49,334 nucleotides of DNA from Candidatus Brocadiaceae bacterium (GTDB lineage Bacteria; Planctomycetota; Brocadiia; Brocadiales; Brocadiaceae). Of this stretch, positions 1 through 49,334 are shown one piece after another; positions within the stretch are counted from its first letter, which is position 1, and each line of letters starts with the position of its first letter. The notes under the pieces are model-generated. The model was not told the DNA's origin. It ran no database searches and saw nothing but the letters and a program-made list of their open reading frames with translations. The translations under genes and the position numbers were made by a program. Where the stretch lies: positions 1-49,334 of the forward strand of contig JACVXV010000003.1 of assembly GCA_015661205.1 (NCBI GenBank), given 5' to 3'.

Positions 1-1
1 C

Positions 2-115
2 TTCGGAATCGTAATCAAGATGTTCTACAAGGAGCACGAGCCCGCGCACTTTCACGCTGAGTACCAGGGCCAGCGAGGCAAGTTCGACCTCACCGGTCGA
101 GAGGTGGCGACATGA
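2..115 (+). pseudogene. DUF4160 protein, internal fragment
   Basis: The frame opens at the window edge and reads 37 residues before TGA, including EHEPAHFHAEY, the His-rich core typical of DUF4160 proteins, then FDLTGREV. DUF4160 proteins usually run on for about 25-30 more residues (a leucine-rich helix and a HRxEL-type end); here the match stops abruptly. The stretch is clearly richer in G and C than the rest of the window. The 3' end meets a cas2 fragment on the other strand at about 107-115, so both genes are cut at the same point. DUF4160 genes often pair with a DUF2442 gene; the 16-codon frame starting at 112 (ATGA overlap) is not a convincing DUF2442. Confidence 0.6.
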
Positions 116-210
116 ACAGAATTTTGTATGTGATGGAGGTAGCCGCGGCAGAGCTTTAACATCTTTCCACACCTTTTTTTGTCTACGTCATACACAACAA
201 CAACGTACAT
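52..210 (-). pseudogene. cas2: Cas2, N-terminal fragment fused to foreign sequence
   Basis: Reading leftward from ATG at 210, the first ~32 codons encode MYVVVVYDVDKKR followed by a helix ending RGYLHHIQNSV. This is the ferredoxin-like first half of a Cas2 spacer-integration protein, with the catalytic-site Asp of the YDV motif. After QNSV (near 115) the similarity ends and the frame runs through the antisense of the DUF4160 fragment to a stop at 52. Normal Cas2 is 85-95 residues, so about two thirds is missing and the product cannot form the usual dimer. A good Shine-Dalgarno (GGAGGGG, 8 bases before ATG) remains. It follows cas1 in the same direction, the standard cas4-cas1-cas2 order. Confidence 0.75.
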
Positions 211-221
211 GGTTCACCCCT

Positions 222-320
222 CCGTTCAAACCGTACAAACCGTTTAAACCGTGCAAACGGTTCAAGTTGTTCAAACGGCTTGTACGGCTTAAACGGATGT
301 TACCGCTTGAACGGTTATAA
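222..320. repeat. Degenerate 9-bp tandem repeat array, 11 units (upstream of cas2)
   Basis: The stretch divides cleanly into nonamers: CCGTTCAAA, CCGTACAAA, CCGTTTAAA, CCGTGCAAA, CGGTTCAAG, TTGTTCAAA, CGGCTTGTA, CGGCTTAAA and so on. The consensus is close to CCGTTYAAA on this strand in the left half and shifts towards the complementary sense (CGGCTTAAA type) in the right half. It abuts the Shine-Dalgarno of the cas2 remnant. The same family occurs at 1567-1699, 11577-11690, 12062-12115 and 12296-12334. Confidence 0.85.
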
Positions 321-347
321 AAATCACCACCAAATGGTAAATCCGGG

Positions 348-547
348 GGGACACGGGCACCGTGTCCCTACGTTGCGACAGCCCTGTCATCAAGCGCATA
401 GCATCGGACACAGGCACCATGTCCCGACATTGACACGTGTTGCAAGCCCAATCTCACCAGCCGATACGGGCGCCGTATCCCAACATCGACGAAACCTGGA
501 ACCCGAAACCCGAAACTAAATCTCTCGGGACACGGGCACCGTGTCCC
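348..547. repeat. Cluster of four REP-like palindromes between cas1 and cas2
   Basis: Four imperfect inverted repeats of the form GGGACACGG-GCA-CCGTGTCCC lie at 348-368, 406-424, 463-479 and 527-547. The first and last are perfect; the inner two carry compensating changes (ACACAGG/CCATGT, GATACGG/CCGTATC). The cluster is bracketed by direct copies of AAAATCACCACCA at 320-332 and 563-575. The right copy is the end of the cas1 coding region (codons for IWW and stop). The same palindrome recurs near 35782, 36421 and 37261. No gene is evident between 211 and 566. Confidence 0.8.
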
Positions 548-566
548 TACATCGCACGATATAAAA

Positions 567-1559
567 TCACCACCAGATTTTAAACCCCTCATACTCTTGC
601 TCACCAATCAGGTGTTTGACCAGTTTATAACACTCCAATCTGATAAGATACCGGTAAGAGACCTGTCTCTCAAGCTTCTTATGGTTGATCATGGTCTTCA
701 ACCTTTCGTCGTACTCCTTAACAACCGTCTTTCTCCCCTTCTCATCAAGGTAACAGCAATTAACCTCCGTCATAAAATCTTTCTCGGTAATCTGCTGCCG
801 GTTAAGTATCGTAAATATGGTTCTGTCGCTTAGAATAGGCTTAAAGACCTCTGCCAGGTCGAGACTCAGGGAAAACCGTCGTTCGCCAGGCTCGTGGAGA
901 TAAGAGATAAGCGGGCTTAACTGGGTATGGTATATTTCACTAAGGCACGTCGTGTAGACCATCGAGTTCAGATACGAGATCAACGCATTGGTCATATTAT
1001 CCGGCGGCTGCTTTACCCTGCGTTCAAATACTATCTCCTGATCAATGATGGTGGGCCACGCCTTGTAATAGGTGTTTCTGGTGTTTCCTTCGATGCCCAT
1101 CAACTCCTCTACGGCCTCTGTTTTCTCAATCTGTGACCTGAAACCCTCAATGGTGTTGATATAGTCATCCACCCCTTTTCCCCTATTGCCGTAGTATCTC
1201 AGGTTCTTCAGGATATTGAAACTCGCCGCTTCAATAAACGCCTTCGCAAGGACGAGCCTCTTCTGGCGGCTCGTATAGTGGTTCACCTGTTTTACCAGGA
1301 GTTGTCCTGAGTTTAAGTATTCTCGCGGATAATAGCTGCCGGAATAAAAACCGTAGTAGTTGAATACATGAACCGGTATGCCTTTCTGGGCAAGATAATT
1401 AAAAAGTTTCGTATTGAAGTCGATCTCACCGAAGGCGTAGAGGGCTTCTGTATTCTCAATGGGTATTACGACCTTAGAACCGTCTTCCTTTTCAAAGAAG
1501 ATGGTATTATCCTGGCGTTTCAGGCGACCGCTGTTAAAGATGTAATAGTTTTGTTTCAT
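567..1559 (-). CDS. cas1: CRISPR-associated endonuclease Cas1 (type I-B-like)
   Basis: A 330-residue Cas1 integrase, the metal-dependent enzyme that with Cas2 inserts new spacers at the CRISPR leader. The N-terminal YYIFNSGRLKRQDNT is the beta-sheet start typical of I-A/I-B Cas1. Metal-site candidates are E157 (MGIEGNTR), H222 (YLHEPGERR) and D234 in the following SLSLDLAEVFKP segment, so the catalytic set looks intact. I place the start at 1559: the frame stays open to 1619, but those 20 codons are translated 9-bp repeat (LNGLNG-type), and MKQNYYIF matches the family start. It lies downstream of cas4 and upstream of a broken cas2, so new spacer uptake from this locus is probably impaired unless another Cas2 acts in trans. 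Confidence 0.95.
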   Translation of the reverse strand: MKQNYYIFNSGRLKRQDNTIFFEKEDGSKVVIPIENTEALYAFGEIDFNTKLFNYLAQKGIPVHVFNYYGFYSGSYYPREYLNSGQLLVKQVNHYTSRQKRLVLAKAFIEAASFNILKNLRYYGNRGKGVDDYINTIEGFRSQIEKTEAVEELMGIEGNTRNTYYKAWPTIIDQEIVFERRVKQPPDNMTNALISYLNSMVYTTCLSEIYHTQLSPLISYLHEPGERRFSLSLDLAEVFKPILSDRTIFTILNRQQITEKDFMTEVNCCYLDEKGRKTVVKEYDERLKTMINHKKLERQVSYRYLIRLECYKLVKHLIGEQEYEGFKIWW

Positions 1560-1566
1560 GAAATAA

Positions 1567-1699
1567 CCGTTTAAACCGTTTATATTGATAAAGCAATTCC
1601 AGCAGTTTAAACAGATCAATCAGTTCAAACGGTTAGCGGCTTGAACTGCATACGCAGCTTGCGCTGTTTAAACTGCTTCATCAGTTTGATCTGTTTCAC
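1567..1699. repeat. Degenerate 9-bp tandem repeat array filling the cas4-cas1 gap
   Basis: About 15 nonamers in register: TTTAAACCG, TTTATATTG, ATAAAGCAA, TTCCAGCAG, TTTAAACAG, ATCAATCAG, TTCAAACGG, TTAGCGGCT, TGAACTGCA, TACGCAGCT, TGCGCTGTT, TAAACTGCT, TCATCAGTT, TGATCTGTT. The unit orientation flips near 1633-1640, giving the array an overall inverted-repeat character. It occupies the whole space between the cas4 stop and the cas1 start and covers the place where the cas1 ribosome-binding site should be; I see no clear Shine-Dalgarno for cas1. Confidence 0.85.
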
Positions 1700-2227
1700 T
1701 CAAATCCAGCACATATCCCCATAACTGCAATTCTTACACATCTTCATTCTCTCCGCCGGCGGGGGCAATTCGGCGTCCATAATCCCTTTTATCCCAGTCA
1801 GAATCGCCTGGATTTTCTCGTCGTCCCCCGGCTCCAAAAACACGTCCAGGGTCTTTCTGAGCTTTGGATAATTAATCTTACCGGTAATTCCTTCTACGCC
1901 TTTCTGCTTCAGATACCAGAGGTAATACTTCAACTGCCAGATATGCGGTTCTTCCACCGAGTCAGACTTCTTCACCTCGTGAATAACCCTGTCCTTGCCG
2001 ATGAAGTCAATCTTAATGGTACCGTCAATCTCAACCTCCTTCTTCTCCCGTTCATAAGACGTCTCGTGGATCAGCTTACCCAGGTAGACCGCGTCGCTCG
2101 TATGCTCCATCGAGATACCGTGGGAAAAATACCAGAGCTTCTTTTTGCAGATGAAGTAGTAGTTAACCTGGCTGCCAGTGAAGCGCAGCGACGTTGGTAT
2201 TTGAGTATCCATAGTTTCTGAACGCAT
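1700..2227 (-). CDS. cas4: CRISPR-associated exonuclease Cas4
   Basis: A 175-residue RecB-type nuclease with an iron-sulfur cluster, known in this family for trimming prespacers and choosing PAM-proximal ends. An early Cys lies in FICKKKLWYFSHG and three C-terminal Cys in MCKNCSYGDMCWI complete the 4Fe-4S ligand set. HExxx-type (LGKLIHETSYER), D of KIDFIG and the EVKKS segment give the His/Asp/Glu-Lys nuclease motifs. The start at 2227 has AGGAG 12 bases upstream; ATG at 2212 (MDTQIP) is a possible alternative but has no ribosome-binding site. It is separated from cas1 only by the 9-bp repeat array. Confidence 0.93.
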   Translation of the reverse strand: MRSETMDTQIPTSLRFTGSQVNYYFICKKKLWYFSHGISMEHTSDAVYLGKLIHETSYEREKKEVEIDGTIKIDFIGKDRVIHEVKKSDSVEEPHIWQLKYYLWYLKQKGVEGITGKINYPKLRKTLDVFLEPGDDEKIQAILTGIKGIMDAELPPPAERMKMCKNCSYGDMCWI

Positions 2228-2435
2228 ATATCAGGCCGCTCCTACGGAGCTTTTATGATGTTTCAACTCCATTGCTACAAACAGACCGCCCCTCCGGGGC
2301 TATATTGATTCATATCCGGTGGCATTCGTACCGTTGTAAGCCACAAGCAGGAAGTTTGCGTTGCCGCAACTTAACACGTATGGGGTGCAGGGGTGGGTTG
2401 TCCTATTGTATTTCCTTTTATCTTATCCATCCTGT
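2228..2435. repeat. Short palindromic repeats upstream of cas4
   Basis: No gene is apparent. The stretch contains the small hairpins GCTCCTACGGAGC (2238-2250) and CCCCTCCGGGG (2288-2298), spaced by about 40 bases, and CTTAACACGTATGG near 2370. That last string recurs, once in each orientation, in the gap near 30590-30910. This looks like decayed interspersed repeat sequence separating cas4 from the SEC-C gene remnant. Confidence 0.6.
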
Positions 2436-3000
2436 CTATACCCGGCGCTCTATTATTTCGTTCCCCATGCAACACTTTTTGTATTTCTTTCCGCTCCCGC
2501 ACGGGCAGGGTTCATTACGTCCGACTTTTGGCATATTGTTAACAATGGGTTCTAATACCTCTTCCACATCCTTTTCCACAGCCTCTTCCACTTCAGTTTC
2601 TTCATAAGTTCTCTTGTTGAGCTTCGGGTAGGCGTCCTGCTCTTTTTCCCACCGTTCCTGCCGTTGCCTTATCTGCTCTTGGTCATAAAAAGACAGCCAG
2701 TTTTGGGTATAATAAGCAGTCAATATTATATTTATCAGACCACTTTATCGCAGCCATAAGCGGTGCAATAACCTCTTGCGTACCGATAGCGCCCAGGATG
2801 TAAACGGCATGGATAGGCGCCCATATTTCCGGTCTATCTTTTGTCCAGCGCTCCTTTTCTAACACAATGTTCGAGAGCGGCTCAATCATACGTTCACCGC
2901 GCCTTACCAATTCATCCACCGCCTGACGCGGCAAGCGGTCATCTTCAGTAAAAAGCAGATTTACCAGGGTATCGTTGTCCAGTGTTGCGTAGTCCATCAT
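2436..3000 (-). pseudogene. HEAT-like/SEC-C motif protein, frameshifted
   Basis: Two frames read as one gene. The upstream part (3000 to about 2724) begins MMDYATLDNDTLVNLLF after a good GGAGGG ribosome-binding site and contains APIHAVYILGAIGTQEVIAPLM, an alpha-helical HEAT-type unit. The downstream part (2723-2436) begins [22 protein letters not shown], carries an acidic Glu/Val linker, and ends in [19 protein letters not shown], a zinc-binding SEC-C motif like that at the SecA C-terminus. The frames cross at 2683-2723, where some central HEAT sequence also seems to be lost. Function unknown; it probably arrived with the HEPN/nucleotidyltransferase genes just upstream. Confidence 0.65.
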
Positions 3001-3130
3001 TCAGCCCTCCCCGAACAGCGTAATATATCTTGCTGGCTGCATCAGATGGATAACCACCATTCATCAGACTTTCGGCCACTTTAATGGCATGTTCAGCCTT
3101 TCCTATGAGTTTTTGAACCTCTTCCATCAT
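2945..3130 (-). pseudogene. HEPN-domain protein, truncated
   Basis: The start overlaps the stop of the nucleotidyltransferase gene by ATGA (3127-3130), the tight coupling usual for MNT/HEPN pairs. The first ~38 residues (EEVQKLIGKAEHAIKVAESL, then ASKIYYAV) match the first two helices of a HEPN protein. After YYAV the frame runs into the ribosome-binding site and start of the next gene, so the remaining helices, including any R-x4-6-H RNase motif, are missing. HEPN partners are normally 110-140 residues. The toxin half is therefore very likely dead, probably by a deletion that fused its 5' end to the HEAT/SEC-C gene. Confidence 0.65.
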
Positions 3131-3765
3131 ACGGAGACACCCTCTTCCTGGACATGCTTATAAAAGGAAAAGCCCCTGACGCTGGCATCGTTAAACTCTG
3201 GCTCAGTAAAGACCTTGAGGGCAATCATGGGTTTAAAGTCATAATCCCACATTACCCTATAGGCAATGTCATCCATTTTTTTTTCGATATCGGGCGTTTT
3301 TGTGGTTACCAGAACAATAAGGTCAAGGTCTGAATCTTCAGTCGCATCTCCCCTAGCCCTCGACCCAAAGACGATCAATTTGGTTACCAGAGTTCGAATA
3401 TCGTCCGTAAGCCTCCGCTTAAATTCTAAAACGATTTCTTTGTCTCGCTCTTTTATAGTCTGTTTTTCCAAATTTTCTTTAATCATCGTATCCCCTGTGT
3501 AGTAACAGTTCACGAAGTTCTCCCTTTCTGCCTCAAGATTATCAAGGGCAAAGTAGTCGTCGTATGCAACTTCTTCTCTAATAAACCCCTCTTTTGCCTT
3601 TGAATTAAGCGCAAAGACGTCTTTTACACCATATTTCTTCGCTATGAGAAATATATCTGCCTCAATTTTAGCCAGTTTTTGATGAAGATATATCCTCAAA
3701 CTCTCTTTTAGAAGTTTATTCGGGTTCAAGTAGAACTCTTTCGCTAGGGTATCAATAACAGTCAT
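3127..3765 (-). CDS. MNT-type nucleotidyltransferase with N-terminal helical domain
   Basis: A 212-residue protein. Residues 124-153 hold the nucleotidyltransferase signature LIVFGSRARGDATEDSDLDL (GS at 134-135, acidic pair D146/D148), as in MntA antitoxins that modify HEPN toxins. Residues 1-90 are a separate helical domain (LLKESLRIYLHQKLAKIEAD, then a YGV segment) that resembles small antitoxin-like proteins; this may be a fusion of two neighbouring genes. An internal ATG at 3486 (residue 94), preceded by AGGGGAT, could yield the transferase domain alone. Its HEPN partner directly downstream is truncated. The pair sits inside the cas cluster between cas5 and cas4. Confidence 0.75.
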   Translation of the reverse strand: MTVIDTLAKEFYLNPNKLLKESLRIYLHQKLAKIEADIFLIAKKYGVKDVFALNSKAKEGFIREEVAYDDYFALDNLEAERENFVNCYYTGDTMIKENLEKQTIKERDKEIVLEFKRRLTDDIRTLVTKLIVFGSRARGDATEDSDLDLIVLVTTKTPDIEKKMDDIAYRVMWDYDFKPMIALKVFTEPEFNDASVRGFSFYKHVQEEGVSV

Positions 3766-3912
3766 AATCTACCTCCAAAGGCATTATATCAAAGTCAACA
3801 AACTCGTACAACTTTATAAAGCAGTGATGTTTTTTCATTTTCTCTATCAAAACAGGGCTTAACAGGATAGATAGGATGCTTTTTATCATGCAGATTCAAC
3901 CGCATTCGTTAC

Positions 3913-4674
3913 TTAAATACTTTTTTTAAATTGCGTAAAGTGTTTGCTGCTCTGTACAAAGCTGTACGGGATAACAGTTTCTCTTAGTATACGATGCTTT
4001 CCAAGTTCGACTTTTCCGCTGCTATAGGTGCTAATGCGATCAAATCCATCCTTGTCTTTACACAAGATCTCCCCAAAATCATCCAGGTATTGAGACCATT
4101 GAAATTTGCCAGCCAGCAATCGTTCTTCCGGCTGTGGAAATGTGTACCCTTCGGAAAGATTCCCTTTACAAATCGAATCCCCAATATATTGCCAGAAAGA
4201 GCCTCTCTTCCCTATGCAATTAATGTGCCCCCCCACTCTTCTTATCAGTGATACTGCATCTTCTGAAAGACCATTAAGCCCGATTGCCACCTTTAGTTCA
4301 CCATTGGTGTAAAAACAGAACTCCCGATAGGCAATGGTGGAGCCATAGAAACCTCTAGGAGCGTCTCTTTCTTCCTGCCGAATTTTTATAAAGGTATTCT
4401 GCACGATACAATCTGCCGGTGGGCTGAATCTTATTTCGCAGCCTTTAATCAGATCGAATACCTGTCGTGCCTTGATTTCGGCATTATTTTTATCAAAGAC
4501 CCTAAAACAGGCATCAATTAAGGTCATCTTAAAAGTATACGGAGTTGGAACCAAAAGCGTCTTTCCACCCTTGCTTGTAGCATGGGTCATTCGAAGGGAA
4601 AAAAGGCTCACCGGTAAATAGCTTAGAATGAGCCATTCTCCCATGCCCCGGTCAATGAGTTTTTCCTCAACCAT
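3913..4674 (-). CDS. cas5: CRISPR-associated protein Cas5
   Basis: A 253-residue RAMP-fold subunit expected to cap the 5' handle of the crRNA in the Cascade complex. Recognisable features are the early hydrophobic strand (GEWLILSYLPVSLFSLRMTH), the KTLLVPTPYTFKMTLIDACF segment typical of a Cas5 helix start, and a RGFYGSTIAYREF strand pair. The start at 4674 is chosen over ATG 4686 because GGAGG, embedded in the last codons of cas7, lies about 6 bases before it, with one base between the cas7 stop and this ATG. Downstream is about 150 bases containing decayed repeat sequence, then the nucleotidyltransferase gene. Subtype by eye is I-A-like, uncertain. Confidence 0.82.
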   Translation of the reverse strand: MVEEKLIDRGMGEWLILSYLPVSLFSLRMTHATSKGGKTLLVPTPYTFKMTLIDACFRVFDKNNAEIKARQVFDLIKGCEIRFSPPADCIVQNTFIKIRQEERDAPRGFYGSTIAYREFCFYTNGELKVAIGLNGLSEDAVSLIRRVGGHINCIGKRGSFWQYIGDSICKGNLSEGYTFPQPEERLLAGKFQWSQYLDDFGEILCKDKDGFDRISTYSSGKVELGKHRILRETVIPYSFVQSSKHFTQFKKSI

Positions 4675-4675
4675 A

Positions 4676-5647
4676 TTAGCCTCCATAAGGCTGAACCGTG
4701 CCTATGATATCTGCCATTACCCCGCTAAATGCAGCCAGTCCATCAAATGGTGTAACTGCTATCGGGTCGCCGGTTGTGATCCTATTGAGATTACCGGCAA
4801 TCTTTTTTATCTCATCTCGATAATTTGGATTCAGTCCGCTTAGGACTGGGGCAGGCAACGTGCTTGCAGATGTGGTTACAACGCCCGTGAAATCAAGGAC
4901 GTGTGGGTGTTGTGTGTTGCGATGCGCTCCGGTTGGTTTGATAAAGGTCTTGAGGACACTCATCAAAAGCGCCTTTATTCTGGACAACCTATCAATACCA
5001 TCCACATAAGCAAGGGTAATGTCATTTCGTCCAACTTTGTATAGGTCTATATTTGCAACTACAGCATATTGGCCGGAAGACGCGGGACGGTGAAAGATAT
5101 TCTGCCCAAGATTTTCTCCTGCGCCGGAGCCTTTTCCACGGCCTTCAGGCACATATTTGGCGTGGAAGTATGATTCTGTTCGTGTGTTATTAGGGCATCC
5201 CACAACCCAGCCAAACTCAATGGCTGACTTGCGTGAAATGGACCGTCCCTTTCCGCCTATTTCGCTGGTAATTAAAATCCCTTCAGCATCGTCAATGATG
5301 CACTTCTTGATTGCCTCAGAGAGGATTTCGCTATCCTCTGCGCCCTCTTTAAAAGTATTCTTTGTAAATGTTTCATCACCACAAATCCTGTTTGCATTAA
5401 ATGTTACACAGCCTGCACATAAAGGCAGATTGGTGGAATTGGCGCCTTTTGCCTCCATAAACAAATGTTCTGCCTGGATGTGCTTGAACATATCTCCTGA
5501 GACGGCGTTTACCGTATGATTCTTGCCTGTTGCATCCACAATTTCAACCATACGTGTCATCATGGTGTTGCCTTCGCTGCCTTCGTTGTTAAGGGCGTGC
5601 ATGTTCATTGTTACGATACCTGAAATACTTAAAGAGTGCAGTTTCAT
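4676..5647 (-). CDS. cas7: CRISPR-associated protein Cas7, DevR/Csa2 family
   Basis: A 323-residue backbone subunit; several copies would polymerise along the crRNA in the interference complex. The N-terminus SLSISGIVTMNMHALNNEGS is the hallmark of the DevR/Csa2 family, followed by GNTMMTRMVEIVD and SGDMFKHIQAEHL. A Cys-rich loop (LCAGCVTFNANRICGD) and a Gly-rich loop (EGRGKGSGAGENLGQN) follow. GGAGG lies upstream of ATG 5647, which begins 2 bases after the cas8 stop. It is flanked by cas8 and cas5 with almost no spacing, so these form one translation unit. DevR proteins elsewhere can autoregulate their operon; nothing here shows that directly. Confidence 0.88.
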   Translation of the reverse strand: MKLHSLSISGIVTMNMHALNNEGSEGNTMMTRMVEIVDATGKNHTVNAVSGDMFKHIQAEHLFMEAKGANSTNLPLCAGCVTFNANRICGDETFTKNTFKEGAEDSEILSEAIKKCIIDDAEGILITSEIGGKGRSISRKSAIEFGWVVGCPNNTRTESYFHAKYVPEGRGKGSGAGENLGQNIFHRPASSGQYAVVANIDLYKVGRNDITLAYVDGIDRLSRIKALLMSVLKTFIKPTGAHRNTQHPHVLDFTGVVTTSASTLPAPVLSGLNPNYRDEIKKIAGNLNRITTGDPIAVTPFDGLAAFSGVMADIIGTVQPYGG

Positions 5648-5648
5648 A

Positions 5649-7343
5649 TTACTTTACCTCCTTGATTATTGTGTTTGGATTTTCGGTTTCAATCTTTGGC
5701 GCTCTTGCATAGCCATAGGCCAAAAGGAGCATACCGACTAGTTCACTCTGGTCTTTCCCATTATTTTCGATAAGAGATATCACCTGATCAAGGTCTTCTT
5801 TTAAAACGGTATGATATTTACCTTCAAGCCTGTTTGTCACTTCCCAGTTATAATCCTGAACAAACTCGGCCAACACCGGAACAAATTCTTTTGCCCCTCC
5901 TTTAATTTTTTGCTTCCATTTTTGGGCTAGACCGAAACGTACATCCCATTTCTTGTTGTTTTGTTGCTGTAACCACAGGGCTGTTATAGTAGCATTTCTA
6001 ATAGCCCAAGCAACACTTAAGAATCCCGCATTTTCTACAATCTCTTTCATTCCGTACCCCCTTTCAAAAAGTATAGTTAGATTTTCAGTAGAAAATTCTT
6101 TTACCCATTCTTTTTTACCGCGTTTTTCCATAGTATGAACTGCAAATTTCGTCAAAAAATCAAGCAGGTCTGACACGCCACCAGTTGTAAGCCACTTTCT
6201 GTATTGTTGAAGAATAGGGACATCGCCGGAATGGGTCTCATCCAACGAACCTAGGGAGCCTTGTTTCCTCTGTCCGTTTTCGTAATAACCAATATGTTCC
6301 CGGATGATTCCCAAAAATGCATTTGCATCTTCACTGCTATCAATTCTAAACCAACTTGGCAGGGGCAAAAAGGCGTCGTTCATTAATGCCGCCGCTGTTC
6401 CCATGCCTTTAAAGTATGCCTGCCGTAATCCTCTCACAACCTCCGCAGGTCTGCGCCCGCGCAAACTGATCTTTCCCATAGTATCTTGTACAACGTCCGA
6501 ATGCATTATCAGTTCTTCAACCAGACGCAATGCGGCCTCTATGTCAAGCCGTATCCCACCCCACAGCCTCAAATCGAGAAGTTTTTCCCTGAGTATGGAC
6601 AACGCCTTCGTCCCTATTTCAGCAGGCTCGATGACGAAGAGTTTAAAATCGTCTCCATTACGGTAAGGAAGCATTGCAACAGAAGCCCCTCTAAATTTCA
6701 TCCATTCGGCAAAAGGCTCCACTACTTCACTATTGATAGAGCTAGGCGATTTGTAAATAGTCTTGGTTGCATGCAATCCTTTTCCTGATGAAGGATTAAA
6801 AAACTGGCTGTTGCTTACTTCCGGATGTTCAAGTTGTTCTAGTTGTCCAAGCGGTATTAGCGCACTCTGTGCCCATTTGAGGGTTTTTCCAGGATTTTGA
6901 ATCACCCATTGATAGACGTCTTTATCGGAACTCCAGCCTTTTCGCATTGACTCAAGGATTGCCGAAGGACCGTATTCACGATTGACGCTTTCAACTGGAG
7001 ATAAACCTTGTTCTTCAAGCGCTTTATTTAATGCTTCTTTTTTCTTTTTATTGCTCTTTTCCTTTGCTTTTACCCGGCCTTGTTCTTCTTCATAATCCAG
7101 CACCCTCGTACCCTGAGGTTTTTCCTTTTCCTTGCTTTTTCGCCAAATGTAGTAAAATCCAGGCGACGGTGGTCTCCACTGTTCATCAGGCACATCCGGT
7201 GAGAGCTTGATTTGAAAATGAGTGCCCATATCATGGATAATTGATCCAACTCCGGTTACTTCTTCAAGTAGGCCTGCGGTGCCTATGGCCCTCAAGGAAT
7301 CGGCATAAGTCCCCGTTCCTTTGGGAATTTCTATGACCTTCAT
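5649..7343 (-). CDS. cas8: Probable Cas8 large subunit of type I effector
   Basis: A 564-residue protein placed where the Cascade large subunit belongs, between cas3 and cas7. I do not see a family motif strong enough for a subtype; the call rests mainly on position, length and lack of any other large-subunit candidate. Visible features: a Lys/Glu-rich linker around residues 70-110 (KAKEKSNKKKKEALN), then an all-helical C-terminal two thirds such as might carry a fused small subunit. ATG 7343 overlaps the cas3 stop (ATGA) and has GGAGGGAAAGG just upstream; the longer open frame to 7415 is not used. Large subunits read the PAM and recruit Cas3. Confidence 0.72.
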   Translation of the reverse strand: MKVIEIPKGTGTYADSLRAIGTAGLLEEVTGVGSIIHDMGTHFQIKLSPDVPDEQWRPPSPGFYYIWRKSKEKEKPQGTRVLDYEEEQGRVKAKEKSNKKKKEALNKALEEQGLSPVESVNREYGPSAILESMRKGWSSDKDVYQWVIQNPGKTLKWAQSALIPLGQLEQLEHPEVSNSQFFNPSSGKGLHATKTIYKSPSSINSEVVEPFAEWMKFRGASVAMLPYRNGDDFKLFVIEPAEIGTKALSILREKLLDLRLWGGIRLDIEAALRLVEELIMHSDVVQDTMGKISLRGRRPAEVVRGLRQAYFKGMGTAAALMNDAFLPLPSWFRIDSSEDANAFLGIIREHIGYYENGQRKQGSLGSLDETHSGDVPILQQYRKWLTTGGVSDLLDFLTKFAVHTMEKRGKKEWVKEFSTENLTILFERGYGMKEIVENAGFLSVAWAIRNATITALWLQQQNNKKWDVRFGLAQKWKQKIKGGAKEFVPVLAEFVQDYNWEVTNRLEGKYHTVLKEDLDQVISLIENNGKDQSELVGMLLLAYGYARAPKIETENPNTIIKEVK

Positions 7344-9742
7344 CCTTTCCCTCCTTTCTGGCTTCTTTGGTCTGCCAGCCTGAGCCTTCTTACAAGAAAT
7401 ACATAAAGAGGCCACAATCCGGTATCTTCGCTGTTTGTGCCACTAAAAATCAATAGATCATTTTGGAAGTTACCCTGGGTAAGCCTATCGGGGTTGTCAG
7501 TCAATGCAATACCCCCAATGGAGGATGGCAATGTTTCATCGACCCATTTCTTTACGCCGTCAATAAGCTTAAAGTTTTCCAGCGATTCCGTAAATGCCCC
7601 ATGATGTCTTGCAATAGCCGTCCAGGCTGCAACAGCATTATCGCCAAAATTTCCTCTCAACCACCCTGCCACTGAATATGCGCCTTCAGAAGCATGAGGC
7701 GGCTGTTTCGGATATTTTTTCTTATCTTCAAAATCCATGTCTGGCTCGTAATCTGAATGAGCAAGGGGTTCATCAGTCAACTTCTGAGGGTTCTTGTGGT
7801 GCTGCCACTTTCTTACACCATCCTGCCACTTCATGGAGAGCTTTCCCACATCATGTAGGGCGCAACAGACATCGGCCAATGTTTCTAATCGGTTGGCTGG
7901 GATTTTATATCGTTCGGCTAGTTGTGTTGCTGCATTGCTATAAAAAGGCATCATTGCCCGGCACTCAGCAACTACTCTTTGAACATGCTCCCGGTAAGTT
8001 TCATAACTGATTTTGTACCGTGGAATAGGCCGCCTCTCGAAGTACCGGATCTCTTCGCAACACCCCTTTACACCGATTTTCAAGCCAATGTCAGGGGAAT
8101 AAGAAGCAAACTCTGGATTTATAACGACAAGCCATGAAACATTTCTGATCTGATCTTTTGACGTAATTTGTTCCCATCCAAAGGTCATTTCACTTTCATC
8201 AATAATATTAGGGGTATCAACCGGATACGAAGCAATCTTTTCCCCAGAATCACGGCATTCTTCAAAAAACTGAGAAAGTTTATAAAGGCTCGAACGGGGA
8301 ACTGACAACATCCTCGGCCATTTGTCTTTATCAAACTTCAAAACATAAGGGTCATTGCAGATAATCACATTTACGGATGCCACATCCCGGACCAACTCCC
8401 TGACGGCAACTTCGTTGCGTCCGTCCATAGCCTCGTGAATCTTGGTTTTTAAAGAGTATTGATTTTGCCGGTACGATTTCAGATGCCTTTCCTCAATATT
8501 CGAATGCACCTTATCAAGTCTTTCAAGTTCTGCTGTAAAATCAAGGATTGCGCCATCCGCCGGTAACTGTTCCAGAACCTCCCTTGTATCTGAAATCAAG
8601 GACTTTTGGTCGTTCTCTTGATAGGGTCCAAAATCCGGCAGGCCTTTTTTATTTGTTAATAATTCATAAATCCAGGCAGTTCCAATTCCACGCACACCTT
8701 CATATCTTGCACAACGCCCGGCACGCTGTATAATGCTGTTCAGAGGGGCAATCTCTGTGTGAAGATTGTCCGCAGAAATATCTATCCCCGCCTCAACAAC
8801 CTGCGTGGTTACCAGGATTACATTCGTTTTAGTGGCTTCTTTTCCAAACCAACCCTTGAGTTTGTCTTCTGCCTTTTTTCGATCTTCTGAGTAAAACCTG
8901 CTATGAAGCAAGAAGACGTTGATGGTGCTACCTTCCAGGCGTTTTGTCATTTCTTCGTAAATATTCTGCGCCCTTGTAACGGTGTTGAGGATGATGATAG
9001 AACGTTTACCATTATGATGCTCAAGGACGTCGTTGATAGCGAGTGGCCTGTTTATCCACCGGTATACACGTTTTTTTTCTTTGTGAGACGGCAAACTCAT
9101 TACTTCGTCAGGAGTTAGGCTGACAAGCTGTCCTCCAAGTACCTCTTTTAATAAATCCAGACTTTTCGTTGTAAGTGTAGCCGTCATGACGACAAACTGG
9201 GAAAAAGGTTGAAGCCTATCCAGCATCTCTACGGCCGTTCTCATTGCTTTGTCAGACTCTAAAAGATGAAACTCATCAAACACAACCAAACTTCCAAGTA
9301 ATGCCCCGGCATTGATGTTCCCGACTCTCTGCGGAAGGGATACAGGACAATTGAGATAAGAAGAAAGGCACTGGTCAACGGTTGTAAATATCACATCGCC
9401 TTCAAAAAAGGGATCATCCTTTTGCTCGCCGGTTTGTATTGTTATGACAAGTTCGTCTTTCTCACCCGTACGGGCGCTTGGGTCACACACTACCCTGAAA
9501 ACCCTTTTGCAACACTCTGCAGTTTCAGCGTAAAGGGTAGTAGCTAATGTTCGAAGTGGTAAGACGTAAATTAATCTATCTACAAACGCCGTGCCTTGTT
9601 TTTTAGCCCAAAGATACGGCAATATAGCAGCCCATGTTTTCCCGCTTCCAGTAGGAGCGCGGAGGAAAATATTTCTGCCGTCAAGAAGATGTTGCGCAAC
9701 TTCTTCCTGATAAGGATAGGGGGTAAGTCCTTTATTGCTCAT
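7340..9742 (-). CDS. cas3: CRISPR-associated helicase-nuclease Cas3, HD domain at C-terminus
   Basis: An 800-residue Cas3, which unwinds and degrades target DNA after Cascade binding. The N-terminal half is a superfamily 2 helicase: PYPYQEEVA, Walker A RAPTGSGKTWA, DEFH box (VVFDEFHLLES), VMTATLT (motif III), and VVEAGIDIS...IQRAGRCAR (motifs V-VI). The HD nuclease comes last, with ALHDVGK about 170 residues from the end, then HASEGA, ARHHG and RLADQRS. This helicase-HD order is the reverse of the common HD-helicase Cas3. I use ATG 9742 because the conserved start of the helicase follows at once; TTG 9766 overlaps the abiEii stop (TTGA) and is an alternative. cas8 is coupled by an ATGA overlap. 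Confidence 0.92.
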   Translation of the reverse strand: MSNKGLTPYPYQEEVAQHLLDGRNIFLRAPTGSGKTWAAILPYLWAKKQGTAFVDRLIYVLPLRTLATTLYAETAECCKRVFRVVCDPSARTGEKDELVITIQTGEQKDDPFFEGDVIFTTVDQCLSSYLNCPVSLPQRVGNINAGALLGSLVVFDEFHLLESDKAMRTAVEMLDRLQPFSQFVVMTATLTTKSLDLLKEVLGGQLVSLTPDEVMSLPSHKEKKRVYRWINRPLAINDVLEHHNGKRSIIILNTVTRAQNIYEEMTKRLEGSTINVFLLHSRFYSEDRKKAEDKLKGWFGKEATKTNVILVTTQVVEAGIDISADNLHTEIAPLNSIIQRAGRCARYEGVRGIGTAWIYELLTNKKGLPDFGPYQENDQKSLISDTREVLEQLPADGAILDFTAELERLDKVHSNIEERHLKSYRQNQYSLKTKIHEAMDGRNEVAVRELVRDVASVNVIICNDPYVLKFDKDKWPRMLSVPRSSLYKLSQFFEECRDSGEKIASYPVDTPNIIDESEMTFGWEQITSKDQIRNVSWLVVINPEFASYSPDIGLKIGVKGCCEEIRYFERRPIPRYKISYETYREHVQRVVAECRAMMPFYSNAATQLAERYKIPANRLETLADVCCALHDVGKLSMKWQDGVRKWQHHKNPQKLTDEPLAHSDYEPDMDFEDKKKYPKQPPHASEGAYSVAGWLRGNFGDNAVAAWTAIARHHGAFTESLENFKLIDGVKKWVDETLPSSIGGIALTDNPDRLTQGNFQNDLLIFSGTNSEDTGLWPLYVFLVRRLRLADQRSQKGGKG

Positions 9743-9762
9743 TAATTGATCGAAAAGTATTC

Positions 9763-10623
9763 TCAAGAAAAAATCTTTCCCAAAGCGTTTCTTAGTTCAT
9801 CTAAAACGCGGTCACTATCTGGTAACTCGCTCAAATGGCTACCCAATGATGGTTGCCATTGCATCTTTACTTGCTTAAGCCGTCTCTCTGTAAAAAATGA
9901 TTCAACACCTTCAAAAGCAATGTTTTTGATCGAACATTTCTGTTGAAAAAAGGAGGGAATATTACCGGGTGATAGTTTGTCCTGGTAATTCACGCTAATA
10001 CACCATAGGTCGTAATAGTCTCGTGGCGCAGAGTACGACCGTTGCAAAAGGGCACGTAGTTTTTCACAAAATATTTCCATCAAATGGTATCCTTTTACTT
10101 CCGCCACTACTTTGTAACTATCGCAGTATGGATGGTGTATTGCGTGAGAAATATGCGGTAGCAAAATTATTTCTCTTAATGAAATTTCAATCTTTATTGA
10201 GGTTGTCCATCGGCTTGGGGCTGTCTGCTTTTTGGTTGGATGATTAATTCCCCAAAAAGGTAGGATAAACGAATATCCCATCAATAAATCGTTAAAAAGC
10301 AATTCTTTATCTTTTATTGAAGCATAACGAATTCCAACATCCTGATATACCATTTCTTGAACTGCCTGTAACGACGCTATCACAACCTTTTTATCAAGTG
10401 GCTTTGTGGCGGAGAAATCAAGGTCTTCCGAGAAACGGTAATCCTTGAAATAGAGTTTCTTTAAGCACGTCCCACCTTTTAAAATCAGGCAATCTTTTAG
10501 AAACTCATTTCGATAAATCCCATTAAGGTAATGTCCAAGCGCCCAGTCCTTATCCACCGTCTCTATCGGGATGCCCCATTCCTTAGACTTTTCCCTTAAA
10601 TCCTTAATATTGAACTCTCGCAA
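9763..10623 (-). CDS. abiEii: AbiEii-type nucleotidyltransferase toxin
   Basis: A 286-residue AbiEii-family protein, the toxin half of a type IV toxin-antitoxin system known from phage abortive infection. The two nucleotidyltransferase motifs are clear: LILKGGTCLKKLYF (GGTCLKK at about 50-56) and RFSEDLDFSA (65-72). A later EIFCEKLRALLQR...APRDYYDLW block is also typical of the family. The 5' end overlaps the antitoxin gene by 20 bases, and the 3' stop overlaps a potential TTG start of cas3, so the pair is wedged tightly into the cas operon between cas6 and cas3. Both halves look full-length. Confidence 0.85.
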   Translation of the reverse strand: MREFNIKDLREKSKEWGIPIETVDKDWALGHYLNGIYRNEFLKDCLILKGGTCLKKLYFKDYRFSEDLDFSATKPLDKKVVIASLQAVQEMVYQDVGIRYASIKDKELLFNDLLMGYSFILPFWGINHPTKKQTAPSRWTTSIKIEISLREIILLPHISHAIHHPYCDSYKVVAEVKGYHLMEIFCEKLRALLQRSYSAPRDYYDLWCISVNYQDKLSPGNIPSFFQQKCSIKNIAFEGVESFFTERRLKQVKMQWQPSLGSHLSELPDSDRVLDELRNALGKIFS

Positions 10624-11413
10624 CTGCCTTTATCTCCTCATCACTGAGATTCAGTAAAAGCTTCCACCGGCTGAGGTACGCCCCAACTTTTGGGGACATC
10701 GGGTCTAATAGGGTATACCTTGGCAATAATACTTTTTGGGCATGTGCGCGAAAATCCTCAAAACCATGCAAATCCAATATCTCAGATAGGTAGCCAATAC
10801 GCTTAATAACGGTATTATTATTAAGTTGCAAAGCATATTGCCAAAGCTTTTCCTTGTCGAGTTTTTCTTGAGCTAAATATAACCCTTTAACTGCCTCAGT
10901 AAATCCCCCGGCAAATTCCGGGTAATCAAGGCAATCTAAAATTGTTTTTTCGATGTCCGTTATGAAATAAAAATCACGCCCGTTCCACTCTTTTCTTAAT
11001 CCAAAAAATTTGTGCGAAGAAACACAAATAAACCTGTATTGAACATTAAGACATTTTTTGGATGTTTTTCGTCTTGTAGTTTGAACATACACGGTATTGT
11101 GAATTTGTTCCGTTAAACCGTAGTAATTCAAAGCTGAACCATACGCTATTGATGAAGGTTCAACTAATCCTGTACCAATTAAAAAAGAGTTAATTTCATC
11201 AGATGCAATTACTGAGGATAAAATATACTTACCTTTTTCTAACTGCTCAACCCATCCTTTTCGCTTTAAATTATTTAAAATCTTTGACCAGTTCTTGAAT
11301 TGCATGCCTTCTTTAATAATTTTTGTACTAAGGATAGTCCATCCTTCCGACTTAATAAATTCCCAAAATTTTCTTTCCTGCAAAGAAATGCCTTTTGTGT
11401 AAAAACGTCTCAT
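10604..11413 (-). CDS. abiEi: AbiEi-like antitoxin, winged-helix regulator
   Basis: A 269-residue protein with an N-terminal winged-helix-like segment (FKNWSKILNNLKRKGWVEQLEKGKY, residues about 38-65) and the AbiEi-type C-terminal region: IAYGSALNYYGLTEQI, YVQTTRRKT, then FYFITDIEKTILDCLDYPEFAGG. AbiEi proteins repress their own promoter and counter the AbiEii toxin. It overlaps the toxin gene by 20 bases, as usual for the pair. The 240-base gap upstream (11414-11652) holds a 9-bp repeat array next to cas6; no obvious operator is seen. The insertion could guard the cas operon against loss, which is an inference. Confidence 0.82.
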   Translation of the reverse strand: MRRFYTKGISLQERKFWEFIKSEGWTILSTKIIKEGMQFKNWSKILNNLKRKGWVEQLEKGKYILSSVIASDEINSFLIGTGLVEPSSIAYGSALNYYGLTEQIHNTVYVQTTRRKTSKKCLNVQYRFICVSSHKFFGLRKEWNGRDFYFITDIEKTILDCLDYPEFAGGFTEAVKGLYLAQEKLDKEKLWQYALQLNNNTVIKRIGYLSEILDLHGFEDFRAHAQKVLLPRYTLLDPMSPKVGAYLSRWKLLLNLSDEEIKAVARVQY

Positions 11414-11576
11414 ATATTACCTTTTATGTAAACAATCCATTCCGTAATAGTTGTTTTTAATACGATAAAGGTAACTTATGTATTACCAAAATGCAAGCAA
11501 TTTAGAAAATAAAAAAGCCCACACAAGGATTCCCCGTCCAACTAAACAATGGCATGATTGCCTCTGGTTAAAATAA

Positions 11577-11690
11577 CAGTTCAAGCTGAATAAGCCGTTC
11601 AAGCCAACAAAAACTGATTAAGCGGTAAAAACAATTAAATAGTTTAAACCGATCAAACGGTTTTATCGGTTTTCACCGTTTGAACCACTT
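11577..11690. repeat. Degenerate 9-bp tandem repeat array over the 3' end of cas6
   Basis: About 13 nonamers in register: CAGTTCAAG, CTGAATAAG, CCGTTCAAG, CCAACAAAA, ACTGATTAA, GCGGTAAAA, ACAATTAAA, TAGTTTAAA, CCGATCAAA, CGGTTTTAT, CGGTTTTCA, CCGTTTGAA. The cas6 stop codon (11653-11655) lies inside it, so the last ~12 residues of Cas6 (QTVKTDKTV) are repeat-encoded. The left part fills the gap towards the AbiE genes. Confidence 0.82.
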
Positions 11691-12549
11691 CCACATACCC
11701 GCATCCCATGCTATTGTTTTGTCCAAAGCCGCATTCAAGGCCGATTCTTATTAATTCTCTTTGTCCGGTTACGGTAAAAGGTTGTAGTGTCCCTTTTATA
11801 TTGATGGATTTCGTACTGCCGTCCAATCCTTTCTTAAAGACGGTAAATTGTTTCACAGATTTTCCTTTGATAGCATGGAAATCGAATTGTAACGGTTCTC
11901 CTTCAAAGGGTTTGCCGTAAAGGGTATCGTATTTGTGGAGGAGGTTTTGATTAAGGAGTTCTTTGTAATCTTCGTCTCCGGGGAACAGGTAGACGTCTTG
12001 TTGGCCCGGAGGCATGGGCTTTTTAATAAAGAGGGGTGATTCTAAGGGGTGCAGGGTTAGGCTGATTAAGCCGTTCAAGCCGTTTAAGCTGCTTGCACTG
12101 TTTGAATTATCCAACGAATCAGGAAGGGTTTCCACCCGATGGATATTTAGCATTTGCCGTCCAAGGACTATCTTGTTTCCTTCATGGAATATACCCTCAA
12201 TTAAGTGCTGAATAAATGTATCAACCGGGGATGCGATCTGAAAGGAGAATGTAAAGGGATTGGTTTGAGATGCGTTAAATGAAAAGCCATCCCGCCTGTT
12301 TGAATTGCCCGAACGGTTTGTACTCATTGAACGCGTGATTTTGATTGGGCCGTCGAATGTTATGCCGGAAAAGACAAAGAGCTTGAACCTCTTGTCTTTT
12401 TTGTAAACAAATCCTTGCTGGTGAAGCCATTGAGCATAGTCAGGGTTTGACCTGGATAGGAAACCGTAGATCATGGCCTGTATCTGGTGCTGGTAGTTGA
12501 AGTCGATGATGCCGGCTTTATCTGCCGAGAGGGTTATTTTTATCCTCAT
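11653..12549 (-). CDS. cas6: CRISPR RNA endoribonuclease Cas6
   Basis: A 298-residue Cas6, which cuts precursor crRNA inside each repeat. The Gly-rich loop near the C-terminus (GLECGFGQNNSMGCGYVEVV) is diagnostic for the family. An N-terminal His (YQHQIQAMIYGFL) is a candidate for catalysis. The gene carries two in-frame blocks that look like inserted 9-bp repeats: SMSTNRSGNSNR (DNA 12296-12334) and DNSNSASSLNGLNGLIS (DNA 12062-12115). Its last residues are also repeat-encoded. Typical Cas6 proteins are 230-270 residues, and these blocks roughly account for the excess. It is the first gene of the cas cluster; I see no strong Shine-Dalgarno before ATG 12549. Confidence 0.9.
   Translation of the reverse strand: MRIKITLSADKAGIIDFNYQHQIQAMIYGFLSRSNPDYAQWLHQQGFVYKKDKRFKLFVFSGITFDGPIKITRSMSTNRSGNSNRRDGFSFNASQTNPFTFSFQIASPVDTFIQHLIEGIFHEGNKIVLGRQMLNIHRVETLPDSLDNSNSASSLNGLNGLISLTLHPLESPLFIKKPMPPGQQDVYLFPGDEDYKELLNQNLLHKYDTLYGKPFEGEPLQFDFHAIKGKSVKQFTVFKKGLDGSTKSINIKGTLQPFTVTGQRELIRIGLECGFGQNNSMGCGYVEVVQTVKTDKTV
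12062..12115. repeat. 9-bp repeat block inside cas6 (6 units)
   Basis: CTGATTAAG, CCGTTCAAG, CCGTTTAAG, CTGCTTGCA, CTGTTTGAA, TTATCCAAC in exact 9-base register within the cas6 coding region. Being a multiple of three, the block keeps the frame and encodes NSNSASSLNGLNGLI on the minus strand. Confidence 0.8.
12296..12334. repeat. 9-bp repeat block inside cas6 (4 units)
   Basis: CTGTTTGAA, TTGCCCGAA, CGGTTTGTA, CTCATTGAA followed by CGC, in register, within the cas6 coding region. It encodes the Ser/Asn/Arg-rich segment SMSTNRSGNSNR, which would form a polar loop between predicted strands. Confidence 0.7.
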
Positions 12550-12793
12550 TTTATGGCGCCAAAAGTTGCTTTTGTTTTGTGTACGGATTGCGTGAAATAG
12601 ACAGGAAAATCCCTATTCAAGGCCGGCTGGATGTGTATATTAGCACTTTACAGGAATAAATCAATACAAATTCGTTTTTAAGAGGTCTACCGGTAAAATC
12701 TTTTCTTAATTAAGTGTCTTGTCAGAAGGCGGGGTGAAGAAACAGAAGTACAAACGAAGAGCGGTTTTTTTATTGAATGTCACGAAATCTGCA
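12550..12793. other. Gap upstream of cas6
   Basis: No gene, CRISPR repeat or clear leader is visible in this stretch between the cas6 start and the porin terminator. It must contain the cas operon promoter if there is one, but I cannot pick out a convincing -35/-10 pair on the minus strand. Confidence 0.4.
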
Positions 12794-12794
12794 T

Positions 12795-12832
12795 AAAAAA
12801 ATCCCCCTATATCTTTGCAAATATAGGGGGAT
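12795..12832 (-). terminator. Rho-independent terminator of the porin gene
   Basis: A perfect 12-base stem (ATCCCCCTATAT, 12801-12812, with its complement at 12821-12832) and an 8-base loop are followed in the minus direction by a T7 run. It lies about 75 bases after the porin stop and separates that gene from the cas cluster. Confidence 0.88.
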
Positions 12833-12904
12833 TATGAGCAATACACTTCCACTTGAACTGGTTCTGGTAAAACACATTTTGGGAAATTGCCGTTATATTG
12901 CTTT

Positions 12905-14179
12905 TTAGAACATATAGGCTACGTCAATTGCCGTTGTGAGTTCATTATCACTTCCGCCAAATATGCTTTGATCTGCCTGATCATAACGGATTTCCGGCCT
13001 GACCAGGAGGTTTTGTCTGATCTTTATGTTTGTTGTGAACGTTGCTTCCCAAATGCCAAGATCAGGAGTGGCTAACCTTGCGCCATCCTCATCTTCAAAA
13101 TATTCACCTCTCAAAGCCACGCCAACAGAGTCGGTGAAATCATAACCCACGATGGTAGAAATACCCCACCATTCACCATTCCTGCTGGAAGCGTCCCTGT
13201 CAAAGCCGTTTAGTGTGCCATCTCCATCGTCGTCATTCAATGCAGTAAGGTACGTACCGGCGCCTTGCTCTGTGCCATAATCAAAATTAACGTTAACAGA
13301 TGTCTTTGGTAGTGGCTTGAATGCTAAGATAAGATCCCAGAAATGCCTCCAGTTTCCTTCTGCATCTTTAACAATGTCCTCGTCTTGTTCCGCGCCGTGG
13401 CTGCCATTAACGATAAAGCCGGTATTCTCGCTTATCTTATAATTAAATTGGTATCCGAGTGTCTTCGAATTGTTGTTGTCTACGAAGGTATCCCAACCGT
13501 TAACCAAATAAAAAGTCGCCGTTAACTGGTCCAATAAAGGATAGCTCATGGCAAGGCCTGTGTTGGTAAAGGGAATGGCACACTGATAGAGGAGTGAACG
13601 TGAGAAGTTCGGATTATCCACGCTTTCCCAAAGCTCTGCGCCAATCCAGGTGGCAAATTTACCAAACTTAAAATCAAGTCCCTTGCCTACCGGGGCCTTG
13701 TAGGTAACAAAACCCTGGCTTACGGTAAAATCATCGCCGCCGCTTGCGCCATCGACACGTCCGTCGCTCGGCACGAAGGTTAGCCTCTGTGCAATCTCAC
13801 CATAATTTGTTGTAAACCCAAAACCAACCGGATCCTTTTCTGTTGATGGTTTGAATACGGAAATTTCTATGTTGTCCAAGGTAAAGGAATCGTTTTCCCT
13901 GTCAAAGGCCCGCACGTCCATAAACGGTTTTGAATCATCATCGCGTATGTTGCTACCTGTGCTGCCCCTTTGATCGTGAGGTTTTGAAAAATTATAACTA
14001 TAATAAGTGTCTACGAAACCAGATACTTCAATACCCTTGAAGAAATTGGACATCTTGCCTTCATCCTCTGCCGGCGCTATTATTGCAGGCGCTGCTTCTT
14101 GCGCAAAGGTTGGCGTAACGATACCTGCCAATGTGCCACAGACCATACAGGCTAGTCCCCATTTGTATAAACTCTTCAT
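12905..14179 (-). CDS. Outer-membrane beta-barrel porin (BBP2-like)
   Basis: A 424-residue secreted protein. Residues 1-26 are a signal peptide (MKSLYKWG, hydrophobic core, cleavage after TFAQ/A-type site). The mature part alternates short beta-strands and acidic loops; examples are VSGFVDTYYSYNFSKP at the start, KFGKFATWIGAE in the middle and VAYMF at the end, a terminal aromatic residue as expected for barrel insertion. The pattern fits the putative beta-barrel porin-2 family that forms passive channels; the substrate cannot be told. A loop near residues 330-345 is Asp-rich (NDDDGDGTLNGFDRD), resembling a calcium-binding dockerin/EF-hand loop. Good AGGAGG lies 6-7 bases before ATG. Monocistronic, with a strong terminator. 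Confidence 0.85.
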   Translation of the reverse strand: MKSLYKWGLACMVCGTLAGIVTPTFAQEAAPAIIAPAEDEGKMSNFFKGIEVSGFVDTYYSYNFSKPHDQRGSTGSNIRDDDSKPFMDVRAFDRENDSFTLDNIEISVFKPSTEKDPVGFGFTTNYGEIAQRLTFVPSDGRVDGASGGDDFTVSQGFVTYKAPVGKGLDFKFGKFATWIGAELWESVDNPNFSRSLLYQCAIPFTNTGLAMSYPLLDQLTATFYLVNGWDTFVDNNNSKTLGYQFNYKISENTGFIVNGSHGAEQDEDIVKDAEGNWRHFWDLILAFKPLPKTSVNVNFDYGTEQGAGTYLTALNDDDGDGTLNGFDRDASSRNGEWWGISTIVGYDFTDSVGVALRGEYFEDEDGARLATPDLGIWEATFTTNIKIRQNLLVRPEIRYDQADQSIFGGSDNELTTAIDVAYMF

Positions 14180-14268
14180 TCACATTCCTCCTTTTCAAAA
14201 AAACTTAAAAATACATCACTCAAATTTACAATCTGTTATATTTAATTACAAATAGCCAAGCCGACCAA

Positions 14269-14286
14269 GTTACTAACGTTGGTAAC
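14269..14286. promoter_or_regulatory. 18-bp palindrome upstream of the porin gene
   Basis: GTTACTAACGTTGGTAAC reads the same on both strands at 16 of 18 positions. It lies about 90-107 bases before the porin ATG in an otherwise AT-rich leader. The size and symmetry suit a dimeric repressor or activator site; the regulator is unknown. Confidence 0.45.
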
Positions 14287-14751
14287 TCTACATCCGTTTG
14301 GGATGCCTCCTTTCTTGGTACAACTTTATAATATATCAGCAGCGCATATACCATACCACAGTATTTCGTATAAGTAAATAATTAAATTATACTGAATATT
14401 CGATGCCGAACGCAAAACTTGTCGCAAATTGGCACATATCAGTAAGTTACATACTACACAAAGTTCAAATTTAATGTAGTTTACACTAAATAATTTTTTT
14501 AATCAGAATAAAATCAGCTTGTAGCTATTCTATAACTGTGTGGTTCAAAACTGTCACTATAGTTGGATGATATGATGCATCAATTCTTATCGCCGATAGT
14601 TCTTTAAATTATGACGTAATCGTTGCATTTTATATACTTTATGTAATAGTTTGTCAACAAAATTATTTATACCGGCTGACTTTTTATCTGCGTAATTTTG
14701 TGAAATCTGTGGTTTCGCTAATTCTTTTTAAAATGGGGCATATCATTTTTC
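14287..14751. other. AT-rich divergent intergenic region with a repeat remnant
   Basis: No gene is apparent between the porin and fhs leaders. At about 14682-14718 is a remnant that on the minus strand reads ACCACAGATTTCACA followed by ACGCAGAT. A related copy on the plus strand lies near 39704-39733. The rest is low-complexity AT-rich sequence. Confidence 0.5.
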
Positions 14752-14779
14752 TTGACCTTCATCATTTTATTAGTATAAT
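14752..14779 (+). promoter_or_regulatory. Sigma-70-type promoter of fhs
   Basis: TTGACC (14752-14757) and a perfect TATAAT (14774-14779) are separated by 16 bases. Transcription would start near 14786, leaving a leader of about 157 bases before fhs. The leader shows no riboswitch that I recognise. Confidence 0.6.
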
Positions 14780-14942
14780 TCACGGACTAAAGTTAGATGT
14801 TCGAGGATAAATGAAATGCTAGCCAGCGCGATTACGATAGTGTTGTTTATTGTGTGTAAATAGTTGTAGTTAAAGATGTTTGGAATTTATTTAACATAAT
14901 CATAAATACGTTATCATATTTTAAGAAGGAGGCGAAAAAACA

Positions 14943-16706
14943 ATGGCATTAGATCCCACCAAACATGCAGATTGGGAAATAGCAGAAGATTCCGAAGCAC
15001 GAATGAAAACGGTATACCAGTTGGCAGAGCAATTGGGATTGGAAAAGGAAGAACTGCTCCCCCATGGACATTACGTGGCAAAGGTTGACTTCAGCAGGGT
15101 GTTAAAAAGAATTGGAAATAGGCCTGATGGAAAATTTATTGACGTTACCGCCATTACACCTACCCCATTAGGAGAGGGAAAATCGACCACCACTATTGGA
15201 TTAGTACAAGGCTTGGGGAAAAGAGGCAAAAAAGTTGTTGGCGCTATCCGTCAACCTTCAGGCGGCCCAACCATGAATATCAAGGGATCTGCAGCAGGTG
15301 GCGGTCTTTCTCAGTGTATTCCGTTAACGCCTTTTTCTCTTGGATTGACTGGGGATATCAATGCCATCATCAATGCCCACAACCTGGGTATGGTTGCGCT
15401 TACTTCCCGGTTGCAGCATGAATCGAATTATGATGACGAACGGCTTGCAAAAAGTAATTTGAAGCGTCTCGACATCGACCCGGACAGGATAGAACTCAAG
15501 TGGATTATCGACTTTTGCGCGCAATCACTGAGGAAGATAATCATCGGTATCGGCAGCAAGATGGATGGCTATATGATGGAATCCGGGTTTGCTATTGCCG
15601 TGTCTTCCGAGCTTATGGCGATCCTTTCTGTGGCAAATGATTTAAAGGATATGCGTGAGCGGATAGGGAGAATGATTGTTGCTTATGACAAAAAAGGCAA
15701 ACCGGTGACAACTACCGATCTTGAAGTAGCAGGCGCGATGACGGCGTGGATGGCAAGCGCCATTAATCCAAATCTTATGCAAACAATCGAGGGACAGCCG
15801 GTATTTGTTCATGCGGGGCCATTTGCCAATATTGCTATTGGCCAGTCCTCTATTATTGCAGACAGGATCGGCCTGAAGTTGGGCGATTACCATGTGACCG
15901 AATCGGGGTTCGGGGCAGATATCGGATTCGAAAAATTCTGGAATCTGAAATGCCGTTATTCCGGACATCGTCCCAATGCAGCGGTAATTGTTACCACCGT
16001 TCGCGCTATGAAATGCCACGGTGGCGCGCCGATTCCGGTGCCAGGGCGTCCATTGGATGCGTGCTACAAAGAAGAAAACGTTGGATGGGTGGAAAAAGGT
16101 ACGGCAAACCTTGTTCATCATATCGAAACGGTAAGGAAGTCTGGTATTAATCCTGTGGTTTGTATTAATCATTTCCATACGGATACGAAGGCAGAAATTG
16201 ATATAATTCGCAAGATAGCCGATGCGGCTGGAGCCCGTGTTGCCGTGTCGTATCACTGGCTAAAAGGCGGAGAAGGCGCCGTGGAGCTTGCTGATGCGGT
16301 AATTGACGCATGCAATCAACCAACGAATTTCAAGTTTCTTTATGAATTGAACGCCCCAATAAAGGACCGTATCGAAAAGATTGCAAAAGAGGTTTACGGC
16401 GCAGATGGCGTTGATTATACACCGGAGGCTACGAACAAGATCAAGGCGCTGGACAGCGACCCTGACGTTTCAAAAATGGGGATGTGCATGGTTAAGACGC
16501 ATCTTTCCATTACCGACAATCCAAACCTCAAAGGTGCTCCAAAGAACTGGAGGCTGCGTATTAAAGACGTATTGACCTTTAAAGGCGCAGGGTTTATTGT
16601 GCCGATGGCGGGGGATATTAAACTTATGCCGGGAACGAGCTCAGATCCCGCATTCCGCCGTGTAGACGTGGATGTTGAAACAGGAAAAGTCAAAGGGCTG
16701 TTCTAA
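14943..16706 (+). CDS. fhs: Formate-tetrahydrofolate ligase
   Basis: A 587-residue enzyme that makes 10-formyl-THF from formate, THF and ATP, the entry step of the methyl branch of the Wood-Ljungdahl pathway. The P-loop [16 protein letters not shown] is at 71-86; other family blocks are [31 protein letters not shown]-like [14 protein letters not shown], and [15 protein letters not shown]. The C-terminus holds [26 protein letters not shown] lies 8-14 bases before ATG. It stands alone, with its own promoter and terminator. Length is slightly above the usual ~560 because of an N-terminal extension, not a disruption. Presence fits acetyl-CoA-pathway CO2 fixation of anammox bacteria, though the enzyme is widespread. 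Confidence 0.97.
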
Positions 16707-16835
16707 TGGACATGACGCTTACAGTTGGAGGCTGCTTTACAACGCTCACCATGATGGAAAGGCGAGTGTTAGCGTTGTGTGGAATACACACGGCGAAGTG
16801 GTCTGACTCAATTACCAATTAGAACTTTGCTTATC

Positions 16836-16873
16836 AAGAAGGCTGTTAAACGTAATGTTTTAACAGCCTTCTT
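16836..16873 (+). terminator. Terminator after fhs
   Basis: The stem AGAAGGCTGTTAAA (16837-16850) pairs with TTTAACAGCCTTCT (16859-16872) around an 8-base loop, followed by a T-rich stretch. It lies 130 bases after the fhs stop. Confidence 0.85.
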
Positions 16874-16904
16874 TCATTTTCATTTTGTCCCTTAAAACAT
16901 TGCC

Positions 16905-16934
16905 TTGACATAGCTATTCACATTTGCTTAGAAT
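16905..16934 (+). promoter_or_regulatory. Sigma-70-type promoter of secA
   Basis: Perfect TTGACA (16905-16910) and TAGAAT (16929-16934) are 18 bases apart. A start near 16941 gives a leader of about 90 bases, which contains two hairpins, before the secA ATG. Confidence 0.6.
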
Positions 16935-16947
16935 ACTTGAAATTGTT

Positions 16948-17002
16948 GTAGCGCGAAGAGCCTCTTCGCTCTCTATGGTAAATTTGCCAAAGGCCAAATT
17001 TA
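16948..17002 (+). promoter_or_regulatory. Two hairpins in the secA leader
   Basis: The first (16948-16973) is a copy of the GTAG-type palindrome found at 40840 and 45414 (AGCGCGAAGAG / CTCTTCGCTCT). The second (16979-17002) pairs TAAATTTG with CAAATTTA around a short GC-rich loop. Both fall between the putative promoter and the secA start. They may be only an inserted repeat, or may affect secA translation. Confidence 0.5.
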
Positions 17003-17031
17003 AAAATTAAAACAAAAGGCATTATTACATT

Positions 17032-19650
17032 ATGAGCTTTATAACGAAACTATTTGGAACATCAAATGACAGGATATTAAAAAGTATCCGGCCCATTGTG
17101 GCCCACATTAATTCACTTGAGCCTAAATTAATGACCTTAACGGAAGCTGAGTTGCGTAACAAGACGAATGAGTTTAAGGAGAGACTGGCAAAGGGAGAAA
17201 CGCTCAACGACGTCCTGCCGGAGGCGTTTGCCGTGGTCAGAGAAGCAAGCCGGAGGATACTCCTTGCCCCTAACGCCGATAGCCCTAACCGCACCATGCG
17301 CCACTTTGACGTGCAGCTTATCGGCGGTATGGTGTTGCACCAGGGGAAAATTGCTGAAATGGCAACGGGAGAAGGAAAGACCCTGGTTGCTACGCTGCCT
17401 GCTTATTTAAACGCCTTAACGGGCAAGGGCGTGCATATCGTTACGGTAAACGATTATCTTGCAAAGCGTGACCGGGACTGGATGTCCCCATTGTATGAAT
17501 ACCTGGGGTTAACCGCCGGGGCTATTCAGGCAAACCAGGATTATGAGAGTAAAAAGCAAGCTTATCTGTGTGACATCACCTACGGTACAAACAACGAATT
17601 TGGCTTTGACTATCTCCGTGACAATATGCGGATAAACAGGGAAGAGCAGGTTCAAATTAGCCGGGGATTGAATTATGCCATTGTCGATGAAGTGGATAGT
17701 ATTTTGGTTGACGAGGCGAGAACCCCGCTTATCATTTCAGGCCCCGCGGAAGAGTCCACAGAAAAATATTATATAGCAGACAAAGTTGCCGGGCAGTTAA
17801 AGGTTGGAAAGCACTTCGAGATAAAGGAAAAGGAGCGCGCTGCGCATCTGACCGAAGAAGGCACCGAAGAGGTGGAACGTCAGCTCAACGTAGATAGCCT
17901 TTATACCGGCGCAAATATGGAATGGCCGCACTATATTGAACAAGCGCTTCGGGCGCATCACCTTTTCAAAAAGGACAGGGACTATATCGTTCAGGATGGT
18001 GAAGTTATCATTGTGGATGAATTTACCGGACGTTTGATGACCGGACGCGTGTGGAGTGATGGTTTACACCAGGCTGCACAAGCAAAAGAGCGCCTGCGCA
18101 TAAAAGAGGAAAATCAGACACTGGCCACCATAACGCTCCAAAATTTCTATCGTTTATATAAGAAACTGGCCGGGATGACGGGTACTGCGATGACGGAAGC
18201 CGTGGAATTCGATAAAATATATAAGCTCGAAGTCGTTACCATCCCGACAAACAAACCCATGAGCCGCACCAATTTCCCGGACCGCGTTTACCGGACGGAA
18301 AAAGAAAAATATGACGCCGTCATCCAGGAAATTGTTGAAATACATAAAGTAGGCAGGCCGATACTTGTTGGAACGGTTTCTATTGAGAAATCTGAATTTC
18401 TTAGTGAGAAGCTCATGAGAGAAGGCGTTGAACATGAGGTGTTAAACGCAAAACAGCACGAGAAGGAAGCGCACATTGTCTCAAAGGCGGGCCAGCGTGG
18501 AAACGTTACCATCGCAACGAACATGGCCGGACGCGGCACCGACATTGTCCTCGGTGAGGGAGTTGCCGCCATCGGCGGATTGCACATATTGGGAACGGAG
18601 AGGCACGAGGCGCGCCGTATTGACAACCAGCTTCGTGGCCGCGCAGCCCGACAGGGCGATCCGGGTTCTTCCCGTTTTTATGTGTCCCTGCAGGATGATC
18701 TCATGCGTATCTTTGCCTCTGAACGGATAAGTTCGCTTCTCAAAAGATTTGGTATGGAAGACGGCATGGCCATTGAGCATTCGATGGTCTCAAGGTCTAT
18801 CGAACGCGCCCAAAAAAAGGTAGAGGCGCACAACTTCGAGATACGTAAACACCTGCTTGATTATGACGAGGTTATGGACCAGCAGAGAAAAACCATATAT
18901 TCGTTGCGGCAGGACGTACTTGAAGGCAAGAACCTGCGTGAATACATTACCAGGATGATTGATGATTGTATAGAGGAAATGGTGGCAGTAGCCTTTGATA
19001 CAAAGCATCGCACTGAAGAGGAAGAGCCGTTCGACATCGCCTCGTGGTTTAAGCTAAAGTTTGGGTTGGAAATTGATTTAAATGAGGTTACGGATAAGAC
19101 GCGCGGCAACGTGGAAGCACATTTGAAGAAAAAGGCTATGGACGCCTACGAAGCGAAAAAAGCCCTTCTTGGCGAAGAAGGGGTGGAAAAAATCGCCCAG
19201 ATTCTTTTATTGGAAAAAATAGACACCAAGTGGAAGGATCACCTCTATGCAATGGACCACCTGAGGTCCGGCATCGGTCTCCGGGGTTATGCGCAGATAG
19301 ACCCTAAGATTGAATACAAAAGAGAAGCGTTGGGCATGTTTGAATGCATGAATTTGGCCATACGGGACGAGGTGACGGACCTCATATTTAAGTTGCAATT
19401 GGTAAAAGACGAGGAAAAAAAGGATATCTGGCATCCGGAGCAGTTCGTCCATCAGGAAGTTTCAGGGCTGGAAAAGATACACGAATCTCCTGCCGCGATC
19501 AGCACAGAGAGCGGGACTGTGGAGAATTCACCGTCAAAGCCTGCTCCGAAACTAGACCCGATTAAGGCTGGCGTTAAGGTCGGTAGAAATCAGCCCTGTA
19601 TTTGCGGCAGCGGCAAGAAATTCAAGCAGTGCTGCGGCAGGACGGGATAA
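17032..19650 (+). CDS. secA: Preprotein translocase ATPase SecA
   Basis: An 872-residue motor that drives unfolded preproteins through SecYEG. Walker A ATGEGKT is at 111-117 and the DEAD-type box in YAIVDEVDSILVDEARTPLIISG. The preprotein-binding region, second nucleotide-binding fold (TNMAGRGTDIVLGEGV, RGRAARQGDPGSS) and helical scaffold (KWKDHLYAMDHLRSGIGLRGYAQ) follow in order. The last 23 residues (VGRNQPCICGSGKKFKQCC) form the zinc-binding SEC-C motif that contacts SecB or ribosomes. Only a weak AAAGG ribosome-binding site precedes the ATG. Complete, with no insertion compared with the standard protein. Confidence 0.98.
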   Translation: MSFITKLFGTSNDRILKSIRPIVAHINSLEPKLMTLTEAELRNKTNEFKERLAKGETLNDVLPEAFAVVREASRRILLAPNADSPNRTMRHFDVQLIGGMVLHQGKIAEMATGEGKTLVATLPAYLNALTGKGVHIVTVNDYLAKRDRDWMSPLYEYLGLTAGAIQANQDYESKKQAYLCDITYGTNNEFGFDYLRDNMRINREEQVQISRGLNYAIVDEVDSILVDEARTPLIISGPAEESTEKYYIADKVAGQLKVGKHFEIKEKERAAHLTEEGTEEVERQLNVDSLYTGANMEWPHYIEQALRAHHLFKKDRDYIVQDGEVIIVDEFTGRLMTGRVWSDGLHQAAQAKERLRIKEENQTLATITLQNFYRLYKKLAGMTGTAMTEAVEFDKIYKLEVVTIPTNKPMSRTNFPDRVYRTEKEKYDAVIQEIVEIHKVGRPILVGTVSIEKSEFLSEKLMREGVEHEVLNAKQHEKEAHIVSKAGQRGNVTIATNMAGRGTDIVLGEGVAAIGGLHILGTERHEARRIDNQLRGRAARQGDPGSSRFYVSLQDDLMRIFASERISSLLKRFGMEDGMAIEHSMVSRSIERAQKKVEAHNFEIRKHLLDYDEVMDQQRKTIYSLRQDVLEGKNLREYITRMIDDCIEEMVAVAFDTKHRTEEEEPFDIASWFKLKFGLEIDLNEVTDKTRGNVEAHLKKKAMDAYEAKKALLGEEGVEKIAQILLLEKIDTKWKDHLYAMDHLRSGIGLRGYAQIDPKIEYKREALGMFECMNLAIRDEVTDLIFKLQLVKDEEKKDIWHPEQFVHQEVSGLEKIHESPAAISTESGTVENSPSKPAPKLDPIKAGVKVGRNQPCICGSGKKFKQCCGRTG

Positions 19651-19737
19651 CTTCCAGGTTAATGATATCGGGCTTGATTATTCAGAGTTAGTTATTTCTA
19701 AAGTAAATTGATATTTGTAAATTGTGGTAAAAAAACT

Positions 19738-19772
19738 CATCAACAGGCCATCGATCTGATGGCCTGTTGATG
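19738..19772 (-). terminator. Strong hairpin between secA and waaA, U-tract on the minus strand
   Basis: A perfect 15-base stem (CATCAACAGGCCATC, complement 19758-19772) encloses a 5-base loop. The only T-run is on the minus strand (A7 at 19728-19734 on plus), so as an intrinsic terminator it would act leftward, against antisense transcription into secA. In the plus direction it lacks a T-tract but would still be a strong structure. Confidence 0.6.
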
Positions 19773-19812
19773 GACACAACTATATCTTGAAAACTTACCT
19801 ACACCCTTCAGC

Positions 19813-21147
19813 ATGTCCACCATTTTTGACGCTGCTTACGTAACAGCTCTTGCCGTAAGCTCACCATACCTTCTTCCAAAACTCTTATTGAGCAATCGCT
19901 TCCGCACGGGTCTGGCACAACGCCTGGGCCATATTGGTAATAGAAAAGAGAAGCGGCCTTGTGTTTGGATACACTGTGCCTCCGTTGGTGAGGTTATTAC
20001 GGTAAAAACACTTGTAAATTCTCTTGAAAAAGAGTTTAATAATTGGGATGTAGTGATATCCACCAATACCACCACCGGACAGGGAGTAGCAAGAAAGTAT
20101 TTTCCTAGAAAAGTTATCTTTTATTTTCCGCTGGATATTAGTTGGGTAGTTGAAAGATCTCTCGACGCCATACGGCCCGATTGTGTAATTTTGGCCGAGT
20201 TGGAGATATGGCCGAATTTCCTCATGGCGTTGGCGCGGCGGCGTGTTCCCGTGGCGCTGTTAAACGCCAGGATATCGGAAAAATCTATGAGATGGTACCG
20301 CGTGTTGAATAAAATATCACGCGGGTTCTTTGAAAGCCTGACAAAAAAAGAAAATGTTTTTTGCGCCAGAACGAAGGCAGACGCAGTCCGTCTTAAGGCC
20401 ATCGGCATAGCCGATGAACAGATATTCGTCACGGGGAATATGAAGTATGACAATATAGTAACTTCTGTCCTTGAAGACATAAAGGCGCGGTTACTGCATT
20501 TATTCGGAATAAAGAAAGAAGAGAAAATTTTTGTCTGCGGCAGCACCCATGAGGGTGAAGAGGCAATCATTCTCAGAATTTTTAAGCGGATTTCTTCCCA
20601 ATATCCTAATCTGAGACTGGCGTTGGCGCCGCGGCACATTGAGCGGTGCAATGACGTTGTCAGGCTGATAGAGTCCATGGGGCTAAAAGTGGCGAGAAAG
20701 ACCTTGCTCGATAAAGGTCTCTTTCCGGTAACGGCAGAAGAGCAAGGGCGTTTGCCGAGTCAAACGGTTATTCTTGTCGATACCCTGGGTGAATTGCAAA
20801 CAATATATAGCATCGCTGATTACGTATTTGTTGGAAGGAGCCTTGTGCCTCAAGGCGGCCAGAACATGATGGAGCCTGCGGGACTGGCAAAACCAGTCAT
20901 CATCGGCCCACATACGTTTAATTTTCATGAGGAGGTGCCGTTATTAAGAAACGCTAACGCCATCAAGATCGTTCAGGATGAAACGTCGTTTTTTGATAGT
21001 CTCACCTACTTACTTGAACATCAGGACGAGGCTTTGGAAATGGGTAAGAGGGCGCAGTTGGTAGTAGAGGAACAAAGGGGTGCTACGGAACGTAATTTGA
21101 ACGTGTTAAGAAAAACTTTATTAAAGGAGAGGATAGTATCTGTATGA
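19813..21147 (+). CDS. waaA: 3-deoxy-D-manno-octulosonic acid transferase (Kdo transferase)
   Basis: A 444-residue inner-membrane GT-B glycosyltransferase that moves Kdo from CMP-Kdo onto the lipid A precursor. Hallmarks: [12 protein letters not shown] (acceptor-side Gly/Glu loop), [43 protein letters not shown], and the donor site [29 protein letters not shown]. The N-terminus has a short hydrophobic helix ([16 protein letters not shown]). No clear ribosome-binding site is seen before ATG 19813. The gene ends in an ATGA overlap with metK, so they are cotranslated. Its presence implies a lipid A-containing outer membrane. Confidence 0.94.
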
Positions 21148-22310
21148 AGAAAGGTAGGCATTTATTTACTTCAGAATCAGTAGCTATGGGTCATCCGGAC
21201 AAGATTGCCGATCAGATATCTGATGCGGTACTGGACGCCATGCTTGCGCAGGACCCTATGAGCAGGGTTGCATGTGAAACGTTGGTGACGACGGGAATCG
21301 CCTTCGTTGCCGGTGAATTCACCACAAAGGCAAACGTAAATATTCCTGATATTGTAAGGAGTACGATAAAGGAGATTGGATATACCGACGCTTCTATGGG
21401 ATTTGATTACAACACCTGTGCCGTTCTTACGAGCATAGGCAAGCAATCGCCGGATATCTCACAGGGTGTTAGCGGTGAAGGTCTTTACAAGGAAGAAGGC
21501 GCCGGTGATCAGGGTATGATGTTTGGCTACGCTTGCAACGATACGCCTGAGCTGATGCCGCTTCCTATCATGCTCGCGCACAGGATTATCATAAAGCACG
21601 CTGAGTTGAGGCAAAAGGGAGTGATCAAGTATCTGCGGCCTGATGCAAAGTCGCAGGTAACCGTTGAATATCAGGACAACAAGCCCATAAGGGTGCATAC
21701 GGTTGTCGTTTCAACGCAGCATTCCCCTGATGTAAAACATGAAACGATCAAGGCGGATATGATAGAAAAGGTTATCAAGCAGGTGGTTCCGGCGAATTTG
21801 TTGGACAGCAATACAATTTATCATATCAACCCAACGGGACGCTTTGTGATCGGCGGTCCCCAGGGGGATTGCGGGTTGACGGGGAGGAAGATCATCGTGG
21901 ACACTTACGGCGGATGGGGACGTCACGGCGGCGGCGCTTTTTCGGGGAAAGACCCAACGAAGGTTGACCGCAGCGCCTGTTATGCAGCCAGACACGTTGC
22001 AAAGAATGTTGTGGCTTCTGGTCTGGCCGACCGGTGTGAGGCTCAGGTGGCTTATGCCATTGGTGTGGCAAAACCCCTGGCCGTCAACATTACAACCGAA
22101 GGCACCGGTAAGATACCTGATGAAAAACTTACGCAGATTTGCGAAACGGTTTTCGACATGACCCCCAGCGGTATCATCAAGCGGTTGAATCTGAGAAGGC
22201 CTATTTACAAGATTACGGCCCGGCATGGTCATTTCGGACGTTCAGAGGATACCTTTACCTGGGAAAAGACGGACATGGTTGACGCCCTGCGAAAGGCGGC
22301 TGGTGTTTAA
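21144..22310 (+). CDS. metK: S-adenosylmethionine synthetase
   Basis: A 388-residue enzyme making SAM from methionine and ATP. Family motifs: [23 protein letters not shown] (ATP/metal site), [12 protein letters not shown] (methionine loop), and [17 protein letters not shown] (triphosphate-binding P-loop-like motif). The C-terminus [23 protein letters not shown] is complete. It overlaps waaA by ATGA and has AAAGGAGAGG about 13 bases upstream. With ahcY about 0.9 kb downstream it covers two steps of the activated-methyl cycle; these two genes are separated by a stretch of toxin-antitoxin debris. No SAM riboswitch is visible. Confidence 0.97.
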
Positions 22311-22451
22311 ACCGTAATATATGGTTCATCACCACTGAGACCACAAAGAACGCAAGGAAAGTAAATACCTGAAGAGCTAGAGGTTGGAGGAGAGACGCAA
22401 AATCCAACTTCTAGCTTTCAGTGCTTATGCGTTTTTCGATGCGTGTCAATC
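22311..22451. other. Non-coding stretch with inverted repeat after metK
   Basis: A decayed ACCACTGAGACCACA-type repeat follows the metK stop. Then AGCTAGAGGTTGGA (22375-22388) pairs, with one mismatch, with TCCAACTTCTAGCT (22403-22416). No T-tract follows, so it is not a clear intrinsic terminator. Confidence 0.5.
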
Positions 22452-22583
22452 TATCACAGAGATTTAGGTTTGTCCTGCATTCTAAAAGAGGATGCTATTG
22501 AAAATATAAAAGACGCTATTAAGGCGTGTCTGGAGGCATTAGATAAGGATTTGGTAACGCAGTTTAAAAAACTTTTGGAATAA
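22452..22583 (+). pseudogene. HicB-like antitoxin remnant
   Basis: The frame reads YHRDLGLSC, then LKEDAIENIKDAIKACLEAL and a short charged tail before TAA. This is the DLGL...EEAIENIKEAI pattern of HicB/UPF0150 proteins, minus the first beta-strands and a start codon. About half a HicB domain remains and no HicA toxin is next to it. Confidence 0.55.
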
Positions 22584-22684
22584 TTCCGGCGGGTTCAGGC
22601 TTGCAGCCAGAACCCTGATTTTTTGTGGGACAAAAACGTGTCGCTGCTAACAATGCGTTCACAAAATAAAAAGGTGTGGTTTAA

Positions 22685-23086
22685 GTGCTGACAAAGGACA
22701 CCATACTCAACAAAGATTATGAAAGGTTAATGAGCCTTATTGGGGCGGATATAATATTTCTGTTCGGCTCTGTCCTTACGGAAAATTTCCGTGCTGACAG
22801 CGATATCGATATCGGCGTTTATTTTGAAAACAGTACCTATGACAAAAATAGTATTTATGATGCCGTAATGGATTTTTTCAAAACCGAGCAGATAGATGTT
22901 GCCTTTTTAAACGAAGCCGCCCCTTTGCTGTTATACCAGATTGTAAAAAAAGGAAAGCCCACGGCCTATAAGAACTACAAGGCTCTGGTGGAATTCCGGC
23001 TTCGATGCCTGAGGCATTACTGGGAGACAAAAAAGTTTAGAAAATTGAAGGAACAGGTATTGAGAAAAGCATTAAAAAGACTATAG
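22685..23086 (+). CDS. MntA-type nucleotidyltransferase, orphan antitoxin
   Basis: A 133-residue protein beginning with GTG. The nucleotidyltransferase motif is FLFGSVLTENFRADSDIDIG (GS about 28-29, D-x-D about 41-43), with a third Asp in QIDVAFLNEA. Such MntA proteins AMPylate and silence a HepT (HEPN) RNase toxin encoded next to them. No HepT gene follows: the 92 bases to ahcY are non-coding. It is therefore an orphan antitoxin, or it acts on a HEPN protein elsewhere. It sits between metK and ahcY. Confidence 0.78.
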   Translation: MLTKDTILNKDYERLMSLIGADIIFLFGSVLTENFRADSDIDIGVYFENSTYDKNSIYDAVMDFFKTEQIDVAFLNEAAPLLLYQIVKKGKPTAYKNYKALVEFRLRCLRHYWETKKFRKLKEQVLRKALKRL

Positions 23087-23163
23087 AAAGGCACGGATGG
23101 ACTGGCTTTCAGAAGACAAAGAAATTTATTGATAAGTTTTAGTGTGTGATATAGTTTATTTAG

Positions 23164-24438
<1,275 letters not shown>

Positions 24439-24512
24439 GAGTTTTTTTTGATTTAAATTGTGAACGCCAATTGTTGCAGTATGCCTTTGGCGATCATTCG
24501 TTGCTGCCTAAT

Positions 24513-24582
24513 GTAGAGACGCGTCACCATGCGTCTCTACAAAGGCTTGAAATTCGTAGGGCAAGGCTTCAGCCTTGCTCCT
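24513..24582. repeat. Two GTAG-type palindromic repeats
   Basis: GTAGAGACGCGTC...GCGTCTCTAC (24513-24540) and GTAGGGCAAGGCTT...AGCCTTGCTC (24556-24582) are adjacent hairpins in the gap between ahcY and the DUF1015 gene. They belong to a loose family starting GTAG and ending CTAC seen throughout the window. Confidence 0.75.
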
Positions 24583-24686
24583 CCATGCGCAAACAAGCAA
24601 ACCCGTGGGTTTGCCATATACGAAAAGACCTTTTTGCTAACATCGTCAACATTTTATTGGGAAGATACTAATACTATTAAACTACT

Positions 24687-26003
24687 ATGGCCATTATAAA
24701 ACCTTTCAGAGGACTACGATACAATCAGGACATTATTGCAGACGTTTCGGCCGTTGTAACGCCGCCGTACGATGTTATTTCACCCCAGGAGCAAGAACGG
24801 TATTATCAGATGCATCCTAATAATATCATTCGTTTGGATCTGGGGAAAGACCTATCCGGCGATACGGAAAATGAAAATAAATATACCCGTGCCGCGGAAA
24901 TATTCAACACCTGGAAGAAAAATGGGGTGTTGAAACAGGAAGACGCCCCGGCAATCTACGTGTATGAGCAGGAATTCTTCGTGGATAACCAATGGTTTGT
25001 CCGCAGGGGTTTTCTTTCCCAGGTAAAGCTCGAACCGTTTGACAAGGGATATATCTACCCGCACGAGCAAACACTTCCCGGACCGAAGGCCGACCGCTTG
25101 AAACTCACGCAATCGTGCCAGGCCAACCTCAGCTCTATCTTCGCGCTTTTCCCCGACGAAAATAACACCGTCGATACCTATTTAACAACGCTGACTGCCA
25201 CAAAACCGGCGATGAGTTTTGTTGATGACACCGGGGTAAAGAACAGACTTTGGGTAATAAAGGAAAAAAAGGCCGTCGATACCCTCGTTACCCTCATGAA
25301 AGAAAAGCCGCTTTTTATCGCAGACGGGCATCACCGCTATGAGACTTCGTTGGTTTACAAAGAGCAAATGCGCAAGGAAAACGGCAAGTTGAAAGACGAT
25401 ATGCCTTTTGATTATGTGATGATGGTATGTGTTTCTATGAGCAACCCCGGCTTAAAAATCCTCCCGGCGCACCGGTTGTTGCGGAATATTGACGAACGCT
25501 GCTTCGAGCGGATTATCCCAACACTCAAAGAATCTTTTCATGTTGAACCATTGGATAAAGGGTGCAAGGTGGAGGATTTCATGTCGAGGCTTAACGGTGA
25601 AATCAGCGGTAATGCCTTCGTAATGTACGTCGGCAAGACGGACGCCTATTATAAATTGCGGTTAATTAATCCAAAGTCGCTGGACGCCGTATTTTCCAAT
25701 ACCCATCCGGAATGGAAGAGTCTGGACGCTGGCATTCTTCATGGTTTGATTATCAACAAAATTTTGGGCATAACTTCCAATGATGTATCCCTGAAAAATT
25801 ACGTGAAATACGTAAAGGAAGAAACAGAAGCCGTTTCCCTGGTACGTTCGGGCGAGTACCAATTGGCCTTCTTTCTCAGACCCACCCGTATTGAGCAGGT
25901 AAGGGAAATTGCAGAGGCGCGCAAGGTAATGCCACCCAAATCAACGTACTTCTATCCCAAGCTAATTACCGGTATCGTCATCAACAGCTTACGTGACGCA
26001 TAA
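24687..26003 (+). CDS. DUF1015 family protein (possible SerK-like kinase)
   Basis: A 438-residue member of DUF1015. The N-terminus KPFRGLRYNQDIIADVSAVVTPPYDVIS is the family signature, followed by NIIRLDLGKD, GFLSQVKLEPF, and IADGHHRYETSLVYKEQM in the middle. The ParB-like fold and the DGHHR motif relate it to ADP-dependent serine kinases, but the reaction here is unproven. Its stop overlaps the start of the corrinoid protein gene (TAATG), so the two are coupled. In some anaerobes DUF1015 genes occur near one-carbon genes, which suits this context. No clear ribosome-binding site precedes ATG. Confidence 0.85.
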   Translation: MAIIKPFRGLRYNQDIIADVSAVVTPPYDVISPQEQERYYQMHPNNIIRLDLGKDLSGDTENENKYTRAAEIFNTWKKNGVLKQEDAPAIYVYEQEFFVDNQWFVRRGFLSQVKLEPFDKGYIYPHEQTLPGPKADRLKLTQSCQANLSSIFALFPDENNTVDTYLTTLTATKPAMSFVDDTGVKNRLWVIKEKKAVDTLVTLMKEKPLFIADGHHRYETSLVYKEQMRKENGKLKDDMPFDYVMMVCVSMSNPGLKILPAHRLLRNIDERCFERIIPTLKESFHVEPLDKGCKVEDFMSRLNGEISGNAFVMYVGKTDAYYKLRLINPKSLDAVFSNTHPEWKSLDAGILHGLIINKILGITSNDVSLKNYVKYVKEETEAVSLVRSGEYQLAFFLRPTRIEQVREIAEARKVMPPKSTYFYPKLITGIVINSLRDA

Positions 26004-26674
26004 TGCCTATGGCGGATATTTCTCGATTGGCTATGCTTGTGGAAGCGGGGGAAAACACGGACGCCGTAGCCGAGGCAGACCTATTGATATCCTTGGGAAT
26101 CCCTGCAAAAACGATCATAAATGAGGGATTAATCCCGGCGCTTCAATCCCTTAAAGACAAATGCACCACGGAAAATTTCCAGCTCCTTGACGTGCTACTT
26201 GCCTCACGCGCCATGTCCGAGGTCATAGACCAGGTAATAGCCCGGAAGCTTGAAGGCCACATGGACCTGATTGCAAACATGTATGAAGTAGCCAATAAAT
26301 CATTAACAAAAACAAAGACGCTCGTCATCGGTACCATCCAGGGCGACGTTCACGACCTGGGCAAACACCTCGTAGCCACCCTTTCAAGGATGTCCGGCAT
26401 AAAGGTCATTAATCTGGGGAAAGACGTGCCTCCTGAGGTCTTCGTTGAGGCGGCTGTCAGAGAGAAGGCCGACGTTATTGGTGTGTCGAGCCTGATGACC
26501 GTTTGCCTGCCTGCCATTAACGAAATCCGCCAACTGGCGCAAAAGAAGGCAATTTATCCCCGTATCGTTGCGGGAGGCGCAGCGGTCCAGCAGGTTGATG
26601 ATGGTTATCTGGACGTTGATTACATCGCCTTTGACGCATTTGACGGGATTAATTATTTTTTAAACGGTTGGTAA
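26003..26674 (+). CDS. Corrinoid-binding protein (MtbC/MtaC/MetH-cap type)
   Basis: A 223-residue methyl-carrier protein. Residues 1-100 form the helical cap (ADLLISLGIPAKTIINEGLIPAL; FQLLDVLLASRAMSEVID). Residues 105-220 are the Rossmann-like cobalamin domain with GDVHDLGK (114-121, axial His 117), VSSLMTVCLPAINE and IVAGGAA. Such proteins shuttle methyl groups between two methyltransferases. No methyltransferase partner is adjacent, and which substrate it serves is unknown. It is translationally coupled to the DUF1015 gene. With fhs, metK and ahcY nearby it points to a methyl-transfer theme. Confidence 0.9.
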   Translation: MPMADISRLAMLVEAGENTDAVAEADLLISLGIPAKTIINEGLIPALQSLKDKCTTENFQLLDVLLASRAMSEVIDQVIARKLEGHMDLIANMYEVANKSLTKTKTLVIGTIQGDVHDLGKHLVATLSRMSGIKVINLGKDVPPEVFVEAAVREKADVIGVSSLMTVCLPAINEIRQLAQKKAIYPRIVAGGAAVQQVDDGYLDVDYIAFDAFDGINYFLNGW

Positions 26675-26793
26675 GCTTACGGTTGAAATATGCCGTAGAG
26701 GCTTGAAAAGTCAATCAAATCGCCGGGTTGGGAAGAGTGGAAGCCGGTGTGTATAGAAAGAAGCCATCAGCGGCATTCACTTGCAGAACGAAG

Positions 26794-26822
26794 TGCTACC
26801 TCCTTCTGTAGCAGTTTTTTTA
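26794..26822 (+). terminator. Terminator after the DUF1015-corrinoid operon
   Basis: TGCTAC (26794-26799) pairs with GTAGCA (26808-26813) around an 8-base loop, followed at once by GTTTTTTT. It lies 120 bases after the operon and directly before a promoter for the next gene. Confidence 0.8.
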
Positions 26823-26851
26823 TTGACAACACCTAGTCACATGGCTAGACT
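26823..26851 (+). promoter_or_regulatory. Sigma-70-type promoter giving a leaderless transcript
   Basis: Perfect TTGACA (26823-26828) and TAGACT (26846-26851) are 17 bases apart. The expected start, about 7 bases after the -10 box, coincides with the ATG at 26858, and no Shine-Dalgarno precedes that ATG. The spacer holds CTAG...CTAG half-sites that could bind a regulator. Confidence 0.5.
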
Positions 26852-26857
26852 TTTAAC

Positions 26858-27346
26858 ATGAAAAAAATCATTATACTCCTATTCATTCTCGTTCCACTTT
26901 TCGCTAATGCCACTGCCTTTGCGATAGAAACTGCGTCAAGAATCAGCGACAGAGAGATAATTGAGGGGCTGACCACTATCCGTGGTGATATAAATGAATT
27001 ACGGGCAAATATCCGTGGCGAAGTCAACGAATTACGGGCAACTATTCATAGCGATGTAACCGAATTACGGACTGAAATAAAAAGATTAGATGAGGGGCAG
27101 AAGGCGCTTGAGAAGCGGTTTGATGGGCGGTTTGACGTCCTTCAATGGATGTTAGGGCTTTTCATAACCGTTGCCATTTCTTTGATGGGCATTATGGGCC
27201 GAATACTCTGGAGTCACCAGAAAAAACTGACACAAATTGAGACTTTTCTTGAAGCCCAGAAAGAGGAGATAGCATTCATAAAAATCCTCATCGTAAAACT
27301 ACAAAGCTTCATAGAGAAATTTTTCCCACCAAAAGGCGTTCTGTAA
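26858..27346 (+). CDS. Secreted/membrane coiled-coil protein, unknown function
   Basis: A 162-residue protein. Residues 1-22 are a signal peptide (KKIIILLFILVPLFANATAFA). Residues 40-85 are three 11-residue repeats (INELRANIRGE, VNELRATIHSD, VTELRTEIKRL), a right-handed-leaning undecad coiled coil. A transmembrane helix spans about 94-118 (MLGLFITVAISLMGIMGRILW), followed by a second amphipathic helix. The DNA has a matching 33-base tandem repeat, so copy number can change in frame. It probably lies mostly outside the cytoplasm, anchored by the helix. Family not recognised. It is transcribed alone. Confidence 0.7.
   Translation: MKKIIILLFILVPLFANATAFAIETASRISDREIIEGLTTIRGDINELRANIRGEVNELRATIHSDVTELRTEIKRLDEGQKALEKRFDGRFDVLQWMLGLFITVAISLMGIMGRILWSHQKKLTQIETFLEAQKEEIAFIKILIVKLQSFIEKFFPPKGVL
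26981..27079 (+). repeat. 33-bp tandem repeat, 3 units, coding
   Basis: Units 26981-27013, 27014-27046 and 27047-27079 share the core GAATTACGG at the same offset and encode the 11-residue coiled-coil repeats. Confidence 0.8.
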
Positions 27347-27838
27347 GCGATACCATGCCAAATCTCAGAGTAAACTATCCCCGAAACACCCAATAGGGAT
27401 GCAGTAATTACTAACATACCGTTTGTTAGGGGAAAGTTAATATCAAAGTTAAGCAAAGCGAATATCGAATATCGAACAAGGAATATCGAATAACGAAGTT
27501 CAAATCCAATACCCATTTGCTTTAAAACTACAGAGTGGTAGTAGCGACTGCCCACTACAGGTTGTTCTTCAATCTTTGAAAGCGAATGGTATAAAGCAAG
27601 GAATGATGAAGTTTTTGTTTTTCACTTCGACATTCAATATTCCTTGTTCGACATTCGCTTTTCCTTAATAAACGGTACATTGGGAATTACTGACTCCCAT
27701 AAGTCTCAGTATATTTGAGTCTGCTCGCCGCTATTACCCCACAAATAATGGTGACAAACTTTACCCGGCAAACCCGCTGTTTTTCTCTCTCGGGTTTGAG
27801 ATATTCTTTCTTTACCCTTCAGGCTCGTTCTGTTGGCG
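27347..27838. other. Non-coding region with a long imperfect inverted repeat
   Basis: The arms at 27458-27498 and 27625-27658 share TCGAACAAGGAATAT followed by TCGAAT-type steps, on opposite strands. They enclose about 125 bases, including GTAGTAGCGACTG/CCCACTAC. The arms are themselves built from the repeated word ATATCGAA. No gene is evident; the region lies between convergent genes (coiled-coil protein and aspC). Confidence 0.65.
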
Positions 27839-29029
27839 CTATCCATTGCTCAAAAATTTCTCGAAGCGGTCCATACCTTTTTCGATGTTCAGCATGGACG
27901 TTGCATACGATATCCTGATGTATTCGTCCGCGCCGAAGGGGGCGCCGGGGATGAATGCCACTTGCACTTTTTCGAGGAGCAGGTTTACCAGGTCAAATGA
28001 GTTCGTAACCGATTGTCCAGCTATTTTCCTTTGGTACAAGGCTGATACTTCAGGGAATGCGTAAAATGCGCCCGGGGGCATCAGGCACGATACGCCCGCT
28101 ATATTATTTAATCGATTGACAACGTATTTTCTTCGTTTGTCAAACTCGCAGACCATCGCGCTTACCGAATCCTGGCTACCCTTGAGTGCCTCCAATCCGG
28201 CCATCTGGGTGACGGAGTTTGCGCCGGAGGTAGTATGATCCTGGATGTTGGTAGCGGCCTTGATGACGTCTTCCGGTCCGGCGGCATAGCCTAACCGCCA
28301 ACCGGTCATTGCGTATACCTTTGAAAACCCATTTACGGTGATGACCTTTTTATAACATTCGTCACTAAATGAAGCCGGGCTAACGTGACGGGCGCCGTCA
28401 TACAGGATTTTTTCATAAATCTCGTCTGAAATAACGTACAGCCCCTTTTCTACCGCAAAAGTAACGATATCCCGAAGCTCTTTCTCCGTGTAGACCATGC
28501 CCGTCGGGTTGCTGGGGCTGTTCATAAAGAGCAATTTGGAGCGTGGAGTGATTACTTTGGCTAACGACTCCCTGGTAATCTTGAATTGTTCCTTCGCGGT
28601 GGTTTTTAGAAAAACCGGCTTGGCGCCGGACATAACGACCATTTCCGGATAACTCACCCAATACGGGGCAGGGATAATCGCTTCATCCCCTGCGTCGCAT
28701 AACACGAGTACGACGTTCAGGATAGACTGTTTTGCGCCCGCCGACACAATAACCTGCGAGGTGCCGTATTTCAGCTTGTTGTCTTTGAGAAGCTTTTCGC
28801 AGATGGCCTCTTTTAATTCTGGGGCGCCGGAGGTCGGGGTGTATTTGTTATAGCCATCTTTAATCGCCTTGATTGCGGCATTTTTGATGTTTTCAGGGAC
28901 GTCGAAGTCAGGCTCGCCCGCTCCGAAACCTATCACATCGATACCCTTTGCCTTGAGTTGTTTTGCCTTTGCCGTAATGGCAAGCGTTGCCGAAGTCTTT
29001 ACTTCATGGGCAATTCTTGATAATGCCAT
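27839..29029 (-). CDS. aspC: Class I aspartate-type aminotransferase
   Basis: A 396-residue PLP enzyme of the Ib aspartate aminotransferase group. The cofactor lysine is K237 in VNGFSKVYAMTGWRLGY. Other blocks are FGAGEPDFDVPENIKNAA, NKYTPTSGAPELKEAI, PAPYWVSYPEM, SNPTGMVY (PLP ring stack) and DEIYEKILYDG. C-terminal YIRISYATS carries the substrate-carboxylate Arg. It would make aspartate or, as in several related enzymes, arogenate from prephenate. GGAGAAAC lies just before ATG, 11 bases after the glcD stop, so the two form an operon. Confidence 0.93.
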   Translation of the reverse strand: MALSRIAHEVKTSATLAITAKAKQLKAKGIDVIGFGAGEPDFDVPENIKNAAIKAIKDGYNKYTPTSGAPELKEAICEKLLKDNKLKYGTSQVIVSAGAKQSILNVVLVLCDAGDEAIIPAPYWVSYPEMVVMSGAKPVFLKTTAKEQFKITRESLAKVITPRSKLLFMNSPSNPTGMVYTEKELRDIVTFAVEKGLYVISDEIYEKILYDGARHVSPASFSDECYKKVITVNGFSKVYAMTGWRLGYAAGPEDVIKAATNIQDHTTSGANSVTQMAGLEALKGSQDSVSAMVCEFDKRRKYVVNRLNNIAGVSCLMPPGAFYAFPEVSALYQRKIAGQSVTNSFDLVNLLLEKVQVAFIPGAPFGADEYIRISYATSMLNIEKGMDRFEKFLSNG

Positions 29030-29040
29030 AATTGTTTCTC

Positions 29041-30474
29041 CTATTGTAATGGTTGCTTGTTATTGGTTTGTGTAAAAATCTTTGCCGGATTTAATATCCC
29101 TTTTGGGTCTAATAACTGCTTAATGTTCCTCATGATCTGAAGCTCTTGTGGCGGTATCTCAAGGGGGACAAAAGCGGATTTTACGTTTCCAATGCCGTGT
29201 TCCCCGGAAATAGTCCCGCCGAGTTCTACCGTAGCGTGGAGTATCTCGTCAATCATCCCTTCCGCCATTGCCCGTTGTGATTTGCCGTCCTTATACATGA
29301 CGTTTACGTGGATGTTGCCGTCTCCGACGTGTCCGAAATTGGCGACCTTTAACAAGGGATACCGTTCGTTGATATCCGCTATTCGTTCCAAAATCTCCAA
29401 TATTTGGCTGCGTGGCACGCAGATGTCCTCGTTGATTTTAAAGGGGGCGATATTATAGAGCGCCGGGGAGATCGCACGCCTTACCTCCCACAGTGCATTG
29501 CGTTCCTGGCTGTTTTTTGCGGTAGTAACTTCCAGCGCGTGGTTTTCCACAACGATTTTTTCTATAAGAGAGGATTCGGTTGTAACGCTTGACGCCCGTC
29601 CGTCAACGTCTATGAGCAGAATGGCGTTGGTTTCTGCCGGGATTTTGAAAGCCCGGTTATAGGCCTTTATGCAATCAATGCTCGATTTGTCAATGAACTC
29701 AAGCGCCCTGGGCAAGAGATTGTTTGCAACGATTTGACTGGCGGTTTTAATCGCATCAGCCGGGGTTTGGAAAAAGGCCAGCAACGTTTCCACCGTTTCC
29801 GGGAGGGGAATCAGCTTAACCGTAATTTTCGTAAAAACACCCAGGGTACCTTCTGAGCCTACGAAAAGACGGGTAAGGTCGTAGCCGGTCACGCTTTTCA
29901 GTGTCTTGCGCCCCGTGTGAATAACGCTTCCATCCGCAAGCACTATCTCCAGCGCCAGGATGTAGTCCCTCGTAACGCCATATTTCAGTCCCGTAATGCC
30001 GCCGGAGCACTCGGCAACGTTGCCGCCGATGGTGGAAAAGGCCGCGCTTGCCGGATCCGGCGGATAAAAGAGCTTGTACCTGGCAACCTCGTTTTGCAAC
30101 GTTTGGGTGACGACGCCCGGCTCAACGGTGGCGGTAAGGTCTTCAGGCATAATCTCCATGATTCGGTTCATCCGGCTGAAATCAAGCACAATGCCGCCCA
30201 TCACGGGGACGGCCCCGCCGGTAAGCCCGGAACCAGCGCCGCGCGGGTATACCGGTATGTTGTGTTCATGCGCGAAACACAGAATCTTCGATACCTGTTG
30301 GGTTGTGCATGGCTGGGCGACTATGTCGGGCAGGTATTGTTGCTTGGAACCGTCACACGAGTAGCAGATGCGGTCCTCAAGGGTGGAAAGCACGTTTTTG
30401 CTTCCTACGATCCGGCGCATCACATCCGCCAGTTCGGGCGTTTTTAAAACCGTCTCACGATCTGCAATTATCAT
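29041..30474 (-). CDS. glcD: FAD-binding glycolate/D-lactate dehydrogenase subunit (GlcD-like)
   Basis: A 477-residue flavoprotein of the FAD-binding-4/FAD-oxidase-C type that oxidises 2-hydroxyacids. The FAD site is VYPRGAGSGLTGGAVPV with FSTIGGNVAECSGG, then GSEGTLGVFTKITVKL. The C-terminal domain has NFGHVGDGNIHVNV and SGEHGIGNVKSAFV. No GlcE or GlcF Fe-S subunit is adjacent, so it may be a stand-alone D-lactate or glycolate dehydrogenase. It is followed by aspC. Complete. Confidence 0.92.
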   Translation of the reverse strand: MIIADRETVLKTPELADVMRRIVGSKNVLSTLEDRICYSCDGSKQQYLPDIVAQPCTTQQVSKILCFAHEHNIPVYPRGAGSGLTGGAVPVMGGIVLDFSRMNRIMEIMPEDLTATVEPGVVTQTLQNEVARYKLFYPPDPASAAFSTIGGNVAECSGGITGLKYGVTRDYILALEIVLADGSVIHTGRKTLKSVTGYDLTRLFVGSEGTLGVFTKITVKLIPLPETVETLLAFFQTPADAIKTASQIVANNLLPRALEFIDKSSIDCIKAYNRAFKIPAETNAILLIDVDGRASSVTTESSLIEKIVVENHALEVTTAKNSQERNALWEVRRAISPALYNIAPFKINEDICVPRSQILEILERIADINERYPLLKVANFGHVGDGNIHVNVMYKDGKSQRAMAEGMIDEILHATVELGGTISGEHGIGNVKSAFVPLEIPPQELQIMRNIKQLLDPKGILNPAKIFTQTNNKQPLQ

Positions 30475-30981
30475 AAATTCCCTAAAAATATTTACCGGTG
30501 TCTAGCGAAAGACTTAAAGATTGAAGGCATCCACCCCGACCTTTTCGTATGATTACGCTTGAGTCATGCAGCAACCTTCAGTCTTCAGCCCATACGTGTT
30601 AAGCTAAGAAACGAAAAGGCGGACACACTCAACCTAACCGTATTAAGCAACACAGCCCCAAAGGGGCGCAATATGACAGCCCAGGGCAGCGCCCTGGGTT
30701 TGGCATTACGTTAGTAATACAAGCCCTGAAGGGGCGACATTGAGGGCAAAACGACGGTTCATTCCGCTATTACGCCCCTTCAGGGCTTGTCTGTTTTTCC
30801 GTGTCCCCAGGGCGTTGCCCTGGGCTGAGCTATTTCGCCCCTTCAGGGCTAACAGAAACAAAGGTAAGGTTTGGTGGTAATTATAGGTTTCTTAACTTAA
30901 CACGTATGGCCTTCAGTCTCTGTCAAAATAACGGTGGTTTACTTTATTACATTTTGAGAAATAAGTCAAATTCTTTTCAAT
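30475..30981. repeat. Repeat-rich intergenic region
   Basis: No gene is apparent. Between about 30656 and 30850 are paired palindromes: GCCCTGAAGGGGCG or its complement (about 30733, 30775, 30837; a variant at 30659) and CCCAGGGCAGCGCCCTGGG-type hairpins (about 30681 and 30806). The two halves are arranged in opposite orientation, so the whole could fold as a large cruciform. CTTAACACGTATGG and its reverse complement lie outside it, near 30893 and 30590. Confidence 0.7.
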
Positions 30982-31010
30982 TTGCAAAGGATGTGTAAAA
31001 TTGGTATAAA
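30982..31010 (+). promoter_or_regulatory. Promoter of the chemosensory cluster
   Basis: TTGCAA (30982-30987) and TATAAA (31005-31010) are 17 bases apart, about 50 bases before the first cheW gene, which has its own TAGGAGAAA ribosome-binding site. Confidence 0.45.
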
Positions 31011-31060
31011 GAAGTTTTGCAAATGATTTATAAAGCAATTTTACCGTTAGGAGAAATGGC

Positions 31061-31555
31061 ATGACAGATGGAAGTAAAAATCATGCTGTGGCAGATGTCC
31101 CACAGGGGAATACAGAGGAAGAAATACGGCAATTTATCGGCATACGTTTTGGAACGGAACTCTACGGCATTCCCATCGAAAAAACGAGAGAGATTACGAA
31201 GCCCCTCCAAATTACCGGTATTCCGGGAACGCTTCCCCATGTCAAGGGCTTGATGAACCTTCACGGGGAAATCCTGTGCGTTGTAGACGTTAAGATACTC
31301 CTCAATATGGGAAAGACTCTTGTGACGGAAAAGAGCCGGATTGTTGTGGTGAAAACCGGAGAAGGCCCGGTAGGGATTTTTTGCGATGAGGTTGCCGATA
31401 TATACGACATATTAACGAAAGATATAGAACCCCCACTTTCCACCTTGAGCAAAGAAATGGACGTCTCTATGAAAGGGCAGACTCAAACCCGTGACGGATT
31501 GATGGGCATCCTTGATATTGAAAAATTATTAATGAAGCAGGAGGAGGAGTCATGA
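31061..31555 (+). CDS. cheW: CheW-type adaptor (WspB/D-like)
   Basis: A 164-residue CheW-fold adaptor that links receptors to CheA. The first strand pair is FIGIRFGTELYGIPIEKTREI, followed by ITGIPGTLPHVKGLMNLHGEILCVVDVK, the canonical CheW core, and VGIFCDEVADIYDI. The first 25 residues are a charged extension. TAGGAGAAA gives a good ribosome-binding site. The stop overlaps the receptor start (ATGA, 31552-31555), so receptor and adaptor are cotranslated. It opens a Wsp-like cluster. Confidence 0.93.
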   Translation: MTDGSKNHAVADVPQGNTEEEIRQFIGIRFGTELYGIPIEKTREITKPLQITGIPGTLPHVKGLMNLHGEILCVVDVKILLNMGKTLVTEKSRIVVVKTGEGPVGIFCDEVADIYDILTKDIEPPLSTLSKEMDVSMKGQTQTRDGLMGILDIEKLLMKQEEES

Positions 31556-33694
31556 CGGACATCTTATGGAGTCTTATTATACCCCTTGCGATTATCCTGG
31601 TTTGTAATATTGTACTCTTTGTCTTGATTAAGACGAAGACCTTGCAAAGACTCAAGCTGAAAAAAAAACCTGATTATCATCCTGCTGGTGGTCACCCTGG
31701 TTCCGCTTTTCACTACCGGCTACGTCTCTCACCGAAAGATGTCTTCAGTTCTCCTTAACAACGTATGCGAAGACCTGCGTTCCATTGGTAGGACGCGCGC
31801 CCTCTTTATTGAAGAAAAGCTGGAAGAGGCAAAGATCGATACCGAGACCATTGCTAAAAATTGGATTGTAATGGAGGTCTTACGGCAGATATCCCTTGAA
31901 AAAACAAGCAAAACCGATCCGAATTTTGGCACACTATTCAAAAATGCACACGGGCACTTAAGCCGGATTGCATCAACAAAAGGATACGATGACATCATGC
32001 TGATCTCCGCCGAAGGGAAAATTGAGCTTACCTGCGATGAACATTCGGAAGAGGTGGGACTTGACGTCTCTTCCGAATACTACTTTAAAGAGGGGAAGGA
32101 GAAGACCCATTTTACCAGCCTGTTTTACAACAAGTTTGCCGGCAAAAATCTTTTGTATATCACCACCCCATGTTTTGACATGCAGGGGCGGTTTGCGGGA
32201 TGCGTTATCCTGGAAGTAGACTTGAAGAGGATTTACAATATCCTGCATGACCGCGAAGGGCTTGGGGAAACCGGGGAAAGCTATTTGGTCGATCGGGAAA
32301 AGTTTATGATCTCTGAATCGAGATTCATCAAAGACGCAATACTGCGAGTCAAAGTGGATTCCTACGGTGTGAATGAGGGTTTGAGCGGGAAGACGGGAGT
32401 CACCGTTTATCCGGACTACCGAAATACCCCTGTTTACGGCTCCTGGCACCCGATAAAGTACACCAATTGGGTATTGATCGTGGAGAAGGACGAGGCTGAG
32501 GCCTTTGCCCCGTTATGGGCAAATCAGGTGAATCACAGCATACTCTTATTTATAACAGTAATTATGGTGGTGGTTGTTGCAATATTTTCGGCGCGCGCTA
32601 CCGTGAAACCGGTGCAGGAATTAATCACGGTCTCAGAATATGTCCGTGAGGGACAGCTCGATAAAGACGTAAAAATACAATGTTATGACGAGATCGGCCT
32701 GCTGATAAACGTGTTTAATAAGCTGATAAGGGATATGCGCTTGTTGGCGGAACAGGCTATGGTTATTTCCCGTGGTGATCTTACCGTGAATATCGAATCG
32801 AAGGGAGACCTTGCAAGCGCATTTGTTAAAATGCTGGGAAGCTTGCGTACTTTGATAAAGCAGACACAAGGGTCTATTACCCGCTTATCTTCGGTTTCCA
32901 TGGAAATGCTATCCAGCACGGAAGAACAAGCCAGCGGGAGCGCGGAACTTGCCGCCTCGGTGGGTGAGATAACTGCAACGGTAGAGGAGCTCTCCAGTTC
33001 TGCAAAACAGGTTGCCGCCAGTGCGGAGTCTGTGGCAAAAATTGCCGGTGACTCAGAAACAACGGGTAACCAGGGCAGGGAATGCATTTCATCCTCCATT
33101 CACATTATGGAAGAGATCAAGGAGACGACAAAGGATAGTATGAAAAAGGTGGCCTCGTTTAGTGAGAAATCACAAAAAATCGGAGACGTGCTGGGTATGA
33201 TTAGGGGAATTGCATCGGAAACGCACCTCCTTGCCTTGAATGCCTCGATTGAGGCGTCATCCGCCGGGGAATTCGGTAAACGGTTTGGCGTGGTGGCGGG
33301 TGAGGTGAGAAGGCTTGCGGAACGGACAAAGACTTATGCGGAAGAAATTAAAAACGTCGTTTCTGAAATCCAGGTATCCACCAACGCCGCGGTTCTATCC
33401 ATCGAACAAAACGTAAGGAACGTAGATAAGGGTGTGGATGTAATTCGGGAGGCTGGGCAGGCGATTGAATCAAATTTGGGATTGATTCAGAAGACGTCGG
33501 ATGCATCCCGGCAAATTGTCATGGCGACACAGCAGCAGAGAAGCGCTACGGAACAGGTAGCGGGAACGATGAAAGAGATATCCGAGGTGGTAAAGCAAGC
33601 GGCGGCCGGTTTGAAGCAATCCGCAGCCGCAGTTGCCGAGTTGAACACCCTGGCGGATGAGCTAAAAGAAACGGTCAAACACTTTAAGGCCTGA
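31552..33694 (+). CDS. Methyl-accepting chemotaxis receptor, frame broken at an A9 tract
   Basis: Read through one frameshift this is a 713-residue receptor. The first frame begins ATG 31552 (MTDILWSLIIPLAIILVCN) and runs to the A9 tract at 31660-31668; the rest continues in the next frame (LIIILLVVTLVPLFTTGYV). The neighbouring paralogue is continuous through this point, with the equivalent of eight As. Order: two N-terminal membrane helices, an extracytoplasmic Cache-like sensor (about 60-325), a third helix, HAMP, a second HAMP-like segment of 36 residues absent from the paralogue, then the signalling coiled coil with the tip IASETHLLALNASIEASSAGE. As sequenced, only translation from ATG 31688 or slippage would give a near-complete product. 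Confidence 0.85.
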
Positions 33695-33708
33695 AAAGGA
33701 GAGCAATT

Positions 33709-35742
33709 ATGCGAGATGTTTACGAGAGCCTTATCATACCCCTTTCGATTATTGTTATTTTAAATGTAGCCCTTTTTATTCTGATCAAGGCAAGGGTTTT
33801 ACAAAGGCTAAGTTTGTCAAAAAATTTGATTGCCGTATTGCTTGCGGTAACCTTGATTCCCGTTATATGCATCGTAGTGGTGAACGAGAGAAAAATATCC
33901 TCTATCCTTTTTACGGAGATATGTGAGAAGCTGGTGTCCGTAGGGAGGACGCGCGCGCTCTTTATTGAGGCAACACTTGAAGAAGTGAAGCTGGATACCG
34001 AATCGATCGCCAAAAACTGGATTGTCATGGAGGTCTTGCGGCAGATATCTCTTGAAAAGACAAGCAAAACCGACCCGAATTTTAGCACGACAGTTAAAAA
34101 CGCACAGGGTCATTTAAACCGGATTGCAACAACAAAGGGATACGATGATATCATGCTTATTTCCGCTGAAGGGAAAATCGAACTCACCAGCACGGAACAT
34201 TCTGCAGAGGTGGGGTTCGACGTGTCATCTGACGACTATTTTAAACAGGGTAAAGAGAAGACCTATTTTACCGATCTGTTTTACAATAAATTTGCCAACA
34301 ATAATCTTATGTACGTTGTTACCCCCTGTATTGATGCGCAGGGACGGTTTGTAGGGTGTGTTATTGTGGAAGTAGGGATGAGGCGTCTTTACAATGTCCT
34401 GGCTGACCGTGAAGGATTAGAAGAAACAGGTGAAACCTATATCGTAAATCGGGAGAAACTCATGGTTTCTGAGTCCAGATTTCTGAAGGATACCGTTCTG
34501 AGGGTTAAAGTAGACACACTTGGGGTGAATGAGGGGTTGAGCGGTAAATCAGGAGTAGCTATTTATCCGGACTATCGAAACGTCCCGGTATTCGGTTCAT
34601 GGCATCCCGTTAAATATACCAACTGGGTGTTGCTTGCAGAGCTTGACGAGGCGGAGGCTTTTGCGCCGGTAGGGATAAACAGGCTTTATCAGATTGTCCT
34701 TGTGGCAGGCGCTATCGTTATGGTTGTTATTGTTGCGATCTTTTCGGCGCGTGCTACGGTAAGGCCGGTGCATGGGTTGATTGCAGTTTCTGAATACATT
34801 GGGAAAGGGGATTTTAGCCACGATATCACGATACAAAGCTATGACGAGATCGGAAAGCTCATCAAGGTGTTTCAATATATGGTGGAAAATTTACGCTTAT
34901 TGATAAAACAGACACAGGAATCCATTTCCCGTATTTCTTCGGTTTCAGTGGAAATGCTATCCAGTTCTGAAGAGCAAGCCAGCGGGAGCGCAGAACTGGC
35001 CGCCTCCGTGGGAGAGATAACCGCAACCATTGAGGAACTCTCCAGTTCTGCAAAGCAGGTTGCCGTTAATGCGGAGTCGGTGGCAAAGATTGCCGGGGAC
35101 TCCGAGCTTACCGGTAACCAGGGCAAGGAATCCATTTCCGAATCTATCCATATCATGGAGGAGATCAAGGAGACGACAAAGGACAGCATGAAAAAGGTGG
35201 CCTCGTTTAGTGAAAAATCACAGAAGATTGGAGACGTGCTGTCCATGATCAGGGAAATTGCGTCAGAGACGCACCTCCTCGCCTTGAATGCCTCTATCGA
35301 GGCGTCGTCAGCCGGGGAATACGGCAAACGGTTTAGCGTGGTGGCGGCTGAGGTGAGAAGGCTTGCTGAGCGGACAAAGACGTACGCGGAAGAAATCAAA
35401 AACGTTGTTTCTGAAATTCAGGCATCTACCGGCGCGGCAGTTTTATCCATTGAACAAAGTGTTAAGAACGTGGATAAAGGGGTGGGAGTAATTCGGGGCG
35501 CCGGGCAGGCTATTGACTCAAATTTAGAATTGATTGAGAAGACGTCCGGTGCTTCCCGGCAAATTGTCATGGCGACACAGCAACAGAGAAGCGCTACCGA
35601 ACAGGTGGCGGCAACAATGAAAGAGATAGCCGAGGTGGTAAAACAGTCATCAATAGGATTGAAGCAATTTACCGTAGCAATCGCTGATCTGAACAAATTG
35701 GCAGATGAATTTAAAGAGATGGTGGGAAAGTATAAAACATAG
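33709..35742 (+). CDS. Methyl-accepting chemotaxis receptor (WspA-like)
   Basis: A 677-residue receptor, tandem paralogue of the preceding gene. Helices at about 8-25 and 40-58 are joined by a basic loop (KARVLQRLSLSK), then an extracytoplasmic sensor with TKGYDDIMLISAEGKIEL and YYPDYRN-type VAIYPDYRNVPVFGSWHPV blocks typical of Cache folds, a third helix near 323-345, one HAMP, and a cytoplasmic MA domain whose tip reads IREIASETHLLALNASIEAS. By the positive-inside rule the N-terminus is outside, giving three membrane helices rather than the usual two. GGAGAGCAATT precedes ATG. No CheR-binding pentapeptide ends the protein. Confidence 0.95.
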   Translation: MRDVYESLIIPLSIIVILNVALFILIKARVLQRLSLSKNLIAVLLAVTLIPVICIVVVNERKISSILFTEICEKLVSVGRTRALFIEATLEEVKLDTESIAKNWIVMEVLRQISLEKTSKTDPNFSTTVKNAQGHLNRIATTKGYDDIMLISAEGKIELTSTEHSAEVGFDVSSDDYFKQGKEKTYFTDLFYNKFANNNLMYVVTPCIDAQGRFVGCVIVEVGMRRLYNVLADREGLEETGETYIVNREKLMVSESRFLKDTVLRVKVDTLGVNEGLSGKSGVAIYPDYRNVPVFGSWHPVKYTNWVLLAELDEAEAFAPVGINRLYQIVLVAGAIVMVVIVAIFSARATVRPVHGLIAVSEYIGKGDFSHDITIQSYDEIGKLIKVFQYMVENLRLLIKQTQESISRISSVSVEMLSSSEEQASGSAELAASVGEITATIEELSSSAKQVAVNAESVAKIAGDSELTGNQGKESISESIHIMEEIKETTKDSMKKVASFSEKSQKIGDVLSMIREIASETHLLALNASIEASSAGEYGKRFSVVAAEVRRLAERTKTYAEEIKNVVSEIQASTGAAVLSIEQSVKNVDKGVGVIRGAGQAIDSNLELIEKTSGASRQIVMATQQQRSATEQVAATMKEIAEVVKQSSIGLKQFTVAIADLNKLADEFKEMVGKYKT

Positions 35743-35775
35743 AGCCTCATCACGTTGCATTCCCACGCCGGAGCG

Positions 35776-35850
35776 TGTGTAGGGACACGGTGCCCGTGTC
35801 CTTACGTGTGAACACGAAATGTCGCTAAAAGTCCTGAGGTAACGGTGCCT
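35776..35850. repeat. REP-like palindrome with 3' tail
   Basis: GTAGGGACACGG-TGC-CCGTGTCCTTAC, then a tail with GTGTGAACACGAAAT and GTCGC. The same palindrome-plus-tail occurs at 36418-36475 (same orientation) and 37225-37283 (inverted). Confidence 0.75.
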
Positions 35851-35939
35851 ATTCGTGTCAGGTGTTTCTTGGAAATCCGTTGAACTGTTACCGAAAATTT
35901 ATACATAAAAAAGAATCTCTTACAAGGTAATACTCTATC

Positions 35940-36314
35940 ATGTCAAGTATCGTGGTGTTTCGGGTAGGTGAAACGTATTTCGGCTTGGAAACTTCGTTTG
36001 TAAGGGCGATCACCAAAGACATTGCATGGACTGGCAATGACGTTGTTGAATACCTTGGACAAAAGATAGGTGTTGTTGATTTTTTAAAAAAAAGGACAGA
36101 AAAGCGCCAAGAAACGGATTTTATCGTGGTAATATGCAAGAACAAGGAATGTGTGATACCGGTCGATGAGGTAAAAGACATATTTCAAGCCGTAGAAAAA
36201 GATATAGTGCCTATTCCTCCATTTGCGGCAAAAGGCATGAAAAAAAACTTCTTTAGAGGGGTGTTTCCGATCAACAATGCCCTGGTATTACTACTGAACG
36301 TTCGGAGGTTTTGA
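35940..36314 (+). CDS. cheW: CheW-like adaptor, divergent
   Basis: A 124-residue single CheW domain. The pattern is shorter and more divergent than the first CheW: IVVFRVGETYFGLETSFVRAI, then VVEYLGQKIGVVDFLKK, FIVVICKNKECVIPVDEVKDI and a C-terminal NNALVLLLNVRRF. Wsp systems carry two CheW-type adaptors, and this one takes the place of the second. CAAGG lies before ATG. It is isolated by repeat-rich gaps on both sides, so its transcription may depend on read-through from the receptors. Confidence 0.82.
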   Translation: MSSIVVFRVGETYFGLETSFVRAITKDIAWTGNDVVEYLGQKIGVVDFLKKRTEKRQETDFIVVICKNKECVIPVDEVKDIFQAVEKDIVPIPPFAAKGMKKNFFRGVFPINNALVLLLNVRRF

Positions 36315-36322
36315 TACCAGTT

Positions 36323-36475
36323 GCTACCCGCCTGAACCGGCGGGTAGCACGACGTAGGGCGAGGCTTTAGCCTTGCCTTTGGACTCGTCCCAAGCTCCAG
36401 CATGGGAACGAGTCGGTGTAGGGACACGGTGCCCGTGTCCCTATGCGTGAACACAAAAAAGTCGCCGAAAGGCAT
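36323..36475. repeat. Run of four different palindromic repeats
   Basis: In order: GCTACCCGCC...GGCGGGTAGC (36323-36348), GTAGGGCGAGGCT...AGCCTTGCC (36354-36379), GACTCGTCCC...GGAACGAGTC (36381-36414), and the GTAGGGACACGG palindrome with tail (36418-36475). The last is the left partner of the inverted copy at 37225-37283. Confidence 0.75.
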
Positions 36476-36558
36476 AATTTACAGGTTTCACAAAACAACA
36501 AGTATTTTTAGATACACAGTTATGATAATCTTTCGATACGTTCCGATTAGGGATATTT

Positions 36559-36906
36559 ATGAAAGCAAAAACATATGATATTTCTCTATGGGAAAGGTCT
36601 TTAGGTGAAGAGTATAAAGAGAGAAAAAAAGAACGGCTTGACATCCTTAAGGTATCCGTTAAGGCCTTAAAAAGATATTTTAAAGGTAAGGACGTTAAAC
36701 GGGTTTTTCTTGTTGGGTCAATCCTTAAGAAAAGTGGTTTTTACCCATTTTCCGATATAGACGTGGCTGTCGGTGGCCTAAAGGAAGAATATTTTAAAAC
36801 CCTGCTGGGACTTGAGGACGTTCTTGAAAGGAATGTAGACCTGATTGAAATTGAGAAATGCCGGTTTAAAGATTCCCTGGAAAGAAAGGGATTAAAGATT
36901 TTATGA
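36559..36906 (+). CDS. MNT-type nucleotidyltransferase
   Basis: A 115-residue small nucleotidyltransferase: VFLVGSILKKSGFYPFSDID (GS at about 55-56, D-x-D in SDIDVAVGG), with the third acidic residue in VDLIEIEKC. The basic N-terminus (EEYKERKKERLDILK) is helical. Such proteins pair with HEPN toxins; the next gene overlaps by ATGA and is a short helical fragment. The pair, together with a 206-base repeat, lies between inverted copies of a 60-base REP element, inside the chemosensory cluster. Confidence 0.78.
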   Translation: MKAKTYDISLWERSLGEEYKERKKERLDILKVSVKALKRYFKGKDVKRVFLVGSILKKSGFYPFSDIDVAVGGLKEEYFKTLLGLEDVLERNVDLIEIEKCRFKDSLERKGLKIL

Positions 36907-37076
36907 AAAAGGAATCCCTGTCGCTACTTTTAGGATATTTAACCAACCAGATGGAACTGCTCAGAAGAATTTTGAAAGAGATTGATGATACCAATCCATC
37001 CAGCAAGGAGAAAACAAGCCCCGAAGGGGCGACAGAAAGGGACTCGCAACATGGCTGGTACGCCTATTTTTTCTAA
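36903..37076 (+). pseudogene. HEPN-like partner protein, truncated by a repeat
   Basis: The 57-codon frame starts in an ATGA overlap with the nucleotidyltransferase gene. The first ~36 residues (LSLLLGYLTNQMELLRRILK) are helical and suit the start of a HEPN-family partner. From 37015 the coding sequence is the 206-base interspersed repeat, giving an unrelated tail. A normal partner would be 120-150 residues, so the insertion or deletion probably inactivated it. Confidence 0.5.
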
Positions 37077-37220
37077 AATGTATTATTGTTTTGATCACGA
37101 AAACAAAACGTCCTGCCTCCCCTTCGGGGCTTGTATTATTTTATTATCTTTACAGGGGGCTTCACCCCCCGCTATACCCTGTCGGCCTTTCAGGCCTAAA
37201 CTTTGAAATTCCTATACATT
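37015..37220. repeat. 206-bp interspersed repeat, copy 1
   Basis: Nearly the whole segment matches 45526-45730 in the same orientation, with scattered substitutions. Parts: GCCC-GAAGGGGCGACAG, a middle with TTGATCACGAAAACAAAAC, CTTCGGGGCTTGTATTATTT, the hairpin GGGGGCTTCACCCCCC, and a TTTGAAATTCCTATACATT end. The outer GAAGGGGC and CCCCTTC halves are complementary. It contains short open frames, but their translations look like chance reading of palindromes. Confidence 0.85.
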
Positions 37221-37224
37221 AAAT

Positions 37225-37283
37225 GAGGCCTTTCGGCGACTCATTTGTGTTCACACGTAAGGATACGGGCACCGTGTCCCTAC
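37225..37283. repeat. Inverted REP copy closing the nucleotidyltransferase cassette
   Basis: Reverse complement of the palindrome-plus-tail at 36418-36475: GAGGCCTTTCGGCGAC, TTGTGTTCACACG, then ATACGGGCACCGTGTCCCTAC. Together they bracket about 750 bases. Confidence 0.75.
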
Positions 37284-37351
37284 TTTGAAATTCCTATACA
37301 CGGACATGGTGGCTTCTCACCATGTATATTTTTGAGGAACCATAAACGTAT

Positions 37352-39619
37352 ATGCTTGACGGTTTTGATATATCAATATTTGTCCCTAAGTTTGCGGATG
37401 AAAACAAGGACAGAATACAAAGCTTAAATCAGTCCATTCTCGCTTTTGAGAAAAATCCTTCAAACGCCGAAGTTCTCAAGGTGATATTGAGAGAGGTGCA
37501 TACCCTTAAAGGGACGGCGAAGATGATGGGGTTCGCCGATATCGTTACCCTTTCTCATAAAATAGAGGATATTTTCGTAAAGGTCAGAGACGGCGGCTTG
37601 CAGCCAACAAAAAGGTTGTGCGACGTGGTGTTTAAGGCGTTGGACAAACTTGCCGATATGGTGGAAGTGAAACGAAAAGACGCAAAATCCCTCATTGATA
37701 TCGAGTCAATATGCAGCCAAATAGAGGTGTCTCTGCGTGACGGCGGCTCTGATGGAACGAAGGACGAATTGACCCAATCCGAGGTGGACAAGGTTTTGTC
37801 TGCCGTGAAACAGGAGCAAATTCCGGAACTGAAAATACCCGTAGAACAGGAAAAAACCTCGCCGCAGACGGTTCCCATTGAGGGCATGAAAACGATACGG
37901 ATAGGACTGGATAAGGTCGATGCGTTATACAATTACCTGGTGGAGCTGATCATCGCGCAAATGACCTTCCGTCAGCGTGGCGATGACGTGATAAAACTAA
38001 ACCACTATGCGAAACAACTCAAGGCGCTCAAGGCAGATGTTCATGCGGATATGAGTACACAGGAGCCGGGCGATAGAAAATCGCGTGAGGATATTTCCAG
38101 GCGCCATAACGTGGAAGAACTTCTTATAAAAGAAATTGCCCGATACACGGAGTGCTATGAGACCGACATGGTTAAACTGGATACCATTGTAGAAGGTATT
38201 CGTCAACAGGTCATGTTCATGCGCATGCAGCCCATCTCAGCGATTTTTGACATGGCAGCCCGTATCGTGAGAGACCTTTCAACGCAATTTGGAAAAGAGG
38301 TGGAACTGATAATTTCCGGTGCCGGGGTGGAGCTGGACAACAACATTATTGAGATGTTAAAAGACCCCCTCTTGCATTTACTGCGGAATGCGATTGACCA
38401 CGGCCTGGAAGAACCGTCCGTCCGCATTGCGGCCGGAAAGAAAAAGACGGGAACACTCTCACTGCAAGCAAAACAGGAAGGCGGCGATGTCCTTATCATT
38501 ATTGAAGACGATGGAAAGGGCATCGATAAAGAATTGGTGAAGGAGTCGGCTATTCGCAAGGGACTACTGCAACCGGACAAGGCGCAAGGGTTGTCGGATG
38601 AAGCAATTTACGCGTTTATCATGAAGCCGGGATTTTCCACCAGCAAGATTATTACCGACGTCTCCGGGCGGGGCGTGGGCATGGACGTGGTGAAAACGGT
38701 TATCGATAGGCTGAATGGAAATCTGATCATCGAATCAAATAAAGGGGTCGGCACCAGATTCATCTTAAAATTGCCCGCAACGATTGCCCTTATTAAGGTG
38801 TTGATAATACGGGTTGGGGAGATGATATTTGCCATACCTACCAGCGGAATCGAACAGATCACCCACATTTTCTGGAAAGACGTTAAAACGCTGGAAGGCA
38901 GGGTATCTGTTTTTATGGCCGGCCAAACGGTGCCGATCATCGACCTGGTAAACGCCTTTAACCTGAGAAAGGAAGATGAGCAAAAGCCTGAAACGGCGCC
39001 AGTCATTATTTCCCGGTCCGGTGGGAGAAAAATCGGGTTCATCGTAAGTGAGTTTATGCACGAGAAAGAGGTTGTATTCCGCGAATTTAAGGGGTATTTA
39101 AGGCGACCTCGCTATTTTTCCGGCGTTACAACACTCGGAACCGGTGAGGTTATTCTGATACTGAACATGCAAGAACTCGTGCTGGCAAGGGATTTGGCGG
39201 GCATTATATCGAAAGACGTGACGGCCCAAACCGTCAAACGTGGCGACAAAAAACTTACCATCCTTATTGCAGAAGATTCCCTCATTACGGCGGAACTGGA
39301 AAAGAATATCATAGAAAATAGCGGTTACGAGGTTGATCTGGCGGTTGACGGTATGGACGCTTTGGATAAGCTGTACACAAAAAAGTATGATTTATTGGTA
39401 ACGGACATTGACATGCCCAGAATGAACGGGTTTGAATTAACGGCAAAGGTGCGCGCCGGAAAGAAATATAAAGATATCCCTGTTATTATGGTTACGGCAC
39501 GGGAAAAGCTGGAGGACAAACGGCGCGGCATCGAGGTCGGCGCAGACGCCTACATCCTGAAGAAAGAATTCGACCAAGGCAACCTGTTGAATACGATAAA
39601 AAAATTGATTGGAGAATAG
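37352..39619 (+). CDS. cheA: Hybrid chemotaxis kinase CheA with C-terminal receiver (WspE-like)
   Basis: A 755-residue kinase. HPt domain 1-125 with phosphorylation site H50 (REVHTLKGTAKMMG); acidic linker without an obvious P2; dimerisation helices about 180-310 with the long insert seen in CheA-REC hybrids; ATP-binding domain with N-box LLRNAIDHG (343-351), G1 DDGKG (386-390) and G2 GRGVGMDVV (439-447); CheW-like regulatory domain about 480-625; receiver 633-755 with acceptor D685 (LLVTDIDMPRMNG). ATG 37352 has no strong ribosome-binding site. The hybrid layout is that of WspE. It should phosphorylate CheB and the two receiver-GGDEF proteins. Confidence 0.95.
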   Translation: MLDGFDISIFVPKFADENKDRIQSLNQSILAFEKNPSNAEVLKVILREVHTLKGTAKMMGFADIVTLSHKIEDIFVKVRDGGLQPTKRLCDVVFKALDKLADMVEVKRKDAKSLIDIESICSQIEVSLRDGGSDGTKDELTQSEVDKVLSAVKQEQIPELKIPVEQEKTSPQTVPIEGMKTIRIGLDKVDALYNYLVELIIAQMTFRQRGDDVIKLNHYAKQLKALKADVHADMSTQEPGDRKSREDISRRHNVEELLIKEIARYTECYETDMVKLDTIVEGIRQQVMFMRMQPISAIFDMAARIVRDLSTQFGKEVELIISGAGVELDNNIIEMLKDPLLHLLRNAIDHGLEEPSVRIAAGKKKTGTLSLQAKQEGGDVLIIIEDDGKGIDKELVKESAIRKGLLQPDKAQGLSDEAIYAFIMKPGFSTSKIITDVSGRGVGMDVVKTVIDRLNGNLIIESNKGVGTRFILKLPATIALIKVLIIRVGEMIFAIPTSGIEQITHIFWKDVKTLEGRVSVFMAGQTVPIIDLVNAFNLRKEDEQKPETAPVIISRSGGRKIGFIVSEFMHEKEVVFREFKGYLRRPRYFSGVTTLGTGEVILILNMQELVLARDLAGIISKDVTAQTVKRGDKKLTILIAEDSLITAELEKNIIENSGYEVDLAVDGMDALDKLYTKKYDLLVTDIDMPRMNGFELTAKVRAGKKYKDIPVIMVTAREKLEDKRRGIEVGADAYILKKEFDQGNLLNTIKKLIGE

Positions 39620-40112
39620 GGTGACGCTTATGCTGGTTGCCATACCAAGTATTTAGTGAACGTGTTGGCGAGGCCGGTACCCGGAAAAATGAAAAAAACT
39701 TGGAACCACAGATTACACAGATTTCACAGATTTTTGATTATTAAAACCGACAAATGGTTTTAACGTTTGTCATTTGTTCACGTAGCGTCTGTAATGGTGG
39801 AAGACAGCGCCCCGTGTCCACAACTTGACTGGTTAGGCGCTAGTTCCGTTAGGAACGGAATATTGGTAGAAGACAAACAGAGAAACAGTATTAGTTCCGT
39901 AGGAACGAAATATAGGTAGAATAATTGAATTTTAATATATCATACCTACGGCATTTATATTTTTATACTCGTAATTTTTCTACCGATATTTTGTCCCTAC
40001 GGGACAATAAAAAAAACAGAAACTTTTGATTATAATATCACCCCCCACAGGAAAATACGTTGTACGATAATTTAATTAATGCAAAACGCCCCAAACTAAA
40101 CCGCGGACATAT
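39620..40112. other. Repeat-rich gap between cheA and the MNT-HEPN gene
   Basis: Holds an ACCACAGATTACACAGATTT repeat remnant (about 39704), AGTTCCGTTAGGAACGGAATATTGG-type elements (about 39841 and 39891, the second lacking one base), and a complementary TTTTGTCCCTACGGGAC near 39985. No gene or clear promoter seen. Confidence 0.6.
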
Positions 40113-40814
40113 ATGCTAAAGACCATAGATGATGTCGTGAATCGCCTTATTGAGCATTACAAACCGGAGAAGGTTATCCTGTATGGTTCCTGCAGCAAAA
40201 CGGGAAACAGGGAGAAAGGGAGCGACGTGGATTTGCTGGTTGTTAAGGATACGGACAGAAGACTGATAGACCGGCTAGTCGAGGTGGAAAGCCTGCTCTC
40301 GGATAGAATGTTGCCCCTGGACATTATGGTTTATACACCCGATGAAATGAGACGTCTGTTTTCCCTGGGTAGCCCATTTATTGAAGAAGTTCTGGAAAAG
40401 GGGAGGTTACTTTATATGAGAAAGGCCACGGATAGTTGGATAAAAGAAGCAAAGGACGAATTCGATTCTGCAAGTATTCTTTATGAACACGAGAAATATC
40501 ACGGCGCCTGTTATCATAGCCAACAAGCGGTTGAAAAGGGGCTTAAGGCGCTTATTTTAGAAAAGGGCAAAAAACCTGAGCGGATTCACGATATCGTTGA
40601 ACTGCTCAATGAGGTTAAGGTGCAGGGGTGGAAAGTTGATCTTACCGTAGATGATGCTGTTTTTTTGAATAGTGTTTATAAGGGAAGGTATCCGACAGAG
40701 GAGGGACTTTTGCCGCATGGTGAGCCATTGCGTGAGGACGCAGAAAGGGCGATTTCGGCTGCGGGAAAATTGGTTAATAATCTTGCTGCTTTTGAAACAA
40801 AAGGCCTGATTTAA
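40113..40814 (+). CDS. Fused MNT nucleotidyltransferase-HEPN protein
   Basis: A 233-residue single chain of two halves. Residues 1-105 are the nucleotidyltransferase: VILYGSCSKTGNREKGSDVD (GS about 25-26, D-x-D about 38-40) and a third Asp in LPLDIMVYTPDE. Residues 106-225 are a HEPN domain: WIKEAKDEFDSASILYEHEKYHGACYHSQQAVEKGLKALI, then RIHDIVELL. In most genomes these are two genes, a HEPN toxin or stress protein and its modifying enzyme; here they are fused. I see no clear R-x4-6-H motif, which argues against an active RNase. It interrupts the chemosensory cluster between cheA and cheB. Confidence 0.82.
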   Translation: MLKTIDDVVNRLIEHYKPEKVILYGSCSKTGNREKGSDVDLLVVKDTDRRLIDRLVEVESLLSDRMLPLDIMVYTPDEMRRLFSLGSPFIEEVLEKGRLLYMRKATDSWIKEAKDEFDSASILYEHEKYHGACYHSQQAVEKGLKALILEKGKKPERIHDIVELLNEVKVQGWKVDLTVDDAVFLNSVYKGRYPTEEGLLPHGEPLREDAERAISAAGKLVNNLAAFETKGLI

Positions 40815-40839
40815 CGTAAGGAAATTCAAACACATGGTT

Positions 40840-40866
40840 GTAGAGCGAAGAGGCTCTTCGCTCTAC
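40840..40866. repeat. GTAG-type palindrome
   Basis: GTAGAGCGAAGAG-G-CTCTTCGCTCTAC, a perfect inverted repeat; same family as 16948-16973 and 45414-45440. No gene in 40815-40992. Confidence 0.8.
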
Positions 40867-40992
40867 ATTGAAACATCGCCGGAGGCATATTTTAAACAAA
40901 GGCTTTGGGCAACCCAACCTGAATAAGGCTATTTATTCAGTAATTTCAATTATATTTGTCGAGTTCTGCTACTGGGAAGGCTAAGGCTTCGT

Positions 40993-42042
40993 ATGGTTGA
41001 AACGGTTAACGTGCTGATTGTTGACGACTCTGACATGACAAGAGAAATTTTACGGCGCCTACTGGAGTCAGACCCGGCTATTCGTGTATGTGGGGTAGCA
41101 GAAAACGGCAAACAGGCAATTGATCTGGTGCAAAAATTAAAGCCGAACATGGTGATCATGGACATTAATATGCCCGTTATGGATGGTTTTCAGGCAACGG
41201 AGCAGATTATGGCCTATTGTCCAACGCCAATACTCATCCTTTCTTCTACCTTAAACAAAGGGGGCGTTTATACAACTTTTAATGCGTTAGCCATAGGGGC
41301 TGTCGATGTAATGGAAAAGCCTACGATGACGCAAAATGCCTCCTGGTCTGAAATAGGCAGTTCCCTTATAAGAAAAGTGAAGTTGGTATCACAGGCAAGG
41401 GTGCTTACCCATTTGAAAGGTAAGCTGAGAAAAATAGCCCCATTGCCAGATAGCGGCTCCTTTCGTAATTTGAACAATTGTGAGCTTGTTTGCATAGGGG
41501 CGTCCACCGGTGGGCCATCCGTTGTGATGCGGATTTTGAAGGCAATACCGTCAGACTATAATGCAGCGGTTTTGGTGGTTCAGCACATGGCGGCCGGTTT
41601 TACGGAAAATTTTGTAGATTGGTTGGGAAGCTCTTGCAAAATAAAAATCAAGCTGGCAGAGGAAGGAGAGAAGGTCGAAAAGGGGAAGGTGCTTGTCGCT
41701 CCGGATGGATTTCATACGATAGTTAGTAAAAGAAAAACCATCCGGTTGATTACAGGCAATGCGGTTAACAACGTAAAACCATCGGTAGATGTCTTGTTCA
41801 ACTCCATCGCAGAAGAGTATGGTGGTCATGCCATGGGGGTTTTATTAACGGGAATGGGGGCAGATGGTGCAGATGGTTTAAAGAGGATTAGGGAGTCCGG
41901 CAGTGCCACTATTGCGCAATCAGAGGAGTCGTGCACGGTATTTGGTATGCCAAAAGTAGCCATAGAGAGAGGGGCAGCGGTAGAAATTTTATCTGTTGAG
42001 GATATTATTCATACCTTGCTCAACGTTCACGCGGTAAAATAA
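40993..42042 (+). CDS. cheB: Chemotaxis methylesterase CheB (WspF-like)
   Basis: A 349-residue response regulator-esterase that removes methyl groups from receptor glutamates. Receiver 1-125 with D57 (MVIMDINMPVMDG). The esterase domain has the catalytic triad S171 (CIGASTGGPS), H198 (VVQHMAAG) and D291 (LTGMGADGADG). The linker is short. ATG 40993 has a weak GAAGG 13 bases upstream. It feeds back on the two receptors, counter to CheR encoded downstream. Confidence 0.96.
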   Translation: MVETVNVLIVDDSDMTREILRRLLESDPAIRVCGVAENGKQAIDLVQKLKPNMVIMDINMPVMDGFQATEQIMAYCPTPILILSSTLNKGGVYTTFNALAIGAVDVMEKPTMTQNASWSEIGSSLIRKVKLVSQARVLTHLKGKLRKIAPLPDSGSFRNLNNCELVCIGASTGGPSVVMRILKAIPSDYNAAVLVVQHMAAGFTENFVDWLGSSCKIKIKLAEEGEKVEKGKVLVAPDGFHTIVSKRKTIRLITGNAVNNVKPSVDVLFNSIAEEYGGHAMGVLLTGMGADGADGLKRIRESGSATIAQSEESCTVFGMPKVAIERGAAVEILSVEDIIHTLLNVHAVK

Positions 42043-42113
42043 CAAGGGAGAGACACTTTTACCATTTGCACACAAAGGTATTTATTTGATTAACATCATA
42101 GCCAGGGGTATTT

Positions 42114-43571
42114 ATGAATAAGTGTATTTTGATCGTGGATGACAGCCCGCTGGTTGTGGAGGTTGTCAGCAAGTTTCTCGCAGGCCAGGGATATAGAATA
42201 TTTACCGCAAGTAATGGGATTGAGGCTATTGAAAAAACGTTCCGTGAACTGCCTGACCTGATCTTGCTGGACGTGATGATGCCCAGGATGAACGGTTATC
42301 AGGCATGCCGCCTTTTGAAAGCAGATCCGGAAACCTGCAACATCCCCATCATAATGTTAACGGTTAAGGACCAGGCAAGTGATAAGTATTGGGGCATTCA
42401 AACCGGCGCAGACGCCTATTTATCTAAAGATTCCGTGCAATCCACGCTCTTAAAAACGATGGATGAACTCTTGGTGAAAAAAGAACGGGTGGCCCTGCCC
42501 CATTCCCTTATACGCGAGAGTAGTTCTCTGAATGCAATCGATGTTGTTTCCAAAGTAAATGACCTGCTCGATAAAAAGCTGTTTGAAGCAACGGTACTGT
42601 ATGAAATGTGTACGCTCGTCGAGAAGGGAATTGATGATTTTCCGGGGATCGTAGAAGTTGTGATTGGGATGCTTTCGAAAATACTGGAGTTTAAAGTGGC
42701 GGCAATCATAGTCAAGGAAGAACACAACGTTGAATGTTTTTTTAAGCCAAATCACCCGGTGAGCAAGGAGTATCTTAGGAAATTCAGAGAATACATCAAT
42801 AAATATTTAACAGAGTACGGCATTGATTTGTCTTCAGATGAATTAACAACCATTCTCGATAAGGAAATGATTAAGGACGCCGTGGACGTAAATGAACAGC
42901 AGATATCCTATTTTGTAGTGCCAATTAAATACGCGGATAATCTAGGCGGGGTAATAATACTGGCACAAAGCGACGTTGATAAAATTCCCAGTAAAGAAGA
43001 AGGTTTTTTTAGAACGGTGATCAAAGAGGGGTATGTCATCATACAAAATGCATGGCTATACAGCAGGATAAGAAATCTTGCGATTACCGACAGCCTTACG
43101 GGCATCTATAATCGCGGTTTTTTCTATGCCGGCTTATGCAAAGAATTCGCAAGGACCTCAAGGCTTAACCTGCCGCTTACCTTTCTCTTGTTGGATATTG
43201 ATTTCTTTAAAAAAATAAACGATACCTTTGGCCACCTTCAAGGAGACGACGTGTTGCGGAAAGTGGCAATGATTTTAAAGAAAAACATCAGGGTCTATGA
43301 CGCATTGGGACGATATGGTGGTGAAGAATTTTCTATCATCCTGCCGGAGGCAAAATTAAGAGATGGTTGTGGCCTGGCCGATCGAATCAGACGAGAAATA
43401 GAGAAGTTCAACTTCGGGACTGAAAACAAGGCATTGAAATGCACCATAAGTATAGGTGTTTCAAGCTGTCCAGACGCCGAGATCAAAACGATAGAGGATT
43501 TGGTCCGCAAGGCCGATAATGCCCTTTATAAGGCAAAAGCAGAGGGAAGAAACAGGGTCTGTTCCCTTTAG
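42114..43571 (+). CDS. Receiver-GAF-like-GGDEF diguanylate cyclase (WspR-like)
   Basis: A 485-residue response regulator that should make cyclic di-GMP when phosphorylated. Receiver 1-125 with D53 (LILLDVMMPRMNG). Residues about 150-315 look like a GAF-type sensor (GIVEVVIGMLSKILEFKVAAII, ISYFVVPIKYADNLGGVIIL). The GGDEF domain has active site GGEEF at 402-406 and an intact inhibitory I-site RVYD at 393-396, so product feedback is expected. Pseudomonas WspR lacks the middle domain. It lies downstream of cheB and is a paralogue of 45775-47241. Confidence 0.93.
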   Translation: MNKCILIVDDSPLVVEVVSKFLAGQGYRIFTASNGIEAIEKTFRELPDLILLDVMMPRMNGYQACRLLKADPETCNIPIIMLTVKDQASDKYWGIQTGADAYLSKDSVQSTLLKTMDELLVKKERVALPHSLIRESSSLNAIDVVSKVNDLLDKKLFEATVLYEMCTLVEKGIDDFPGIVEVVIGMLSKILEFKVAAIIVKEEHNVECFFKPNHPVSKEYLRKFREYINKYLTEYGIDLSSDELTTILDKEMIKDAVDVNEQQISYFVVPIKYADNLGGVIILAQSDVDKIPSKEEGFFRTVIKEGYVIIQNAWLYSRIRNLAITDSLTGIYNRGFFYAGLCKEFARTSRLNLPLTFLLLDIDFFKKINDTFGHLQGDDVLRKVAMILKKNIRVYDALGRYGGEEFSIILPEAKLRDGCGLADRIRREIEKFNFGTENKALKCTISIGVSSCPDAEIKTIEDLVRKADNALYKAKAEGRNRVCSL

Positions 43572-43699
43572 GGCGCATTCCCAAATTTTTGTAAACCTGA
43601 TACAAGGATTTTAGTCCCGTAGAACCGGCAGACTGCATTAACTAAAATCTCTAACCTACCGGAACTGTTTGGCCGTGTATTAAACAACGAAAATCGAAT

Positions 43700-45313
43700 A
43701 TGGCAGAAAAAAAGACATTTTCAAAAACTGATTTTAATCTCTTTCGCGAATATATTGAATCCCGTACCGGTATTCACATGGATGAAGGCAAGCAAAACTA
43801 TTTTGCCATGAACCTGGATACTCGTATGCACGCCCTGGGTCTGAAGGATTATAGCGCTTATTATACCTTTCTGACAACAAGCACTCAGGGAGCAAAAGAA
43901 TTCTCTGAGTTGCTTGATCTCGTATTAATCAAAGAAACGTTTTTCTTTCGTGACGAACGCCAAATAAATACGTTGATACACAACGTCCTGCCCGCGCTGA
44001 GAGAGAAAAAAAATGGTAAAGAAATTAAAATCTGGAGCGCCGGATGCGCCACCGGCGAAGAGCCGTATACCCTGGCAATGGTCATTAAGGAAAACTTCCC
44101 CGCAGGCGCTATCAACTTTTCCATTTATGCAACGGACATCAGCGCTGGCGCCGTGTCATACGCAAGAAACGGCGTCTACGGCAAGGGCAGCATGCGGGCA
44201 ATTGATAAGTTAATACTGAATAAGTATTTTGTCCAGAAAGATGGGCGATACCACCTGTTGGAAGAATTAAAGCAACTTATTCATTTTGACGTAGTAAACC
44301 TCGTAGAGCCTTATCTGCCAATAGGTGGAAATGGGTTTGACGTCATTTTTTGCAAAAATGTGATTATCTATTTTGAGTTGGAAACGATCAAAAAGGTAAT
44401 TCACCGATTTTACGATACACTTGCTTCAGGTGGTTATTTCTTTGTAGGCCACTCGGAATCTCTCTGGCAGGTATCAAATGAATTTACCCTGGAGGAGATA
44501 TCCGGGGTATTCCTCTATCGAAAAAACGCCAAAAATTACATCCAATCCCCGTCTGAATTGACGGCAAATGAAAGACCCGCTTCCTATAACACACAGTTAT
44601 CGGCTTTGTCAGGCGGCTCTTCTCAACAATATCGGCAGCGGCAACTTTCGAATAACGCGGTTTCCGGGATAAAAGAAAATAGTATCACCAACCGAAAAAC
44701 GCCCTCCTTCTCGCAACCATCTCAGAGAATCGACACGGGTGTATTATCGACGCATACAGAAAGAAAAGCGCCGCGCACCGTGGACGGTAATGCCTCCACC
44801 AGAGAGAAGCTGCGCATCTTGTTGAAAAGAGGATTGTCATTCACGGGTGATGATGACGAAGAAATACTGGAAGACATCCAAACCATCATAGAGAAAGACC
44901 CGAAGAACACCGATGCACACCTTTTTCTTGGAAAAATATATGCAAACATGGGGCTGTATGACAAGGCATTGAGAAAGGCCGCAGACGTTCTGGATATTGA
45001 CGATCTCAATGCAGATGCTTACGAACTGACAGGGAGTGTTTACTATAAGAGCAACGAAAATGAAAAGGCCATCGTCTCTTTTAAGAGGGCGATATACCTG
45101 AACGAAAAGACGCTGTTATCGCACTACTATCTTGGGAATCTATATAAGGACGCCAACCTTTTCCGGCAAGCGGTAAAAGAATATAAAAACGTGATGCGCG
45201 CCGTTGAAACGGATTCCCTGGGTGACGAATGGCTGGTTGGTGAGGTTTTCACGGTAAAACAACTAAACGAGATATGTTCCAGGAACGTCGAGTTACTTAG
45301 CGCGTATGTTTGA
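43700..45313 (+). CDS. cheR: Chemotaxis methyltransferase CheR with TPR domain (WspC-like)
   Basis: A 537-residue SAM-dependent receptor methyltransferase. N-terminal helical domain 1-80 with SRTGIHMDEGK; IKETFFFRDERQ; SAM-binding SAGCATGEEPYTLAM at 113-127; FDVIFCKNVIIYF at the catalytic edge. After a low-complexity Ser/Gln/Asn linker (about 275-370), three TPRs follow (NTDAHLFLGKIYANMGLYDKAL, ADAYELTGSVYYKSNENEKAI, SHYYLGNLYKDANLFRQAV). CheR with C-terminal TPRs is the hallmark of WspC. No stem-tethering pentapeptide is needed in such systems. It lies between the two GGDEF genes. No clear ribosome-binding site. Confidence 0.95.
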   Translation: MAEKKTFSKTDFNLFREYIESRTGIHMDEGKQNYFAMNLDTRMHALGLKDYSAYYTFLTTSTQGAKEFSELLDLVLIKETFFFRDERQINTLIHNVLPALREKKNGKEIKIWSAGCATGEEPYTLAMVIKENFPAGAINFSIYATDISAGAVSYARNGVYGKGSMRAIDKLILNKYFVQKDGRYHLLEELKQLIHFDVVNLVEPYLPIGGNGFDVIFCKNVIIYFELETIKKVIHRFYDTLASGGYFFVGHSESLWQVSNEFTLEEISGVFLYRKNAKNYIQSPSELTANERPASYNTQLSALSGGSSQQYRQRQLSNNAVSGIKENSITNRKTPSFSQPSQRIDTGVLSTHTERKAPRTVDGNASTREKLRILLKRGLSFTGDDDEEILEDIQTIIEKDPKNTDAHLFLGKIYANMGLYDKALRKAADVLDIDDLNADAYELTGSVYYKSNENEKAIVSFKRAIYLNEKTLLSHYYLGNLYKDANLFRQAVKEYKNVMRAVETDSLGDEWLVGEVFTVKQLNEICSRNVELLSAYV

Positions 45314-45525
45314 ACATCCTATCCATTGAATTAAGCCTTCGGCGGCATTCAACATCGTAGTGGCAAGGCGCGCCTTGCCACTACACGTGCGTTTGAAATT
45401 CCTATACATTCATGTAGAGCGAAGAGCTTCTTCGCTCTACAACAGGCCCGAAGGGCAGAAAGGATATAGCCAGGGGTGAAGCCCCTGGTAGGGGTGAAGC
45501 CCCTGGTAAAGAGACAAAAGATAAT
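45314..45525. repeat. Palindromic repeat cluster after cheR
   Basis: In order: GTAGTGGCAAGG-CGCG-CCTTGCCACTAC (45357-45384), TTTGAAATTCCTATACATT (45392-45410), GTAGAGCGAAGAG...CTTCGCTCTAC (45414-45440), and a tandem duplicate of AGGGGTGAAGCCCCTGGT (about 45473-45507). Confidence 0.75.
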
Positions 45526-45730
45526 CAGCCCTGAAGGGGCGACAGAAAAGGACGCACAACATGGCTGGGATGCCTGTTTTTTCTAACATTTATTGTTGTT
45601 TTGATCACGAAAACAAAACATCCTGCCTCCCCTTCGGGGCTTGTATTATTTTATTATCTTTACAGGGGGCTTCACCCCCCGCTATATCCTGTCGGCCTTT
45701 CAGGCCTAACTTTGAGTTTTCTATACATTC
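45526..45730. repeat. 206-bp interspersed repeat, copy 2
   Basis: Same-orientation copy of 37015-37220, 205 bases, differing by scattered substitutions (for example AAAACATCC in place of AAAACGTCC). It ends 45 bases before the start of the second GGDEF gene, so it probably pushes any promoter for that gene into the repeat or further upstream. Confidence 0.85.
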
Positions 45731-45774
45731 AAATAACTTTTATCAACACGTTAAAGGATCAAGGGACTGTGTTT

Positions 45775-47241
45775 ATGGATGCACGCATTTTAGTTGTAGA
45801 CGATAACGTTTCATTTTCTGAAGGCGTTACTAAGCTTTTGGAGAGCAATGGGTACAAGACCTTTCTTGCAAACGATGGTGTAGAAGCGATAGAAAAGGCC
45901 TTCAGGGAACTGCCCGATATCATCCTCATTGATGGAATGCTGCCGGGGATGAATGGATACCAGGTAAGCCGGTTACTTAAATCGGACGTTGAGACTCGTA
46001 ACATTCCTATTATCGTGCTGACGGAAAAGGACCAATCGGGTTATAAATACTGGGGCGTCAAGACGGGCGCAGATGCGTACCTATGCAAAGATTTCATACA
46101 GACGTCGCTCTTAAAAATAGTGGAAGACCTCCTGAAAAAGAAGCCGGGCGAAGTCACAGACAAACCGCTTTTGAGAAAAACTGGCTTTGTTAAAGCGGTT
46201 GATATCGTCTCGAAGATGAATAACTTGCTTGATAAAAAATTGTTCGAAGTCACTGTTTTTAATGAGATGAGCGCTTTAATTGAGCTGGAAAACGAGGATT
46301 TCGATGGAATTGTAAAGGTTGTGATGGGGACGTTAGCAAGAATACTGGATTATGATATAGCAGCCATAGTCATTATACAACAGTACGACGTAGAAAGTAT
46401 TTTCGAGATAAACCATACCGTAAGTGAACAATATCTGAAGGCAGTGCAGGACCACACCATGTCTCTTATAATGGCGAATGGGGCTGAAGCTGGTTCTTTA
46501 GGCAAGGTAATGGTTCTCAATACAGACCGGATAACGCCGGAGGGTACTATCGTCAAAAACGAAATAGCGTCATTTGCCGTGCCGATCAAAAGTCAGACCA
46601 AACTGAATGGACTGATTGTATTAGCTCACCATGTTTCTAAAAAGGTTGACAGTAAAGAAGTAGATTTTTTAAGAATTGTGATAAAACAGGCCTTCGTTAT
46701 CATTGACAATGCATGGCTTTACGCAAAGGTGAAAAGGCTTGCGATTACAGACAGCTTGACCGGTATTTACAATCACGGTTTCCTCCGTGAAAGTTTATAC
46801 AGAGAATATTCCAGAACAGAAAGGTTTAAACTCCCCCTGATCCTTTTGCTGATGGATATCGACCATTTCAAACGGGTAAATGACACTTATGGACATCTTC
46901 AGGGCGATGAAATACTGCGAAAAGTGTCACTTATTTTAAGAAACAGTATTAGGACGTATGATATACTCGGCCGCTATGGTGGCGAAGAATTCATGGTTAT
47001 CATGCCGGAAGCAAGCCTGGAGGACGGCATTGCACTCGCCGAACGAATTCGGGCGGCAATTGAGAAGTATGAGTTTCATGGCGTTCTGGAGAGTATCAAG
47101 GGGCCTGTCCGGTGTACGATCAGCATAGGCGTTGCGGGTTATCCCGCCCCTGATATCAAAAAAATGGATGACTTGGTCAATAAGGCAGACAAACTGCTTT
47201 ACCGCGCAAAGGTTGAAGGGCGAAATCGGGTGTGTACTTAG
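45775..47241 (+). CDS. Receiver-GAF-like-GGDEF diguanylate cyclase, second copy
   Basis: A 488-residue paralogue of 42114-43571 with the same layout. Receiver acceptor D53 (IILIDGMLPGMNG), a GAF-like middle (DFDGIVKVVMGTLARILDYDIAAIVI), and a GGDEF domain with GGEEF at 402-406 preceded by I-site RTYD. The start is ATG 45775 (MDARILVVDDN), with AAAGGATCAAGGG upstream; an open frame reaches back to 45601 but those codons are the 206-base repeat. In the receiver, the D53 loop reads LIDGMLPG, a Gly where the first copy has Val. Likely phosphorylated by the same CheA. Confidence 0.93.
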   Translation: MDARILVVDDNVSFSEGVTKLLESNGYKTFLANDGVEAIEKAFRELPDIILIDGMLPGMNGYQVSRLLKSDVETRNIPIIVLTEKDQSGYKYWGVKTGADAYLCKDFIQTSLLKIVEDLLKKKPGEVTDKPLLRKTGFVKAVDIVSKMNNLLDKKLFEVTVFNEMSALIELENEDFDGIVKVVMGTLARILDYDIAAIVIIQQYDVESIFEINHTVSEQYLKAVQDHTMSLIMANGAEAGSLGKVMVLNTDRITPEGTIVKNEIASFAVPIKSQTKLNGLIVLAHHVSKKVDSKEVDFLRIVIKQAFVIIDNAWLYAKVKRLAITDSLTGIYNHGFLRESLYREYSRTERFKLPLILLLMDIDHFKRVNDTYGHLQGDEILRKVSLILRNSIRTYDILGRYGGEEFMVIMPEASLEDGIALAERIRAAIEKYEFHGVLESIKGPVRCTISIGVAGYPAPDIKKMDDLVNKADKLLYRAKVEGRNRVCT

Positions 47242-47275
47242 AAAAACACCACCATGCAGAAAAAGGTGTTGTTCA

Positions 47276-47303
47276 CGTAGGGCGAACCTTCAGGTTTGCC
47301 ACA
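47276..47303. repeat. GTAG-type palindrome between convergent genes
   Basis: GTAGGGCGAACCT-TC-AGGTTTGCCACAC, an imperfect hairpin. It overlaps the last codons of the glycosyltransferase gene on the minus strand and lies 35 bases after the GGDEF stop; it may have come to serve as a two-way terminator. Confidence 0.6.
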
Positions 47304-48480
47304 CAGAGGCTGACGGGTATTGGTGGACGACTGCTTCGTAAAGCCGTTCGATTTGTTTCATTACAATGTCAGTGCTATATTTTTCCTCCACCCTTTTCCG
47401 CCCCTCAATACCCATGTTTTTCCTTGCTGCCGGGTTTTCAATAAGGTACAGAATCTTTTCAACAAACGGCTCGATGCAAACCTTTTCCATATAAGTTGTC
47501 ACCCTTTCCGGAAAAGGTAAAAAGCCGGTTACACAATCCGTCACAATATCCGGAATCGGTTGCACGTTTGAGGCAATCACCGGTTTGCCGGAAGACATTG
47601 CCTCGATGATTACCAGTCCAAAGCCTTCGCTGCTATATGGCACAAAAAGGAATACGTCTATGGCCGCCATCACCTCCTCCACGTCCGTTCGAGCGCAGAT
47701 AATAACGCTTTCTTCTATTCCAAGATGCCTGATAAGTCGCCGGTAGGATGCCTCTTCTTCTCCGTAGCCACACAAAATAAATTTTGATTGCGGATGTTTC
47801 TTTTGCACCTTTGCGAATATTTGCAGGCACGTGTCAAAACCTTTGTTTTTTATAAAGCGGCCAACGCTTCCCAGCACTATGGCGTCGTACGGAATGTTGT
47901 ATTCGGCGCGGACGGTGTCACCCCTATTGGAAGGGGTAAATACTGCGGTATCTACCTGATTCGGGATCACAATGATTTTGTCGTCCCGCCCATAATTTTC
48001 ACGCATTGCACGGCTTTTTAACAAAGAGGAACATGCAATAATCTTATCTGAAAACAACCTGTTTACCCCGATGCGCTGAAGGCGTAAGGCAAACGACAGA
48101 TGTGTTGCGGCTCCGTGAAGGGTAACTATCGTTTTGCAGCGCCTCAGCGTCTTTGCAACGAGACATCCCCAGAAATCTGCCGGAACGGTATGAGCGTGAA
48201 CGAGATCACAGTTTTCTTTGTTAATAACACGCAGGTATTTTTTGAATGTCTCGAAATCTCTCCATGAGGTCAGACCGAGGCGTTCGACGTGGATACCCAT
48301 CTTTTCAATTTCAACGGCATAAGGCTCGTTAGCCGATAAATCACGGCTGAACAAGGTGCAGACGGCGACGTGAAATTTTTCACTGTCAATGTGCCTGCAT
48401 AAGGTGGCTACATGCTTCTCCGCCCCACCAACGAAAAGCGTATCAATTACGTAAAGGACGTTTATCTTTTTCCAGGCCAT
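47290..48480 (-). CDS. Glycosyltransferase, GT4-type
   Basis: A 396-residue GT-B retaining glycosyltransferase. The N-terminal VLYVIDTLFVGGAEKHVATL is the Gly-rich acceptor-domain start; VLGSVGRFIKNKGFDTCLQIFA begins the donor domain; the E-x7-E motif is SEGFGLVIIEAMSSGKPVIAS. The substrate is unknown; envelope polysaccharide or lipid is likely. ATG 48480 overlaps the metalloprotease stop (TAATG), so the two are coupled. The last ~12 residues (HQYPSASVWQT) are encoded next to or within the palindromic repeat and may not be original. Confidence 0.9.
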   Translation of the reverse strand: MAWKKINVLYVIDTLFVGGAEKHVATLCRHIDSEKFHVAVCTLFSRDLSANEPYAVEIEKMGIHVERLGLTSWRDFETFKKYLRVINKENCDLVHAHTVPADFWGCLVAKTLRRCKTIVTLHGAATHLSFALRLQRIGVNRLFSDKIIACSSLLKSRAMRENYGRDDKIIVIPNQVDTAVFTPSNRGDTVRAEYNIPYDAIVLGSVGRFIKNKGFDTCLQIFAKVQKKHPQSKFILCGYGEEEASYRRLIRHLGIEESVIICARTDVEEVMAAIDVFLFVPYSSEGFGLVIIEAMSSGKPVIASNVQPIPDIVTDCVTGFLPFPERVTTYMEKVCIEPFVEKILYLIENPAARKNMGIEGRKRVEEKYSTDIVMKQIERLYEAVVHQYPSASVWQT

Positions 48481-49229
48481 TATTTCTTTTCACCCAGGGT
48501 AGCAATGTACTCCCTCAAACGATTGACCCTAAAGTTGATCATCGTAATAATGCTGAAGCCCGGTACGCCAAACATCTTCGACTGTAGAATGGAGTCCAAA
48601 TGCCTTTCCAAAAAATTCGGTAATCCATCGGGATTAAAACCCGCTTTCTGCGCGTATAAGACGCCTACGGCATCGGCGTCTACTTCAAACTCTTCAAGAT
48701 GGCTATTCAGTAGCAGGAGACCGGATATTGCATTATTCTCCATCTTGTGTCCGTAGTATTTCATAACTTCGCAATAGAGTTTTGAGGCGTGCTTCAGAGA
48801 CGCGTGAGCAACCTCGTGGCCTATGATTCCAGCCACTTCGTCTTCCGTTTCAGCAAATCTTAACAGGCCACAGGTCAGGTATATGTGCCCCCCTGGCGCA
48901 GAAAATGCGTTGATCGAGTAGGAATCAATGATATTGCACGTAAAGGGGAGTGTCTTTCTGTCACACACGGCAACAAGCCTTTGAACAATGGCATTTACCC
49001 TGGTATTGATCTCCTGCTCTGTTTCGAAATAAAAGTTACCCTTAATGTATGCCGCGGCCTGCTTCCCCATCTCGATTTCTTCAGCGTCACTCATCTCCGT
49101 CTGTCCATCATTCAAGCGCCAGTCGTCATGCGCGAAAATAGGGTACTCGGCAAACACGGCAATGGCAATGAAAGTAAAAAGCCAGAATGCTGCTTTTATA
49201 ACCAGAGATGATACCTTGTTTAGGGACAT
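48480..49229 (-). CDS. M48-family metalloprotease, periplasmic/membrane-anchored
   Basis: A 249-residue zinc protease of the BepA/LoiP-like M48 group. An N-terminal hydrophobic segment (AAFWLFTFIAIAVFAEYPIFA, about 13-33) acts as signal or anchor. The zinc site is HEVAH at 138-142 (GIIGHEVAHASLKHASK) with third ligand E182 in EEFEVDADAVG. NAFSAPGGHIYLTCGLL is the usual block before it. No TPR repeats are present. Such proteases help in outer-membrane protein quality control. A purine-rich stretch (AAAAGGCCTGGAAATT) precedes ATG 49229. The remaining 105 bases to the window end show nothing. Confidence 0.9.
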   Translation of the reverse strand: MSLNKVSSLVIKAAFWLFTFIAIAVFAEYPIFAHDDWRLNDGQTEMSDAEEIEMGKQAAAYIKGNFYFETEQEINTRVNAIVQRLVAVCDRKTLPFTCNIIDSYSINAFSAPGGHIYLTCGLLRFAETEDEVAGIIGHEVAHASLKHASKLYCEVMKYYGHKMENNAISGLLLLNSHLEEFEVDADAVGVLYAQKAGFNPDGLPNFLERHLDSILQSKMFGVPGFSIITMINFRVNRLREYIATLGEKK

Positions 49230-49334
49230 AATTTCCAGGCCTTTTCTACCTGTTTTTATCCTATTCGTATTATTTTGATATGCTTTGATTCTACCAGCCT
49301 TTTCAAGGCATTCAAGGGAATTTAATTCTTGTGT

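Follow-up and report, generated by a model that had tools for sequence, protein, structure and literature searches.

The left end of a contig from a Brocadiales (anammox-group) MAG carries a cas2 gene that is cut after 32 codons and joined to part of a DUF4160 gene. This raises the question of whether a type I CRISPR-cas operon lost its adaptation module in the cell or only in the assembly. The initial annotation had left the matter as an alternative between a recombination that removed most of cas2, perhaps together with the array, and a chimeric contig end. We analyzed the complete contig (C196:1-49334, 49,334 bases, hereafter the window), whose base 1 is a contig end, in the context of its MAG of 3.9 Mb (292 contigs, 97% completeness). 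The chimeric contig end was favored, and a recombination that removed cas2 and the array found no positive support. The cas2/DUF4160 junction fits best as an ordinary assembly artefact of an already known kind, not a real feature, and positions 1 to about 110 are very probably a short chimeric tail.

Truncated cas2 and its intact counterparts in related genomes

The minus-strand ORF at 52-210 matched Pfam PF09827 above its cut-off (E 8.8e-11), with coverage of model positions 1-36 of 74. The peptide encoded by bases 210-115 of this strand, MYVVVVYDVDKKRCGKMLKLCRGYLHHIQNSV, is the N-terminal part of Cas2; it has the conserved VVYDVD motif in its N-terminal beta strand and, where the first half ends, QNSV. 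A full-length Cas2 is a ferredoxin-like domain of about 85-90 residues; the window contains a fragment of it, native to this genome, whose remainder is missing. Orthologs of the neighboring cas1 were found in 11 genomes of the order (78-93% amino acid identity), and an intact cas2 encoding 86-88 residues directly followed cas1 in every one of them. Collinearity with these relatives extended in the window from 210 to 115, precisely 32 codons, with 81-94% amino acid identity in the first 32 Cas2 residues. This agrees with the earlier observation that the Cas2 match ends at QNSV. From base 114 on, the DNA was unrelated to cas2 of any of the 11 relatives, in which the next codons invariably encode FEGEI. 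A stop codon or a frameshift was ruled out as the end of the gene, since the DNA itself turns unrelated at base 114.

Related genomes had been proposed as a check for an intact cas2 and array, and both were present in 11 of 11. Built on the repeat GTTTCAATTCCTTATAGGTTCAATGAAAG or closely similar forms of it, the relatives' arrays range from 8 to more than 100 units, and their near edge lies about 0.4-0.7 kb beyond the cas2 start. The window thus has the gene order of the Brocadiales type I cas4-cas1-cas2-array module (G031, G024, G015 and others), with the identities given above for cas1 and the cas2 start. Unlike in these relatives, however, only the first 32 codons of its cas2 are present before the contig end, and the assembly contains no array there. 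None of the 11 relatives shared the junction, and none had a DUF4160 gene near its cas loci, which ruled out DUF4160 as a usual neighbor of the array in this order.

To the right of the junction, every frame of cas1, cas4 and the effector genes was open. The intact cas1 (567-1571, minus strand) encodes a type I-B-like Cas1b of 334 residues (TIGR03641, 461 bits; Cas1b in PADLOC), and an intact cas4 (Cas4b; 1700-2227, minus strand) was recognized by domain and profile matches and by PADLOC. The intergenic stretch between cas1 and cas2 (211-566) contains short repeats, composed of 9-base CCGTTCAAA units and GGGACACGGGCACCGTGTCCC palindromes. Degenerate repeats of this 9-base type and the palindromes flank cas1 intergenically on both sides, at 216-560 and 1561-1634.

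The DUF4160 fragment and the position of the break

The plus-strand frame at 2-115 exceeded the curated cut-off of PF13711 and matched the domain's first half (model 1-35 of 65, E 4.4e-10). Bases 2-106 encode the peptide FGIVIKMFYKEHEPAHFHAEYQGQRGKFDLTGREV, which contains the family signature FGI-x-I-x-M...EH-x-P-x-HFHAEYQG. The C-terminal half that homologs possess (SKTA-x-x-LIREW...IEPL) was absent after about position 107, and the start of the gene lies off the contig, to the left of base 1. Bases 1-106 therefore represent only the middle part of a DUF4160 gene, probably a foreign one, joined at the contig tip; besides its missing ends, its affinity and GC content set it apart.

The nearest homologs were genes of Nitrospira, Nitrospiraceae and Acidobacteriota, with 81-83% amino acid identity and up to 83% nucleotide identity. 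Over bases 2-106, the two closest genes (both from Nitrospirota) were 81-83% identical at the nucleotide level versus 27-31% beyond; the acidobacterial gene showed 70% nucleotide and 81% amino acid identity over the same bases. Past the junction, nucleotide identity across these three genes was 15-31%. Homologs within the order itself (62 genomes) reached at most 68% amino acid identity and had a GC content of 30-41%, compared to 58% here. One of them, at a DUF4160 locus of genome G046, encodes the same open frame as the record named Candidatus Scalindua arabica, which places that species in the order and identifies the MAG as a member of Brocadiales. DUF4160 genes are patchily distributed and occur sporadically in many Brocadiales genomes. 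No second copy of this stretch was found elsewhere in the MAG. A donor at near-identity was not detected in the collections searched, where the best match was 83%. An exact search with the 38-base tail yielded none in viral contigs, and for plasmids a DNA search found no donor and a protein search gave at most 46% identity.

The ends of the two gene matches are no more than about 8 bases apart. According to alignments with relatives on either side, the break falls between 106 and 115, with a junction zone of about 8 bases (107-114) that belongs to neither side. The initial annotation was accurate in this respect: it had put both breaks at about 107-115 and had the DUF4160 match stop near GREV, and similarity indeed ended at about 106-107. 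The junction is approximately 110 bases from the contig tip, so that the tail is shorter than a typical Illumina read. The left 110 bases had also been described as clearly richer in GC than the rest. The difference is real (58% in the first 112 bases versus 45% in the contig) but was slightly overstated, as 351-550 also reaches 58-59% through the GC-rich intergenic repeats. Because of this second stretch, and because 2.3% of all 112-base windows are equally rich, GC content is weak evidence by itself; taxonomic affinity is the stronger point.

Origin of the junction

Several observations favor a chimera: two genes are cut mid-frame at a single point, one of them has foreign affinity, the tail is below read length, and the join is close to the end of the contig. 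This picture requires no assumption beyond a chimeric read, or a false join in the graph, at the contig end. In the scenario we propose, the 5' part of cas2 became connected to an internal stretch of a DUF4160 gene, either within a read or in the assembly graph, after which the contig ended. The DUF4160 piece would have come from another, GC-richer member of the community, probably Nitrospira-like or belonging to Acidobacteriota. In the cell, the cas4-cas1 operon most likely runs into an ordinary cas2 (86-88 residues) followed by a Brocadiales-type CRISPR array; the remainder of cas2 and the array would have been lost from the assembly at the break, and GTTTCAATTCCTTATAGG-type repeats are expected beyond cas2.

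In a mock-community metagenome, chimeric sequences were always located at contig ends (PMC8172020). The window resembles these cases in that a short, compositionally foreign sequence at the tip is joined mid-gene and has no counterpart in relatives, and its two sides differ in both affinity and composition (Brocadiales versus Nitrospirota/Acidobacteriota, GC 0.58). However, the joins in that study were between closely similar genomes, whereas the two sides here are unrelated. For an anammox reactor community, both Nitrospira and an acidobacterium have been described together with Brocadia (PMC4821891).

A position near the tip does not prove an artefact, because genuine junctions with repeats terminate contigs too, and the patchy distribution of DUF4160 makes horizontal transfer into this species possible. 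A real recombination or deletion might then have put horizontally acquired DNA bearing DUF4160 in place of the array and the 3' half of cas2, leaving interference intact and this adaptation module dead. The sporadic DUF4160 genes of many Brocadiales genomes are in line with such an event. So is the content of the MAG: a protein search for the missing 56 residues of cas2 found nothing in the rest of it, and a search allowing up to 3 mismatches found the array repeat nowhere in it, although both searches were positive in the relatives used as controls. This absence is expected under either reading, however, and does not separate them. What does bear on the choice is that the event would be unique to this genome, being seen in 0 of 11 relatives, and that the join cuts the DUF4160 gene too, an outcome that the clean insertion of an element would not give. 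The event would also require DNA from a GC-richer lineage, and the genes that the piece resembles belong to other phyla. Only one side of the junction is assembled, and no gene of a mobile element, such as a transposase, was present next to the join. For a break placed at random in a contig of 49 kb, the chance of landing no more than 115 bases from one of the ends is only about 0.5%. We consider this explanation quite unlikely. Its specific form, a recent recombination in an anammox-group bacterium that exchanged the 3' half of cas2, along with the array, for a Nitrospira-like DUF4160 gene and so deprived a type I interference operon of its own adaptation module, is very unlikely.

The junction could also be a strain-level variant, present in one part of the population while another part retains an intact cas2, with the contig tip having taken the minority path. 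Fragmented MAGs often collapse strains, which makes this conceivable in principle. Yet a variant of this kind requires the same unsupported recombination event, and the bin lacks any contig with the intact alternative cas2; such a variant is extremely improbable. With the chimeric contig end as the best explanation, the adaptation module that seems to be lost in this MAG should not be treated as a biological finding, and the Nitrospira-like fragment should not enter the tally of horizontal gene transfers to anammox bacteria. A real break would add one more orphaned CRISPR effector operon, a case of modest interest.

Adaptation genes elsewhere in the genome

The suggestion that adaptation is broken while interference remains intact was not supported: the effector frames are open, but the break in cas2 is best explained as an artefact. 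Even a real break would not imply broken adaptation for the organism, because the MAG has other cas1/cas2 loci, on contigs C189 (with a 13-unit array) and C161. Further cas2 or cas1-like genes were found on C269 and C281. In the distant second cas1 (L046, G000:C161, 1264-2253), a single TGA lies in frame; the cas2 that comes after this gene is intact.

Effector cassette and other features of the contig

The effector region (3913-12549, minus strand) comprises cas5, cas7, cas8 and cas3, then abiEii/abiEi, then cas6. The cassette is I-A-like, with Cas8a-, Cas5a- and Csa2-like (Cas7) proteins and a Cas3 that has a C-terminal HD domain. It was common to only one relative, G031, at 81-88% identity; counterparts of the 3913-12549 genes as a whole were 53-88% identical there. 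Of the remaining close loci, those long enough for comparison had only a distant cas3 (about 25-31%) between the conserved cas4-cas1-cas2 and cas6. As the effector set is shared with G031 only and other relatives differ beside the same cas4-cas1-cas2, this comparison of gene content suggests that the cassette may have been exchanged next to a conserved module. The cas operon includes the AbiEi/AbiEii toxin-antitoxin genes (9763-11413), which separate cas3 from cas6, and G031 has them in the same place (53-62% identity). Between cas4 and cas5 (2436-3765) are small genes for a SEC-C-like protein, a repeat-like protein and a nucleotidyltransferase (PADLOC PDC-S09); homologs of the SEC-C-like and repeat-like proteins adjoin cas4 in several relatives.

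Two matches to the Acido-Lenti-1 RNA (RF01687) were detected at 30654-30698 (minus strand) and 30806-30850 (plus strand), in opposite orientation and about 100 bases apart. On the right, the contig ends (49217-49334) within a dispersed repeat that spans about 110 bases or more and had no Rfam match. This repeat gave 24 listed matches in the MAG (77-96% identity where long) and has copies in several relatives, with an ELNSLECLEK-like frame in the aligned copies. A stop inside a dispersed repeat is a normal cause of assembly breaks.
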